64,000 nt of DNA from an uncultured Hyphomicrobiales bacterium (lineage in GTDB: Bacteria > Pseudomonadota > Alphaproteobacteria > Rhizobiales > Devosiaceae), in the NCBI GenBank assembly GCA_903828145.1, contig CAIKKY010000029.1, forward strand, positions 62,001-126,000, read 5' to 3'. The first letter of the stretch is position 1, and each line of letters starts with the position of its first letter. The notes beneath the pieces are model-generated. The model had not been told where the DNA came from. It worked only from the letters and a program-made list of their open reading frames with translations, and did no database searches. Below, piece by piece: positions 1 to 64,000 of the stretch. The translations under genes were made by a program, and so were the position numbers.

Positions 1-197
1 TCTCGGGCGTCGACACGGTGATGCAGCCGTTCGATGTTCGGCGCGCCGCCTGGGACCGACTCGCGACGCTGTTTGCCGAGGGGCTTTATGCCGAAGCGGT
101 GACCGAAGCGCGGCTCGAAGAGGTGCCGGACCTCGCCCGGACCCTGCTCAAGGGCGATATCGCCGGGCGGGTGATCGTGACGCCAAAGCCGGATTAA
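1..197 (+). CDS. C-terminal fragment of an MDR-family zinc-type oxidoreductase (AcuI/YhdH-like)
   Basis: Open frame from the window edge, ...GVDTVMQPFDVRRAAWDRLATLF...LLKGDIAGRVIVTPKPD*, resembles the AcuI C-terminus; stop at 195-197. Confidence 0.6.
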   Translation, partial: SGVDTVMQPFDVRRAAWDRLATLFAEGLYAEAVTEARLEEVPDLARTLLKGDIAGRVIVTPKPD

Positions 198-1508
198 TCA
201 GCCGAACTCGGCTTCGGCCATGCGGATGAACGCCTTGCCGCGGTCCTCAAAATTGCTGAACACAATGCCGGGCCGCTCCAACTGGCCATAGCTCGGCGCG
301 CCGGGCGAGAGGATGACGGTATCGAACTGACCGGCGCGGGCCTTCAGGGCCTTTATCGCTGCATCGAGGGTGGCACTTTCGACGACTTCGACCTCGGGGG
401 CAGCGGCATAGGCGAGGGTCGCCAGCCGGTCGCCGGTCACAGGTAGAGTAACAAGCACCGTGACGCCCCGGGCGCTCAGCAGGGTTGCGAGTTCGCGGTA
501 GTCCTGCTGGCGTTCGTGCCCGCCCGCGATCAGCGCGATCCGGCGACCCTGATAGGCCGCGAGCGCCGCCTTGGTGGCCTCCGGCGTTGTGGAAATGGAA
601 TCATCAACGAAGGTGACCCCGCCGATCTCATGGTCTTCCAGCCGGTGCGGCAGGGGCCGGAAGGCTTTGATCCCTGCGATAATGCCGTCGAAAGTCGCTC
701 CGGCCTTCAGCGCAATGGCGGCAGCGAGAAGGGCGTTGTCGCGGTTGTGGTCACCCTTCAGCCGCGAGCGGGCGATGGCGACATCGAGCCGATCAACGAG
801 AAAGGGCGCGAGCGGTGGGACGAGGCGCTTTTTATCGCGGAGCGCAGCGAGCACCAGCGGATTGTCGCGCGCCGCAAGGCCGAGGGCCACGGGGAAGGGC
901 GCGTCGTGGTCGATCAGGTTAAGCTTGTCGGCATAATAGCGCTCGACCGTGCGATGCCAGTCGGTGTGCTCAGGCGAGAGGTTGGTGAGCGCGGCGATAT
1001 CGGGCCGGAAGGCCATATCGGCGGTCTGATAGCTGGAGAGTTCGAAAACGACGATGGCGTTGCGGTCCGCAATCTCCAGCGGGGCGAGGCCGACATTCCC
1101 GGCGAGGCCGGCATCAAGGCCCGAGTGCACCAGCATCAGGTGGACAAGGGTCGCCGTGGTTGATTTGCCCTTGGTGCCGGTGATCGCAATCACCATGCGG
1201 CCTTCGCGATAGGTCTCGGCCCAGAGGTTGAGGTTGGAGGTGACGGCAATGCCTGCCTCACGCGCCACGGCAAACACCGGCCGGTAGCGCGACACGCCCG
1301 GGCTTTTGACGATGGTGCCGAACCGCTGTTCGGCCATGGCGGCATTCAGGTCTTCGGGGCTGATGAATTCGGCACCGTCGATATCGGCCATACCGCTATC
1401 GACGGTGACATAAACCTTGAGATCGGGCGCGCGGGCTTTGAGAAACGCGCGGGTCGAGCGGGCCTCGCGGCCTGCGCCATAGAGGAGGACCGGCAGATCA
1501 AAGCGCAT
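198..1508 (-). CDS. murD2: MurD-like UDP-N-acetylmuramoyl-L-alanine-glutamate ligase (probable MurD2, L-Glu adding)
   Basis: Mur ligase signature ITGTKGKSTTATL, ELSSYQ, TNLSPEHTDWH; start overlaps the end of a murL-like gene. Confidence 0.8.
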   Translation of the reverse strand: MRFDLPVLLYGAGREARSTRAFLKARAPDLKVYVTVDSGMADIDGAEFISPEDLNAAMAEQRFGTIVKSPGVSRYRPVFAVAREAGIAVTSNLNLWAETYREGRMVIAITGTKGKSTTATLVHLMLVHSGLDAGLAGNVGLAPLEIADRNAIVVFELSSYQTADMAFRPDIAALTNLSPEHTDWHRTVERYYADKLNLIDHDAPFPVALGLAARDNPLVLAALRDKKRLVPPLAPFLVDRLDVAIARSRLKGDHNRDNALLAAAIALKAGATFDGIIAGIKAFRPLPHRLEDHEIGGVTFVDDSISTTPEATKAALAAYQGRRIALIAGGHERQQDYRELATLLSARGVTVLVTLPVTGDRLATLAYAAAPEVEVVESATLDAAIKALKARAGQFDTVILSPGAPSYGQLERPGIVFSNFEDRGKAFIRMAEAEFG

Positions 1509-2823
1509 GGCGCAGCCTCTGGTTGAGTTCCTGGGGGATCAGGTGCGCATCGGCATCGTCAAACAGTGCCCCGTAGGCGGAAACGAGACGCGGCGCGCCA
1601 TACTGCCGCTCAAGGTCGGCCGCGAGCGCGTGGACAATCGCATCGTTGCGCCACTCGGGGGCTTGCGTGAGCCGATAGAGGCAGGCGGCGGCCTCTTCGA
1701 TTTCGCCCACACACTCCCAGGGTTTTTGTCCGGCGAGCCCGGTCAACTCCCGGAAGGAGGATTCGGTCTTGGGGTCAGCAAGCAGGTTTTTGCCGAAAAT
1801 GCCGATCAGTCGGTCCTTGGCCATGGCGGGGGCGAAGATCAGGAACACGAAATGGCATTTGGGGCATTCGCCGCACCACAGCGGGCCCTCATGTCCGGCG
1901 AGCCGGAAATTGCGGTTACAGCTCGAAAACACGCGATCAAAGCGGGTTTCCCGCGCAAACAGCGCAGCAATGCGGGCTTCTGAAAACGGCCTGAGCAGCG
2001 AGAAATAGCTCAGCGCACCGCCGGTCGCGCTGCTGAGGATTTCAGCGATCAACTGTTCGAAGCCGAGTGACTTAGAATGCTGGTGGTTGGCCTCGCGCCC
2101 ATCGAACTGCACATTGCCTTCGGAGGCAGAGCGCTCGTTGGAGAGGATGATGCGGTTGTGCCCAAAGAGCAGGGCTGTAAGCGCGGCAATCATGGAATTG
2201 ATGGCGGTCGAGGGCACATGGCCGTTGAAATAGCCGGGCTCGCGGCTGAGGCGGAGCATCTCTGCATCAAGCGTGCGGGTGACATAGACCGGGGGGCGCT
2301 CGAGCGCCGCAACCGAGGTGAGGATCGGCCCCTTGGGATTGACGGCAAAGGGCGTGAACGGAATGCCCGCCCGCTCAAGCAATTGGGTGGACACGAGCGA
2401 ATCCTTGCCCCCGCCAATCGGCACCAGGGCCCGATCGGGCAGGGTGGGGGGCGGCGTAGCCGTTTCTGTGCGCTCGGGCGCGGTGAGGGTGATCCGCCCG
2501 AAGCGCCGCAGATCATTGCGCGCGTAAAACTCGCCGAGGCCATTTTCATAGACATCGAGCAGGAAGACGCGTTCACGCGCCGACAACGGGCTATCGAGCG
2601 AAATGCCAAGCGGCGCAAGCAGCTTGAAATAGCTGACGCCGAGCACGGCGCCGGTCAGCCCGAGGAGGCGCTCAAAGGCGGGGGTGGCGGCAGCACTCGC
2701 GTCAAAGCCCGAGGGGAAGCCAAGTGTCTCGGTAAAGCGATGCTCGCCCAGCCCATAGGTAAAGCGCGCCGTGCCGGTTGCCGGGTCGAAATGGGCAGCG
2801 CCAATGTGAAAATGCGGGTCCAT
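1498..2823 (-). CDS. murL: UDP-N-acetylmuramoyl-L-alanyl-L-glutamate epimerase (MurL-like)
   Basis: GGGKDSLV, SNERSASEGNVQFDGREANHQHSKS and LWCGECPKCHF motifs typical of MurL; start chosen at MDPHFHIG (2823) rather than the longer ORF. Confidence 0.8.
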   Translation of the reverse strand: MDPHFHIGAAHFDPATGTARFTYGLGEHRFTETLGFPSGFDASAAATPAFERLLGLTGAVLGVSYFKLLAPLGISLDSPLSARERVFLLDVYENGLGEFYARNDLRRFGRITLTAPERTETATPPPTLPDRALVPIGGGKDSLVSTQLLERAGIPFTPFAVNPKGPILTSVAALERPPVYVTRTLDAEMLRLSREPGYFNGHVPSTAINSMIAALTALLFGHNRIILSNERSASEGNVQFDGREANHQHSKSLGFEQLIAEILSSATGGALSYFSLLRPFSEARIAALFARETRFDRVFSSCNRNFRLAGHEGPLWCGECPKCHFVFLIFAPAMAKDRLIGIFGKNLLADPKTESSFRELTGLAGQKPWECVGEIEEAAACLYRLTQAPEWRNDAIVHALAADLERQYGAPRLVSAYGALFDDADAHLIPQELNQRLRHAL

Positions 2824-2828
2824 TACCC

Positions 2829-3719
2829 TCAATATACCCTGAGGCTCAGGCGCAGGACGATATCCGATGAGAGGCGCTGAAAGCCATACTCGCGCATGAT
2901 GCATTGCCAGGCGGTGCCAAGCCGCTGGATCGAGAACAGGTTATAGCGCGCCGGATCGTGCCCGCCGGTATCGCCCTGCGCCGCGCCGGCGGCGGCGACG
3001 CCGACCACCGGGACATCGGCCCCGGGGCCCGGAATGGCATAGATGCTTGATTGGTGGGTGTGCCCATGCAGCACGAGTTCGGCCCCGGCCTCGGCAATCG
3101 CCCGCCGGAAGATCGCGGCGCCATAGAGACCGACACGGTAGTGCGACAGCTCCTGGTTGGGCGGGTGGTGGATGGTCACCACGCGGAAATAGCCGCCCTC
3201 GCCCAATAGCTTCAACAGCCGGGTGAGGCGCGCCCCTTGAGCCGCGTCGAAGTGCCCAAGCGCAAAGGCGGGCGCGCTCGGTACGGCACTTGAGCAGACG
3301 ATGATCGCCACATCGCCCACCCGCCGCACATAGGGGAAGCGGCTGGTGTCGAGCGTTTCGCCTCGCAGATACTGGCCCCAGCGCTCGAAGGCGTTGTCGA
3401 GGCCGCCTTTGACATAGGCATCGTGATTGCCCGGCGACACGCAGACGCGGGCCGGGTCGCCTAGGGTTTCAAGCCAGTTGTGGGCGGTGTTGTATTCAGC
3501 GGGGAGCGCGATATTGACGAGATCGCCGGTTACAGCGGTCATATCCGGGGTGTGGCTGTTCATGTGATGGACGAGCTTCACCAGCCCATCGCCCGCAAGG
3601 GTGCGCTGGCGCTTGATGCGCCAGTTCATGTAGCCGACGAGACGCTTGCTCATAAGGTCGCGGGCCCGTACCGGCGGCATGGGCGCAAGATGAACATCCG
3701 AAATATGCGCAAGGTTGAT
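2829..3719 (-). CDS. Metallophosphoesterase, calcineurin-like
   Basis: HISDVHL, TGDLVN, GNHD, HGHTH motifs; start at MINLAHISDVH. Confidence 0.85.
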   Translation of the reverse strand: MNLAHISDVHLAPMPPVRARDLMSKRLVGYMNWRIKRQRTLAGDGLVKLVHHMNSHTPDMTAVTGDLVNIALPAEYNTAHNWLETLGDPARVCVSPGNHDAYVKGGLDNAFERWGQYLRGETLDTSRFPYVRRVGDVAIIVCSSAVPSAPAFALGHFDAAQGARLTRLLKLLGEGGYFRVVTIHHPPNQELSHYRVGLYGAAIFRRAIAEAGAELVLHGHTHQSSIYAIPGPGADVPVVGVAAAGAAQGDTGGHDPARYNLFSIQRLGTAWQCIMREYGFQRLSSDIVLRLSLRVY

Positions 3720-3996
3720 CATTACCCCGGCTAATGCCATGCGGCGCGCCGGGTGGAAATCCCCTTGATGGTGCGTCCCCCGGTTGCTTTGTTTCCCAAG
3801 CGTATCCCGGCCGGTGTACGAAACCGGAGCGCGGTTGATAATTCGGCGTTTACGTCACTGGTCACAGGTGTTAATGCCGAATTTAGACGTCAGGAGGCGT
3901 CCAGGATGGAGAAGGCCCTTTTCGTGACCCGACGACCGTAATGGTCGCTGCCGGCAATGCCGGTCCCTCGTTCTTCCACGATCCGGGAACAGTCAC

Positions 3997-4554
3997 ATGA
4001 ATGCCTTCGAGTTGTCGCGCGCCGATGCGCCGCCGCCTGAGCCCGGCCAGCCGACTGTACGGCCGGCCACCCCTGCCGATGATGGTTTTGTTGACGATCT
4101 GCACGCCATAGCCTTCGGGCCGGGCCGCTTCGCCCGCACGGCGTTTCGGGTACGCGAGCGCTTTCCGATTGATCCCACACTCAGCCTCATTGCCGAGGTC
4201 GATGGCCAGCGCTCGGGCGCGGTGTGGATGACGCCGATCAGCGTGGGCGGCATCGATGGCTATCTCCTCGGGCCGCTTGCCACGCACCCGGCGTTTCGGA
4301 AGCGCGGCGCGGGCAAGCTTCTGGCGCGCGAAGTCACCCGTCGGGCGCTGGCCCAGGGTCCGGGCCGCTTCGTGCTGCTTGTGGGTGATCAGGATTATTA
4401 TTGCCCGCTCGGCTGGGTGCCAACGCGGCCCGGTGCCATCGAATTTCCGGGGCCGGTCGACCCTCACCGCGTACTGGTCTATGCTGATGACGCGAGTCTG
4501 GCGGCGACGCTTGCCGGACCGATCCGCGCCTTTGGGGCGCGCCCACGCGCCTGA
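3997..4554 (+). CDS. GNAT-family N-acetyltransferase (YhbS-like)
   Basis: LGPLATHPAFRKRGAGKLL acetyl-CoA binding motif; VGDQDYYCPLGW C-terminal motif. Confidence 0.8.
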   Translation: MNAFELSRADAPPPEPGQPTVRPATPADDGFVDDLHAIAFGPGRFARTAFRVRERFPIDPTLSLIAEVDGQRSGAVWMTPISVGGIDGYLLGPLATHPAFRKRGAGKLLAREVTRRALAQGPGRFVLLVGDQDYYCPLGWVPTRPGAIEFPGPVDPHRVLVYADDASLAATLAGPIRAFGARPRA

Positions 4555-4588
4555 GGCTGGTTGGCCCGGGGAGGACAGTCTGACTCAG

Positions 4589-5212
4589 ATGCGCCTCATC
4601 AGCACCATTGCCGGACGGCTGCTCGCGGCGCCGCCACGACTGGATGTTGCCCAGCCGCTGGTGCCTGACTGGCGGCCGGATGTGCCGCCGGACACCCCGC
4701 CGGTGGCCGCTGCGGTGCTGATTGCCCTTATCGAGCGGCCCGAGGGGCTGAGCGTACTGTTCACCGAGCGGGCGACCAGCCTGCGCGCCCATTCGGGGCA
4801 GGTGGCGTTTCCGGGCGGGAAAATTGATCGCGGCGACAGCGGTCCGGCGGCGGCAGCGCTCCGCGAGGCAGCCGAAGAGGTGGGTCTTGAGCCATCGGAC
4901 GCCGAAGTGCTCGGCTATCTGCCGCTCTATTTTACCGGCACCAACTATCTCATTACCCCCGTGGTGGCGCGGGTGCGGCCGCGTGCGCCGTTTCTCGCCA
5001 ATCCCGATGAGGTGGCAGACCTGTTCGAAGTGCCGCTGTCGGGCCTCATGGATCCGGCCCGCTATGGCACGCACCAGGTCAGCCGCAACGGGGTGGAGCA
5101 CCGGACCTGGCGGATCGACCATGACCGATTCCTGATCTGGGGGATTACGGCCAATCTGACCCGTGTATTTTTCGAGCAGGCATTGCAGGGAGGGCTGGAT
5201 GCCGACCGTTGA
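4589..5212 (+). CDS. NUDIX hydrolase, CoA pyrophosphatase type
   Basis: Nudix box GGKIDRGDSGPAAAALREAAEEVGL; start at MRLISTIAG within the longer ORF. Confidence 0.85.
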   Translation: MRLISTIAGRLLAAPPRLDVAQPLVPDWRPDVPPDTPPVAAAVLIALIERPEGLSVLFTERATSLRAHSGQVAFPGGKIDRGDSGPAAAALREAAEEVGLEPSDAEVLGYLPLYFTGTNYLITPVVARVRPRAPFLANPDEVADLFEVPLSGLMDPARYGTHQVSRNGVEHRTWRIDHDRFLIWGITANLTRVFFEQALQGGLDADR

Positions 5213-6401
5213 GGCCGCGCTGCAGCGCCTGCGCCATGCACCGTGGCTCCACGCGGCGGAAACCCAGCGGGTTCTGGCGCTGCTGGGCGGCGCCGAGGGG
5301 CGGACCCGCGCGGTCGGCGGCATCGTGCGCGACACGCTGCTGGGGCTCGACCGGGGTAAGACCGATATTGATTTTGCCACTGAACTGACGCCCGACGCGG
5401 TGATGCGGCGTGCGGCCAAGGCGGGCATTGCCGTGCACCCCACCGGGCTCGAGCACGGCACGGTTACCCTCCATAGCGGCGCGCTGGTGGTTGAGGTGAC
5501 GACGCTGCGTGAAGATGTCGATACCGATGGGCGGCACGCGACAGTCGCCTTCGGTACCGATTGGGCGGTGGATGCCGCGCGGCGCGATTTCACGCTGAAT
5601 GCGCTCTATGTTGGCATGGATGGCACGCTGTTCGACCCCTTGTCGGGGCTCGACGATTGCCTCGCCCGGCGCGTGCGCTTTATTGGCGATGCGCGGGCCC
5701 GGATCGCCGAGGACCGGTTGCGGGTCTACCGGTTCTTCCGGTTTTCGGCGAGCCATGCCCAACAGAGTTTCGATGCGGATGGCGTTGCAGCCTGTGCCGA
5801 GGCAGCCGGGACATTGGGGCGGCTTGCGGCTGAACGGGTGGGCACCGAGATGCGCAAGATGCTGAGCCTGCCGCGGATCGGTAAAACGCTCGCGGCCATG
5901 GCCGAGGCCGGGATTGGCGACCTGTCGCCGCTCGGTATCGCGCGGGTGAGTGCGCATGAGGCCGGGCTTGATCACCCGCCCTTTGCCGCGCGGCTGGCGC
6001 TGCTTGCAGAGACAGGCGCGCTCGACCCGCTCGAGGCGCGCTGGCGGCTGTCGAAGGCTGAGAGCCGCCGGGCGTCGGCTATTCTGGCGGCGGCGGCGCT
6101 GATCGGTGAGGTGGCGCTGAACGAGGCCGCTTACCGCTATGCCGAGGTGGTGGATGACGCCTTGGGGGTTGCGCGGGTGCTGTTCGGTTGGGGGGCGGCA
6201 GCCGAAGCGGCGCTCAGGGCGCGGCTTGCGGCCATTCAACCGCAGGGCCTGCCGCTCGCTGGTCGTGATTTTCTGGCGGCGGGGCTCGCGGCAGGCCCTG
6301 CCGTGGGTGACGCGCTCAAACGCGCCGAGCGGCTCTGGATCGACAGTGGCTTCACACTGAGCCGCGAGGCCCTGCTGAGTGCGGCGCTTCAGCCTGATTA
6401 G
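5199..6401 (+). CDS. CCA tRNA nucleotidyltransferase / polyA polymerase family
   Basis: VGGIVRDTLLG, DIDFATEL, RRDFTLNAL, EDRLRVYRFFRFSA motifs. Confidence 0.88.
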   Translation: MPTVEAALQRLRHAPWLHAAETQRVLALLGGAEGRTRAVGGIVRDTLLGLDRGKTDIDFATELTPDAVMRRAAKAGIAVHPTGLEHGTVTLHSGALVVEVTTLREDVDTDGRHATVAFGTDWAVDAARRDFTLNALYVGMDGTLFDPLSGLDDCLARRVRFIGDARARIAEDRLRVYRFFRFSASHAQQSFDADGVAACAEAAGTLGRLAAERVGTEMRKMLSLPRIGKTLAAMAEAGIGDLSPLGIARVSAHEAGLDHPPFAARLALLAETGALDPLEARWRLSKAESRRASAILAAAALIGEVALNEAAYRYAEVVDDALGVARVLFGWGAAAEAALRARLAAIQPQGLPLAGRDFLAAGLAAGPAVGDALKRAERLWIDSGFTLSREALLSAALQPD

Positions 6402-6583
6402 GCGGCGTCATCGGCTTCGGTAATCCGCTCCTTGATCCGCTCGATCATATCCGGGCGGATTTCGGTCTCGCCATGAGCCTCGCGCAGATGCGCGGCGGCG
6501 CGAGCGACCAGATCGGCCTCGGTTTCGGCGCGGGCCGTCCATGAACATCCTGGCACCAGAGTGCCACAGGCATAGGTTTTCAT
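6398..6583 (-). CDS. DUF1059 family small protein
   Basis: Short ORF MKTYACGTLVPGCSWTARAETEADLV...HLREAHG, DUF1059 pattern. Confidence 0.65.
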   Translation of the reverse strand: MKTYACGTLVPGCSWTARAETEADLVARAAAHLREAHGETEIRPDMIERIKERITEADDAA

Positions 6584-6639
6584 CGCCCGGTCTCCTCATC
6601 CTCTCTGCCCTAATGGCGCAGGGGCGGGGTGGGTTCCGG

Positions 6640-7524
6640 TCAGGGCCAGCGAACGGCGGGCGGCATGGAGGACAGGATCGAGTCGACATTGCCGCCGGTC
6701 TTCAGCCCGAACATGGTGCCCCGGTCATAGAGCAGGTTGAATTCGACATAGCGGCCGCGCCGCACGAGCTGTTCCTCGCGGTCGGCTTCGGTCCAGGGCG
6801 TTTCCATGTTGGCGCGGATCAGCTGGGGAAACACCGAGAGGAAGGCGCGCCCGACATCCTGTGTGAAGGCGAAGTCCTTCGCCCAATCGCCCGAGTTGTG
6901 GTGATCGTAGAAAATGCCGCCGATGCCGCGCGGCTCCTTGCGGTGCGCCAGCCAGAAATACTCGTCGCACCACTTTTTATAGGCGGCGTAATCGACACCA
7001 TGAGTATCGCAGGGCTGTTGCATGGCGTGATGGAAGGCGATGGAATCGGGGTCGGTCTGGGTGCGGCGCCGATCCAGAACCGGGGTGAGGTCGCCGCCAC
7101 CGCCGAACCACCATTGGCCGGTGGCAACCATGCGGGTGTTCATGTGCGCGGCAGGGACATTGGGGTTCCACGGGTGCGCGATCAGCGACACGCCGGAGGC
7201 CCAGAAGCCCGCGCCCTCTTCGGTGCCGGGCATGGCCTTGGCAAACTCGGGCGAAAACTCGCCATGAACCGTCGAAATATGGACCCCGACCTTTTCAAAG
7301 ACGCGGCCATGCATCAGCGACATTTCGCCGCCACCGCCCGGCGCGCCGGAATGATCGGTGCGCGACCAGGGCTTCTGCTCGAAACGGCCCGACGGCAGGT
7401 GCGCGTTCGGTCCCGCGAGCGTGTCCTCGAGGGTCTCGAAGGCGCGGCAGAGATCATCGCGCAGCTGGCGGAACCAGGCGGCAGCGATGGCTTTGTTGGC
7501 GTCGAACTTATCGGGCAGGGTCAT
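6640..7524 (-). CDS. hemF: Oxygen-dependent coproporphyrinogen III oxidase
   Basis: [48 protein letters not shown]. Confidence 0.95.
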
Positions 7525-7991
7525 GAGAGTGTTTCGAAATGGCCGGTCTGTCGGAGCGCTTCCCCTAGCACGAGCGAGGCGGCGACGGCCACGTTCAGCG
7601 AGCGACGATCTTGTCGCATGGGGATTCGGAGCCGGAGGGCCGCCTGTTCAGCCACAGCATCGGGCACGCCGGCACTTTCCCGCCCCAGCAGCAGAATGTC
7701 GCAGGGGGTGAAGGCCGCCCCATAGGCCGACTCGGCGCCTTTGGTGCTCAAAAGCACCAGCCGCCGACCGGCCGCGACGCGCCACAGGTCAAACTGCTCC
7801 ATGCTGTCGTGCTCGGTGAAATCGGCGTGCGAGAGGTAGTCAAGCGCCCCGCGCTTCAGGGATTTCGCCGAAAAGGTAAAGCCTGTGGGGTGGATGATGT
7901 GCACATGGACATTGAGGCATGCCCCAAGCCGCAGCAGCGTGCCGGTGTTCTGGGCAATGTCGGGCTGGTAAAGGGCGAGATCAACGGGAAT
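7521..7991 (-). CDS. trmL: tRNA (cytidine(34)-2'-O)-methyltransferase TrmL
   Basis: The ORF track starts at GTG 7904 but the conserved N-terminus ([36 protein letters not shown]) continues upstream in frame; proposed ATT start at 7991 preceded by AAGGAAG. Confidence 0.8.
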
Positions 7992-8210
7992 TCGAGGCTT
8001 CCTTTGGCAAGAGGACTGAGGGCGGCAGTTTAGGGACGGAAACGATGAAAGTCATCGGGTTCGGGCGCGGGACAAGGCTGGACAAGCCAGTTGGACAGTG
8101 CCAAAAGAACCCGGAAATCAGACGCCTGCCCGGGCGGTGGTCGCTTTTGGCGCAAGCCTGGCGGACTGGGGCCGGGCGGGACGTCGGGGCTCAACAGACG
8201 GAAGTTCATC

Positions 8211-8750
8211 TTGGCGACCGAAACCAAAGCACATGAGGGCGCGCCCGATACCGGGCGGCGCGATTTCCTATACGTGGCAGCGGGCGCCGTTGGCGCCGTT
8301 GGCGTTGCCGGCGCGGCGTGGCCGCTCATCAATCAGATGAACCCGGACGCCTCGGTACTGGCGCTCGCGAGCATCGAATTTGACCTGGCCTCGATCGAAG
8401 AAGGCCAGTCCGTCACCATCAAGTGGCGTGGTCTTCCGGTGTTCGTGCGTCATCGCACGGGGGCGGAGATCGACGAGGCCAAGGCCGTGCCGCTGACCGA
8501 TCTCAAGGATCCCGAGAGCGACGAACAGCGCACCAAGCCGGGCCACGAACAGTGGCTCATCATGATCGCCAACTGTACCCACCTCGGCTGTGTGCCGGTG
8601 GGTGAATCGGGCGATTTTGATGGCTGGTTCTGTCCGTGCCACGGCTCGCACTACGATTCGGCGGGTCGTATCCGCAAAGGTCCGGCGCCCAAAAATCTGG
8701 TGCTGCCGCCCTATACGTTCATCTCTGACACCAAAGTGCAGATCGGCTAA
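8211..8750 (+). CDS. petA: Ubiquinol-cytochrome c reductase iron-sulfur (Rieske) subunit
   Basis: CTHLGC and CPCHGSHYD Rieske motifs, N-terminal TM segment; probable TTG start ([10 protein letters not shown]) rather than the longer ORF. Confidence 0.92.
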
Positions 8751-8764
8751 GGGAAGTATCCAAC

Positions 8765-10039
8765 ATGGCCAGCCACGATTCCAGCTATGTGCCGGGCAGC
8801 GCCGTCGAGAAATGGCTCGATGAACGCCTGCCGGTGATCCGGTGGTCCAAGACCCACCTTTTGGATTTCCCGACACCGAAGAACCTCAATTACTGGTGGA
8901 CCTTCGGGGGCATCCTCGCCGTCATGCTGGTGGTGCAGATCATCACCGGCATCATTCTGGCCATGCATTACACCCCCAATGTCGCGATGGCGTTCGACTC
9001 GGTCGAACATATCCGGCGCGACGTGAATGGCGGGCGGATCATTCAGGCGGTCCACGCTGTGGGCGCCTCGATGTTCTTCTTTGCGGTGTATGTTCACATT
9101 TTCCGCGGGCTGTTTTTCGGCTCGTACAAGGCGCCGCGTGAGATCCTGTGGATCCTCGGCGTGCTGATCTTCGTGCTGATGATGGCGACCGCCTTCATGG
9201 GCTATGTGCTGCCGTGGGGCCAGATGAGCTTCTGGGCTGCGACGGTGATCACCAATATCTTTGCGGCCATTCCGGTGGTCGGCACTCCGGTGCTCGAATT
9301 GCTGCGCGGCGGCTTTGCGGTGGATAATGCCACGCTGAACCGCTTCTTCTCGCTGCATTACCTTCTGCCCTTCGTGATCGCCGCCGTGGTGGTGCTGCAC
9401 ATCTGGGCGCTGCATGTGCCGGGTAACAACAACCCGACCGGCGTTGATGTGAAGTCGAGCCGCGACACGCTGCCCTTCCATCCGTACTTCACGATGAAAG
9501 ATCTGTTCGCGATCCTCGTCTTCATGATCCCGTTTGCGTGGTTCGTGTTCTTTGCGCCGGACCTTCTGGGGCATCCGGACAATTACGTGATGGCCAACAG
9601 CCAGGTGACCCCGGCGCATATCGTGCCCGAATGGTACTTCCTGCCGTTCTACGCCATTCTGCGCGCCATCGATTTCAACATCCTGTTTATCGATAGCAAG
9701 CTCGGCGGCGTGATCTTCTTTGCCGGGTCGATCCTCGTGCTGTTCTTCGTGCCGTGGCTTGATACCTCGAAGGTGCGTTCGGGTACGTTCCGCCCGATGT
9801 TCAAGTGGTTCTATGCCCTGTTCGTCGTGAACTTCGTGCTGCTTGCCTATCTTGGGGCGTCGCCGGCCGATGCCAACGTGCTCGGGCTCTCGGTGGCCGA
9901 CTTCTCGAAGGTCTGCACGGCCTACTACTTCTTGTACTTCTTCGTCGTGCTGCCGGTGCTGGGGCGGATTGAAACGCCCAAGCCGCTGCCGGCGTCGATC
10001 TCCGAAAGTGTTCTCGGTCAGCCGGCTGCGGCGGAATAA
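8765..10039 (+). CDS. petB: Cytochrome b
   Basis: Full-length cytochrome b, [40 protein letters not shown]. Confidence 0.96.
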
Positions 10040-10045
10040 GGGGCG

Positions 10046-10900
10046 ATGATCATGAAGACGACCAAAACCCTGTTCGGCGCGCTGGCCCTTGGCCTCGCGA
10101 TGATGATGTCGCCGGTTTCGGCGGCTGAATCCGGGCACTCGGTGCCCGAGATTACCAAGCAGTCCTGGACCTTCGGCGGCGTGTTCGGCACGTTTGACCG
10201 TATGCAACTGCAGCGCGGCTTCCAGGTGTTCAAGGAAGTGTGCGCCTCATGCCATTCGGCGAATCTGCTGGCGTTCCGTAATCTGGCTGAACCCGGTGGC
10301 CCCGAGTTCACTGAAGGTCAGGTCAAGGCGCTGGCGGCCGAGTATCAGATCGCCGATGCCGGTGTTGAGGGCGGTGCGCGCGCCGGTGTGGCGGCCGACC
10401 GTTGGCCGGCGCCCTTTGCCAATGAGCAGGAAGCTCGTGCGGCCAATGGCGGTGCTATGCCGCCGGATTTTTCGGTGATCGCTAAGGCCCGCACCACGAC
10501 CCAGCCGTTCCCGTGGTGGATTTTGAACTACGTGACCGCCTATTCTGAAGGCGGGCCGGATTACATGCACGCGCTGCTGCTGGGCTATGAAGAGACCCCG
10601 CCGGAAGGCGTGGAGATCCCGGATGGCAAGTATTACAACCACTACTTCCCGGGCCATGCCATCGGCATGCCGCCGCCGCTCTCGGATGGCGCCGTTGATT
10701 ACGGCGATGCCGAAAACGGCAGCACCGTGCCGGAAACTGCGGATCAGTATGCCCGCGACGTGTCGGCCTTCCTGATGTGGGTTGCAGAGCCGCATCTGGT
10801 GGCGCGCAAAGAAGCCGGGTTTGGCGTGATGCTGTTCCTGTTTCTGTTTGCCGGGGTCATGTACCTCGTGAAGCGTCGCCTCTGGGCCAACGCGCACTAA
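10046..10900 (+). CDS. petC: Cytochrome c1
   Basis: CASCHS heme motif, GMPPPLSDG, C-terminal TM anchor. Confidence 0.93.
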   Translation: MIMKTTKTLFGALALGLAMMMSPVSAAESGHSVPEITKQSWTFGGVFGTFDRMQLQRGFQVFKEVCASCHSANLLAFRNLAEPGGPEFTEGQVKALAAEYQIADAGVEGGARAGVAADRWPAPFANEQEARAANGGAMPPDFSVIAKARTTTQPFPWWILNYVTAYSEGGPDYMHALLLGYEETPPEGVEIPDGKYYNHYFPGHAIGMPPPLSDGAVDYGDAENGSTVPETADQYARDVSAFLMWVAEPHLVARKEAGFGVMLFLFLFAGVMYLVKRRLWANAH

Positions 10901-10918
10901 ACACAGAGAGAAATCCTG

Positions 10919-10943
10919 AAAGGGCCCCACCGGGGCCCTTTTG
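10919..10943 (+). terminator. Rho-independent terminator after petC
   Basis: aaagggccccaccggggcccttttg hairpin followed by T-run. Confidence 0.85.
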
Positions 10944-11038
10944 CTTTGGGGGAGAGTGACCCTGTAAAGCGCCTGCCTTGTGCCTGCCGTGATCCGCGCT
11001 ACACTAGAGCTGTCGCACGCGAGAGAAGGACCCTGCCG

Positions 11039-11236
11039 ATGATCAAGACTGCGCTCACGGCCCTCCGCCTCGGCCGCACCATTCTCGCCCATCCGTTGAC
11101 CCAGGTCGGGCTTGCGGCTGCACCCTTACTGTTTACCGAACCTGTGAAGCAGCGGGCCCGTGAAGCAACGCTGAAAGCGGCCTTTCATGCCGGGCAAATG
11201 AGCCGCTCCGTGGTGGACCGCGTAACGCGGCGCTGA
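11039..11236 (+). CDS. Hypothetical 65-aa protein
   Basis: Short ORF MIKTALTALRLGRTILAHPLTQ... preceded by gagagaagga. Confidence 0.5.
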   Translation: MIKTALTALRLGRTILAHPLTQVGLAAAPLLFTEPVKQRAREATLKAAFHAGQMSRSVVDRVTRR

Positions 11237-11322
11237 GTGCTTGACGCGGCTGCGGTTCTCCGCTTCCCTCCCCTCCGGTTTTTGAGGCGCGAGATCGTTG
11301 TTCGCGCTTCCTGGGGGCATGA

Positions 11323-11853
11323 ATGGCAGATCTCAAGGCACTCGTTCGCTCGATTCCGGATTATCCGAAAAAGGGTATTCTGTTCCGCGACATCACCACG
11401 TTGATCGAGAACCCCGAGGGGTTCCGCCAGAGTGTCGAGGAGATTGCGGCGGCGCATCGGCCGCTGGGCATTACCCATGTGGCCGGGATTGAAGCGCGCG
11501 GCTTTATTTTCGGCGCCGGGGTTGCCATCGCGCTGGGCGTTGGGTTCATTCCGGTTCGGAAGAAGGGCAAGCTGCCGGGCGAAACCATCGGCCAGAATTA
11601 CGCGCTCGAATATGGCGTCGACACGATTGAAATCCATGCCGACGTGGTGGGCCCGGGCGATAAGGTGCTGCTGGTCGATGACCTGATCGCCACCGGCGGC
11701 ACGGCGCTTGCTGCCGTATCATTGCTGCGGCGCACCGGTGCCGAGGTCATTCATGCCGGCTTTGTGATCGATCTGTTCGATCTGGGCGGCGCCGAGAAGC
11801 TGCGCGCTGCCGGGGTAAACGTCTTTAAACTCATGGATTTTGAAGGGCATTGA
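11323..11853 (+). CDS. apt: Adenine phosphoribosyltransferase
   Basis: IPDYPKKGILFRDITTL, GIEARGFIFG, VLLVDDLIATGGTA PRPP motif. Confidence 0.95.
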   Translation: MADLKALVRSIPDYPKKGILFRDITTLIENPEGFRQSVEEIAAAHRPLGITHVAGIEARGFIFGAGVAIALGVGFIPVRKKGKLPGETIGQNYALEYGVDTIEIHADVVGPGDKVLLVDDLIATGGTALAAVSLLRRTGAEVIHAGFVIDLFDLGGAEKLRAAGVNVFKLMDFEGH

Positions 11854-11976
11854 ACGATAATGGGTAACCCTGATATAGAGTACGGGTAAACACGACCCGG
11901 ACTCACGTTTCAGGTTTTTTTCTCGTGACCACGGGTCCTCCTCTCGCCACATTATGGCAGAAAGGCAGGGCCACCC

Positions 11977-12705
11977 TTGTCAACGCAGGCGCATGTGCTG
12001 GTTGTCGATGACGACCAGGAGCTTCGAAAGTTGCTGGCCCGCTATCTTGGCGAGCAGGGCTTCAGGGTGTCGCTGGCCTCGAACCGGCGCGAGTTCACGG
12101 ACCGAATCACAACCGACAAGATTGATGTCGTCCTGCTCGATGTGCTGCTGCCGGATGGCTCGGGGCTCGATATCTGCTCCTATCTGCGCCAGCGCACGCC
12201 GCAGGTGGCGGTGATTCTGATGACCGGCCTCAAAGAAGAGGTGGATCGCATCATCGGGCTCGAACTGGGCGCCGATGATTATCTCGGCAAGCCATTCAAC
12301 CCGCGCGAAATGCTGGCGCGCTTGCGGGCCGTGCTGCGGCGGGCCCGCACCGGGGCGCTGCCGCTCCCGTCGACGCCCCGGGCGCATTATCGCTTTGCCC
12401 AACTTATTGCCGACGTTGCCTCGCGCACAGTGACCTCGCCCAGCGGGCGAATGGTCGATCTGACCGGCGCGGAATTTGAATTGTTGCGGGTGTTTCTCGA
12501 CAGGCCGGGCCGGGTGTTGAGCCGCGACCAGTTGCTCGACCACACGCAAGGGCGCGCAGCCGGGCCGTATGATCGTTCAATCGACGTGCTGATGAGCCGG
12601 ATCCGGCGCAAGCTGGGCGAGGTGACCGACGAAGTTCTGTTCAAGACCGTGCGCAATGGCGGCTACCAGCTGGTGGTGCGCGTCGACAGTGAAAACGAGC
12701 CGTGA
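11977..12705 (+). CDS. OmpR/PhoB-family response regulator
   Basis: Receiver domain VLVVDDD...LLDVLLPDG...GKPF plus winged helix C-terminus; TTG start. Confidence 0.88.
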   Translation: MSTQAHVLVVDDDQELRKLLARYLGEQGFRVSLASNRREFTDRITTDKIDVVLLDVLLPDGSGLDICSYLRQRTPQVAVILMTGLKEEVDRIIGLELGADDYLGKPFNPREMLARLRAVLRRARTGALPLPSTPRAHYRFAQLIADVASRTVTSPSGRMVDLTGAEFELLRVFLDRPGRVLSRDQLLDHTQGRAAGPYDRSIDVLMSRIRRKLGEVTDEVLFKTVRNGGYQLVVRVDSENEP

Positions 12706-13967
12706 CCGACGCGATCCGGCCTCGTCTTGCGATCGAACTCATTGCGGCTCTGTTCGCGGTGACTGCGCTCGCGAGTCTCGCGGCCAGCTGGGTTCAGGCC
12801 GAGGCTGATCTCGACAGGTCGCTGACGAGCGTGGCGCAGCAGCTTGTGGAAACGCGCGAGGCTGACACCCATGCCGATACCCGCCCGGGGGGCAGCGCCT
12901 ATCGCGTCACGTCCCTGCCCACGGGGCGTCTGCGCAGCGACCTGACCGACCGGATGCAGGCCATCCTCGCCCTGCGCGGCAGTTCGGCGCGGGCCATGGT
13001 GCTGGATACCGGCCCGGATACGCTCGCAGTTGCGCTCTCGGCCCCCGAGCGCAGCTTCTGGGTGATAAGCATGATGAAGCCCCGACCGCTGCTCTCGTTC
13101 TCCCCCTGGACCATTGTTGCGTGGCTGGGGCTGGTCGGGCTGGGTCTTGGCGGTGTGTCCATGCTCCTTGCACAGCGGGTGACCGCCTCAATTCGCCTGC
13201 TGGAGCGCTTTGTGGGCGCGCCGGATGGGCCCGATGGTCTGCCGCCCGAAGTTCCCCCGAATGGAAATTCTGAAAGTCAGCAGGTTGCAAAGCTGCTGAA
13301 TGCACTGCGTACCCGGTTTGAAACCACAATCGAGGCGCGGCTGCGGGTCGTCGCCATGGCGGCTCATGATATGCGCGGGCCGTTGCAACGCATGAAGATC
13401 CGCAGCGAATTTCTCACCGACGATGAGCGCCGCGTGTGGCTCGCCGATGTGGAACAGGTCGAGGCCATCTGCGATGGGGCGATCCGCTATGTGCGCAACC
13501 GCGAGGTGGCCGAACCGGAGATTCCGTTGCAGCTCGATGAAATCGTGGTGGCCGTGGTCGCAGAATTGCGTGCCATGCTGTTGCCCGTCGAGCTGGGCCG
13601 CACGGGCAAGGCCCGGGTGCTGGGCCAGCCGCTCGCGCTCAGGCGTCTTCTCGGCAACCTGATCGGCAATGCCTCAACCCATGGCGGAGGCGCCCGGGTA
13701 AGCCTGCGGGTTGAAGCTGGTGAGGCGCTGATCGTTATTGATGATTCAGGGCCGGGCATTCCGGAGGAGTTGCTGGAGCGCGTGTTCGAGCCGTTCTTTC
13801 GCCACGAGTCCGATGACCGGCCCGAAATCGTGGGCAGCGGACTCGGCCTCTCCATTGCCCGGGGCGTGGCCGAACAGATGGGCGGCTCGATCCGGCTGGT
13901 GAACCGCCTGGAGGGCGGGCTACGGCAGGAATTGCGGCTGCCGGTGCCCGAGGTCGAAACCGTCTAG
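12702..13967 (+). CDS. Sensor histidine kinase
   Basis: H-box AAHDMRGPLQRMK, N box LIGNASTHG, G boxes DDSGPGIP and GSGLGLSIARG. Confidence 0.85.
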   Translation: MTDAIRPRLAIELIAALFAVTALASLAASWVQAEADLDRSLTSVAQQLVETREADTHADTRPGGSAYRVTSLPTGRLRSDLTDRMQAILALRGSSARAMVLDTGPDTLAVALSAPERSFWVISMMKPRPLLSFSPWTIVAWLGLVGLGLGGVSMLLAQRVTASIRLLERFVGAPDGPDGLPPEVPPNGNSESQQVAKLLNALRTRFETTIEARLRVVAMAAHDMRGPLQRMKIRSEFLTDDERRVWLADVEQVEAICDGAIRYVRNREVAEPEIPLQLDEIVVAVVAELRAMLLPVELGRTGKARVLGQPLALRRLLGNLIGNASTHGGGARVSLRVEAGEALIVIDDSGPGIPEELLERVFEPFFRHESDDRPEIVGSGLGLSIARGVAEQMGGSIRLVNRLEGGLRQELRLPVPEVETV

Positions 13968-14032
13968 ATCGACATTCAGTTCAGCCGTGGTTTGGTGCTA
14001 GATTGCGCCCCGGATCAAGAAGGGGCTCCTCA

Positions 14033-15475
14033 ATGGCTGTGCGTCGGCACCTGATCGTGCTGCTGGTATTGGCGGGCCTGGCGTCGGTGATCGGCGGCGG
14101 CTTGGCGCTGGTCATGGCCCGCAGCGTTGCCGATACCGAGGCGGCGCTGGCCCCCGTGCTCGCCCGGGCCGATGCAGCGGCGACCCTCGAGCGCCTGCTC
14201 AGCCACTATGGCGAGGCGGTCACGAGCGTAATCCTGGTCGGCGACGCCGAGATGGAGGGCGTGCAGGCGGCGCGGGTGGAGGTGACGCGCGCGCTCGCCC
14301 GGCTGAACCAGACCACGCAGGCCCTGATCGTGGGCCTGTCGGGGGCTGATCGGGTGGCCGATGCGCTGCCCGGGCTTGAGGATGCGCAGCGGATCGCAGA
14401 ACTGTATTACGCGATTGATCGGGCCGCCAACGAGGCGATCTCCAACCATCGGCAGATGCAGACAGCGGTTGCCGTGCAGATTTTGAGTCGCGATGTCACC
14501 TTCCGGCTGGAAAACGAGGTGCGGCCGCTGCTTCTACGGGCGCTTGAGGTTGCGAGCGACGATGCTGCCCTGATCCGCAGGGAGGCGGGGGCCAATCGCG
14601 ACCGCCTCGGTCTCTTCGCCGCTCTGGTGCTCGCCGGCAGTCTGGTGGGGGCCGGGGTGGCTGGATTCGGGCTGGTGCGGGCCTCACGTCAGGCCGACCA
14701 GAAGCGGGCGGCGCATGTTGCGGCAGCAGACGCCCTGCGGCTTGCCCTCGAGGCTGAGCGGGCGCTCGATACCGAGCGGCGCCTCGATTTTTTTGCCGAT
14801 GCGAGCCATGAGTTGCGCACGCCGCTGACGATCCTCAGGGGTGAGGCTGATATCGGGCTCCGCGGCGCGGCGGGCGCGGTGCGACTGCGCCAGAGCCTTG
14901 AGCGGGTGCGGACCCAGGCCGAGGCGATGAGCGATCTGCTTGAGGATCTGCTGAGCCTGGCACGGGAGGACGCGGACTATCGCGACAGCGCGCCGACCGA
15001 TGTCGAGCTTGATGCCCTGGTCGACGCGGCGCGCGATGAGGGCAGCCTCCTTGCGGATGCGCGTGAGGTGCGGGTTATCCGAGCGGGGGGAACGGATGGG
15101 GCCATACTGTTGGGCCGGGCGCGGCGGCTGAAGCGCGCGCTCTTGATCGGGCTTGATAATGCCATCAAGCATACGCCGCCGGGTGGCGACGTTCGGATTG
15201 AGACGGCGCTGGAGCCGGATCACGCGATCATCCGCATCATCGATGCGGGCCCGGGCATTGCCGAGGACGAGAAGCCCCGGCTGTTCGAGCGGTTTTTCCG
15301 GGGGCGTGGCGAAGCGGACCTCGAAAACCATGGCCTTGGGATCGGGCTGTCGATTGCCCGCGAAATCGTGCTGAGTCATGGCGGCACGATCAGCCTCGAC
15401 AATGGACCGGGGCAGGGCGCTATCCTGACCATTGCGCTCCCCACCGTGCCCTCACAGCCGGGGGTCACCGCGTGA
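14033..15475 (+). CDS. Sensor histidine kinase
   Basis: H-box FFADASHELRTPLTILRGEAD; IIDAGPGI, LGIGLSIAREIV. Confidence 0.88.
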   Translation: MAVRRHLIVLLVLAGLASVIGGGLALVMARSVADTEAALAPVLARADAAATLERLLSHYGEAVTSVILVGDAEMEGVQAARVEVTRALARLNQTTQALIVGLSGADRVADALPGLEDAQRIAELYYAIDRAANEAISNHRQMQTAVAVQILSRDVTFRLENEVRPLLLRALEVASDDAALIRREAGANRDRLGLFAALVLAGSLVGAGVAGFGLVRASRQADQKRAAHVAAADALRLALEAERALDTERRLDFFADASHELRTPLTILRGEADIGLRGAAGAVRLRQSLERVRTQAEAMSDLLEDLLSLAREDADYRDSAPTDVELDALVDAARDEGSLLADAREVRVIRAGGTDGAILLGRARRLKRALLIGLDNAIKHTPPGGDVRIETALEPDHAIIRIIDAGPGIAEDEKPRLFERFFRGRGEADLENHGLGIGLSIAREIVLSHGGTISLDNGPGQGAILTIALPTVPSQPGVTA

Positions 15476-16161
15476 GAATTCTGGTGATTGAAGATGATCG
15501 GCGCATTGCCAGCTTTCTGGAGCGCGGCCTTGCGGCCGAAGGCCACAAGATCACGGTTGAGCTGGATGGCCGTGATGGCATGGAACGGGCGCGGACGGAC
15601 CCGTTCGATCTCGTGATTCTCGACCGGATGCTGCCCTATATCGATGGGCTGGAAGTGGCCCGCCTGCTGCGCAGCGAGCGGCGCGGCGTGATGATTCTGA
15701 TGCTCACCGCCAAGGATTCGCTCAAAGACAAGATTGAGGGGCTGAAGGGCGGGGCCGATGACTATCTGACCAAGCCCTTTGCCTTCGAGGAATTGCTGGC
15801 GCGCATCGAGGCACTGGAGCGGCGGCGCGGCGAAACGGGCGGTGAGGGCGTGCTGCGGATGGGCGGGCTCGTGCTCGACCCCGAGGCGCATCGGGTGACG
15901 CGCGACGGTACGCCGATCCCTCTGACGGCCAAGGAGTTCGAACTGCTGCGGTTTTTGATGGGGCAGGCCGATAAGGTGGTCAGCCGCCAGAAGCTGCTCT
16001 CGGGCGTGTGGAACTACGGCTATGACCCCGGCACCAAGATCGTCGATGTCTATGTGCGCTACCTGCGGGCCAAAATCGATGTGCCGGGCGCGCCTTCGTT
16101 GATCCAGACCGTGCGCGGGGTGGGCTATATGATGACAACGCGGCCACTGCCTGACGCCTGA
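15472..16161 (+). CDS. OmpR/PhoB-family response regulator
   Basis: ILVIEDDRRIASFLERGL, LDRMLPYIDG, TKPFAFEELLARI, C-terminal wHTH. Confidence 0.9.
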   Translation: MRILVIEDDRRIASFLERGLAAEGHKITVELDGRDGMERARTDPFDLVILDRMLPYIDGLEVARLLRSERRGVMILMLTAKDSLKDKIEGLKGGADDYLTKPFAFEELLARIEALERRRGETGGEGVLRMGGLVLDPEAHRVTRDGTPIPLTAKEFELLRFLMGQADKVVSRQKLLSGVWNYGYDPGTKIVDVYVRYLRAKIDVPGAPSLIQTVRGVGYMMTTRPLPDA

Positions 16162-16258
16162 GTTAGTCCCGGCCTCTCTCCAAATTCTAACCTGCCGCTC
16201 AACGAGGCCTAACCGGGCATCGCGTACGGTAGGTCATCGGAATTATGAGGAGGTTTCG

Positions 16259-16465
16259 ATGGACGGATGGCCGCCGATCACTACGCCCCGGTTTGACGGG
16301 GAAAGCGAAATTGAGTTCAAGCGCCGTGCCGCGCGCATCCACGAGATCATTGTGGGGTTCCGCAGCGGCCGGATTGCCGAGGTTGAAGCCGATGAGCTTG
16401 AAAGCGAGCTGATGCTGCTCAAGAGCCCGGATGTCTACGTGAGGCCCGGGGCGGCACTGAATTAA
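16259..16465 (+). CDS. Hypothetical 68-aa protein
   Basis: ORF with upstream gaggag. Confidence 0.5.
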   Translation: MDGWPPITTPRFDGESEIEFKRRAARIHEIIVGFRSGRIAEVEADELESELMLLKSPDVYVRPGAALN

Positions 16466-16489
16466 GCCACGGCTGCTTTTTGGTGAATT

Positions 16490-16522
16490 AAACGCCCCGC
16501 GCTCGTTCCGGCCGGGGCGTTT
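16490..16522. terminator. Bidirectional intrinsic terminator
   Basis: aaacgccccg...cggggcgttt inverted repeat between convergent genes. Confidence 0.75.
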
Positions 16523-16528
16523 CGCGTT

Positions 16529-16897
16529 TTAACGCGGCGTGCAGCTCAGCACGTTCTTGTCGGCTGTATAGAGTTGCAGCACGTCCTGACCATTGGCATC
16601 GAAGCCCAGGATGGCGGTGGTGATGCCGGCGCCCGAAACGAGCGGACCATCGAGGAAGGTGACGCCGTTCGAGGCCATTTCGGCCGAGCCCGAGCCCGAG
16701 GCGGCGCTGGCAAAATTGGCCGAGGCATAGCCATAGCTGCCCGAGTAAATGGTGAGGAGCCCGGCCTTGGTGCCGTCGATCAGCGCCCGGCAGCCCCAAT
16801 TGCCTTCAACTCCCGTGCCCGACAGACCCTGAGCCGCGGCCGGACCAGCCAGAAGCAGCGCGATAAAGGCATAAGCGGAAAAGCGCATCGGGGTCAT
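16529..16897 (-). CDS. Hypothetical secreted protein
   Basis: Signal peptide-like N-terminus MRFSAYAFIALLLAGPAAAQG. Confidence 0.55.
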   Translation of the reverse strand: MTPMRFSAYAFIALLLAGPAAAQGLSGTGVEGNWGCRALIDGTKAGLLTIYSGSYGYASANFASAASGSGSAEMASNGVTFLDGPLVSGAGITTAILGFDANGQDVLQLYTADKNVLSCTPR

Positions 16898-17412
16898 CTC
16901 CTAAAGGCGAGCCATTTTCCCAATAAGGGCAACCGGGTCAATGTCATCGTCATACGCTGTTTGAGCGTGGGGGTAAAATCGCGCCGCTTTATGAAGGCTG
17001 CCACCTCCACATCATAAACCGTCTCGCCGCTCTCGGTGCAGCCAATGATGTGGTTGATGAGGAGGCCCCAGCCGGGCAGGGATTTCGACTCGCGCTTGTG
17101 GGTGACGACCAGCGTGTACGCAACCGTATCGCCAGCCCGCACGGGGTGGGGCAGGCTCAGCCGGTTGAAACCCGGCGACGGACCGGAGACGCCCGGGGTC
17201 TCGCCCGCTGCTGTAAGCCGTGCGCTTTCGGCGGCGAGCGTATCGACCATCAGCCGATGGCCAATGGCGGCAACATGCCAGCCGGACGCCACCGCGCCCG
17301 CGCTGAAGGGATCGTAGGCCGCGCGGAACTCGGCGATTTCATCGTGCGTGAAATGATGCCGACCCAGCGGGTAGGGGACATCCGTTTCCACATCCTCGAA
17401 CCAGCGGGTCAT
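16894..17412 (-). CDS. MaoC-like (R)-hydratase domain protein
   Basis: AIGHRLMVD, HPVRAGDTVAYTLVVTHKRESKSLPGWGLL hot-dog fold pattern. Confidence 0.7.
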   Translation of the reverse strand: MTRWFEDVETDVPYPLGRHHFTHDEIAEFRAAYDPFSAGAVASGWHVAAIGHRLMVDTLAAESARLTAAGETPGVSGPSPGFNRLSLPHPVRAGDTVAYTLVVTHKRESKSLPGWGLLINHIIGCTESGETVYDVEVAAFIKRRDFTPTLKQRMTMTLTRLPLLGKWLAFRR

Positions 17413-17837
17413 CTGTGCTCGCTTCTAAAAAAGCGCACGGTCGCTGACAGCACCGGGCCGGAACGCGGCGTCGACAGCGTGACGACGAGGCTGATGGTTT
17501 GAGTGTCTTCGGGACCACGGCGTGCTTCGCCCGACACGCGATCATCGGGGAAGACCGGGCGCAGCCATTTCAGATTTTCGACCCCGGCGACCCCGGTGAG
17601 GGGCAGCGTGCCCAGCGGGCTCTCCTTGATGAGCCGGAGCGCGAGGCCCACCGTATGCCAGCCCGAGGCCGCAAGATCGCCCAGAAGCGATTGGCGCGCC
17701 GCCTGCCGATCGAGATGAAAGGGCAGGGGATCAAAGGCCCGGGCCCAGTGCACGATCATCTGTTCGGTGACCAGCACCGGCCCGAGCGGCGTGCTCTGGC
17801 CACTGACTGCGTCCGAACGGGATGACGGACCGGGCAT
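17409..17837 (-). CDS. MaoC-like (R)-hydratase domain protein
   Basis: ALDPLPFHLD-type motif (AFDPLPFHLDRQAARQSLLGDLAASGWHT), paralogue of neighbour. Confidence 0.7.
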   Translation of the reverse strand: MPGPSSRSDAVSGQSTPLGPVLVTEQMIVHWARAFDPLPFHLDRQAARQSLLGDLAASGWHTVGLALRLIKESPLGTLPLTGVAGVENLKWLRPVFPDDRVSGEARRGPEDTQTISLVVTLSTPRSGPVLSATVRFFRSEHR

Positions 17838-17839
17838 GA

Positions 17840-18937
17840 TCAGGTGTTGAACCGGAAGAGCATCACGTCGCCGTCCTTGACGACATACTCCTTGCCTTCA
17901 TCGCGCGCTTTGCCGGCTTCCTTGGCTGCCACTTCGCCGCCGAGCGCCACGTAATCCTCATAGCCGATGGTTTGGGCGCGGATGAAGCCGCGCTCAAAAT
18001 CCGAGTGGATGACACCGGCCGCCTGCGGGGCGCGGTCGCCCTTATGGATGGTCCAGGCGCGCGCTTCCTTGGGACCGACGGTGAAATAGGTCTGGAGGCC
18101 AAGCAGTTGATAGGCTTCGCGGATGAGGCGGTTGAGGCCGGGCTCATCCAACCCGAGCGATTGCAGATATTCGCCCTGTTCGGCATCAGGCAATTGCGCC
18201 AGCTGGCTTTCGATTTCAGCCGAAATCACGATGACGGCGGCATCATGCTGAAGGGCATAGTCTTCGACCTGTTTGGTGAAGCTGTTGCCGGTGGCGGCGC
18301 TGCCTTCATCGACATTGCACACATAAAGCGCGGGCTTTGAGGTGAGAAGCTGCAGTTCGCGGAAGGCTTTTTCTTCCTCGGTGGCGCGGGCGACGAGCCG
18401 GGCCGACTTGCCCTCGCGCAACAGGACCAACGCGCGATCAATCAGATCGAGCGTGACCTTGGCGTCCTTGTCACCTTGCTTGGCTTTCTTTTCGACGCCG
18501 GTGCGCCGCTTTTCGAGGCTTTCGAGATCGGCGAGCATCAGCTCGGTCTCGACGACTTCGGCGTCGGCGATGGGATCGACCTTGTTGGCAACGTGGATGA
18601 TGTTGCCGTCTTCAAAGCAGCGCAGCACATAGGCAATGGCGTCGCACTCGCGGATATTGGCGAGAAACTGGTTGCCGAGCCCCTCGCCCTTGCTCGCGCC
18701 TTTAACGAGGCCGGCGATATCGACAAAGCTCATCCGCGCCGGGACGATCTGCTGCGACTTGCCGATCACGGCGATTTTTTCGAGCCGCTGATCGGGGACC
18801 GCGACCTCGCCGACGTTGGGCTCGATGGTGCAGAACGGAAAATTGGCCGCCTGCGCCGCCGCCGTGCGCGTCAACGCGTTGAACAGGGTCGACTTGCCGA
18901 CATTCGGCAACCCGACGATACCCATTTTGAAGCCCAT
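17840..18937 (-). CDS. ychF: Redox-regulated/ribosome-binding ATPase YchF
   Basis: [38 protein letters not shown] domain. Confidence 0.95.
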
Positions 18938-19062
18938 GGCTTGCTCCCGCAATTCGTTGCGCATCCCATCGGGCCAGAGGGCCAAGATGTCAACGGGGGA
19001 GCCGAGTAACCACCCGGCCACCGTGTGCTTTACGGACACCGTGGCGATGCTATTGACAAGGA

Positions 19063-19518
19063 GTGGGTATAAACGCGCATCCCGGCCAAGGTGTGATCCT
19101 CCTCTGCGACTATTCCGGGTTCAAGGCTCCCGAGATGGTCAAGAAGCGGCCAGTTGTGGTGTTGTGCCGGAAAGACGCCCGCCGGTACGGCGTTTGCACC
19201 ATCGTGCCGCTCAGTACCAGTGCCCCGCGCACTATGCTGCCCTATCAGCCCAAAATCCGGATGCCGGTACGGCTGCCTCCGCCGTTTGAGAGCGAAGACT
19301 GCTGGGTCAAAGCGGATATGATCAATACCGTGAGCTATGAGCGGCTGAACCACTTCCGGGAGATGGACGCCACGGGGCGTTGGGTTTTGATGTCGCCGGT
19401 CATCGGGTCCGAGATCTATTCGCTCATACAAGCATCAGTGACAGAGTTGCTTTCGTTGACAGCGCCGGATGCGGATCATAAATTCCAGGGGTCGGTCGGC
19501 GTGCAAACGTCGGCATAA
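19063..19518 (+). CDS. PemK/MazF-like endoribonuclease-fold protein (orphan)
   Basis: GQGVILLCDYSGFKAPEMVKKRPVVVLCRKD...CTIVPLST...CWVKADMINTVSYERL pattern of PemK/MazF family; GTG start; no antitoxin ORF recognised. Confidence 0.7.
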   Translation: MGINAHPGQGVILLCDYSGFKAPEMVKKRPVVVLCRKDARRYGVCTIVPLSTSAPRTMLPYQPKIRMPVRLPPPFESEDCWVKADMINTVSYERLNHFREMDATGRWVLMSPVIGSEIYSLIQASVTELLSLTAPDADHKFQGSVGVQTSA

Positions 19519-19612
19519 AGACCCCGCAAGGGGCCAGCTTACGCCCGGCAATGGCACGCCTGTAAGCTGCTTCTGGCCCCGCTTCGGCGGGGCCTCGCCA
19601 TTTCTGGGGCCC
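19519..19612 (+). ncRNA. Candidate structured RNA element / complex terminator
   Basis: CCCCGCAAGGGG hairpin; GGGGCCAGCTTAC...GTAAGctgcttCTGGCCCC stem; GGCCCCGC-TTCG-GCGGGGCC hairpin with shared, competing arms. Confidence 0.45.
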
Positions 19613-19622
19613 CGATTGCGGC

Positions 19623-20345
19623 TCAGTCCTTATCGAACAGCTTTTTCAGCATGGCGGCCATGGGGCCAGTGTCGGGCGGTTTGACCGGATCGGGGCGGCG
19701 GGCGGCGCGGATGTGGCTTTGCGCCTTGGGACGGGTCGGATCCGCTGTGGGCGGACGCGCCTCGCGCTCGGCACCATCGCCGCGGGTTGCAATAGCGAGT
19801 TTGTTCATCAGCCCATTCTCGTCGCCTTTGACGATGAGATCGGCGTTATCGGCGAGCGCTGCGAGCAGCGGGTCCAGCCAGAGGTGTTCCGCCTTGGCGA
19901 AATCGCCCAAGACATGGTGCATGACCAGCGACTTGTCGCCTGGATGGCCGACACCGAGGCGGATGCGGCGGTAATTGGGTGTGATCTGCGGGTCAATCGA
20001 GCGGATGCCGTTATGGCCGCCATTGCCGCCGCCCACTTTCACGCGGGTCTTGCCGGGCGCCAGGTCGATTTCGTCATAGATGACGGTCACATCAGCGGGG
20101 GCAAGTTTGTAAAAGGCCAGCACCTTGTACACGCTGTCGCCTGACAGATTCATGAAGGTTTGCGGCTTCAGCACCAGAACGCGCTCGCCGGCAATCTGGC
20201 CTTCGGCAATGAGGCCCTGGAATTTTTCGCGGAAGGTGGGGAATCCGTGGCGTCGCGCTATGGCGTCGATCGCGAGAAAACCGATGTTGTGCCGGTTGTG
20301 CTGGTATTTTTCCCCCGGATTGCCCAGACCGACGATGAGCTGCAT
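19623..20345 (-). CDS. pth: Peptidyl-tRNA hydrolase
   Basis: MQLIVGLGNPGEKYQHNRHNIGF, FMNLSGDSV, GGGNGGHNGI. Confidence 0.96.
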   Translation of the reverse strand: MQLIVGLGNPGEKYQHNRHNIGFLAIDAIARRHGFPTFREKFQGLIAEGQIAGERVLVLKPQTFMNLSGDSVYKVLAFYKLAPADVTVIYDEIDLAPGKTRVKVGGGNGGHNGIRSIDPQITPNYRRIRLGVGHPGDKSLVMHHVLGDFAKAEHLWLDPLLAALADNADLIVKGDENGLMNKLAIATRGDGAEREARPPTADPTRPKAQSHIRAARRPDPVKPPDTGPMAAMLKKLFDKD

Positions 20346-20363
20346 CGGCTATCCCCGAGGTTT

Positions 20364-20391
20364 AAAAAGGGGCGGGTTTGGCCCGCCCCTC
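20364..20391 (-). terminator. Rho-independent terminator after rplY
   Basis: On minus strand: aggggcgggccaaacccgcccctttttaaa. Confidence 0.8.
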
Positions 20392-20397
20392 AAAGGA

Positions 20398-21018
20398 TTA
20401 ATCCTTTTTCGCGCCGTCGCCGGTCGACCCGGCTTCTTCGGAGCGCAGACCCGACGGCGCGACGATGGTCGCGATGGTCAGATCTTTTTCGTGGCTGTGG
20501 TCAGCCGCGCCCGCGGGCAGCTTGATCGAGGACATGTGGATCGAGTCGCCAACATCGAGACCGGCGAGATCGACAACGATCTCTTCGGGGATATTGTCGG
20601 CCGATACCGTCAGGTCGAGGGTGTGGTGAACAATGTTCAGCACGCCGCCGCGCTTGATGCCCGGGGATTCTTCTTCGTTCGCAAAGCGCACATGCACCTG
20701 AACATTGATTTTCGAATCCTTGCCGATGCGCAGGAAATCGACGTGGAGCGCCTTATCCTTGACCGGATCGAGCTGGTAGTCGCGCGGAATCACGCGGTGC
20801 TTTTCGCCACCGACATCAAGCGTAATGATGTGCGACAGGAAGCCACCGGCATAAATGCGCTTCATGGCTTCGTTGTAGGAAATGGAGATCGGCAGGGGAG
20901 CCTTTTTGTCACCATAGATGACGGCGGGAATGAGCCCCTCACGACGCAGTGCCCGAGCGGCCCCCTTGCCCACCCCGGTCCGCGACTGAGCCTTGAGCTC
21001 GACAGCAGCAGTAGCCAT
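20398..21018 (-). CDS. rplY: 50S ribosomal protein L25/general stress protein Ctc
   Basis: MATAAVELKAQSRTGVGKGAARALRREGLIPAVIYGDKK and Ctc C-terminal domain. Confidence 0.95.
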   Translation of the reverse strand: MATAAVELKAQSRTGVGKGAARALRREGLIPAVIYGDKKAPLPISISYNEAMKRIYAGGFLSHIITLDVGGEKHRVIPRDYQLDPVKDKALHVDFLRIGKDSKINVQVHVRFANEEESPGIKRGGVLNIVHHTLDLTVSADNIPEEIVVDLAGLDVGDSIHMSSIKLPAGAADHSHEKDLTIATIVAPSGLRSEEAGSTGDGAKKD

Positions 21019-21142
21019 TGAAGTTTCCTTCAGGGTTGGTGTGGACCTTGATCACAAAGTCCACGCGCCCGTCCTCCAGGGGTGACAGGCGCTTCATGGG
21101 CCGTGGCTATAGTGCAATGGGCCTTGTTGAGCAAGGCTTCCG

Positions 21143-22075
21143 TCAGTCGAGGAGGCTTGAAACCGACTGTTCGGAGGCGGTGCGGGCAATGGCCTCGCCA
21201 ATCAGCGGCGCAATCGAAATGCGACGAATATTCTTCGCGGCTTCGACGGCGGGGGTGGCTGCGATGGAATCGGTGATGACAAGCTCTTTGAGCTTTGACT
21301 TCGCCACGCGCTCTGCTGCGCCATCGGAGAGCACGCCATGGCTGATATAGGCCGATACTTCCGTGGCCCCGGCCTTGAGGAGAGCTTCGGCGGCGTTCAC
21401 CAGCGTGCCGCCCGAATCCACGATATCATCGATGAGGATGCAGGCATGGCCGGCCACATCGCCGATGATGTTCATCACTTCGGAGACGCCGGCGCGGGGG
21501 CGGCGCTTATCGACGATGGCGAGATCGGCACCGATGCGCTGCGCGGTGGCGCGGGCGCGGGCGACACCGCCTACGTCGGGCGAGACGATCATCAGATTGC
21601 CGTTCGGATAATTGCGCTGGATGTCGCGGACCATCACGGGCGCGCCATACAGATTATCGGTCGGGATATCGAAGAAGCCCTGAATCTGCGCCGCATGCAG
21701 ATCGAGCGTCACCACGCGGTTGACGCCAGCCTCGGTGATGAGATTGGCAACGAGTTTGGCCGAAATCGGAGTACGCGATGCCGACTTCCGGTCCTGCCGC
21801 GCATAGCCGAAATAGGGAATGACCGCGGTGATCCGGCGGGCCGACGAGCGACGCAGCGCATCCGAAAGGATCAGCAGCTCCATCAGGTTGTCATTGGCCG
21901 GAAACGAGGTCGACTGGACGATGAACACGTCTTCGCCGCGCACATTTTCATGGATTTCGACAAAGACTTCCTTGTCGGCGAAGCGCTTCACCGTGCAATC
22001 GGTCAGCGGCAGTTCGAGGTAGCTGGCGATGGCTTCGGCGAGGGCACGATTGGAATTGCCGGTGACGATTTTCAC
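21143..22075 (-). CDS. prs: Ribose-phosphate pyrophosphokinase
   Basis: [66 protein letters not shown]. Confidence 0.96.
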
Positions 22076-22185
22076 GACGACGCTCCGCTATCGGCCGATG
22101 GCGAGGTGCCCGGCGCTGTTGCGGCGTCTTTAGCCGCTCAGGATCAGCCGCGCAATGCGGCTTTGCATCGAAGGTCAACGGTTTT

Positions 22186-22950
22186 TCAGATTAGTCCGAT
22201 GACCGAGAGCTGACGGCCCGCGCCGGTCCGCTGGTGGGTGGCAAAGCGGTGCGAGAAAAACCGCTCGGGGTCAGCATAGGTGCATAGGCCCAGGGCATCG
22301 ATGGTGCGCACACCGGCGGTCGCGAGGTCGGCTGCGACGAAGCCGGGCAGATCGAAATGCGGACGCTGGCCGGGCGACATCGAAAAGAACGGTCGCGCGC
22401 CGGGGGCGAGCGCCAGCGCGTCCGCCATGAAGTCCGGGCCGACTTCGTAATGGGCGACCGAAATCGTGGGGCCGATGGCAGCGATGATGCGGCCGCGGTC
22501 TGCCCCTAGCTGTTCCATGGCGGTAACAGTCGCGCCGACAATGCCGGAGAGCGCCCCTTTCCACCCGGCATGGGCCGCGCCAATGATTCGCGCCTGGGGG
22601 TCGGCGAGAAGAATGGGGCTGCAATCTGCGGTCAGAATGCCGAGGAGAACGCCGGGGGTGGCGCTGACCAGCGCGTCCGCTTCAGGAAGGGGATCGGTCA
22701 GGGGGCCTGCCACCGTAACGACATCAGCCGAGTGGACCTGCCGGACCGTTATTAGCTCATGGGGCGCATAGCCGAGGGCTGTGGCGATCCGCGCGCGGTT
22801 CTCGCGCACCTGGTCCGGGTCATCGCCGCCCGTGAGGCTTGCGTTGAGGCTGAGGAACGCGCCTGAGGATACCCCGCCGTTACGCCCGAAGAAACCGTGT
22901 CGGACACCGACCGTTTCCAGTGTGGCGCTTGCGATAAAGGGCGGAGTCAC
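22186..22950 (-). CDS. pgeF: Peptidoglycan editing factor / YfiH-family polyphenol oxidase
   Basis: RHGFFGRNGGVSSG, QVHSADV, GILTADCSPILLAD, GAAHAGWKGA. Confidence 0.9.
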   Translation of the reverse strand: MTPPFIASATLETVGVRHGFFGRNGGVSSGAFLSLNASLTGGDDPDQVRENRARIATALGYAPHELITVRQVHSADVVTVAGPLTDPLPEADALVSATPGVLLGILTADCSPILLADPQARIIGAAHAGWKGALSGIVGATVTAMEQLGADRGRIIAAIGPTISVAHYEVGPDFMADALALAPGARPFFSMSPGQRPHFDLPGFVAADLATAGVRTIDALGLCTYADPERFFSHRFATHQRTGAGRQLSVIGLI

Positions 22951-24026
22951 GGACCGAACCCCAGCGGCTTCAGCCCGGGGGAACAGGCCGCAAAAGCCTT
23001 AAACAGTGTCCCCATTTCATCAGGCGCAGTGAGGCGTTTCAGCGATGCGCCAATGGTATCGAGCTGGTCGGGGTTGGCGCGCGCCAGTGCCGTGGCCCGC
23101 TCGACGATGCCGAGCCGCGAGAGGAAATCGCGCTGGGTGCTGACGGGTGCCGTTTCGAGCCCGCACGCGCGCGCCACTGTGCCGAGCGCGCCGAAATCCA
23201 CGTGGGCTGAAAGATCGATTTCGCCGGGCGTATCGAGCGGATCGGCAAAACTGTGCTTTCGGAGGGCCTGCAGCGTTTCGCCGGTTTGCGTTTCGGCATA
23301 GCCATAGTCGATGGCGAGCAGGGCGCCGGTATTGGTTGCGATTTTGGCACCCAGCCGCTGCATTACATCGAGGCTCGCGAGGCTGACCTCGTACACGTCG
23401 CCCGGGACGGCAGACTTGACCTCGGGCGGCATGGCGTCGGGCGAAATCGGGGTGGGCGACAGGCCGAAGGCGCGGCGTCCGTCGATGAGGCCGATCTGGC
23501 GTTCGTGCCAGCCATCCGGCGCGCGGACGAACTGCCGGACCGGCATGGCATCAAAAAACTCGTTGGCGATAACGATCAGCGGATCGTCAGCCACGGCATC
23601 AACGCTATCGGCCCAATAGGGATTGTAGCGCGCCAGGCGCTGCTGCTGCAGGGCGCGCAGGGCCACGTTGCTTTCGAAGAGGTTGAGGTGCAGCGCATTT
23701 AAAAAGCCATCGGCCCTGGCGGCTACACGCAGCGCATCGTCGATCAGGGTGCCGCGGCCCGGCCCCAGTTCCAACAGGGTGAAACTCTTCGGTTCGCCCA
23801 ATTGCTGCCAGGCGTTGACGATGAAGAAGCCGATGAGTTCGCCAAACATCTGGCTGATCTCGGGGGCGGTGATGAAATCGCCCGCACTGCCGAGGGGATC
23901 GCTGCCGGTATAATAGCCATGGCGCGGGTGGGTGAGACAGAGCCCCATATAGGTGGCAATCGACATGGGGCCGGTGGCGCGGATCTGCGCGTCGATGAGG
24001 GCGGCAAGCGGCAGAGCATCGGTCAT
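22947..24026 (-). CDS. SAM-dependent methyltransferase, MidA/NDUFAF7 family
   Basis: GYYTGSDPLGSAGDFITAPEISQMFGELIG, LLELGPGRGTLIDD, ANEFFDAMPVRQ. Confidence 0.9.
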   Translation of the reverse strand: MTDALPLAALIDAQIRATGPMSIATYMGLCLTHPRHGYYTGSDPLGSAGDFITAPEISQMFGELIGFFIVNAWQQLGEPKSFTLLELGPGRGTLIDDALRVAARADGFLNALHLNLFESNVALRALQQQRLARYNPYWADSVDAVADDPLIVIANEFFDAMPVRQFVRAPDGWHERQIGLIDGRRAFGLSPTPISPDAMPPEVKSAVPGDVYEVSLASLDVMQRLGAKIATNTGALLAIDYGYAETQTGETLQALRKHSFADPLDTPGEIDLSAHVDFGALGTVARACGLETAPVSTQRDFLSRLGIVERATALARANPDQLDTIGASLKRLTAPDEMGTLFKAFAACSPGLKPLGFGP

Positions 24027-24850
24027 GACGCGATCCTTCTGGCCCGCAGCATCAGCCATAGGCCTACTGCGACCATGGGGAGGCTCAGCACCATGCCGAG
24101 GGTCAGCCAGCCGCCCGCGAGATACCCGACCTGCGGGTCGGGCAGGCGGACGAATTCGACGGCGATCCGCCCAAGCCCATAGCCGACCCCGAACAGCCCG
24201 GCGACGAAGCCGGGTCGCTTCAGCGCGCCAAAGCGGTTGGTGGCGAGGCGGATGATCAGAAACAGCAGCAGCCCTTCCAGCGCGGCTTCATAGAGCTGCG
24301 AGGGGTGGCGCGGCGTCATCAGCGGATCGGTGGGGAAAATCACGCCCCAAGGCAGCGTGGTCGGCGCGCCATAGAGTTCGGCATTGATGAAATTGGCGAT
24401 CCGCACGAGGAAAATGCCGATGGTGCCGACGGCCCCCAGGAGATCGAGCCCGGAGAGCAACCGGCCCTTGTGAGAGCGGGTAAAGGCGAGCATGGCAAGG
24501 ATGATGCCGATGAGCCCGCCGTGAAAACTCATGCCGCCATCCCACAGCGCGAAAATCTCGCCGGGGGCGGCAAGATAGTGCGGCAGGTTGTAAAACAGCA
24601 CATAGCCAGCGCGGCCGCCCACAACGATGCCGAGCATGGCCCAGAAGGCAAAATCCCAGATGGCGGGCGCAGGGAAGGGCGGCCGCGCCCCGGCCCACAG
24701 TGCAGTGTTCTTTAAAAGACTTGCCGCATAGGCGGCCCCGCCGAGCACGCCAATGAGATAGCCAAGCGCATACCAGCGCACGACCACGGGGCCGAGGGCG
24801 AAAGCAATCGGATCGAGCGGGGGAAAGGGCAAGGGCGGCTCCATGCGCAC
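24023..24850 (-). CDS. lgt: Prolipoprotein diacylglyceryl transferase
   Basis: RWYALGYLIGV, GGMSFHGGLIG, RIANFINAELYG, HPSQLYEA. Confidence 0.95.
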   Translation of the reverse strand: MRMEPPLPFPPLDPIAFALGPVVVRWYALGYLIGVLGGAAYAASLLKNTALWAGARPPFPAPAIWDFAFWAMLGIVVGGRAGYVLFYNLPHYLAAPGEIFALWDGGMSFHGGLIGIILAMLAFTRSHKGRLLSGLDLLGAVGTIGIFLVRIANFINAELYGAPTTLPWGVIFPTDPLMTPRHPSQLYEAALEGLLLFLIIRLATNRFGALKRPGFVAGLFGVGYGLGRIAVEFVRLPDPQVGYLAGGWLTLGMVLSLPMVAVGLWLMLRARRIAS

Positions 24851-24940
24851 GCAACAGATGCGCTTTTAGTTGAGGGCGCGGTCTGGTCAAGCGGCGACGC
24901 GCCGCCTAAATACGGAAGGCGATCCACAAGAGGTAAGGCA

Positions 24941-25195
24941 ATGACCCAGAGCGGCAGGCTTTTTGATGAACTTGGCAAGCTGATGAATAACGCCGCAGGC
25001 GTCGCTGATGGCGTCCGGCGCGAGATCGAGACGGTGGTGAAAGCCCAGCTCGAACGGCTGGTGGCGGACATGAACCTCGTCAAACGCGAAGATTTCGATG
25101 CGCTGCGTGAATTGACCCAGATTCAATCGAGCGAACTCGCTGGGCTCAAATCCGAGGTCGAGGCTTTGAAGGCCAAATCGGCTGCAAACAAGTAA
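24941..25195 (+). CDS. ubiK: UbiK/BMFP-family accessory factor
   Basis: LFDELGKLMNNAAGVADGVRREIETVVKAQLERLVADMNLVKREDFDA. Confidence 0.85.
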   Translation: MTQSGRLFDELGKLMNNAAGVADGVRREIETVVKAQLERLVADMNLVKREDFDALRELTQIQSSELAGLKSEVEALKAKSAANK

Positions 25196-25460
25196 AGTTG
25201 TGAATAATAACCCCGGTTGTTACGGGATTATGCTGAGGATACGCGCGTCGGGACTCGGCAAATTTACTCCCTGTTAACCCTACTCCCCGTTTCATCCACA
25301 AGAGAAAGCCTTGGATGGAACTGGTGTCGGCGTAACCTGAATCGGGTGCCCCGTGTAGGTTGAAGACATCGGACGATTCGTAGGCAGACCGTGTGCCGCT
25401 TCTGGCGGGACCCGGAGATTGCGACGACCAGGCCAACGCTTCGCCCAACGGGACATGTTG

Positions 25461-25964
25461 ATGAATTATCTTTTGGAACTGGAAGCCGATCGGACCATCC
25501 ACCCGGTCGACATCATCGAGCATATCGCCTCGATCAATGACTGGTCGTTTGAACGGCAGGACGCGGACGAAATCTCGATTTCGGTGCGCGGCGGCTGGTC
25601 GGATTATCATGTCTCGTTCAACTGGATGGAAGATCTTGAATCGCTGCATATTGCTTCGGCCTTCGACCTGCGCGTGCCCGAGGCGCGGCGCGGTGAGGTG
25701 AAGCAGCTGATCTCGCTCATCAATGAGCAGCTGTGGATCGGCCATTTCGACATGTGGAACAACGAGGGCGTCGTGCTGTTCCGCAATTCGCACCTGTTGA
25801 GCGGCGGCGCAGAAGTCAGCCCGCAGCAATGCGAGGCGCTGCTGCGCTCGGCGACCGATAGCTGCGATCTCTATTATCAGGCCTTCCAGTTTGTAGTCTG
25901 GGCCGGCAAGAGCGCATCGGAGGCCTTGAGCCAGGTGATGTTCGAAACGGTAGGCGAAGCGTGA
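25461..25964 (+). CDS. YbjN domain-containing protein
   Basis: HPVDIIEHIASINDWSFERQDADEISISV...; start MNYLLELEAD (alternative ATG at 25455). Confidence 0.8.
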   Translation: MNYLLELEADRTIHPVDIIEHIASINDWSFERQDADEISISVRGGWSDYHVSFNWMEDLESLHIASAFDLRVPEARRGEVKQLISLINEQLWIGHFDMWNNEGVVLFRNSHLLSGGAEVSPQQCEALLRSATDSCDLYYQAFQFVVWAGKSASEALSQVMFETVGEA

Positions 25965-26779
25965 GCCTCAAGGATATCGGACCGGTTGTCCTCATCGGGG
26001 CAGGCAAGATGGGCCTCGCGCTGGCGCGGGGATGGATTGCGGCGGGTCTGCCGCCCGCGAGCCTTGTGCTCTGCGACCCCAACCCGTCGGAAGCCGCGCG
26101 GCTGTTCGCGTTCGAACACAGAATTGCGCTGCAATCGACGCCGGATGGCGTCTTTGTGCATGTGCTGGTCCTCGCGGTAAAGCCGCAGGCCATGTTTGAG
26201 GTGCTGGCCGCGATCAAAGGATCGGTCGGACGGCACAGCCTCATCATTTCCATCGCGGCCGGGATTGCGCTTGGCAAGCTGGCCGAGGCGCTGGGCAGCG
26301 ACCGGATCGTGCGGGCCATGCCCAATACCCCGGCCCAGATCGGGCGCGGTATCACCGGTGCGGTTGCGCTGTCGGTGAGCGACGCTGACCGGCAGATCGC
26401 CGATGATCTCCTCAAGGCGGCGGGCGATGTGATGTGGTTCGGTACCGAAGCGCAGATCGATGCCGTGACGGCCGTGTCGGGCTCGGGCCCGGCCTATGTG
26501 TTCCATCTGGTTGAGGCTTTGGCCGCTGCGGCCGAGCGTCAGGGCTTTACCGCCCCGGAAGCGATGCGACTGGCTCGCGCCACCGTAACCGGCGCGGCGG
26601 CGCTGATGGACGCTGATCCGCTGCCGGCCAGCACGCTGCGCGAGAACGTGACCTCGCCCAAAGGGACGACGGCGGCGGCGCTCGCGGTGCTGATGGACAT
26701 CGATACCGGCCTTGCTCCGTTGATGGACCGGGCGGTGAGCGCAGCGCGGCTCCGCTCTGAGGAGCTGGGGCGCGGCTGA
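25961..26779 (+). CDS. proC: Pyrroline-5-carboxylate reductase
   Basis: VLIGAGKMGLALARGW, VRAMPNTPAQIGRGI, AVSGSGPAYVFHLVEAL; GTG start. Confidence 0.93.
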   Translation: MSLKDIGPVVLIGAGKMGLALARGWIAAGLPPASLVLCDPNPSEAARLFAFEHRIALQSTPDGVFVHVLVLAVKPQAMFEVLAAIKGSVGRHSLIISIAAGIALGKLAEALGSDRIVRAMPNTPAQIGRGITGAVALSVSDADRQIADDLLKAAGDVMWFGTEAQIDAVTAVSGSGPAYVFHLVEALAAAAERQGFTAPEAMRLARATVTGAAALMDADPLPASTLRENVTSPKGTTAAALAVLMDIDTGLAPLMDRAVSAARLRSEELGRG

Positions 26780-27120
26780 TGGCTGATTTCATCGGCTATG
26801 ATGATTTTATGCAGGTCGATATCCGGGCCGGGACGGTGATCGAAGCCCGGCCGTTTCCCGAGGCGCGGAAACCGGCGATCCAGCTCATCATCGATTTTGG
26901 CCCGGAAATCGGGGTGAAGAAAAGCTCGGCGCAGATCACGGCGCATTATACCCCTGAGACACTGGTGGGGCGGCAGGTGATGGCGGTCGTCAATTTTCCG
27001 CCGCGCCAGATTGGGCCCTTCATGTCGGAAGTGCTGACGCTTGGCTTTGCCGATGACGCGGGCGGGATCGTTCTGGCTGCCATCGACAAGGCCGTGCCCG
27101 ACGGCGCCCGGCTGCTTTAA
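26779..27120 (+). CDS. tRNA-binding (CsaA-like) protein
   Basis: FMQVDIRAGTVIEARPFPEARKPAIQL, VMAVVNFPPRQIGPFMSEVLTLG. Confidence 0.88.
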   Translation: MADFIGYDDFMQVDIRAGTVIEARPFPEARKPAIQLIIDFGPEIGVKKSSAQITAHYTPETLVGRQVMAVVNFPPRQIGPFMSEVLTLGFADDAGGIVLAAIDKAVPDGARLL

Positions 27121-27635
27121 AGCGCGTCGGTCAGCTTCAGCCGGTCGAGCAGCGCGCGGTCGGAGGGTTCGACCATGCTGACGAAAAACTTGAGCACCAG
27201 CTTTTTGCCCTCGGGCGGCAGCGCGGCAAAGGCGGCCTCGATGCGGCTGGTCTGGGTGGCGGAAAGCGTTTCAAAAAACGAGCGGCCCTTTTCCGTGGCA
27301 AAGAGCAGGCGCTGGCGCCGGTCGGTGGGGCCGGTCTGCTGTTCGACATAGCCATTATCCACCAGTTGCCGCAGCACGCGGGCCAGCGACTGCTTGGTGA
27401 TTTTCAGAATATCGAGCAAGTCGGCCACGGTCATCCCGGGCTTCAGATTGACGAAATACAGCACCCGGTGATGCGCCCGCCCGAACCCCTGCCGCTCCAA
27501 AAGCGCATCGGCATCGCCCACGAAATCGCGATAGGCAAAGAAGAACAGCCCCATGACATCAAGCGGCAGAGGGGCGAGATCGTCCACAACCGAATTTATG
27601 TCAGCCTTGTTGACATTTATTGGGGCCAGTGCCAT
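27117..27635 (-). CDS. MarR-family transcriptional regulator
   Basis: GMTVADLLDILKITKQSLARVLRQLVDNGYVEQQTGPTDRRQRLLFATEKG; start MALAPINVNK. Confidence 0.85.
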   Translation of the reverse strand: MALAPINVNKADINSVVDDLAPLPLDVMGLFFFAYRDFVGDADALLERQGFGRAHHRVLYFVNLKPGMTVADLLDILKITKQSLARVLRQLVDNGYVEQQTGPTDRRQRLLFATEKGRSFFETLSATQTSRIEAAFAALPPEGKKLVLKFFVSMVEPSDRALLDRLKLTDAL

Positions 27636-27766
27636 TGTTATTCCGCGTTTGGTCGCAATTGCTGACTTATCCCAAAGCCCTTGGTGTTTGCCAAGGGCAA
27701 GCCTGTTTGGCAGATTGCGGAGGAACCGGGAACCAACGCTGACCCGGATGCGAGTGGGAGAGACTG

Positions 27767-28657
27767 ATGGCTGGAGTGCCAATGGACCAGCGCGAGGGCT
27801 GGATCTGGTTTGATGGCGAAATGGTGCCGTGGAAGGACGCGAAGATCCATGTGCTGACCCATGGTCTGCACTATGCGAGCAGCGTCTTTGAAGGCCAGCG
27901 CGCCTATGGCGGCGAAGTGTTCAAGCTCAAGGAGCACACGGACCGGCTGATCCAGAGCGGCAAGACGCTCGATTTCACGATTCCGTTTTCAGCCGACGAC
28001 ATCAACGCGGCCTGTCGGGCGGTGCTGGCAAAGAACAATCTCGTGGATGCCTATATGCGCCCGGTGGCGTGGCGCGGCTCGGAAGAGCTGTCGGTGCCCG
28101 GCCGCAACAACACGGTTCACCTCGCCATCGCGGCCTGGGTGTGGCCCAGCTATTTCTCGGTTGAGGAAAAGCTGAAGGGCATCCGGCTCGAGTGGAGCCG
28201 CTGGAAGCGGCCGAGCCCCGAGACCATTCCGTGCTCGGCCAAGGCGGCGGGTCTTTATATGATCTGCACGCTTTCGAAGGACGCGGCCATGGCCAATGGC
28301 TATGCTGATGCGCTGATGCTCGATTATCGCGGGCTCGTGGCCGAGGCGACCGGCGCCAATGTGTTCTTCATCAAGGGCAAGGAAATCCACACGCCGCTGC
28401 CCGATTGCTTCCTCAATGGCATCACGCGCCAGACCCTGATCGGGCTCGCCCGCGACAATGGCTATACGGTGACCGAACGGCATATCAAGCCTGAGGAACT
28501 GGCCAATTTCGACGAGTGTTTCCTTACGGGGACCGCCGCCGAAGTGACGCCGGTGTCTGAAATCGGTGAGTTCCGGTTCAAGCCGGGCATCGGGTGCAAG
28601 ACACTCATCAATGCCTATTCGGAAGCGGTGCAGCCGAAGCGGGCCGCAGCGGAATAA
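27767..28657 (+). CDS. ilvE: Branched-chain amino acid aminotransferase
   Basis: GWIWFDGEMVPWKDAKIHVLTHGLHYASSVFEGQRAY; PLP class IV motifs. Confidence 0.93.
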   Translation: MAGVPMDQREGWIWFDGEMVPWKDAKIHVLTHGLHYASSVFEGQRAYGGEVFKLKEHTDRLIQSGKTLDFTIPFSADDINAACRAVLAKNNLVDAYMRPVAWRGSEELSVPGRNNTVHLAIAAWVWPSYFSVEEKLKGIRLEWSRWKRPSPETIPCSAKAAGLYMICTLSKDAAMANGYADALMLDYRGLVAEATGANVFFIKGKEIHTPLPDCFLNGITRQTLIGLARDNGYTVTERHIKPEELANFDECFLTGTAAEVTPVSEIGEFRFKPGIGCKTLINAYSEAVQPKRAAAE

Positions 28658-28679
28658 GCCAGCCTGGTCTGGCGTTTTG

Positions 28680-28704
28680 AGGCCCCGCCCGTGCGGGGCC
28701 TTTT
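28680..28704 (+). terminator. Rho-independent terminator after ilvE
   Basis: aggccccgcccgtgcggggcctttt. Confidence 0.8.
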
Positions 28705-29153
28705 CATGTCTGCCAGCGGGCCCGCGCGGCGTCGTCGGCGTCTTTGGCTTCAACCCAGTGCTCGCCATCCGCCGTCTGTTCCTTCTTCCAGAAGGGGGCG
28801 TCGGTTTTGAGATAGTCCATCAGGAACTCGGCCGCCGCGAAGGCAGCGGCGCGGTGTGGCGCCAGCGTCATCACCTGCACAATGGGCTCGCCGCTGTCGA
28901 GCGGGCCATGGCGGTGGATCACCTCGGCGCGGATCAGGCCAAAGCGTGCTGTGGCCTCAGCGAGCGCCCGGGCGAGCTGGGCTTCAGCGAGTTCGGGGTA
29001 GCATTCGAGCGTCAGTCGCGACACCGGGTGGTCCGGGTCGGAGCGGACAAGCCCGGTAAAGGTCACGGCCGCCCCCGCCCCGGCGGTCTCGATCAGAAAG
29101 GCATTGGTTTCAGCGCCGGGATCAAAGCGCCCGATCATCAGCCGTACGGCCAT
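28704..29153 (-). CDS. moaE: Molybdopterin synthase catalytic subunit
   Basis: GAAVTFTGLVRSD, LECYPELAE, VIHRHGPLDSGEPIVQV. Confidence 0.93.
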   Translation of the reverse strand: MAVRLMIGRFDPGAETNAFLIETAGAGAAVTFTGLVRSDPDHPVSRLTLECYPELAEAQLARALAEATARFGLIRAEVIHRHGPLDSGEPIVQVMTLAPHRAAAFAAAEFLMDYLKTDAPFWKKEQTADGEHWVEAKDADDAARARWQT

Positions 29154-29154
29154 G

Positions 29155-29402
29155 TCAGCCCCCGGTCATGGGCGGAAACAGCGCGATGACAGTCGCCCCG
29201 GCAATGGGGGCGCTATGGGCCACGATTTCGGTGCCAATGGCCGCTTTGATGAGCCTCGGGTTGGAAAAGGCCGCCTCGGCCACCGCGTCACGCGACTTCA
29301 GCCACCCAATGAGATCAGCAATGGTCAGCACGGAGAGGGGCGGGGAGACCTCTTCTTCCGCCAGATCGAGCCGCTCGCGCAGCCAGGCGAAATAGCGGAT
29401 CT

Positions 29403-29406
<4 letters not shown>
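29155..29406 (-). CDS. moaD: Molybdopterin synthase sulfur-carrier subunit
   Basis: MKIRYFAWLRERLDLAEEEV...ATVIALFPPMTGG with terminal GG; 83 aa inside the longer ORF. Confidence 0.92.
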
Positions 29407-30249
<843 letters not shown>

Positions 30250-30252
30250 GGC

Positions 30253-31323
30253 TCAGGCGGCCTTGCCCGCCTTGTGGCGCCTGGCGGCGACACCGCGGGC
30301 GAGGTTTTCGAGCACGCTGACGGTCGTCGCCCAATCGATGCAGCCATCGGTGATCGACTGGCCATAGGTCAAGGGCTTGCCGGGTACGAGGTCCTGGCGG
30401 CCCGCGATGATATTGCTCTCGATCATCACGCCCATGATCCGGTGGTCCCCGCCGGCAATCTGGGCGGCGACATCGGCCATGACGAGCGGCTGGTTTTCCG
30501 GGTTTTTCGACGAATTGGCATGGCTCGCATCAATCATGATGGCCGGACGAATACCGGCCTTTTCCGATTCAGTCGCTGCCGCCGCAACGCTCTGGGCGTC
30601 GTAATTGGTGCTTTTGCCGCCGCGCAGAATGATATGACAGTCTTCATTGCCGGTGGTGGCCGCAATGGCGGCGTGGCCGGTTTTGGTGACGGCGAGGAAA
30701 TGGTGCGGGTGGCTCGATGATTTCACCGCATCAAGCGCGATCCGCACATTGCCATCGGTGCCGTTCTTGAACCCGATGGGGCAGGAGAGGCCCGAGGCGA
30801 GTTCGCGGTGAACCTGCGACTCGGTGGTGCGTGCGCCAATGGCGCCCCAGGCGACGAGATCGGCGAAATATTGCGGCGTGGTCATATCAAGAAACTCCGA
30901 CCCGGCGGGGAGCCCGAGATTGTTCACCTCGAGCAGGACCGAGCGGGCGAGCCGCAGGCCATTGTCGATGTCGAAGCTGCCATCGAGATTAGGGTCGTTG
31001 ATGAGCCCCTTCCAGCCCACGGTCGTGCGCGGCTTTTCAAAATAGACGCGCATGACGATTTCAAGATCAGCACCCAGCCGCTCGCGCAGGGGAGCGAGGC
31101 GGCGCGCATAATCGATGGCCGCTTTCGGGTCGTGGATGGAGCAGGGGCCGACCACCACCGCCAGCCGGTCGTCGTGGCCGTGCAGGATATTGTGCAGCGC
31201 ATGGCGCGCGGTCAGCACGGTTTTGGTGGCGGCGTCGGTGCGCGGAAACTCGCGAACAACCTCGTCAGGGGTGCGCAGTTCGCGCAATTCCTTGATGCGA
31301 AGGTCATCGGTTGATTTCAGCAT
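30253..31323 (-). CDS. aroG: 3-deoxy-7-phosphoheptulonate synthase (class I DAHP synthase)
   Basis: VVVGPCSIHDPKAAIDYA, FEKPRTTVGWKGLINDPNLDGS, GARTTESQVHRELASGLSCPIGFKNGTDG. Confidence 0.95.
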   Translation of the reverse strand: MLKSTDDLRIKELRELRTPDEVVREFPRTDAATKTVLTARHALHNILHGHDDRLAVVVGPCSIHDPKAAIDYARRLAPLRERLGADLEIVMRVYFEKPRTTVGWKGLINDPNLDGSFDIDNGLRLARSVLLEVNNLGLPAGSEFLDMTTPQYFADLVAWGAIGARTTESQVHRELASGLSCPIGFKNGTDGNVRIALDAVKSSSHPHHFLAVTKTGHAAIAATTGNEDCHIILRGGKSTNYDAQSVAAAATESEKAGIRPAIMIDASHANSSKNPENQPLVMADVAAQIAGGDHRIMGVMIESNIIAGRQDLVPGKPLTYGQSITDGCIDWATTVSVLENLARGVAARRHKAGKAA

Positions 31324-31360
31324 TTGTCTCTCCTCGGGTCTTTGGCTGGGCCCGGGCGAC

Positions 31361-31387
31361 AAAAAAGCCGCCAGGGGTCTGGCGGCG
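31361..31387 (-). terminator. Attenuator terminator in aroG leader
   Basis: On minus strand GCCGCCAGACCCCTGGCGGCTTTTTT between leader ORF and aroG. Confidence 0.85.
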
Positions 31388-31418
31388 TTTCGGGGTTTTT
31401 GTCGTTTGTTCGGTCAGA

Positions 31419-31493
31419 TCAAACGCGCCCCTCCGGCTGCCAGCGGCTTCCGTTGGTAAAATACCAATAATAATACGCGGCGCGGAGGTTCAT
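31419..31493 (-). CDS. Aromatic amino-acid leader peptide MNLRAAYYYWYFTNGSRWQPEGRV
   Basis: 24-codon ORF with consecutive Tyr-Tyr-Tyr-Trp-Tyr-Phe codons, immediately upstream of an intrinsic terminator and aroG. Confidence 0.85.
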   Translation of the reverse strand: MNLRAAYYYWYFTNGSRWQPEGRV

Positions 31494-31573
31494 GAGCAAA
31501 GCCTAGCCGAGCAATTTGGGCTTGTCACCCCTAAAGCGTGGCAAAGCGATTGACCAAAAAGGCTTAGGGCCCC

Positions 31574-32461
31574 ATGAGTTGGCCTATGTCCGCTTCAGCT
31601 CCCAAAAAGCGCAATGACCGCGCCGCCTATTTTCTCGTGCTGCCTTTCGTGGCGGTCTATGCGGTGCTGTTCGTCTATCCTACGGCGCAGATGCTGTGGT
31701 CGAGCCTCACCTCGCAGGGGCTGATTGTCGCCGGTGATTTCACCGGGGTGCAGAATTACGCCCGACTCCTCAGCGATCCGCGCCTCATGAAGGCGATTGT
31801 GAACACCACCCAGTTCGTTCTGATGACGGTTGTGCCGGGCACGCTCATCGGGCTCATGCTGGCGCTGATGGTCAACAGGCTTAAGGGCGTGGTGCAGGGC
31901 GTGGTGCTCGCGGTGCTGTTTTTACCCTATATGCTGCCCGTCACGACCGTGGTGCTGATCTGGAACTGGGTGATCTATGGGCCCTTCCAGCTCGTGTGGT
32001 TTGCCGTTATGCACCGCCCGCTCAATCTGGCGGTGCAATCGTGGATGCTGCTGCCGATTGTGGCGGTGCTGACCATCTGGTGGACAGCCGGGTTCAATGT
32101 GCTGATTCTTCTGGGCGGTCTCCGCTCGATCCCGCCTGATCTCTATGAGGCGGCGCGGATTGATGGGGCGGGACGCCGCGCCCAGTTCAGCGCCATTACC
32201 TGGCCGCTGATGCGCCCGTTTCTCCTCTTGGTGCTCACCATCCAGCTCATCTGGCAGATCAAGGTTTTCGATCAGGTCTATCTGATGGCCCAGGGCACAC
32301 GGTCGGACGTGTCGATCGTGCTGGTGCAGTACATTTATCTCCTGGCTTTCCAGAACGATAAGGGCGGCTATGCGGCCAGCGTGGCGGTGGCGCTGTTTGT
32401 TGTGGTGGTCGCGATTTCGCTCATGCAGGCCCAACTTCTGGCGCGGGGGCGGAAGTCATGA
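31574..32461 (+). CDS. Carbohydrate ABC transporter permease (MalF/UgpA type)
   Basis: Six TM segments, EAARIDGAGRRAQFSAITWPLMRP EAA loop. Confidence 0.85.
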   Translation: MSWPMSASAPKKRNDRAAYFLVLPFVAVYAVLFVYPTAQMLWSSLTSQGLIVAGDFTGVQNYARLLSDPRLMKAIVNTTQFVLMTVVPGTLIGLMLALMVNRLKGVVQGVVLAVLFLPYMLPVTTVVLIWNWVIYGPFQLVWFAVMHRPLNLAVQSWMLLPIVAVLTIWWTAGFNVLILLGGLRSIPPDLYEAARIDGAGRRAQFSAITWPLMRPFLLLVLTIQLIWQIKVFDQVYLMAQGTRSDVSIVLVQYIYLLAFQNDKGGYAASVAVALFVVVVAISLMQAQLLARGRKS

Positions 32462-33246
32462 GGCGGCTCAACCAGATCAGCATCGGCTTCATGCTCGCAA
32501 CACTCGGGGTTACGATCATCTGGGCGTTTCCGCTGGTGTTTGCGATCCTTGCCACAACCACGCAGATGGCCGGCGGCGAAGCGGGCATCGGGGTCTATCT
32601 GACCACGCTGGTGTCGACGCCGATCGGGCGCTGGTATCTCAATTCGCTGGTGACCTCGGCCGGGGTCACGCTCGGCGTGCTCGCCATCAGCGCCACCTGC
32701 GGCTTCGCGCTGTCGCAATTGCAGTTTCGCGGGCGGCGGGTGCTGTGGGGCGCGATTCTCCTCAGCTTCATGATTCCGGTGCAGGCCCTGATTGTGAACC
32801 ATTTTTTCCTGATGCACCGGTTCGGGCTCATCAACTCCTGGCTCGGGGTGATCCTGCCGCAACTGATCGCGCCGGTGGCGGTGATCGTCTACAAGCGCTT
32901 CTTCGACAGCGTGCCCAAAGACTATCGCGAGGCGGCTGAGCTTGATGGGGCCGGCCCGCTCCGCGTGCTTGTCAGCATCTATCTGCCCCTCAACTGGGGG
33001 GTGACGGCGGCGCTCGGGATCATCACTTTCATTGGTGCGTGGAATGCCTTCCTCTGGCCTTTCCTCGTGGTGACCAAGCCCGAGATGATGACCATCACCG
33101 TGGCGATTTCCGAGGCGCAGGACAGCTGGGGAGTGAGCGGGCTGGCGGCGGCGCTGCTCGCCGGGCTGCCGGTGGCGGTACTGTACCTCATTTTTCAGCG
33201 CCGCGTGACCGAGGCGATCATGCTGTCGTCGGGGGTCAAAGGTTAA
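32458..33246 (+). CDS. Carbohydrate ABC transporter permease (MalG/UgpE type)
   Basis: EAAELDGAGPLRVLVSIYLPL EAA loop, TM segments; ATGA overlap with upstream permease. Confidence 0.85.
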   Translation: MRRLNQISIGFMLATLGVTIIWAFPLVFAILATTTQMAGGEAGIGVYLTTLVSTPIGRWYLNSLVTSAGVTLGVLAISATCGFALSQLQFRGRRVLWGAILLSFMIPVQALIVNHFFLMHRFGLINSWLGVILPQLIAPVAVIVYKRFFDSVPKDYREAAELDGAGPLRVLVSIYLPLNWGVTAALGIITFIGAWNAFLWPFLVVTKPEMMTITVAISEAQDSWGVSGLAAALLAGLPVAVLYLIFQRRVTEAIMLSSGVKG

Positions 33247-33367
33247 CCGGAACTGAACGCCGGTTAATCCGGCCTGCGCTCAGCGCATGGCTGGGCTTCG
33301 ATAAAGACGACTCCTCAACTCGGGTTTGAGTGCCTATTTAATCCTCAACAGATTGAGGACCCGATCC

Positions 33368-33511
33368 ATGAACATTCGTCAGAAGCTTTCGCAGTTCGCC
33401 GCCTATAACCGCACCGTTCGTGAGCTGTCGAAGCTCAGCAACACCCAGCTGCGTGATCTCGGTATCAACCGCGACACCATCAAGGACGTGGCCAAGGTCG
33501 CCGTCCTGTAA
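33368..33511 (+). CDS. DUF1127 domain small protein
   Basis: MNIRQKLSQFAAYNRTVRELSKLSNTQLRDLGINRDTIKDVAKVAVL. Confidence 0.85.
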   Translation: MNIRQKLSQFAAYNRTVRELSKLSNTQLRDLGINRDTIKDVAKVAVL

Positions 33512-33536
33512 TCAGACCGCACGGTTTGACTTTATG

Positions 33537-33560
33537 AAGGCGCCCCACCGGGCGCCTTTT
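33537..33560 (+). terminator. Rho-independent terminator after DUF1127 gene
   Basis: aaggcgccccaccgggcgcctttt. Confidence 0.8.
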
Positions 33561-33591
33561 GCTTTTGTCTGGCCAGTGATCAATGAGGGCT

Positions 33592-35484
33592 TCAGCCTTC
33601 GCCCTTGAAGTAGTCGTAAATCTGCTGGGCGAGGGCGGTGGAGACCCCGGGGACGGCCGAGAGATCGGCAAGGGCGGCGCGGCCCACGGCCTTGGCCGAA
33701 CCAAAGCGTTCAAGCAGGGCGCGCTTGCGGGTGGGGCCGATACCCTCGATCTCATCCAGCGGATTTTTAGTGATGTCTTTTTTCCGCCGCGCCCGATGGG
33801 TGCCGATGGCAAAGCGGTGCGCTTCGTCGCGCAGCCGCTGCACATAGTAGAGCACCGGATCGCGGTGCGGCAGCATGAAGGGCTCGCGGCCCTCGATAAA
33901 GAACTTTTCGCGCCCGGCATCGCGCTCTTCGCCCTTGGCGATGCCGATGAAGATCACTTCGCGCGGCAGGTCGAGCGTGGCGATCACCTCGCGAACGGCA
34001 TTGAGCTGGCCCAGGCCGCCATCGATGAACACGACATCCGGCCAATCGGGCATGCCCGACTGGTCGTCTTCGGCTTCGGGCGCGCTCTCGGTCGCGAGGC
34101 GGGAAAACCTGCGGGTCAGCACTTCGCGCATCATGCCGAAGTCGTCGCCGGGGGTGATATCGGTCGAGCGGATGTTGAAGGTGCGATAGTGCTTTTTCGA
34201 CAGGCCTTCCTCGCCCGCGACAATCATGGCGCCAACGGCATTGGTGCCCGAAATATGCGAGTTGTCGTACACTTCAATGCGCCGTGGCGGTTCATCGAGC
34301 CCGAACAGGTCGGCCACGCCCTTCAGCAGGGTTTTCTGCGTTGCGCCTTCAGCCATCTGGCGGCCCAGCGCTTCGCGGGCATTATCGTGGGCGTGCTTGA
34401 CCAGATCGTGCTTTTCGCCGCGCTGCGGGGTTTCGATTCTGACCTTCGATCCAGCCCGGGCCGAGAGCGCCTCCTCGATCAGCGGTGCTTCGCTGATCTC
34501 GTGCGAGAGGAGGATCAGCCGGGGCGGCGAGCGATCTTCATAGAACTGGGTGATAAAGGCTTCCAGCACCTCGGCCTCGCTGAGCGTCTGGTCGGCGCGC
34601 GGGCGGAAGGCATGGTTGCCCCAGTTCTGGTGGGCGCGGAAGAAGAACACCTGCACGCAGAACTGCCCGGCCTCCTGCGCGATGGCGAAGACGTCGGCCT
34701 CTTCCACAGCGCGTGAGGTGACATCGCCCTGGCTCTGGATCAGCGCGAGAGCGGAAAGCCGGTCGCGAAGGACCGCCGCGCGTTCGAAATCCAGGGTTTC
34801 GGCGGCCTGGTTCATGTCCTCGGCCAGATGATCCTGCACGGACTTTGATTTGCCCGAGAGAAAGAGCCGCGCCTCATCCACCAGCTCGGCATAATCGGTG
34901 AGCGAGATTTCGCCGGTGCAGGGGGCGGCACAGCGCTTGATCTGGTGCAGCATGCAGGGCCGCGTGCGGCCCTTGTAGAAGCTGTCCGAGCAGGTGCGGA
35001 GCAGAAAGGCGCGTTGCAGCGCGTTGATGGTGCGTTTCACCGCGAGCGCTGAGGCAAAGGGGCCGAAATAATGCCCCTTGGTGCGCCGGGCGCCCCGGTG
35101 CTTTTTCAGCTCGGGCGCCTCATGGTCGGTGGCAATGAGAATGTAGGGAAAGCTCTTGTCGTCACGCAGCAGCACATTGAAGCGCGGCTTCAGGCGCTTG
35201 ATGAGATTGGCTTCGAGCAGCAGCGCTTCGGCCTCGGTCTCGGTGCGCACGAACTCCATGTGATGGGTGGCATCGACCATGCGGCGGATGCGCAGCGATA
35301 GGCCATCGGGCCGCGTATAATTGGTGACCCGCGCCTTGAGGCTCTTGGCCTTGCCGACATAGATGACTTCGCTGTCGGCATCATACATGCGGTAGACGCC
35401 CGGCGCGGTCGGCAGGGTTTTGACAAAGTGCTTGATGGCCTCGGTGCCGACGAGACCGGTGGCAATGCTGCTCTCGGGGGTCAT
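33592..35484 (-). CDS. uvrC: Excinuclease ABC subunit C
   Basis: [61 protein letters not shown]. Confidence 0.96.
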
Positions 35485-36260
35485 GGGCGCCTCGGCGTGG
35501 GGCCGCGACGGGCGGGCCATTCGAGGTGCTCGCCGCCATCGAGGGCCAGCATCTGCCCGGTCATGCTTTTAAGCGCCAGAATCGCCATGACGCCATCGGC
35601 GAGGGCCTCGGCATTGGCGCTGGATTTGAGCGGCAGCGCGGCCAGCTTCGCGGCATGAGCCTCGGGGCTGACGCCGGGAGGCGGTTCCGCCGGGCCGGGA
35701 CCAATGGCATTGACCCGGATCGCGGGGGCGAGCGATTGCGCCAGCGTGCGGGTCAGCGTCCAGAGCGCCGATTTCGACAGCGTGTAGCTGAGATAGGCAG
35801 GGGCCAGGTTGAGGACGCGCGAATCAATGAGATTGATGATGTTGCCCGCGCTATCGGGGGGCAATTGCGCGGCAAAATCGCGCGCGAGAAAGGCTGGCGC
35901 TTCGACATGGAGCGCGAAATGCGCGTCCCAGAGGGCTTCGTCGAGGTCGCGCGCACTGTCGCGATTGAACACAGACGCATTGTTGACGAGCAGCGTCAGC
36001 GGGCCAAAGGGCGCGGCAGCGGCGGCAATCAGCCCCGCGCGGTCGTCGCGCCGGGTGAGGTCGGCCCGAATCGCCGTGGCCCGCGGGAGCGACGCGGCCA
36101 GCGCCTCGGCCTTATCGCCCTGCGTGCGGTAATGAATGACTACGGCCCAGCCTTCGGCGGCCAAGCGAGTGGCAATGGCGGCGCCAATACGATCAGCCGC
36201 GCCGGTGATAAGGGCAACGCCGGGCACAGGGGCCGGGGGGTGGGGAGGGTTCTTGGTCAT
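35481..36260 (-). CDS. SDR-family oxidoreductase (pteridine reductase-like)
   Basis: [48 protein letters not shown]. Confidence 0.88.
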
Positions 36261-36408
36261 TGAGGTTCAGAGGATAGGCTTTTCATGGCGGCGCTTCAAC
36301 ACGTTGCCGCTTTGGAGTGGGGCAGGAACCGCTTTGCGGAGGGGGGTGGACGCGGCGTAAAGCCCGTGGCCATCTAGCCGCCGTTCCTGATGAAGAAAGT
36401 GATGCGCC

Positions 36409-37344
36409 GTGAGTGATCGTCCCGCCCGCCGCCAGGCTGATAATGTCAGCCTTGGCATGACCCTCGCCATTGCAGCGGTGCTGATCTTCGGGGTGCAGGA
36501 CGCGCTGACCAAAGTTACTGTGCAATCCATTTCGCCGTTCCAGCTGTCGATGATGCGGTTCTGGTCGTTCGCCGCCTTCTCGCTGTTTCTTGTGGCGCGG
36601 CAGGCGCCGCTCAGTCAGGCCTTCCGCTCGCGCTATCCGCTGCTGCAGGTGGTGCGCGCGGTGCTGCTCGTGGTCGATATCTGGTGTTTCGCCGCCTCGC
36701 TCATCACCGTACCGCTGGCTGAGGTGCAGGCGATCGTGCTGGTCTATCCGCTTCTGGCGACGGTCATGGCCATCCCCATCCTGGGGGAAAAGGTCGGTCC
36801 GTTCCGCTTTGTCATGGTGGCCATCGGGTTTTTTGGGGCGCTGGTCATCGTCCGGCCGGGCGGCCTGCCGTTCAGCTGGGGCGTGGTTTACGCGCTGGGG
36901 TCAGCCGCCTGCTATGCCGCCTATCTGGCGCTCACGCGCAAGGTGTCGAGCCACGACAGCACCGCAACCAGCATGGTTTATGTCGGGGTGGTCGGGCTCG
37001 TGCTGACGAGTGCCGTCGGCGTGTTTTTCTGGCAGCCGCTCGGCGGGATCGAACTCCTGATCGTGGCGGGGGTCATGGTGCTTTCCATTGCCTCGCACGG
37101 GCTGATGATGATGGCGCTGTCCCGCGCCCCAGCCAGTGTGTTGCAGCCGTTCAACTATCTCGGACTGCCCTGGGGCATTGCGCTCAGCTATGTCATCTTC
37201 GGGCATCTGATCGAGCCCGGGGCGCTGGCCGGCGGGGCCATTATCGTGGTCGCCGGCCTCATTGTGATGGCGCGCGAACAGATCCTCGCGCGGGCCGGGC
37301 GGCATCACCCGCCCGAGGCCGCCGAAGAAAGCCCGCAACATTGA
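36409..37344 (+). CDS. DMT-family (EamA) transporter
   Basis: Ten hydrophobic segments, EamA repeat pattern; GTG start. Confidence 0.85.
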   Translation: MSDRPARRQADNVSLGMTLAIAAVLIFGVQDALTKVTVQSISPFQLSMMRFWSFAAFSLFLVARQAPLSQAFRSRYPLLQVVRAVLLVVDIWCFAASLITVPLAEVQAIVLVYPLLATVMAIPILGEKVGPFRFVMVAIGFFGALVIVRPGGLPFSWGVVYALGSAACYAAYLALTRKVSSHDSTATSMVYVGVVGLVLTSAVGVFFWQPLGGIELLIVAGVMVLSIASHGLMMMALSRAPASVLQPFNYLGLPWGIALSYVIFGHLIEPGALAGGAIIVVAGLIVMAREQILARAGRHHPPEAAEESPQH

Positions 37345-37740
37345 TCAGCCAAAGCGCGACGCGAGGAAGACGCCGCCCGCGGCCGTCATGGCGGTCAGCG
37401 CCGTGCCCCAGATGATGTCGACGGCGGCCACGGTGGCGGTGAAACCACGCACGGTCGAAAGATTGGTCAGGTCATAGGTGCCATAGGCTACAAAGCCGAG
37501 CACGGCACCCATCATCGCTGCCTTCAGCACATCGCCATTGGCCGGGGCCGCGACGAGAATGACCACGCCGGCGACATAGGCGATGTAGAACAGTGCCGCG
37601 ACGATGAGGTTCGGTTCCTCGAGCAGCAGCGTGCCCAATTCACGGCGATAAAAGCTCTTGCCGGTCTGCGACAGCCACAGGAAATCCAGCGGAAAAAACA
37701 CAAGGGCGCAGGCGAAAAGCAGGATGAGCGAGCGGGTCAT
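37345..37740 (-). CDS. DUF2177-family membrane protein
   Basis: PLDFLWLSQTGKSFYRRELGTLL, GFVAYGTYDLTNLSTVRGF. Confidence 0.8.
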   Translation of the reverse strand: MTRSLILLFACALVFFPLDFLWLSQTGKSFYRRELGTLLLEEPNLIVAALFYIAYVAGVVILVAAPANGDVLKAAMMGAVLGFVAYGTYDLTNLSTVRGFTATVAAVDIIWGTALTAMTAAGGVFLASRFG

Positions 37741-37891
37741 TTTGGGGCAATCATTGTTGTGGGTCTCATTTCAACGCATGGCGCGCGTTCCGGATCACAT
37801 TGAGCCGCCGCGGCGGCCTTGAATCCGGCCCGGCAAGGGCGCATGTGAGCCCCCATCGGGGTCGGTTTCCGACGCGCGGAGGGTTAGGTGC

Positions 37892-38326
37892 ATGATGTTC
37901 ATGTTCGAGCTGGCGGCTCTGGTGGCGCTGGGCGTCGTCATCCTGATGGTCGTCACGACCAAGAAGCGCTCGATTTCAGCCGAAGGGCTGATGGCCCAGC
38001 GGGTCGAGGCCTATAAGGCCACACTCCGGCGCGAGGGCGGCATCTTCGATAAAATGAGTGATCTGGAATTGACCGATGTGCTGACAGCGACGGCCCGCAC
38101 TATGCGATCGCAGGCGGAACGGCGCTGGATCATGCTGGTCGGCGGCGCGGCGCTCGGGTTTTTTGCCGCGATTTTTGTCGGCACGCAGCAGGGCACACAG
38201 GGCTTTGTGCTGACGCTCGTCGGCAGCGCCGCCGTGCTCTATGGGCTGCACCAGTATGTCGGCCGCCGGTTGCGCGATGTCGCGGAGCGGCAGGGGCTCG
38301 ACCCCGATCGGCTTCTGGTCGACTAA
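37892..38326 (+). CDS. Hypothetical membrane protein
   Basis: N-terminal TM and two central TM segments. Confidence 0.6.
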   Translation: MMFMFELAALVALGVVILMVVTTKKRSISAEGLMAQRVEAYKATLRREGGIFDKMSDLELTDVLTATARTMRSQAERRWIMLVGGAALGFFAAIFVGTQQGTQGFVLTLVGSAAVLYGLHQYVGRRLRDVAERQGLDPDRLLVD

Positions 38327-38586
38327 AGCCGACGCATCCGGCCAATGAGGAAGACGAGGCCGCCACCGATAATCATCACCATGGGAACGATCACAAGGAT
38401 CGAGAGGATGGTGGGGTCGATACGGCCGCCGAAGAAGGTCTTCACCTCCCCCAGTCCGAAGCGTTCGAGGCCGAAAATGCCGGCACCGGTCATGACCAGC
38501 GTGGCGGCGAGGCGCACATAGGGCTTCATGGCCTTGGGGTCGGCGGCTGATTTGGCGTCGGGGGCTTTTTGCGGTTCAGTGCTCAT
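38323..38586 (-). CDS. Hypothetical small membrane protein
   Basis: Two predicted TM segments; start MSTEPQKAPDAK. Confidence 0.55.
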   Translation of the reverse strand: MSTEPQKAPDAKSAADPKAMKPYVRLAATLVMTGAGIFGLERFGLGEVKTFFGGRIDPTILSILVIVPMVMIIGGGLVFLIGRMRRL

Positions 38587-38684
38587 GAGCGCTGAGGTAG
38601 CGGGCACGGCTCCCGAGGGCAAGTCCGTATCCATGCCTAGAAACGGCGCCCGGGGTGGGCCGGACGCCGTGTTGCTTGCGGTGG

Positions 38685-39068
38685 TCAGTTGTTCATGCCG
38701 AAGCAGAACTGGGCGTTGTCATTGTTGAGGCAGAAGGAGCTGGAGACGCCCGGGCCGCCGTGGTTGCCCCAGTTATCATTCCAGTCGTCGTCCCAATTGT
38801 GCTGGCGGTGGAACGAGATCATCGACTTGCGCACCCAGCCATCGGGGCCAGGAATCTTGACCTTGTACCAGTTGCCCCACTCGCCCACGATCAGCACGCG
38901 GTCGCCCTCAACCACCCAGTTGACGGTGGGTGAATAGGTGCTGTGGTTGCCCCGCACGCGGGCATCGTCTTCGAGATAGCCGTAGAGCGGCGCGGCGAGC
39001 GCAGTGCCTGCGGTGGCGATCATCACGAGGCCTGCGGCGAGGGCGGTCTTTAAAGAGCGGTTCAACAT
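38685..39068 (-). CDS. Secreted SH3-domain protein
   Basis: Signal peptide MLNRSLKTALAAGLVMIATAGTALA; bacterial SH3-like NWVVEGDRVLIVGEWGNWYKVKIPGPDGWVRK. Confidence 0.7.
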   Translation of the reverse strand: MLNRSLKTALAAGLVMIATAGTALAAPLYGYLEDDARVRGNHSTYSPTVNWVVEGDRVLIVGEWGNWYKVKIPGPDGWVRKSMISFHRQHNWDDDWNDNWGNHGGPGVSSSFCLNNDNAQFCFGMNN

Positions 39069-39165
39069 CTTGGGGGTCCTTCTCTCAGTCACGGCGTTGC
39101 TGCCTTGTTTCAGACCTTATGGGCCGGAACCTGAACCGGGGATGAAGCCGGTTCGGGCTTTCCGT

Positions 39166-39546
39166 TCAGGGGGGCGGGAGCCGGGGCGAACGGGGAAACA
39201 GCAGACCGAAGGGACTGTCTTCGAACAGATCGGAGGGGGTGACTTCGAGCTTGGCGGGCGAGCCCACGAGATAGGACCCAAGCACCCAGCCGGCGGGTTC
39301 GCCGTCGAGGATGATGAGGCACCAGGCGGACTTTCGGGTGCAGCGCAGGAGGTGCACACGCGACTCTGCCGGCAATTTCCCGATGACCTCAAAGCGGCGA
39401 CCGGGACCATCATAGACCGGCAGGGTGGCCGTGGCGCGGGCCGTGGCCGTAGAGGCCGCCAGCGCCGGGGGCGCCGAGACCCCCAGACCAAGCGCGACGG
39501 CGAGCATAATCCCGACAAGCAGGGGCGAACGGACAACGTTTCGCAT
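39166..39546 (-). CDS. Secreted SH3-like domain protein
   Basis: Signal peptide then LPVYDGPGRRFEVIGKLPAESRVHLLRCTRKSAWCLIILDGEPAGWVLGSYL. Confidence 0.65.
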   Translation of the reverse strand: MRNVVRSPLLVGIMLAVALGLGVSAPPALAASTATARATATLPVYDGPGRRFEVIGKLPAESRVHLLRCTRKSAWCLIILDGEPAGWVLGSYLVGSPAKLEVTPSDLFEDSPFGLLFPRSPRLPPP

Positions 39547-39665
39547 GCGAATCTCCTCGAACTGCATGGAGTATAGCGGCCGAAGCAGGCGGAAGTCTGG
39601 CACGCAGGGGCCTTTTGTCGGCATGGCAGGCTAAGGCTGTGCGGGCTGGACCGGACGATAAAACG

Positions 39666-39687
39666 GATATAAAGATATCTTTATATC
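39666..39687. promoter_or_regulatory. Perfect 22-bp palindromic operator candidate
   Basis: GATATAAAGATATCTTTATATC, 12 bp before the GTG start of the ArsR-like gene. Confidence 0.75.
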
Positions 39688-39699
39688 TGGAGCAGGCGC

Positions 39700-40656
39700 G
39701 TGGCGGGATCGGCTGACCTTGTGGGGGTGTTGAAGGCGGCGGGCGAGAGCACGCGGCTGCGGCTCCTTGCGCTGCTGGCCGATGGCGAGCAATCGGTCAA
39801 GGATCTGACCGAAATTCTGGGGCAGAGCCAGCCGCGCGTCTCGCGTCATCTGAAGCTTCTGGCGGATGCCGGGCTGATCGTGCGCCACGCTGAAGGGGCC
39901 TGGGCCTATTACGGGCTCGCGGCCGAGGGCGCGGGCGGCGAACTGGCGCGCTGGCTCGTGACCAAGGCCGATGAGGCCGATCCCGAGCGGCGGCGTGACC
40001 GCGAGCGGCTCAAGCTGGTGCGGACGCAGCAGCAGGCGCAGGCGGCCGATTTTTTCGCCAAGGTGGCCGAGAGCTGGGACCAGTTGCGGCTGCTGCATGG
40101 ACCCGAAGAGGCCGTGGAAACGGCGGTCCGGGGCGTGTTTGCTGACCGGGTGATCGACACGCTGTTTGATCTTGGTACCGGCACCGGGCGGATGCTCGAA
40201 CTTCTGGCGCCCTGCTATCGGCGCGGCGTGGGCATTGATACGAGCCGCGAAATGATGGCCGTGGCCCGCGCCAAGCTGGCGGGGGCGGGCATTGCCCATG
40301 CACAGGTGCGGCTTGGCGACATTCTCGACCTCGATCCGGGCCTCGGCCGCGCTGACGCGGTGGTGCTGCATCAGGTGCTGCATTATTTCGATGATCCGGG
40401 CCGCCTGCTGACGCAGGTTAAAACCGTGCTGAACCCCGGCGGCGAAGTGCTGATTGTCGATTTTCTGCCCCATGCGCACGAATTTCTGCGCAGCCATCAG
40501 GCGCACCGGCGGCTGGGGATGAGCCTCACGCAAATCAGCCAATGGGCGGCGCAGGCCGGGCTTGGCCTTGTGAGTGAAACCGTGTTTCCGCCCGGCGCGG
40601 TCGACGAGGGTCTGACCGTCGCACTGTGGCATTTGCGTGCTTTGGAAGGACAATGA
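39700..40656 (+). CDS. ArsR-family regulator fused to SAM-dependent methyltransferase
   Basis: N-terminal wHTH STRLRLLALLADGEQSVKDLTEILGQSQPRVSRHLKLL, C-terminal FDLGTGTGRMLELLAP methyltransferase. Confidence 0.88.
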   Translation: MAGSADLVGVLKAAGESTRLRLLALLADGEQSVKDLTEILGQSQPRVSRHLKLLADAGLIVRHAEGAWAYYGLAAEGAGGELARWLVTKADEADPERRRDRERLKLVRTQQQAQAADFFAKVAESWDQLRLLHGPEEAVETAVRGVFADRVIDTLFDLGTGTGRMLELLAPCYRRGVGIDTSREMMAVARAKLAGAGIAHAQVRLGDILDLDPGLGRADAVVLHQVLHYFDDPGRLLTQVKTVLNPGGEVLIVDFLPHAHEFLRSHQAHRRLGMSLTQISQWAAQAGLGLVSETVFPPGAVDEGLTVALWHLRALEGQ

Positions 40657-41555
40657 TGATGACGCCCGAAACCAGCCGCCCGAGCCGCCAGAGCGCGGAA
40701 GCGCGCCCGCGCTTTGAGGTGTCGTTCGAGTTTTTCCCGCCCAAGACCGACGATATGGAAGCGCGGTTCTGGGATGCGCTCAACAAGCTGGCGCCGCTTC
40801 AGCCGCGCTTTGTCTCCGTGACCTATGGCGCGGGCGGATCGACCCGCGAGCGGACGCTGCGGCTCGTGAGCCGTATCACTCAGGAATCAGGCGTGCCGGC
40901 GGCGGCGCACCTCACCTGTGTCGGGGCGTCGCGCGCCGAAGTTGATGCCGTGGTGCGCGGCTATCAGGCCGCTGGTGTCACCCGTATCGTTGCCTTGCGC
41001 GGTGATCCGCCCGAGGGCGTGGGCCAGCCGTTTACCCCGCACCCTGAGGGCTATGAAAATGCCGCAGCGCTGGTGCGCGGCATCCGCGCCCTTGGTGACT
41101 TTGATATTTCAGTGGCGGCCTATCCGGAAAAGCACCCGCAAAGCGCTGACTGGAACGCCGATATCGATAATTTGAAGCGCAAGATCGATGCGGGCGCGAC
41201 GCGCGCCATCACGCAGATGTTTTTCGATAATGCCGATTACTTCCGGCTGGTCGAGCGGGCACAGAAAGCGGGGATTACCGCTCCTATCGTGCCGGGCATT
41301 CAGCCGATCCATAGCTTTAAACAGATTGCCGGGTTCGCGGCGCGCTGCGGCTCCAGCATTCCCACCTGGCTGGCCGAGCGGTTTGACGGGCTTGAGGGCG
41401 ATCCTGAAACCCATGCGCTGGTCGCCTCGGCGGTTGCGGCCGAACAGGTGCTGGAACTCGTTGATAACGGCATTACCGAGTTTCATTTTTATACGCTCAA
41501 CCGGGCCAACCTCGTGCTCGCGCTCGCGCGGCTGCTTGGCTATCGTCCCGCCTAG
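40653..41555 (+). CDS. metF: Methylenetetrahydrofolate reductase
   Basis: FEVSFEFFPPKTDDMEARFWDAL, TYGAGGSTRERT, ITQMFFDNADYF. Confidence 0.94.
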   Translation: MMMTPETSRPSRQSAEARPRFEVSFEFFPPKTDDMEARFWDALNKLAPLQPRFVSVTYGAGGSTRERTLRLVSRITQESGVPAAAHLTCVGASRAEVDAVVRGYQAAGVTRIVALRGDPPEGVGQPFTPHPEGYENAAALVRGIRALGDFDISVAAYPEKHPQSADWNADIDNLKRKIDAGATRAITQMFFDNADYFRLVERAQKAGITAPIVPGIQPIHSFKQIAGFAARCGSSIPTWLAERFDGLEGDPETHALVASAVAAEQVLELVDNGITEFHFYTLNRANLVLALARLLGYRPA

Positions 41556-41663
41556 ACTGGGAGCGCTGGTTCAGCTTGCATTCAGATGCCGCCTGACACC
41601 CTGTAGCTAGTCTGCTCACAAAAGGGCCATGTTGGTGGGTTTCACCGGGCCGGGGAGCGGGGC

Positions 41664-42314
41664 GTGTACGCGGTAAGCTGGAAGCGGATGATGGTGCTCG
41701 ATTCAAAGCTCAAGGGAAGCCTCGCCTGGTTGGGGCTGGTTGTGGTTCTGGCGGTGCCCGCCGCTGATCTGGTTCTGGGCAAGGGCGCTGGCCCTGCGGC
41801 CCATCCGGTGGCGGCTGTGCAGCTGCCCGCCCAGCCGCCCACGCAGCCGATCACCGATCCTGTGGCGCGGCGTCTGGCGAGCGGCAAGGGCTTGCCGAGC
41901 TATATCTCTGATGCCGACGACGCCGCTCCCGCAGCGCCGCTCGTGGCGCTGGTGCCCCCGCCGACGCGCGGGACTGCGGCTCCAGTTGCGCTGACGGCGC
42001 CCGTGCCCCTGCCGCGGTCCGCACGCCCGGCGACCCAGACCGATGAGCCCCCGCTGATCCTCGATGAGGCCCGCGTGCTGGGTGCTGAACAAATCGAACC
42101 CTTTCCCTTAAGCGATGCCGATGCACCCGGCGCCAATGGCACGCGTCGGGATGCGACGACAGAATCGCTCGCCGATTATCTCGCCCGGCAGGGGCTGGTC
42201 TCAGAGGACGGCACGGCGGCAGACAGCTATGACCCGGACGGGTTCTATCTCGACGAGGGCCCCAATGGGCAGCGGGCCCCGCAGCCGCCCGAGGCGGACT
42301 GGTTCCTCGACTAG
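41664..42314 (+). CDS. Hypothetical membrane-anchored Ala/Pro-rich protein
   Basis: N-terminal hydrophobic segment LAWLGLVVVLAVPAADLVLG followed by low-complexity Pro/Ala region. Confidence 0.5.
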   Translation: MYAVSWKRMMVLDSKLKGSLAWLGLVVVLAVPAADLVLGKGAGPAAHPVAAVQLPAQPPTQPITDPVARRLASGKGLPSYISDADDAAPAAPLVALVPPPTRGTAAPVALTAPVPLPRSARPATQTDEPPLILDEARVLGAEQIEPFPLSDADAPGANGTRRDATTESLADYLARQGLVSEDGTAADSYDPDGFYLDEGPNGQRAPQPPEADWFLD

Positions 42315-42414
42315 GCGCCTGGCTCGCGGCGAGAGGCCGTTTCTGGTCTTTCTTTTTGGAGGCATCCCTGTATTGGCTTGAGGGCAAGGGTCGGGCCGCA
42401 GGGGTGGAGGGGCG

Positions 42415-43113
42415 ATGTCGGTATTTGAGCGGCTGAGCGCAGCCTGGGGGTCGGTGGCAGATCGCACCGGGCTCGTGGGCTCCCTCGCCAAGGCGCTCGA
42501 CCCCGACACCTGGTTGCCGGGCGGACGCGATGCCGCCTTCACGCTGGCGCTGATTGCCCTCTCAGCCAAGATGGCGGTGGCCGATGGCGTGGTCACGGCC
42601 TCGGAATTCCGGGCCTTTACCCGCACTGTCGATATTCCCGAGGGTATTGCCCCGCAGGTTGAGCGGCTGTTCCGCATGGCCGAGCAGGATGTGGCCGGGT
42701 ACGATGCCTATGCCCGCAAAATCCGGCGGTTTTTCGCCGATAGTCCTGAAACGCTGGAGCATGTCCTTGATGGCCTGTTCCATATCGCGGCGGCCGACGG
42801 GCTCGTGCATGAGGCGGAGCTGGGTTATCTCAAGGCGATTTCCGATATTTTCGGCTTCGATGAAGCGCGCTTTGAACAGATTACAGCGCAGCATGTGTGG
42901 CTCGAGGCGGGGGCTGACCCCTATGCGGTCCTCGGTCTGGTGCGCGGTGCGCATCCGGATGAGGTAAAGCGGGTCTATCGCTCGCTGGTCTCCGAACATC
43001 ACCCGGATCGCTTGATTGCGCGCGGCGTGCCGGAAGATCTGATCGATGTGGCCACGGCGCGGCTGCAGGCGATCAATGCGGCCTATCGGCAAATCACGCG
43101 GCGCGCGACTTGA
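42415..43113 (+). CDS. TerB-DnaJ domain protein (DjlA-like)
   Basis: TerB-like helical domain and C-terminal J domain with HPD (YRSLVSEHHPDRLIARG). Confidence 0.85.
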   Translation: MSVFERLSAAWGSVADRTGLVGSLAKALDPDTWLPGGRDAAFTLALIALSAKMAVADGVVTASEFRAFTRTVDIPEGIAPQVERLFRMAEQDVAGYDAYARKIRRFFADSPETLEHVLDGLFHIAAADGLVHEAELGYLKAISDIFGFDEARFEQITAQHVWLEAGADPYAVLGLVRGAHPDEVKRVYRSLVSEHHPDRLIARGVPEDLIDVATARLQAINAAYRQITRRAT

Positions 43114-43144
43114 CGGCGGGGGACGCGAACGCCCATATCGCAGC

Positions 43145-43523
43145 GCCAGTTGACCGGGTGACCGCTGCGCCTTCGGGCGGGGAGGAAAGTCCGGGCTCCA
43201 TCGAAATACGGTGACGGCTAACGGCCGCCGGGGGCGACCCCAGGGAAAGTGCCACAGAAAATATACCGCCTGCCTTCGGGCCGGTAAGGTTGAAAAGGTG
43301 CGGTAAGAGCGCACCGCGGACCCGGCGACGGGGACGGCATGGCAAACCCCACCGGGAGCAAGACCAAATAGGGGCGGCGCGGGGGCAACCCCACCCGATT
43401 TCGAGGGAAGTCGTCCGGGTTGGTTGCATGAGGGTATCCGCAAGGGTGCTCCAAGATGAATGGTCACCACGTCTGCGTCTTCGGGCGCGGGCCCTACAGA
43501 ACCCGGCTTACAGGTCAACTGGC
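43145..43523 (+). ncRNA. rnpB: RNase P RNA, bacterial class A
   Basis: gaggaaagtccgggctcc, cacagaaaatataccgcc, ggtaaggttgaaaaggtgcggtaagagcgcaccg, ccccaccgggagcaagaccaaata; P1 gccagttgacc/ggtcaactggc closes the ends. Confidence 0.95.
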
Positions 43524-43673
43524 GACCACTTTTCCGGGCTGATGCCGCCAAAGTCCGCGCGCGCCACGCATACAGTCAACAGTATCTTAACGGGCGCGGG
43601 GGCACATAGGGCAGAGCCCCGAAGGGCAGTTCTGCGTGGTATTCGGCCGTAGCCGAAATGGAGTGGTCCCGAA

Positions 43674-44660
43674 ATGTCGTCGCCCCAGGCCGAAGTGCCC
43701 GATGGCCCGCATGTGCCGGTGCTGCTCACTGAGGTGCTCGACGCCCTGGGGCCGCTGAGCGGCGCCCGGATTGTCGATGGCACATTTGGGGCCGGCGGCT
43801 ATTCGCGCGCGCTGCTTCTGGCCGGGGCGAGCGTGATCGGCATTGATCGCGATCCGCGCGTTCAGCCGCATGCCGAACGGCTCGCCGCCGAATTTCCCGA
43901 TCGCTTCCGCTTTGTGCCGGGCACGTTTTCCGCCCTCGACACCCTGGCCGATGGCCCGGTGGATGGAGTGGCGCTCGATATCGGCGTGTCGTCCATGCAG
44001 CTTGATGAGCCCGAGCGCGGGTTTTCGTTCATGCGCGAGGGGCCGCTCGACATGCGCATGGCGGCCGAGGGCGAAACGGCGGCTGATCTCGTGAATACGC
44101 TCGATGAAACCGATCTCGCCAACCTGCTCTATGCCTATGGTGAAGAACGTAAATCGCGCCGTATTGCGCACCACATCGCTCTGGCGCGCGCCGAGCGTCC
44201 GATCAGCACCACCACGGAACTGGCGCGGCTCATTGAAAAGGCCATTGGTCGGAAGCCGGGCGACGCGCATCCGGCGACGCGCAGCTTTCAGGCCCTGCGC
44301 ATTGCGGTGAATGGCGAACTCGACCAGTTAGTTGATGGGCTCGCAGCAGCGGAGCGGCTGTTGGGCGAGGGCGGACGGCTCGCGGTGGTCAGCTTCCATT
44401 CGCTCGAAGACCGGATCGTGAAGCGGTTTTTCGAGCCCGAACGGGCTGAGCCGGTGCAATCGCGCCACCTGCCGATGCGGGTTGCGGAAACGCCGCGCTG
44501 GAGCCGGGTGACCAAGGCCATCCGCGCGGGCGGGGCGGAAGTTGCGGCCAATCCACGGTCGCGCTCGGCAACCTTGCGGGCGGCCCTGAGGACCAGCGCA
44601 GCGGCCCGGCCGCTCGACCCCGAGATGCTGGGGCTGCCCCGCGTCGGAGGGCGGCGATGA
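43674..44660 (+). CDS. rsmH: 16S rRNA (cytosine(1402)-N4)-methyltransferase
   Basis: [46 protein letters not shown]. Confidence 0.96.
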
Positions 44661-45031
44661 TCAAGACCGTCAACGCGATCCTCGCGTTTTTAACGTTTGC
44701 GGGGCTTGTGGGCGTTTATGCGCTCAAATTTTCATCCGAGGATATCGCGGCCGAAAAGGTGCAGCTCGAACGCAAGATCGAGCGGCAAAGCGCTGAGCTG
44801 TCGCTGTTGAAGGCGGGGTGGAGCGCGCTCAACCAGCCGCTGTATGTCGCCCCCATCGTGCAAAGGCACCAGGTGGCGCTCAACCTCTATCCAACGAGGC
44901 AGGAGCAATTTGGCACGCTCGCTAACCTGCCGCTGCGCGCGCCGCCGCCCGACCCGGCTGCGCTTGATGACCTGTTCCACTCCCTCGATGCGGGCGTTGA
45001 TCCCATCGGCCAACTGATCGAGACCAACTGA
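44657..45031 (+). CDS. ftsL: FtsL-like cell division protein
   Basis: Short protein with N-terminal TM and coiled coil between rsmH and ftsI. Confidence 0.75.
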
Positions 45032-46779
45032 TGGCGCTCGTAACCGACTCGCTGATTTCGCTCGACGGCGGCCACAAGGCGCGCTCCACTCTGACCAAAT
45101 CCCGCATCCGCTTTGTCATTGCGGTGCTCATCGTGCTGTTTGCCGGGGTGGCCGGACGCCTCGTACAACTGGGCGCGACGGTGACGGATTCGAGCATCGA
45201 TGGGGTGGCGCGTGACCTCATAACCGCGACACGCCCGACGCTGCTCGACCGTAACGGGCTCGAAATGGCCGTCGATATTCCCGCTCCCTCGCTGTATGCC
45301 GAGCCGCGCCGGATCATTGATGTCAACGAGGCGGTGGAGAAGCTGCGCACGGTGATGCCCGATCTCGACGCCACCTGGCTCCGCCAGCGGCTGACAGGGG
45401 ACAAGGGCTTTGTGTGGATCAGGCGCGAGCTGACCCCGGCGATTGAAGCCAAGGTGTTTGAACTGGGCATTCCGGGGCTCGATTTCCTCACCGAAAGCAA
45501 GCGCTTCTACCCCTCGGGGCAGGAAGCCTCGCATATCCTTGGCGCGGTCAATATCGACAACCAGGGCACCATGGGCATTGAAAAGACCATGGACGACCGC
45601 GATGTCGGCATGTTGCAGGCGCTTGGGCTGGCGCGGGGCAATGAGCTGGCACCGGTCAGCCTCTCGATTGATCTGCGGGTGCAGCACGCGATCTATGAAC
45701 AACTGAGCGATGCCCTGACCCGCTATCAGGCGGTGGCGGCGGCCGGTGTGATGATGGATGTGACGACCGGCGAAATCCTCGGGCTCGTGTCCTTGCCCGA
45801 CTTCGACCCGAACCGGCCCGATACCATGGATGCCGCCTATAACGGGCTCAAAGGTCAGCGGTTTAACCGCATCACCTATGGCATTTACGAGCTGGGCTCG
45901 ACCTTCAAGACCATCACCTTTGCCGGGGCGCTCGACCAGGGAGCGATCAGCCTGACCGATCAGGTCGATGCCAGCGAGGGCGTGCGCTTCGGGCGCTTTA
46001 CGATTGACGATTTCCACGGCAAGCACCGGGTGCTGAGCGTGCCGGAAGTGTTCAAATACTCCTCGAACATCGGCACGATCAAAATCATGGAGGCCATGGG
46101 CAAGGATAATCTCCGCGCCTTTATGACCCGGCTCGGGCTCGATCAGCCGGTGCCCTTCGATGTGCCGGAAATGCGGGCCCCCAGCGTGCCCAAGACGTTT
46201 TCGGAGGTGGTTGCTGCGACCGCAAGCTACGGCCATGGGCTCTCGGTGTCGCCGCTGCACATGGTGCGGGCGGTGGCGGCACTGGTCAATGACGGGGTGA
46301 TGGTGACCCCCACGCTGTTCAAGCGGAGCGCTGAGGACGCGGCGGTTGAGGGCATACGCGTGGTCAGCCCCGAGACCAGCGCGCGGGTGCGTTATCTGTT
46401 GCGGCTCAACGCGCTGGAAGGCTCGGGGTCGCGCATGAACCTGTTCGCCAATGGTTTCCGGGTGGGTGGCAAGACCGGCACCGCCGAAAAGGTGGTAGGC
46501 AAGGCCTATGCCGCCGACAAGACGCTGGCGGTGTTTGCCTCGGCATTCCCGGTCGACAAGCCGCGCTATGCCATGGTCATCCTCGTGGATGAACCGCATG
46601 AGGAAAATGCCCAGTCGGGCCGCACGGCGGGCTGGAATGCCGGGGAAGTCACCGGACGCATCGTGCAGCGGGTCGCCCCTATGCTGGGAATCAGCCCGGA
46701 CTTCAGCCAGTCTTTCGATGATCAACTGGTGCCGCCCGAATTGCGGACGGTGCTGAGTGCCGGGGAGGCCGCACTGTGA
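45031..46779 (+). CDS. ftsI: Peptidoglycan D,D-transpeptidase (division PBP)
   Basis: YELGSTFKTIT, YSSNIGTIKIM, VGGKTGTAEKV PBP motifs. Confidence 0.95.
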   Translation: MALVTDSLISLDGGHKARSTLTKSRIRFVIAVLIVLFAGVAGRLVQLGATVTDSSIDGVARDLITATRPTLLDRNGLEMAVDIPAPSLYAEPRRIIDVNEAVEKLRTVMPDLDATWLRQRLTGDKGFVWIRRELTPAIEAKVFELGIPGLDFLTESKRFYPSGQEASHILGAVNIDNQGTMGIEKTMDDRDVGMLQALGLARGNELAPVSLSIDLRVQHAIYEQLSDALTRYQAVAAAGVMMDVTTGEILGLVSLPDFDPNRPDTMDAAYNGLKGQRFNRITYGIYELGSTFKTITFAGALDQGAISLTDQVDASEGVRFGRFTIDDFHGKHRVLSVPEVFKYSSNIGTIKIMEAMGKDNLRAFMTRLGLDQPVPFDVPEMRAPSVPKTFSEVVAATASYGHGLSVSPLHMVRAVAALVNDGVMVTPTLFKRSAEDAAVEGIRVVSPETSARVRYLLRLNALEGSGSRMNLFANGFRVGGKTGTAEKVVGKAYAADKTLAVFASAFPVDKPRYAMVILVDEPHEENAQSGRTAGWNAGEVTGRIVQRVAPMLGISPDFSQSFDDQLVPPELRTVLSAGEAAL

Positions 46780-48227
46780 GTTTAGCCTTGTCGCTGCTCT
46801 TGGACGGGGCTGCTGAAGGGGCCGTGCCCGCCCTCCATGTGGACCATGTCGAGGCCGATAGCCGCCGGGTGAAGCCGGGTGATGTGTTCTTCGCCTTGCC
46901 CGGGCTCAAGGTGCATGGCGATGCGTTTTTGACCGATGTGCGGGAAAAAGGCGCCGAGGCCGTGGTGAGCGACCGGGTTCCCGCCGTTGACCCGGGTTTG
47001 CCCGTTGTGGTGGTAGCCGATGTGCGGGCCGCCTATGCGCGCGCCGCGGCGCGGCTCGCGTCCGGCATTCCCGATGTCATGGTCGGGGTGACTGGCACCA
47101 ATGGCAAAAGCTCGGTCGTATCCTTTGTGCGTCAGATCTGGGCGGCGGCGGGCATTCGGGGCGCGAGCCTTGGCACCGTGGGGCTTGAAACCGACGCCGG
47201 GCTCGACCCGCGCGCCCTGACGACCTCCGATCCGCAGGCGCTGCATGCCGATCTCGCCGCGCTCAAGGCGCAGGGCATTGAGCATGTGGCCATGGAAACC
47301 TCGAGCCAGGGGCTCGACCAGCGCCGGGTCGATGGCATCCGCTTTCGGGCCGTGGCCTTCACCAATCTGAGCCGCGATCACCTTGATTATCATGCCGACA
47401 TGGACGCTTACCGCGATGCCAAGCTGCGGCTCTTCACCACGCTCTTGGCCGAGGGTGGGGCGGCGGTGGTGAATACCGATGATCCTGAGCACATGCCCTT
47501 CCTGTTCGCGGCGCTGGATCGGGGCGCAACGGTGCTGACCGTGGGGGCCGAGGGCGGCTATCTCGAAATCGGCACGGTGACCAACGAGGGCTATGCGCAA
47601 CGGGTTGAAGCGCGGCTCGTGGGCGAACCGATCAGTTTCCTCCTGCCGCTGACCGGCGCGTTTCAGGTGAGCAATGCGGCCATGGCGCTGGCGCTGGCGG
47701 TGGCGACCGGCGCTGATCCCGCTCAGGCAGTTGCGGCGCTCAACCATCTGAAGGGCGCCAAAGGGCGGCTTGATCCGGTAGCGACCCACAAGGGCGCGGC
47801 GGTTTTTGTTGATTATGCGCATAAGCCAGTGGCGCTTGAATCGGCGCTGCATGCGCTCCGGCCCTTCGTGCGCAACCGCTTGATCCTTGTTTTCGGCTGT
47901 GGCGGCGACCGCGATACGGGCAAGCGCCCGATCATGGGGGCGGTGGCGGAAAACCAGGCCGATGTGGTGATCGTTACCGACGATAATCCCCGCACCGAAG
48001 ACGCGGCGGGCATCCGCCGGCAGATTCTTGCGGCTGTGCCCAAGGCTGAGGAAATCCCCGACCGGCGCGACGCGATCCGGCATGCCGTGGGGATGCTTCA
48101 AGATGGCGATGTTCTGCTCATTGCCGGCAAGGGCCATGAGTATTATCAGATCACCGGCACAGAAAAGCAGCACTTTTCGGACCATGAAGAGGTCCTCGAC
48201 GCCATCAGGGAAAACCAACGCCCATGA
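46776..48227 (+). CDS. murE: UDP-MurNAc-L-Ala-D-Glu:meso-DAP ligase
   Basis: GVTGTNGKSSVVSFV, TNLSRDHLDYH, DDNPRTED. Confidence 0.94.
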   Translation: MSLALSLLLDGAAEGAVPALHVDHVEADSRRVKPGDVFFALPGLKVHGDAFLTDVREKGAEAVVSDRVPAVDPGLPVVVVADVRAAYARAAARLASGIPDVMVGVTGTNGKSSVVSFVRQIWAAAGIRGASLGTVGLETDAGLDPRALTTSDPQALHADLAALKAQGIEHVAMETSSQGLDQRRVDGIRFRAVAFTNLSRDHLDYHADMDAYRDAKLRLFTTLLAEGGAAVVNTDDPEHMPFLFAALDRGATVLTVGAEGGYLEIGTVTNEGYAQRVEARLVGEPISFLLPLTGAFQVSNAAMALALAVATGADPAQAVAALNHLKGAKGRLDPVATHKGAAVFVDYAHKPVALESALHALRPFVRNRLILVFGCGGDRDTGKRPIMGAVAENQADVVIVTDDNPRTEDAAGIRRQILAAVPKAEEIPDRRDAIRHAVGMLQDGDVLLIAGKGHEYYQITGTEKQHFSDHEEVLDAIRENQRP

Positions 48228-49633
48228 CTCCGCTCTGGTCCGTCGCCGAGGTCCTTGCAGCCACCGGCGGGCGGCCCGTGGGGCTTGGCGATGGCGCGAT
48301 TACCGCGATTTCCATCGACTCGCGGGAGCTGCCCAAGGGCGCGCTGTTCATTGCCATCAAGGGCGATACGCACGACGGCCATGATTTCGTGGCCAAGGCG
48401 ATTGAGGATGGCGCGGCGGCGGCGCTCGTTTCCGAAGAGTATTTCGCCCGCGTCGGTGGGGCGTGGCTGATTGTGGTGCCCGACCCGCTCGAAGCGCTCA
48501 ACCGCCTTGCCGAGGCGGCGCGGGCCCGGAGCCGGGCCCGGATTGCGGCCGTGACCGGCAGCGCGGGCAAGACCACCACCAAGGAAGCCATTCGGGTGGT
48601 GTTCGAAGCGTTGGGCGAGACCCATGCCTCGATCCGGAGCTTCAACAACCATTGGGGCGTGCCGCTGATGCTGGCGCGCCTGCCGCGCGAGGCGCGCTAT
48701 GCCGTGTTTGAAATCGGCATGAATCATGCCGGGGAAATCACCCCGCTTGTGAAGCTCGTGCGGCCGCATGTGGCGGTCATCACCACGGTTGCGGCGGCGC
48801 ATCTTGAGTTTTTCAACTCGATCAGTGAAATCGCCGAAGCCAAGGCGGAGATCTTTAGGGGCATCGAGCCGGGCGGCGTCGCCGTGCTCAATGCCGACCA
48901 CGCCTATCTCCATATCCTCTTGTCGCGGGCACGGGCGGCGGGGGTCAGCCGGGTCGTCACCTATGGCTTTGAGGAGAGCGCCGATTGGCGGATTGATCGC
49001 TATGCCGAAACGCTCGAGGGGGCCGATCTGCAGATTGCCCATGAGGGTGGGCGCTTTGCGCTGGCGCTGAAGGTGAAGGGGCGGCACATGGCCGCCAATG
49101 CGCTGTGCGCGCTGATTGTCGGGCGCAGCCTCGGCGGTGAGCCCGGGGCGGTCAGTGCCGCGCTTGCGGATTTCGGCGCGCCGGAGGGGCGGGGGCTGAC
49201 CCAGCGTCTCGGACCGGGGACCCGGCCGCTGCTGCTCGTTGATGAAAGCTACAATGCCAACACCGCCTCGATGCGCGCAGCGCTCGAGCTGTTTCATGGG
49301 GTCAAGGCGCCAGACGGCAACAAGGTGCTGATCCTCGGCGACATGCTGGAACTGGGCCCGCAAAGCGAAAGCCTGCATGTGGCGCTGGCCGATAGCGTGG
49401 CGGCGGCGGGGGCCGGGGCAATCCATCTCGTGGGGCCGCATATGGCGGCGCTCGCGGCCGCGCTCACGGGGAAAAAGGGGCTCAAGGCCCGAGTGACCCA
49501 TTACGGCGATGCGGCGCAGTTGGCGGAAACGCTCTCTAGCGCCCTTGCCTATGGCGATGCTGTTATGGTCAAAGGATCAAACGGCATTCGCCTTGGACAG
49601 ATCGTCAAGCTCATCCGAGAGCGGTTCAGGTAA
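48224..49633 (+). CDS. murF: UDP-MurNAc-tripeptide:D-Ala-D-Ala ligase
   Basis: AVTGSAGKTTTKEAI, SFNNHWGVPL, VDESYNANTASMRAAL. Confidence 0.95.
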   Translation: MTPLWSVAEVLAATGGRPVGLGDGAITAISIDSRELPKGALFIAIKGDTHDGHDFVAKAIEDGAAAALVSEEYFARVGGAWLIVVPDPLEALNRLAEAARARSRARIAAVTGSAGKTTTKEAIRVVFEALGETHASIRSFNNHWGVPLMLARLPREARYAVFEIGMNHAGEITPLVKLVRPHVAVITTVAAAHLEFFNSISEIAEAKAEIFRGIEPGGVAVLNADHAYLHILLSRARAAGVSRVVTYGFEESADWRIDRYAETLEGADLQIAHEGGRFALALKVKGRHMAANALCALIVGRSLGGEPGAVSAALADFGAPEGRGLTQRLGPGTRPLLLVDESYNANTASMRAALELFHGVKAPDGNKVLILGDMLELGPQSESLHVALADSVAAAGAGAIHLVGPHMAALAAALTGKKGLKARVTHYGDAAQLAETLSSALAYGDAVMVKGSNGIRLGQIVKLIRERFR

Positions 49634-49659
49634 GTTCACGCCGGTTCGGGGTGGGGTAA

Positions 49660-50745
49660 ATGCTCTATTTTCTTGGGCAGCTGGGCGGGAGCCTCGCCGC
49701 GTTTAACGTCTTCCGCTACATCACCTTCCGCACGGCCGGCGCTGTCGTTACCGCGATGTTTTTCGTGTTCATGTTCGGGCCGGGCATGATTGCGGGCCTG
49801 CGGCTGCGTCAGGGGACGGGCCAGCCGATCCGCGAAGATGGGCCGCAGGGGCATCTGCTCACCAAAAAAGGCACCCCGACCATGGGCGGGCTGATGATCC
49901 TCGCGGGCGCGGTGATGTCGACGCTGCTGTGGGCCAATCTAGAAAACGGCTATGTCTGGGTTGTGCTGTTCGTCACGATTTCGTTCGGTGCCATCGGGTT
50001 TTACGACGATTATCTCAAGGTCAAGCGCATGTCGCATGCCGGGTTTTCCGGGCGGCAGCGGCTGGTGCTCGAGTTTGTGATTGCGGCTATCGCCTGCTAT
50101 TTCATCACGCGACTTGGCCCGGCTGGCGCGTCGACCTCGCTCTACTTTCCCTTCGTCAAAGGGCTGGCGCTCAACCTGGGGTGGTTCTTCCTCCTGTTCG
50201 GGGCGTTTGTGGTTGTGGCCGCGGGCAATTCGGTCAACCTGACCGATGGGCTTGATGGTCTCGCCATTGTGCCGGTGATGGTGGCGGCGGGCTGTTTCGC
50301 GCTCATTGCCTATCTCGTCGGCAGTGCCAATTTCGCGGACTATCTGCTTTTGAACTACGTGCCGGGCACGGCTGAACTCGCGGTGCTCTGCGGCGCGCTG
50401 ATCGGGGCCGGGGTCGGGTTCTTGTGGTTCAATGCGCCGCCGGCGCAGATTTTCATGGGCGATACGGGCTCGCTGGCCCTCGGGGGTGCGCTTGGTACCA
50501 TCGCGGTGGCGACCAAGCACGAAATCGTGCTCGCCATCATCGGCGGGCTGTTTGTGCTCGAAGCGGTATCCGTGATCGTGCAGGTTCTCAGCTTCAAGCT
50601 CACCGGCAAGCGCGTGTTCAAGATGGCGCCGATCCACCATCATTTCGAAATGCTGGGCTGGACCGAAAGCCAGGTGGTGATCCGGTTCTGGATCATTTCC
50701 TTCGTGCTGGCGCTGATCGGGCTCAGTTCGCTCAAGCTGCGCTAA
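49660..50745 (+). CDS. mraY: Phospho-MurNAc-pentapeptide transferase
   Basis: [39 protein letters not shown]. Confidence 0.96.
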
Positions 50746-50834
50746 GGGTTTCCTGCGGCCCCTGAATCCGCCGATCTTTTCACTCTGGTAACCAAACCCG
50801 ACTAGCGTTTGGCGGACATCCGGTAATTTGAACC

Positions 50835-51995
50835 ATGTTCGCACGCGACAAAAAAACCCCGCTCGCCGAGTGGTGGTGGACCATCGACAAGGCGCTGTTG
50901 GGCGCGCTCCTGCTGCTGCTCGCGGTGGGCGTGTTGCTCAGCTTTGCTGCCAGCCCGCCGGTTGCTGAGCGGCTGGGCTTTGACTCGTGGCATTTCATTG
51001 TGCGTCAGGCCATGTTTGCCGGGATTGCGGTGCCGGTGATGCTCGGTGCATCGATGCTCACGCTGCGGCAGGCGCGCTGGGTGGCGCTTCTCACGCTCGT
51101 TGGTTTTGTCATTGCCCTTTGGCTCACGCTGAAAATCGGCGTTGAGAACAAGGGCGCCAGGCGCTGGATTTCGCTGTTTGGGCAGACGGTGCAGCCCTCG
51201 GAGTTCGTGAAACCGGCCTTTGCGGTGATTGCGGCCTGGCTCTTTGCCGAAAAAATGCAGCATCCCTTTGTGCCGGCGCGCATCCTCGCGTTCGGGCTTT
51301 TGGTGCTGGTGGTTGGCGCGCTGGTGCTCCAGCCGGACGTTGGCCAATCCGGCCTCACCTTCGCCACCTGGGCGGCGCTACTGTTTATATCCGGGATTTC
51401 CTGGCTCTGGATCATCGGCCTTGGGTTCGGCACCATCGGGCTCCTGTTCGGGGCCTATGCGGTGTTTCCGCACTTTGCCCGGCGCGTTGACAGTTTCATG
51501 AACCCCGATGGCGGCAATACCTATCAGGTGAACAAGGCGCTCAATTCGCTGCTCGAAGGCGGCTGGTTCGGGCGCGGCCCGGGGGAATCCCTCGCCAAGA
51601 AGGTCATCCCCGATGCGCATGCCGACTATGTGTTTTCGGCGGCGGCGGGCGAGTTCGGCATTCTGTTCTGCATTGCGCTTGTGGGGCTCATTGGCTTCAT
51701 CGTCATTCGCGCGCTGCTGAGCGCCGGGGCGCAGCAGAGCCTGTTTGCGCGGCTTGCGGCCGCGACGCTCGCCATCCAGTTCGGGCTGCAATCGGCGATT
51801 AATCTCGCGGTCAATCTCAACCTGATGCCGCCCAAGGGCATGACGCTGCCCTTCGTTTCCTATGGCGGCACCTCCATGCTGGCGGTTGCCTTCGGAATGG
51901 GCCTGATGCTGGCCTTTACGCGCAAGAAGCCCGAGGAACGGCTCAGAACCGGGCTTCCCGCCTATCGGGCGTCGGTGCTAAGCCCGGCGGAATGA
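50835..51995 (+). CDS. ftsW: SEDS peptidoglycan polymerase
   Basis: GARRWISLFGQTVQPSEFVKPAF, QVNKALNSLLEGGWFGRGPGES, PFVSYGGTSML. Confidence 0.95.
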   Translation: MFARDKKTPLAEWWWTIDKALLGALLLLLAVGVLLSFAASPPVAERLGFDSWHFIVRQAMFAGIAVPVMLGASMLTLRQARWVALLTLVGFVIALWLTLKIGVENKGARRWISLFGQTVQPSEFVKPAFAVIAAWLFAEKMQHPFVPARILAFGLLVLVVGALVLQPDVGQSGLTFATWAALLFISGISWLWIIGLGFGTIGLLFGAYAVFPHFARRVDSFMNPDGGNTYQVNKALNSLLEGGWFGRGPGESLAKKVIPDAHADYVFSAAAGEFGILFCIALVGLIGFIVIRALLSAGAQQSLFARLAAATLAIQFGLQSAINLAVNLNLMPPKGMTLPFVSYGGTSMLAVAFGMGLMLAFTRKKPEERLRTGLPAYRASVLSPAE

Positions 51996-52014
51996 GTTTT
52001 AGAAGGATCAGGAC

Positions 52015-53115
52015 ATGAGCCTATTCGTGCTCATGGCCGGCGGAACAGGTGGCCATCTGTTTCCGGCCATGGCGCTGGCGCAGGAATTGCGTCGGCGCGG
52101 TCATCAGGTTGAATTGATGACCGACCATCGGGTTGCCGCCTATGGCGACCGGTTTCCGGCGCGCGAGACCCATGTCATCCCCTCGGCCACACCGTCGGTG
52201 CGCAACCCTTTGCGCTTCCTCAAGGCCGGTTTCACCATTGTTTATGGCATTGGTCTCGCCTACCTCAAGTTCGGGTCGGTGAAGGCCGATGCGGTCGTCG
52301 GCTTTGGCGGGTATCCCGTGTTTCCGCCCTTCATTGCGGCGCGGTTGCGCGGCATCCCCGGGGTGCTGCATGAACAGAATGCAGTGATGGGGCGGGCGAA
52401 CCGGGCGCTGGGGCGATTGGCTGCAGCCATCGGGCTCAGCTTTGCGGATACGAAGAAGGCCGACGGCCTTGCGGCCAAGTGCGTGGTGGTGGGCAACCCC
52501 GTGCGCGACCGGGTGCGCGCCGTCGTGGCCGCGCCCTATCCGGCGCTCACTGCCGATGGGCCACTACGGGTGCTGGTGTTCGGCGGCAGTCAGGGGGCAT
52601 CGGTGTTCAGCCGCATCGTTCCCCCGGCCATCCAGCTTCTGCCCGAAGCCCTCAGGGCGCGGCTGGTGCTGGTGCAGCAGGTACGGGCCGAGGATATGGA
52701 CCAGGTGGCGGCGGCCTATCGGGCGGCCAAGGTCAATGTCGAGCTGGCGCCGTTTTTCGACGATCTGCCCGAGCGGATTGCCAAGGCGCATCTCGTGATC
52801 GGGCGGTCGGGCGCCTCAAGCATTGCCGAACTCTGCGCCCTGGGGCGACCAGCCCTGTTGGTGCCGCTGCCGGGGGCGCTGGATGCCGACCAGAAGAGCA
52901 ATGCCGAGGTTATGGCGCGCGCGGGCGCGGCCGAGATCCTCGAGCAGGCCACGCTTTCGCCGGATTTGCTTGCGACGCGGCTCCTGTCACGGCTCGGTGA
53001 TGCGGCGGGGCTGGCCGCAGCCGCCGAGGCGGCGCGGACTCTCGGACGGCCGGACGCCGTGACACTATTGGCCGATCTCGCTGAGCGGGTGGCCGGGAAG
53101 GGACGATCAGAATGA
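52015..53115 (+). CDS. murG: UDP-GlcNAc:undecaprenyl-PP-MurNAc-pentapeptide transferase
   Basis: [35 protein letters not shown]. Confidence 0.95.
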
Positions 53116-54536
53116 AGATGCCGCGTGATATCGGGCCGGTGCACTTTGTCGGCATTGGCGGCATTGGCATGAGCGGCATTGCCGAAATCCTGCACAATCA
53201 GGGCTATACGGTGCGCGGTTCAGACAGCGCTGAAAATCCCAATGTGCTGCGCCTGAGAAAAATGGGCATCGAAGTTGCCGTCGGCCAGAGTGCCGATAAT
53301 CTGCGGGATGCGCAGGTGGTGGTGATCTCCTCGGCGATCAAGCCGGGCAACCCCGAACTCGACGCGGCCCGGCATCGCGGCCTGCCGGTGGTGCGGCGCG
53401 CTGAAATGCTGGCCGAGATCATGCGGTTCAAGAACGCTATCGCCATTGGCGGTACCCATGGCAAAACCACGACCACGACGCTGGTGGCAGCGCTGCTCGA
53501 TGCGGGCAATCTCGACCCGACAGTGATCAATGGCGGCATTATCAATGCCTATGGCACCAATGCGCGGCTCGGCGATGGCGAGTGGATGGTGGTTGAGGCC
53601 GACGAGAGCGACGGCACCTTTGTGAAGCTGCCGGCCGATGTGGCGGTGGTGACCAATATCGACCCGGAACATCTCGATCACTATCAGGACTTCGACCATG
53701 TGAAGGCGGCGTTTCTGACCTTTGTCGAAAACGTGCCGTTTTACGGCTTTGCGGTGATGTGTCTCGATCACCCCGATGTGCAGGCGCTGGTAGGCCAGAT
53801 CCGCGACCGTCGCGTCATCACCTATGGCCGTAACCCGCAGGCCGATGTGCGGCTGGTGGATCTTGAAATCAGCGATGGCGTCAGCCGCTTCGCGGTCGAA
53901 ATCCGCGACCGCATCCGCCAGACCCACCTCAGGATCGAAGGGCTCGAACTGCCGATGCCGGGCGAGCATAATGCGCTCAATGCCACGGCGGCGATTGCGG
54001 TGGCCGACCAGCTGAAAGTGCCCGCCGAGGCCATCCGGCGGGGGCTCAAGAGCTTTTCGGGCGTCAAGCGCCGCTTTACCCGCACGGGGAGTGTCGGCGG
54101 GGTGACGGTGATCGATGATTACGGCCACCACCCGGTAGAAATTGCCGCCGTGCTGCGCGCGGCGCGGCAATCGACCCGGCGCGATGTCATTGCCGTGGTG
54201 CAGCCGCACCGCTATTCGCGCGTCCATGACCTGTTCAATGATTTTGCCGCCTGTTTCAATGATGCCGACACGGTGATTGTCGCACCGATCTATGCGGCGG
54301 GCGAAGCGCCGATCGAGGGCGTGACCCAAGGCGAACTGGTGGCGCGGATCAAGGCGCTCGGCCACCGCGATGCGCGGGTGATCGACCGGCCCGACATGCT
54401 GGCGCCGATGCTGGCGGCCCGCGTGGCGGCGGGCGATTATGTGGTCTGCCTTGGGGCGGGCACGATCACGCAATGGGCCGCGGCCCTGCCGGGTGAACTC
54501 GGGGCGCTGATGGGGCTGGAGCCCAGCCTGCCATGA
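53112..54536 (+). CDS. murC: UDP-N-acetylmuramate-L-alanine ligase
   Basis: [41 protein letters not shown]. Confidence 0.96.
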
Positions 54537-55546
54537 GCGAGAGCGCGTCCGCCGATCGGCCCGTGGCCCCGCTGTGGCCCGATCTGATCCCCACGCTCAG
54601 GCCGTGGATCGAGGCCGTGCGCGGCAAGCTCGTGCCCAACCAGATGCTGAGCGAAATCACCTGGTTTCGCGTCGGTGGTCCGGCGCAACTGCTGTTTCAG
54701 CCGGCTGATGAGGCCGACCTGGCGTTTTTCCTCAAGCACCTGCCGCGCGACATCCGGGTGACGGTGATCGGGCTCGGGTCCAATCTGCTGATCCGCGATG
54801 GCGGGCTGGATGGCGTGGTGATCCGGCTGTCGGCCAAGGGCTTTGGCGAGATCGAGGTGCTCGACGGGCACCGGCTGCGGGTCGGCACGGCCCTGCCTGA
54901 TGTGAAGGTGGCGACGGCGGCGGCGGAAGCGGGGATCGACGGGCTCGCTTTCTATCGGGGGATCCCGGGGGGTATTGGCGGGGCGCTCTATATGAATGCG
55001 GGCTGCTATGGCACCGAAACGCGCGAGCGGGTGGCGGAACTGCGTGGGGTGACGCGCGAGGGCGAAATCATCACCCTGTCAAACGCCGATATGGGCTATC
55101 TCTACCGCAAGTCGAACGGTCCGCGCGGCGTGGTCTATACTCAGGCGGTGTATCAGGGCTTTGCCGGAGAGCGGGACAGCATCCTCGAGCGCATGCGCGA
55201 AATCACCGAAAAGCGCGAGGCGAGCCAGCCGACGCGCTCGCGCACCGGCGGGTCGACGTTCAAGAACCCCGACGGCCATTCGAGCTGGAAGCTGATCGAC
55301 GCGGCCGGGTGTCGGGGTCTGACCTTCGGCCACGCGCAGATGTCTGAGCTGCACGCCAATTTTCTCCTCAACCTCGGGGACGCGGATGCGTTCGAGGTCG
55401 AGACCCTCGGCGAAATGGTGCGCCAGAAGGTGCGCGATACCCAGGGGATCAGGCTCAGTTGGGAAATCCGGCGCATGGGCCATTTCGTGCCCGGTCGCGG
55501 GGTGCGCGAATTCATGGATGGCGAGCCGTTCACCGGCCAGGTTTAA
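54533..55546 (+). CDS. murB: UDP-N-acetylenolpyruvoylglucosamine reductase
   Basis: [57 protein letters not shown]. Confidence 0.95.
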
Positions 55547-55556
55547 GGAGAGGCCG

Positions 55557-56477
55557 ATGACCAAACACGTCGCCGTTTTGCTGGGCGGGCTCTCGAACGA
55601 GCGTCCGGTGTCGCTGTCGTCGGGGGCAGGCTGCGCTGAAGCGCTGCGGCGTGCCGGCTATCGGGTGAGCGAGATTGATGTGGGGTTCGATGTGGTCGAA
55701 CAGCTGCGCGCGCTCAAGCCGGATGTGGCGTTTAACGCGCTCCATGGCCGTTACGGCGAGGATGGCGCCATTCAGGGCGTGCTCGAATTCCTGCGCATTC
55801 CCTACACGCATTCGGGTGTGCTGGCCTCGGCGCTCGCCATGGACAAGCATCAGGCCAAGATCATGTTCCGGGCCGCCGGTATTCCGGTGACCGACCATCT
55901 CGTTGCCCCGCGCACCGAGGTGGCGCGGGCGCATGTCATGACGCCGCCCTATGTGGTGAAGCCGATTGCCGATGGGTCGAGCTTCGGGGTGTTCATTGTC
56001 ACTGAAGACCAATCGCACCCGCCGCAGGAATTGCTGCGCGAAGACTGGACCTCGGGCGAAGACGTGATGGTTGAACGCTATATTCCCGGGCGCGAACTGA
56101 CCGTGGCCGTGATGGGCGACGTGGCGCTCGGTGTTACCGAGATCATTACCGACCTCAATTTCTATAATTATGAGGCGAAATACGCCGCAGGCGGGTCGCG
56201 TCACGTTTTACCGGCACAAATTCAACCAAATATTTACGACAAGGCGCAGAAGATGGCGCTTAAGGCGCATGCTGCGCTGGGGTGCCGCGGCGTATCGCGG
56301 ACCGATTTCCGGTTCAATGAAGCCGCCGACGCCGATGGCGCGCTGATTTGCCTTGAGATCAACACCCAGCCCGGCATGACCCCGACATCGCTCCTCCCTG
56401 AGCAGGCCCTTTATGCAGGGCACTCATATGAGGCGCTGGTGTCCTGGATGGTGGAGGATGCGAGTTGCAACAGGTAG
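55557..56477 (+). CDS. ddl: D-alanine-D-alanine ligase
   Basis: [56 protein letters not shown]; start MTKHVAVLL. Confidence 0.95.
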
Positions 56478-57457
56478 GGGCAAAGACGTTCGTTCCTGCC
56501 CAGATTGCCGACCCGCGCCTGTTTCCCACTCCGCTTCCTGCTCCTTCGCCCTATCGCCGCTGGCTGGCCTCGCTCAGCCATATTGCCGTTCTCCATCGCC
56601 GCGCGCTGCGGCGCGGACTCCTCGCCACACTGGTTCTGGCGAGCCTTGGCGGTCTCTATGTCGGGCGTGAGCCTGTGGGCGCTGCGCTCGAGCGGGTGCT
56701 GACGCTCGCCGAGGGGCAGGTGACCGGGGCCGGGTTTGCCATTCATTCCATTGAAATTACCGGTCAGACGCTGACGGCCGACCGCGATATCGTGCGGCTT
56801 CTGACGCTCGGGTCCGGGCCGTCGATCTTCACTTTCGATGTCGCCGAAGCGCAGGCGCGGCTCCAGTGGCTGCGGGCGGTGCAATCGGCCAAAGTGCGCA
56901 AGGTCTATCCCGACCGGATCATTGTCGACATCACCGAAAAGACCCCGGTGGCACGCTGGCGGCTCGGGACGGTGACCTGGCTGATCGATGCGCGTGGCGA
57001 GCGGATCGGCACGGACCGCGCGAGCTATCCCGACCTGCCGCTGATCGTGGGGCAGGGGGCGGCCGATGACACCGCCATCATGATGCGCCTGCTCAACCGC
57101 TTTCCGGCGCTCAAGACCGGGCTTGTGGCGCTATCGCGGATTTCGGACCGGCGCTGGGATCTCATCTACAAGAGCGGCCTGCGGGTGCAATTGCCGGAAA
57201 CCGGCACGGCCGAGGCGCTTGGCCGGTTGGACCAGTACCAGACCGAGTATCAGCTGCTCGAGCGCGACGTGCTGCGCATCGATTTACGCGTCGAGGGGCT
57301 CGTGACCCTGAAGCCGGGTCCGGTGGCGGCCGAAGCCGTGGCCAGGACCATGGTCCGCCCGCATAAGATCAAGGGCCCCGCTGAGTATGAAACCCCGGTG
57401 GAACGCGCCCAGACCGCGTTGCCGGATGATTCAACGACTGGAACCGCACCCGAATGA
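56465..57457 (+). CDS. ftsQ: Cell division protein FtsQ
   Basis: N-terminal TM, POTRA-like [21 protein letters not shown], position between ddl and ftsA. Confidence 0.88.
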
Positions 57458-58767
57458 TGACCGATGCCATGACCGCGCGGCTCAAGCCCCTGCAGCCCGG
57501 CCGCACCTCGCTGGTGGCCGTGCTGGATATCGGCTCGACCAAGATGTGCTGCGTGATCGCGCGGCTGGTGCCGCGTCCCGAGGGGCGGGCGCTGAAGGGC
57601 CGCACGCATACCGCTGAAGTCATCGGGTTTGGCTATGGTCCCTCGGCGGGGATCAAGAGCGGCTTCATTGCCGATCTCGGCAAGGCCGAACAGGCGGTGC
57701 GTACGGTGGTGGGCATGGCCGAACGCGGCGCCAACCTCACCGTGCAATCGGTGATCGTCAACGTCTCGGCGGGGCGGCTCGGGTCCGAAACCTTTTCGGC
57801 GACTGTCAATCTCGGCGGGCAGGATGTGGAGCGGGCCGATATCCAGCGCGTGCTGAAGGCCGTGAACGAGCGCTCGGTGCGGCAGGAGCGGGCGATCATC
57901 CACGCCATGCCCATTGGCTATGCCATTGATGGCCACAAGGGCATCCGCGAGCCCAAGGGGCTCGTGGGGGAGACGCTGGGCGTTGATGTGGCGGTGGTTT
58001 CTGCTGAAACGCTCGCCATGCGCAATATTGAACTGGTGCTCAACCGCTGCCACCTGCAGGTTGAGGCCTTCATGGCCACGCCCTATGCGTCGGGGCTCTC
58101 GACCCTGGTTGAGGACGAAGCCGATCTTGGCGTAGCGTGCATCGATTTTGGCGGCGCGACCACCACCGTGTCGGTCTTCATGGACGGGGCGCTGGTCTAT
58201 GCCGATGCGCTGGCGATTGGCGGGCACCATCTGACCATGGATCTTGCACGCCAGCTCTCGATCAGCGTGGCCGATGCCGAGCGGCTGAAGACCATGTATG
58301 GCTCGGTGCTGCCAGGCATTACCGACGAGCGCGAACTGATCCCGATCACGCCGGTGGGCGTCTCCGTGGATGAAGCGCCCGCGCAGATCACCCGCGCGCA
58401 GATTACGCGCATCATCCGCCCGCGCGTTGAGGAAATGCTGACGGCCGTTGGCGAGCGGATGCAGGCGACGGGCATGATGGATGTCGCGGGCCGCCGCTTC
58501 GTTCTGACCGGCGGCGGCAGCGAGCTGACGGGCCTGACCGAGGTGGCGCGGCGGGTGCTGAGCCGTAATGTGCGCTCAGGGCGGCCGATGGGGATTTCCG
58601 GCCTGCCGGACATGGCGCGCGGCGCGGGTTTTGCCGCAGTCTCCGGCATGCTCATTTATCCCCAGGTCTGTATCAACGAATATACGCCGCCGCATTCTCT
58701 TGCAAAGCTCACGGGAACTGACGGGTATTTCGCTCGCGTCGGCAGTTGGTTGCGCTCCAGTTTTTAA
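57454..58767 (+). CDS. ftsA: Cell division protein FtsA
   Basis: VLDIGSTKMCCVIA, CIDFGGATTTVSVF, LTGGGSELTG. Confidence 0.95.
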   Translation: MMTDAMTARLKPLQPGRTSLVAVLDIGSTKMCCVIARLVPRPEGRALKGRTHTAEVIGFGYGPSAGIKSGFIADLGKAEQAVRTVVGMAERGANLTVQSVIVNVSAGRLGSETFSATVNLGGQDVERADIQRVLKAVNERSVRQERAIIHAMPIGYAIDGHKGIREPKGLVGETLGVDVAVVSAETLAMRNIELVLNRCHLQVEAFMATPYASGLSTLVEDEADLGVACIDFGGATTTVSVFMDGALVYADALAIGGHHLTMDLARQLSISVADAERLKTMYGSVLPGITDERELIPITPVGVSVDEAPAQITRAQITRIIRPRVEEMLTAVGERMQATGMMDVAGRRFVLTGGGSELTGLTEVARRVLSRNVRSGRPMGISGLPDMARGAGFAAVSGMLIYPQVCINEYTPPHSLAKLTGTDGYFARVGSWLRSSF

Positions 58768-58879
58768 CGATAGTCTTGGCCGTTAACGCTTTTTAGGGCG
58801 GATTGTCTTTAGGTGCCCCGCGAACTTATGCTTAACAACCGGTAAGCTGCGGCCTAATGGCTCTCGCAAATTGCGCAGA

Positions 58880-58923
58880 GGTTAACGAATTCGGCGGTTT
58901 TGTTAGGGTCTGGTTAACGAATT
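58880..58923. promoter_or_regulatory. Tandem GGTTAACGAATT element upstream of ftsZ
   Basis: Two identical 12-mers at 58880-58891 and 58912-58923, 32 bp apart. Confidence 0.6.
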
Positions 58924-58965
58924 GGCGACTAATACTGCCTGAACACGCCACGCACCGGGGCCATC

Positions 58966-60546
58966 ATGACCATCAACCTGACCATCCCTGACATTCAGGA
59001 ACTCAAGCCGCGCATCACCGTCTTTGGCGTGGGTGGCGCAGGGGGCAACGCGGTCAACAACATGATCGCGTCGGGCCTGACCGGCGTCGATTTCGTGTGC
59101 GCCAATACGGATGCGCAGGCCCTGGCGCTCTCGAGCGCGCCGCGAATCATCCAGCTCGGCGTGTCGGTCACCGAAGGTCTCGGCGCCGGATCGCACCCCG
59201 AAGTGGGCCGCGCGGCGGCGGAAGAAAGCATCGACGAAATCAATGATCATCTGACCGGCTCGCACATGGTGTTCATCACCGCGGGAATGGGCGGCGGGAC
59301 GGGGACCGGTGCTGCGCCTGTGGTGGCGCGCGCGGCCCGCGAAATGGGCATTCTGACGGTGGGCGTCGTGACCAAGCCCTTCAGCTTTGAAGGCAACCGC
59401 CGGTCGCGGCTTGCCGAAGACGGCATTGACGAGCTGCATCGGCATGTCGATACGCTCATTGTCATCCCGAACCAGAACCTGTTCCGGGTGGCCAATGAAA
59501 AGACCACCTTTGCCGACGCCTTCAAGATGGCCGACCAGGTGCTCTATTCGGGCGTGGCCTGCATTACCGATCTGATGGTCAAGGAAGGTCTCATCAATCT
59601 CGATTTCGCCGACGTGCGCGCCGTAATGCGCGGCATGGGCAAGGCGATGATGGGCACGGGCGAAGCCTCGGGCGAGAACCGCGCGCGGCACGCTGCCGAA
59701 GCCGCGATTGCCAATCCGCTGCTTGATGATGTGTCGATGAAGGGCGCCCGGGGGCTCCTGATCTCGATCACAGGCGGGCCGGATCTGACGCTGTATGAAG
59801 TGGACGAGGCGGCGAGCCGTATCCGCGAGGAAGTCGATCCCGACGCCAATATCATTCTGGGCGCGACCTTTGATCCGAGCCTGACCGGCACCATCCGCGT
59901 GTCGGTGGTGGCCACGGGCACAGAGGCGACCATGGTGCAGGCGGTAGAGCCGATGAAGTCGCATCCCGGCCGTGCGCCGCTCGATGCAACGACGGTCCGT
60001 CGCCCGGTGGCGGGCACTGCCGGCCTCGAGCCGACTTTCACCGATGAGTTTGAAACCGAAGTGAAGCGGGCCGTGGCCCATGCCATCGGCACCGAACCGG
60101 CGCTTTCGCCCTATCACGATGATGATGGCGTGACGGTTGAGCCCTATATTCCGCATGCCTCGGGCTCGACCGCGCTTGAGGAAATGCCGCGCCTCATCGA
60201 TGCCCCGATGCCGACGGCCTATGTGCCCCCGAGCGCCGAACGGCCGGATGGGCAGCGCCGCATGCCGCGGACCGAGGAATTGCCGCTCGTGGCGCACCGC
60301 GCCATTGAGCCCGACCGCAGCGAAGAGCCGCGCAATGCACGGGCGCTGTTCCGCAAGCTGGCTTCCAATGTCGGCATCGGCCTGAAGCCTGCGGCCGAGG
60401 CCCCGACACGCGGTTTGCCGAGTGAAGACAAGGTGGCGCAGAGCGCCATCGAGACGGGTGTTTCGCGCGCGGGTCCGCGGGCTGAGACACCTTCAGAAAC
60501 AAAAGAACAGATCGAAATCCCCGCCTTTTTGCGCAAGCACGGCTGA
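58966..60546 (+). CDS. ftsZ: Cell division protein FtsZ
   Basis: [29 protein letters not shown] tubulin signature; C-terminal IPAFLRKHG. Confidence 0.97.
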
Positions 60547-60573
60547 CAAGGCGCGGGGGAAACGCGACAAACC

Positions 60574-60608
60574 GGACCCGGTGCGGCTTTCGCGCCGGGG
60601 TTTTATTG
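60574..60608 (+). terminator. Probable intrinsic terminator after ftsZ
   Basis: gacccggtgcggctttcgcgccggggttttatt. Confidence 0.65.
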
Positions 60609-60646
60609 TTTATGACATGTTTTAGCCATAGCGGGGGTTCTGACTA

Positions 60647-61603
60647 ATGCAAAAGGTTTCGACGCGGCAGCGCACTCTCGCCGCCCCGCTAGAATTTAGT
60701 GGGTTTGGCGTGCATTCCGGGGCACCGGTGACGTTGACAATCGAGCCTGCTCAACCGGATTCCGGCATTACCATTACCCGCATCATGGAAGACGGCCGCA
60801 GTGTTGGCCCGGTCTCGGTGCATTTTTCGCGCGTGACCCGCACTACGCTGTGTACGACCATCGATCTGGGCGACAGCGTGTCGGTGGCCACGGTGGAGCA
60901 CGTGGTTTCGGCGCTCTCGGGCCTTGGGGTCGATAACGCCCATCTGATTCTCAACGGGGCCGAGTGCCCCATCCTGGATGGCAGCGCGTGGCCCTATGTC
61001 ACGGCGATCATCGAGGCCGGTCTTGTGGTGCAGCCGTCGTTCCGTCGCTACATCAAGATCATGCGCCAGGTGCTGGTGCGCAATAATGAAGCGTCAGCGG
61101 CGCTTGAACCCTATAATGGCCGCATGTTCGATCTTGAGATCGATTTCGACAGCCGCGTCATTGGCCGGCAGCGGATGATCTTCGATTGGACGCCGCGTAA
61201 ATATTACCACGATGTGAGCCGGGCCCGGACCTTCGGGTTCGTGCGCGACGCCAAGATTCTGCGGCAGGCGGGCTATGCGCTGGGCTCGTCGATGGAAAAC
61301 TCCATCACCGTGCATGAGGACCGCATCCTCAATCCGGGCGGTTTGCGCTACGAAGACGAGTTTGTGCGCCACAAGCTGCTCGATGCGATTGGCGATCTGG
61401 CGCTCTGCGGACTGCCGATTTACGGGCGGTTCCGCTCGTATAAGGGCGGTCATGCGCTCAATGCCCTTGTGCTGCACGGGCTGTTTGCAAGTGAGGCTAA
61501 CTACGAAATCGTCACGGCCGAAGAACTGCCCTATGCTTTCGATGCCCTTGACGATATGCCGGAAGGGGTCGAGGTCCGGTCCTACCTCCGCTCGGTGGGC
61601 TGA
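60647..61603 (+). CDS. lpxC: UDP-3-O-acyl-N-acetylglucosamine deacetylase
   Basis: RTLAAPLEFSGFGVHSG, TVEHVVSALSGLGVDNA, RHKLLDAIGDLAL, GHALNALVLHGL. Confidence 0.96.
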   Translation: MQKVSTRQRTLAAPLEFSGFGVHSGAPVTLTIEPAQPDSGITITRIMEDGRSVGPVSVHFSRVTRTTLCTTIDLGDSVSVATVEHVVSALSGLGVDNAHLILNGAECPILDGSAWPYVTAIIEAGLVVQPSFRRYIKIMRQVLVRNNEASAALEPYNGRMFDLEIDFDSRVIGRQRMIFDWTPRKYYHDVSRARTFGFVRDAKILRQAGYALGSSMENSITVHEDRILNPGGLRYEDEFVRHKLLDAIGDLALCGLPIYGRFRSYKGGHALNALVLHGLFASEANYEIVTAEELPYAFDALDDMPEGVEVRSYLRSVG

Positions 61604-61682
61604 CGACCGCCACAGTTTTGATCGGTTTGCTTTGTAAGTGCGCAACACGGCGTGTGCTGCACTTCAGGAACGGGGCCTTGAG

Positions 61683-62522
61683 ATGAATAAGTCTATGTTT
61701 TTGCGTCGGGCTTTCGGCCTGTTGGCTCCGGTGGCCCTCGCGGCGGTTCTCGCCGGGTGCAGCATGTTCGGCCCGCAGAAAATCAAAGAAGAGGCCATTG
61801 TCCCGCCTGATACCCTGTACCAGCAGGCGATCACCGAAATGGACAAGCAGAATTACAATACGGCCATTGGCACGCTGACCAAGCTGCAGCGCCAGCACCC
61901 CTACTCGGATTACACCGAGAAGGCGAAGCTGATGGAAGTGTTCGCCAATTACCGCATTGGCCGCTTCCCGGAAGCCATTCTCGCCGCCGACCGCTACATA
62001 GCGCTCTATCCGACCTCGAAAGAGGTGGCTTATGTGCTTTACCTCAAAGGTAATTCCTATTTCGGGCAGATCAAGGACATCACCCGCGACCAGCAGATTT
62101 CGCAGGACGCGATTGATACCTATTCGCTGATCATCGCGAATTACCCCAAGAGCGAGTATGTCGACGACGCCCGCGAAAAGCTGGCGGTCGGCTATGACCA
62201 GCTGGCGGGCAAGGAAATGTCGGTGGGCCGCTACTATCTCGGCCAGGGCGATTATGCGGCGGCGATCAACCGCTTCCGCACGGTGGCCGAGCGCTACCAG
62301 ACCTCGACCCATATCGAAGAAGCCCTCTACCGGCTGGTGGAATGCAATCTCGCGCTGGGTCTTGTGAGCGAAGCGCAGACGGCCGCCGCCGTGCTCGGGC
62401 ACAACTACACGGGCAGCGACTGGTACAAGAAGGCCTATGCCTTGCTGCAAAAAGCGGGTGTGGAGCCGAAGATGGATGCCAATAGCACCCTCGCCACGCT
62501 GAAAACCCCCAAGAAGAACTAA
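61683..62522 (+). CDS. bamD: Outer membrane assembly lipoprotein BamD
   Basis: Lipobox VLAGCSMFG; TPR pattern QQAITEMDKQNYNTAIGTLTKLQRQHPYS. Confidence 0.93.
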   Translation: MNKSMFLRRAFGLLAPVALAAVLAGCSMFGPQKIKEEAIVPPDTLYQQAITEMDKQNYNTAIGTLTKLQRQHPYSDYTEKAKLMEVFANYRIGRFPEAILAADRYIALYPTSKEVAYVLYLKGNSYFGQIKDITRDQQISQDAIDTYSLIIANYPKSEYVDDAREKLAVGYDQLAGKEMSVGRYYLGQGDYAAAINRFRTVAERYQTSTHIEEALYRLVECNLALGLVSEAQTAAAVLGHNYTGSDWYKKAYALLQKAGVEPKMDANSTLATLKTPKKN

Positions 62523-62614
62523 CCGGCTGCGGAAAACCGTTGCCTGTTTGTTCTGTGGTCCGGTAAGTTCGGCGCGGCCCTGATTTGCGCCGAACCTGAA
62601 GGAGCCTTCGCGCC

Positions 62615-64000
62615 GTGCTGAGCGCTTTGTCGGTCCGCAATATCGTCTTGATCGACCAGCTTGAGCTGTCGCTTGAGCGCGGGATGACCGTGTTGACCGG
62701 TGAAACCGGCGCCGGCAAATCCATTCTGCTTGATTCCCTCACGCTCGCGCTCGGCGGACGCGGCGACGCGTCGCTGGTGCGCGCCGGTCAGGAGAGCGGG
62801 CAGGTGGTGGCGGTGCTCTCGCTCCCCGATGAGCATCCGGCCCGGGTGCTGCTCAGAGCCAATGACATTACCGATGATGACGAGCTGATCCTGCGCCGGG
62901 TGCAGTTTGCCGATGGCCGCACCAAGGCCTTTGTGAACGATCAGCCGGTTTCGGCGGCGCTGTTGCAGCAGATCGGCAGCCGCGTTGTGGAAATTCATGG
63001 CCAGCATGATGACCGGGCGCTGGTCGATGTGGCGACGCACCGGGCGGCGCTCGATGCGTTTGGGTCCCATGAGTCGCTTCTTGTGGAGGTGGCGCGGACC
63101 TACGCCGCATTCAGTGCGGCTGAAGAGCAGGTGGCGCTTGAACAAAAATCTATCGCTTTGGCCGCAGAGCGCGAAGACTATGCCCGGCATGTGGTGGGGG
63201 AACTGGGCGCGCTGAAGCCGGTGACGGGCGAGGAAGACGAGCTCGCCACGCGTCGGCAGCATCTGATGGTGCTCGAAAAAGCCTCTGAAGATGTGCGTGA
63301 CGCCGATGACCTGATGAATGGCCCAACGGCGCCGGGGCCCCAATTGCTCAGCCTGATGCGGCGCCTGGTGCGCAAGGCCGATGGGGGTGCCACGATTTTC
63401 CAGCCGCTGATCGAGGCGCTGGATAATTCGCTCGTTGCGCTCGATGGCACCTCGGATGCGCTGGAAGCCCTGAAGCGCGAGATGGCCTTTGATCCGCGCG
63501 AACTTGAAGAAGTCGAAGAGCGCCTGTTTGCGCTGAGGGCGGCAGCCCGCAAGCACCAGACGACCTGTGATGGTCTTGCGCAGGTGCTGATGCAGTATGA
63601 GACCGAATTGCAGGCGCTTTTGGATAGCGAAGGACGGCTCAAGGCCCTGAGTGCGGCGCGCGATAGCGCGAAGGCCGCCTATCAGCAGGCCGCTGAAACC
63701 CTGAGTGTGGCGCGGACGAAGGCTGCGCTGGCGCTTTCGGCGGCGGTCGAGGCCGAATTGCCGGACCTGAAACTGGGGTCGGCGCGCTTCATCGTGGCGC
63801 TCGAAACCGATCGGGCCCGCGCCTCGGCGCAGGGGTTTGAGCAGGTCAGTTTTCAGGTGCAGACCAACCCGGGCACACCGGCCGGGCCCTTGCTGAAGGT
63901 GGCGTCTGGCGGCGAATTGAGCCGGTTCCTCCTGGCACTCAAGGTGGTGCTGGCGGATCGCGGATCGGCCCCGGTGCTGATTTTCGATGAAATCGACACG
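62615..64000 (+). CDS. recN: DNA repair protein RecN (truncated by window end)
   Basis: GTG start; LSALSVRNIVLIDQLELSLERGMTVLTGETGAGKSILLDSL, VEIHGQHDDRALVD, VASGGELSRFLLALKVVL; open to the end of the window. Confidence 0.95.
   Translation, partial: MLSALSVRNIVLIDQLELSLERGMTVLTGETGAGKSILLDSLTLALGGRGDASLVRAGQESGQVVAVLSLPDEHPARVLLRANDITDDDELILRRVQFADGRTKAFVNDQPVSAALLQQIGSRVVEIHGQHDDRALVDVATHRAALDAFGSHESLLVEVARTYAAFSAAEEQVALEQKSIALAAEREDYARHVVGELGALKPVTGEEDELATRRQHLMVLEKASEDVRDADDLMNGPTAPGPQLLSLMRRLVRKADGGATIFQPLIEALDNSLVALDGTSDALEALKREMAFDPRELEEVEERLFALRAAARKHQTTCDGLAQVLMQYETELQALLDSEGRLKALSAARDSAKAAYQQAAETLSVARTKAALALSAAVEAELPDLKLGSARFIVALETDRARASAQGFEQVSFQVQTNPGTPAGPLLKVASGGELSRFLLALKVVLADRGSAPVLIFDEIDT

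Follow-up and report, generated by a model that had tools for sequence, protein, structure and literature searches.

Upstream of aroG, the class I DAHP synthase gene, the window (the whole analysed stretch of 64,000 nt) carries a short leader ORF with a run of aromatic codons, followed by an intrinsic terminator. These elements very probably form a ribosome-mediated transcription attenuator of aroG that would read the charging of tRNA-Trp, tRNA-Tyr and tRNA-Phe; we put the probability of this reading at about 0.93. It is based on anatomy, conservation, complementarity and geometry, from which we infer the transcription start at the ATG, ribosome stalling, readthrough and the dominant amino acid. 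A preliminary description of this DNA had proposed an attenuator here. Its translated aromatic leader and its mutually exclusive terminator and antiterminator before aroG gained strong comparative support; one of its two helices, its emphasis on Tyr and its additional Trp codon did not.

Anatomy of the aroG leader

The features, in the direction of transcription, are as follows.
31500–31528, minus strand: candidate promoter, with −35 GTGACA (31528–31523), a 17-nt spacer and −10 TAGGCT (31505–31500), from the sequence and family comparison
31419–31493, minus strand: leader ORF of 24 aa, MNLRAAYYYWYFTNGSRWQPEGRV, with a homologous leader at all inspected family aroG loci
31476–31487, minus strand: segment 1 (CTCCGCGCCGCG), able to pair with segment 2 according to folding and the pairing comparison
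31458–31475, minus strand: control codons 7–12 (Tyr Tyr Tyr Trp Tyr Phe), from the sequence and family comparison
31428–31443, minus strand: segment 2 (CTGGCAGCCGGAGGGG), the antiterminator strand, an RNA conserved across reading-frame changes
31392–31395, minus strand: CCCC, which pairs with GGGG to form the second antiterminator helix and in other lineages has changed together with segment 2
31379–31386, minus strand: segment 3 (GCCGCCAG), which serves as 5′ arm in the terminator and as 3′ arm in the antiterminator, from a stem scan and pairing comparison
31361–31374, minus strand: segment 4 (CTGGCGGC, 31374–31367) and the T run (31366–31361), the 3′ part of the intrinsic terminator
30253–31323, minus strand: aroG, class I DAHP synthase of 356 aa (TIGR00034), preceded by the ribosome-binding site GAGGAGAG

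The proposed mechanism has three states. When aromatic aminoacyl-tRNAs are ample, the ribosome would reach the UGA and cover most of segment 2, and the 3:4 terminator would form. If at least one of them ran low, the ribosome would stall at codons 7–12, its front edge stopping a few nucleotides before segment 2. This would let segments 2 and 3 pair before segment 4 has been transcribed, and RNA polymerase would read through into aroG. If the leader is not translated, 1:2 pairing would leave 3:4 free, giving termination by default.

The leader ORF runs from the ATG at 31493–31491 to the TGA ending at 31419; its sequence and position agree exactly with the earlier minus-strand reading. Its six aromatic codons are the sole run of at least five found when both strands of the window were scanned, and no run of six appeared in 30 first-order Markov simulations of the window. 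The terminator and the DAHP synthase gene behind it were also confirmed. The terminator is an 8-bp stem, GCCGCCAG-ACCC-CTGGCGGC (31386–31367), followed by six T, so that the whole spans 31386–31361. It lies 32 nt beyond the leader ORF and ends 37 nt before the aroG ATG. By itself it is unremarkable (0.7 expected per shuffle of the region). Judged from the sequences, the conjunction of leader and terminator, kept at every close aroG homologue examined, is far beyond chance.

The product of aroG scored 525 bits against TIGR00034 (aroFGH; cutoff 173). AroG is the first enzyme of aromatic amino acid synthesis, and the downstream gene thus fits the amino acids that would be sensed. On the other side of the leader, a divergent gene for a sugar-type ABC transporter permease starts at 31574. 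The same genome also encodes a class II DAHP synthase, closely 3′ of a glutathione-reductase-like gene, and no comparable leader was found at the class II gene. Elsewhere in the window there is a class A bacterial RNase P RNA (43146–43526, plus strand, 298 bits).

The −10-like element ends 6 nt before the leader ATG, and there is no Shine-Dalgarno sequence between them. In most of 30 family loci, GTGACA(AG) or TCGACA and a TA-rich −10 are conserved at similar distances from the leader ATG, and nearly all family loci keep the spacing between −10 and ATG approximately, likewise with no Shine-Dalgarno sequence in it; a scan for the strict sigma-70 consensus did not call this promoter. Given this conserved promoter-like element, which ends about 6 nt upstream of the ATG, transcription is predicted to start at or next to the ATG, and the leader mRNA is probably leaderless or nearly so. 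A leaderless attenuator mRNA has a precedent in S. meliloti rnTrpL (PMC7298713, PMC10117765).

Distribution among Proteobacteria

AroG homologues were present in 41 of 101 related genomes searched. We read the upstream DNA at 30 loci and at 11 more, the latter including a second copy in one genome. Leader and terminator precede every aroG copy inspected. The leaders are 23–27 aa long, their aromatic core nearly always contains W-Y-F (Trp-Tyr-Phe is invariant among the 30 loci), and the terminator lies shortly before aroG. The genome with two class I copies is a draft (G026), in which L189 (G026:C10) and L019 (G026:C16) have clearly different leaders; the two may be paralogues, or the assembly may be mixed.

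GTDB genomes were scanned with an alignment of AroG, which gave 80 named loci in Alpha-, Beta- and Gammaproteobacteria. Most of those with enough upstream DNA have an aromatic leader and a GGCGG(C/T)TTTTT terminator; a few (for example, L077, L092 and L109) show no such arrangement. The arrangement occurs in Devosia, Bradyrhizobium (MITVATSYFWYFSYDSSLAAGGSRSI), Mesorhizobium, Burkholderia (Burkholderia/Caballeronia leader MSAKFYFYFFWHLRPLADREG), Massilia, Xanthomonas (MNASCRSFYFWYYGFPMPLAEEGSRSP) and Rhodanobacter, and the Achromobacter aroG leader reads MKFSSPAFYFYFYGFLKPLAEEGTRSI. Since the arrangements are near-identical across the three classes, the leader seems to be a widespread switch that would turn on the pathway in response to a shortage of these amino acids. 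In Candidatus Burkholderia humilis (L086), about 200 nt upstream of aroG, the leader frame continues beyond the usual stop (MSANKFYFYFLLASQAAGGSRG...) and segments 2–4 remain, as if this attenuator were decaying.

A covariance model was built from 41 diverse leaders. Among 298 genomes of the order, about 40 had a strong full-length match, and among 399 genomes of the phylum roughly 50 did; no genome had more than one. All strong matches that were checked lie upstream of aroG, apart from two sets: those before pheS and pheA in enterobacteria, and those before tyrS within a single family of the order. The pheM-type (pheS) and pheL-type (pheA) leaders, which are known attenuators, were recovered at 36–44 bits. 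Weak matches (about 24–32 bits, mostly to the 3′ part of the model only) were set aside as ordinary terminators.

Two further leader types were seen in the order. In one family, L157 (501–619), L159 (501–609) and L160 (501–610) have Tyr-rich leaders (MIKTAATFVYFYYVTSIPAAA, MTATFVYFYYVTSIPAAT and MSASFVYFYYVTDIPAAA, respectively) and a GGCGGCTTTTT terminator directly upstream of a tyrS-like (tyrosyl-tRNA synthetase) gene, a candidate tyrS attenuator. In one family, L156 and L158 carry a divergent leader, MSITSVYASRFYWYRCSQRMRVRA, upstream of aroG. Its aromatic core is broken by Ala-Ser-Arg, and it scores only 45–49 bits to the model.

Searches of reference collections gave nothing comparable. 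Five leader peptides matched no family in Pfam or NCBIfam, and the leader DNA had no match in the plasmid collection. Against Rfam, whether at the gathering threshold or with E up to 5, the leader RNA gave chance matches only and no attenuator family, Trp_leader included.

Pairing and ribosome geometry

Beyond the aromatic core, it is the RNA and not the peptide that is conserved. L012 and L018 share CGGAAGCCGCTGGCAGCCGGAGGGG, which is read as GSRWQPEG in the former and as RKPLAAGG in the latter. The tail in the genus of the window is GSRWQPEGRV; L018 and L022 use a different frame for the same nucleotides, CCGCTGGCAGCCGGAGGGG, which gives PLAAGG. Since nucleotides are shared in different frames, what is conserved is a stretch of RNA that can pair with the 5′ arm of the terminator. 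Elsewhere the two strands have changed in concert: CGGCGG-A-GGCTATTGCG with CGCAAGCC-A-GCCGCC in the L026 group, GAGGCGG with CCGCCTC in L068, CCGGCGG with CCGCCGG in L105, and GGAATCGA with TCGATACC in L080.

Pairing of each leader with its own partner was compared with pairing with swapped partners at 42 non-redundant loci (5000 permutations). The leader tail (segment 2) paired better with its own spacer and arm, with a mean of −21.7 versus −20.0 kcal/mol (z −4.2, 0/5000). The 1:2 pairing gave z −3.3 (4/5000). Control regions after the terminator and before the ATG showed no own-versus-swapped signal. Neither did segment 2 with the 16-nt spacer alone at the same 42 loci (z 0.8), and the second helix is therefore supported jointly with the arm and by individual lineage cases, among them the joint replacement of CCCC and segment 2 as GGCTATTGCG with CGCAAGCC.

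Double-sided pair changes amounted to 22 cells for the terminator, against 0/500 shuffles, and to 10 for the antiterminator, against 3/500; pairing was far lower in slid controls. These counts are inflated by the relatedness of the loci, so we rely chiefly on the own-versus-swapped comparison, on the changes of reading frame and on the replacements in individual lineages. Many aligned pairs are invariant, and covariation proper thus rests on few positions. Of the two helices in the preliminary description, the GCTGGC:GCCAG pairing was right and is conserved. The second, GGGGCGCGTTT:AAACGCC, is partly present in some folds of the window leader, yet it is not conserved and was rejected; the second helix consists of GGGG:CCC(C) or of whatever pair takes its place in a given lineage.

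We modelled the ribosome on the 42 leaders with an assumed footprint, in which the front edge lies 12 nt past the first base of the A-site codon. When the last aromatic codon is occupied, segment 2 is free, and in all 42 leaders the antiterminator forms before segment 4 has been made. With the ribosome at the stop codon, the antiterminator forms in none and the terminator in 40. When full-length leaders were folded at equilibrium with the ribosome stalled, the terminator was still preferred in 34 of 42, the window's included; antitermination and readthrough must therefore be decided kinetically. According to the model and the swap test, antiterminator and terminator are mutually exclusive, and their placement fits the ribosome-mediated attenuators of amino acid genes.

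The preliminary description had also counted another Trp, codon 18, in the window leader. It turned out to be a product of the frame change in this lineage. A modelled ribosome held there covers segment 2, also taking into account that the edges in this model are offset by 1 nt, which does not affect the outcome. Trp18 as a control codon was rejected on geometry and conservation.

These results also bear on other explanations. The leader might chiefly give rise to a small RNA or peptide that acts in trans, like S. meliloti rnTrpL/peTrpL, with aroG control secondary. rnTrpL is a leaderless small mRNA ending in a terminator (PMC7298713, PMC10117765), and the layout here is the same. However, the frame changes show that the peptide tail is not conserved as protein. 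Besides, all close matches that were checked stand directly upstream of aroG and the other verified ones upstream of tyrS, pheS or pheA, the placement that control in cis predicts. We consider this explanation very unlikely. A ligand-binding riboswitch or a protein-binding attenuator, in which the ORF is incidental, would also be a structured RNA with a terminator. But aromatic codons are kept in every class, ribosome geometry suits the pairing and Rfam holds no match, which makes such a device very improbable. That the ORF, although kept across three classes, is an ordinary short gene for a functional aromatic-rich micropeptide with its own terminator and unrelated to aroG control is hardly credible, as peptide conservation is limited to the aromatic core, the remainder is RNA complementary to the terminator arm, and Pfam and NCBIfam contain no matching family.

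Amino acids probably sensed, related systems and significance

The aromatic core is present in leaders of all three classes. Every core in the family set and in the named alpha- and gammaproteobacterial sets contains Trp, Tyr and Phe. In the betaproteobacterial set, Phe and Tyr occur in every core, Trp in only 12 of 26, and Phe is dominant. The window core is Tyr-heavy (four Tyr), but this is a local variant, and in close relatives the corresponding positions are taken by Phe or Ser. Tyr had earlier been named as the main signal. This was not borne out: the conserved family core is Trp-Tyr-Phe, around which Tyr, Phe and Ser vary. As far as codon content can tell, sensing of all three amino acids with lineage-specific weighting is better supported than sensing of mainly Tyr.

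The nearest known system is aroR-aroF of C. glutamicum, in which a Phe-Tyr-Phe leader peptide and transcription attenuation precede a DAHP synthase gene (Neshat et al. 2014 via PMC11802643; PMC4046766). The likeness, an aromatic leader ORF and an attenuator before such a gene, is one of anatomy. Unlike the window leader, aroR is actinobacterial and has no Trp codon in its reported motif; Tyr availability is reported to have had no effect (PMC11802643, PMC4046766). In S. meliloti, the transcript of the trpL/rnTrpL attenuator of trpE(G) begins at the leader-ORF AUG, and both RNA and peptide act in trans (PMC7298713, PMC10117765). Like the probable aroG attenuator of the window, where the −10-like element ends 6 nt before the leader ATG, it is alphaproteobacterial, but trpL has Trp codons only and controls trpE(G). 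The E. coli leaders of pheST (pheM) and pheA (pheL) likewise combine a Phe-rich leader with a terminator; they belong to different genes and have GAGGCTTTTTT terminators rather than the GGCGGCTTTTTT of aroG leaders. The pheM and pheL attenuators respond essentially to Phe only. The DAHP synthases of E. coli, encoded by aroF, aroG and aroH, are repressed by the DNA-binding proteins TyrR and TrpR and not controlled by attenuation. Repressor control of these enzymes is also stated in PMC11802643. The enzyme family and the logic, DAHP supply matched to aromatic amino acids, are the same as here, but the E. coli genes use repressors.

No aroG leader in Proteobacteria was reported in the open-access literature that we searched; an earlier prediction may be contained in Vitreschak et al. 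2004, Panina et al. 2001 or a Xanthomonas transcriptome paper. We classify the mechanism as a known type, attenuation, and the aroG leader of Proteobacteria appears new and widespread.

Taken together, we lean towards one ancient, mostly leaderless attenuator that, in most non-enteric Proteobacteria with a class I DAHP synthase, would control its gene. The codon set of this attenuator would have been retuned by lineage: Trp, Tyr and Phe in Alphaproteobacteria and Xanthomonadales; in Betaproteobacteria, Phe and Tyr, Trp having often been lost. At the entry of the shikimate pathway the attenuator would correspond to TyrR/TrpR control in E. coli, and the terminated RNA could also act in trans. 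The element is absent from Rfam, Pfam and NCBIfam, and the covariance model of aroG leaders can be used for its annotation. The aroG leader is also a clean system for how one leader integrates several amino acid signals. The prediction is that Proteobacteria over a broad range, among them Bradyrhizobium, Mesorhizobium, Burkholderia and Xanthomonas, would gate entry into the shikimate pathway through two to three aromatic aminoacyl-tRNAs read by one leader.
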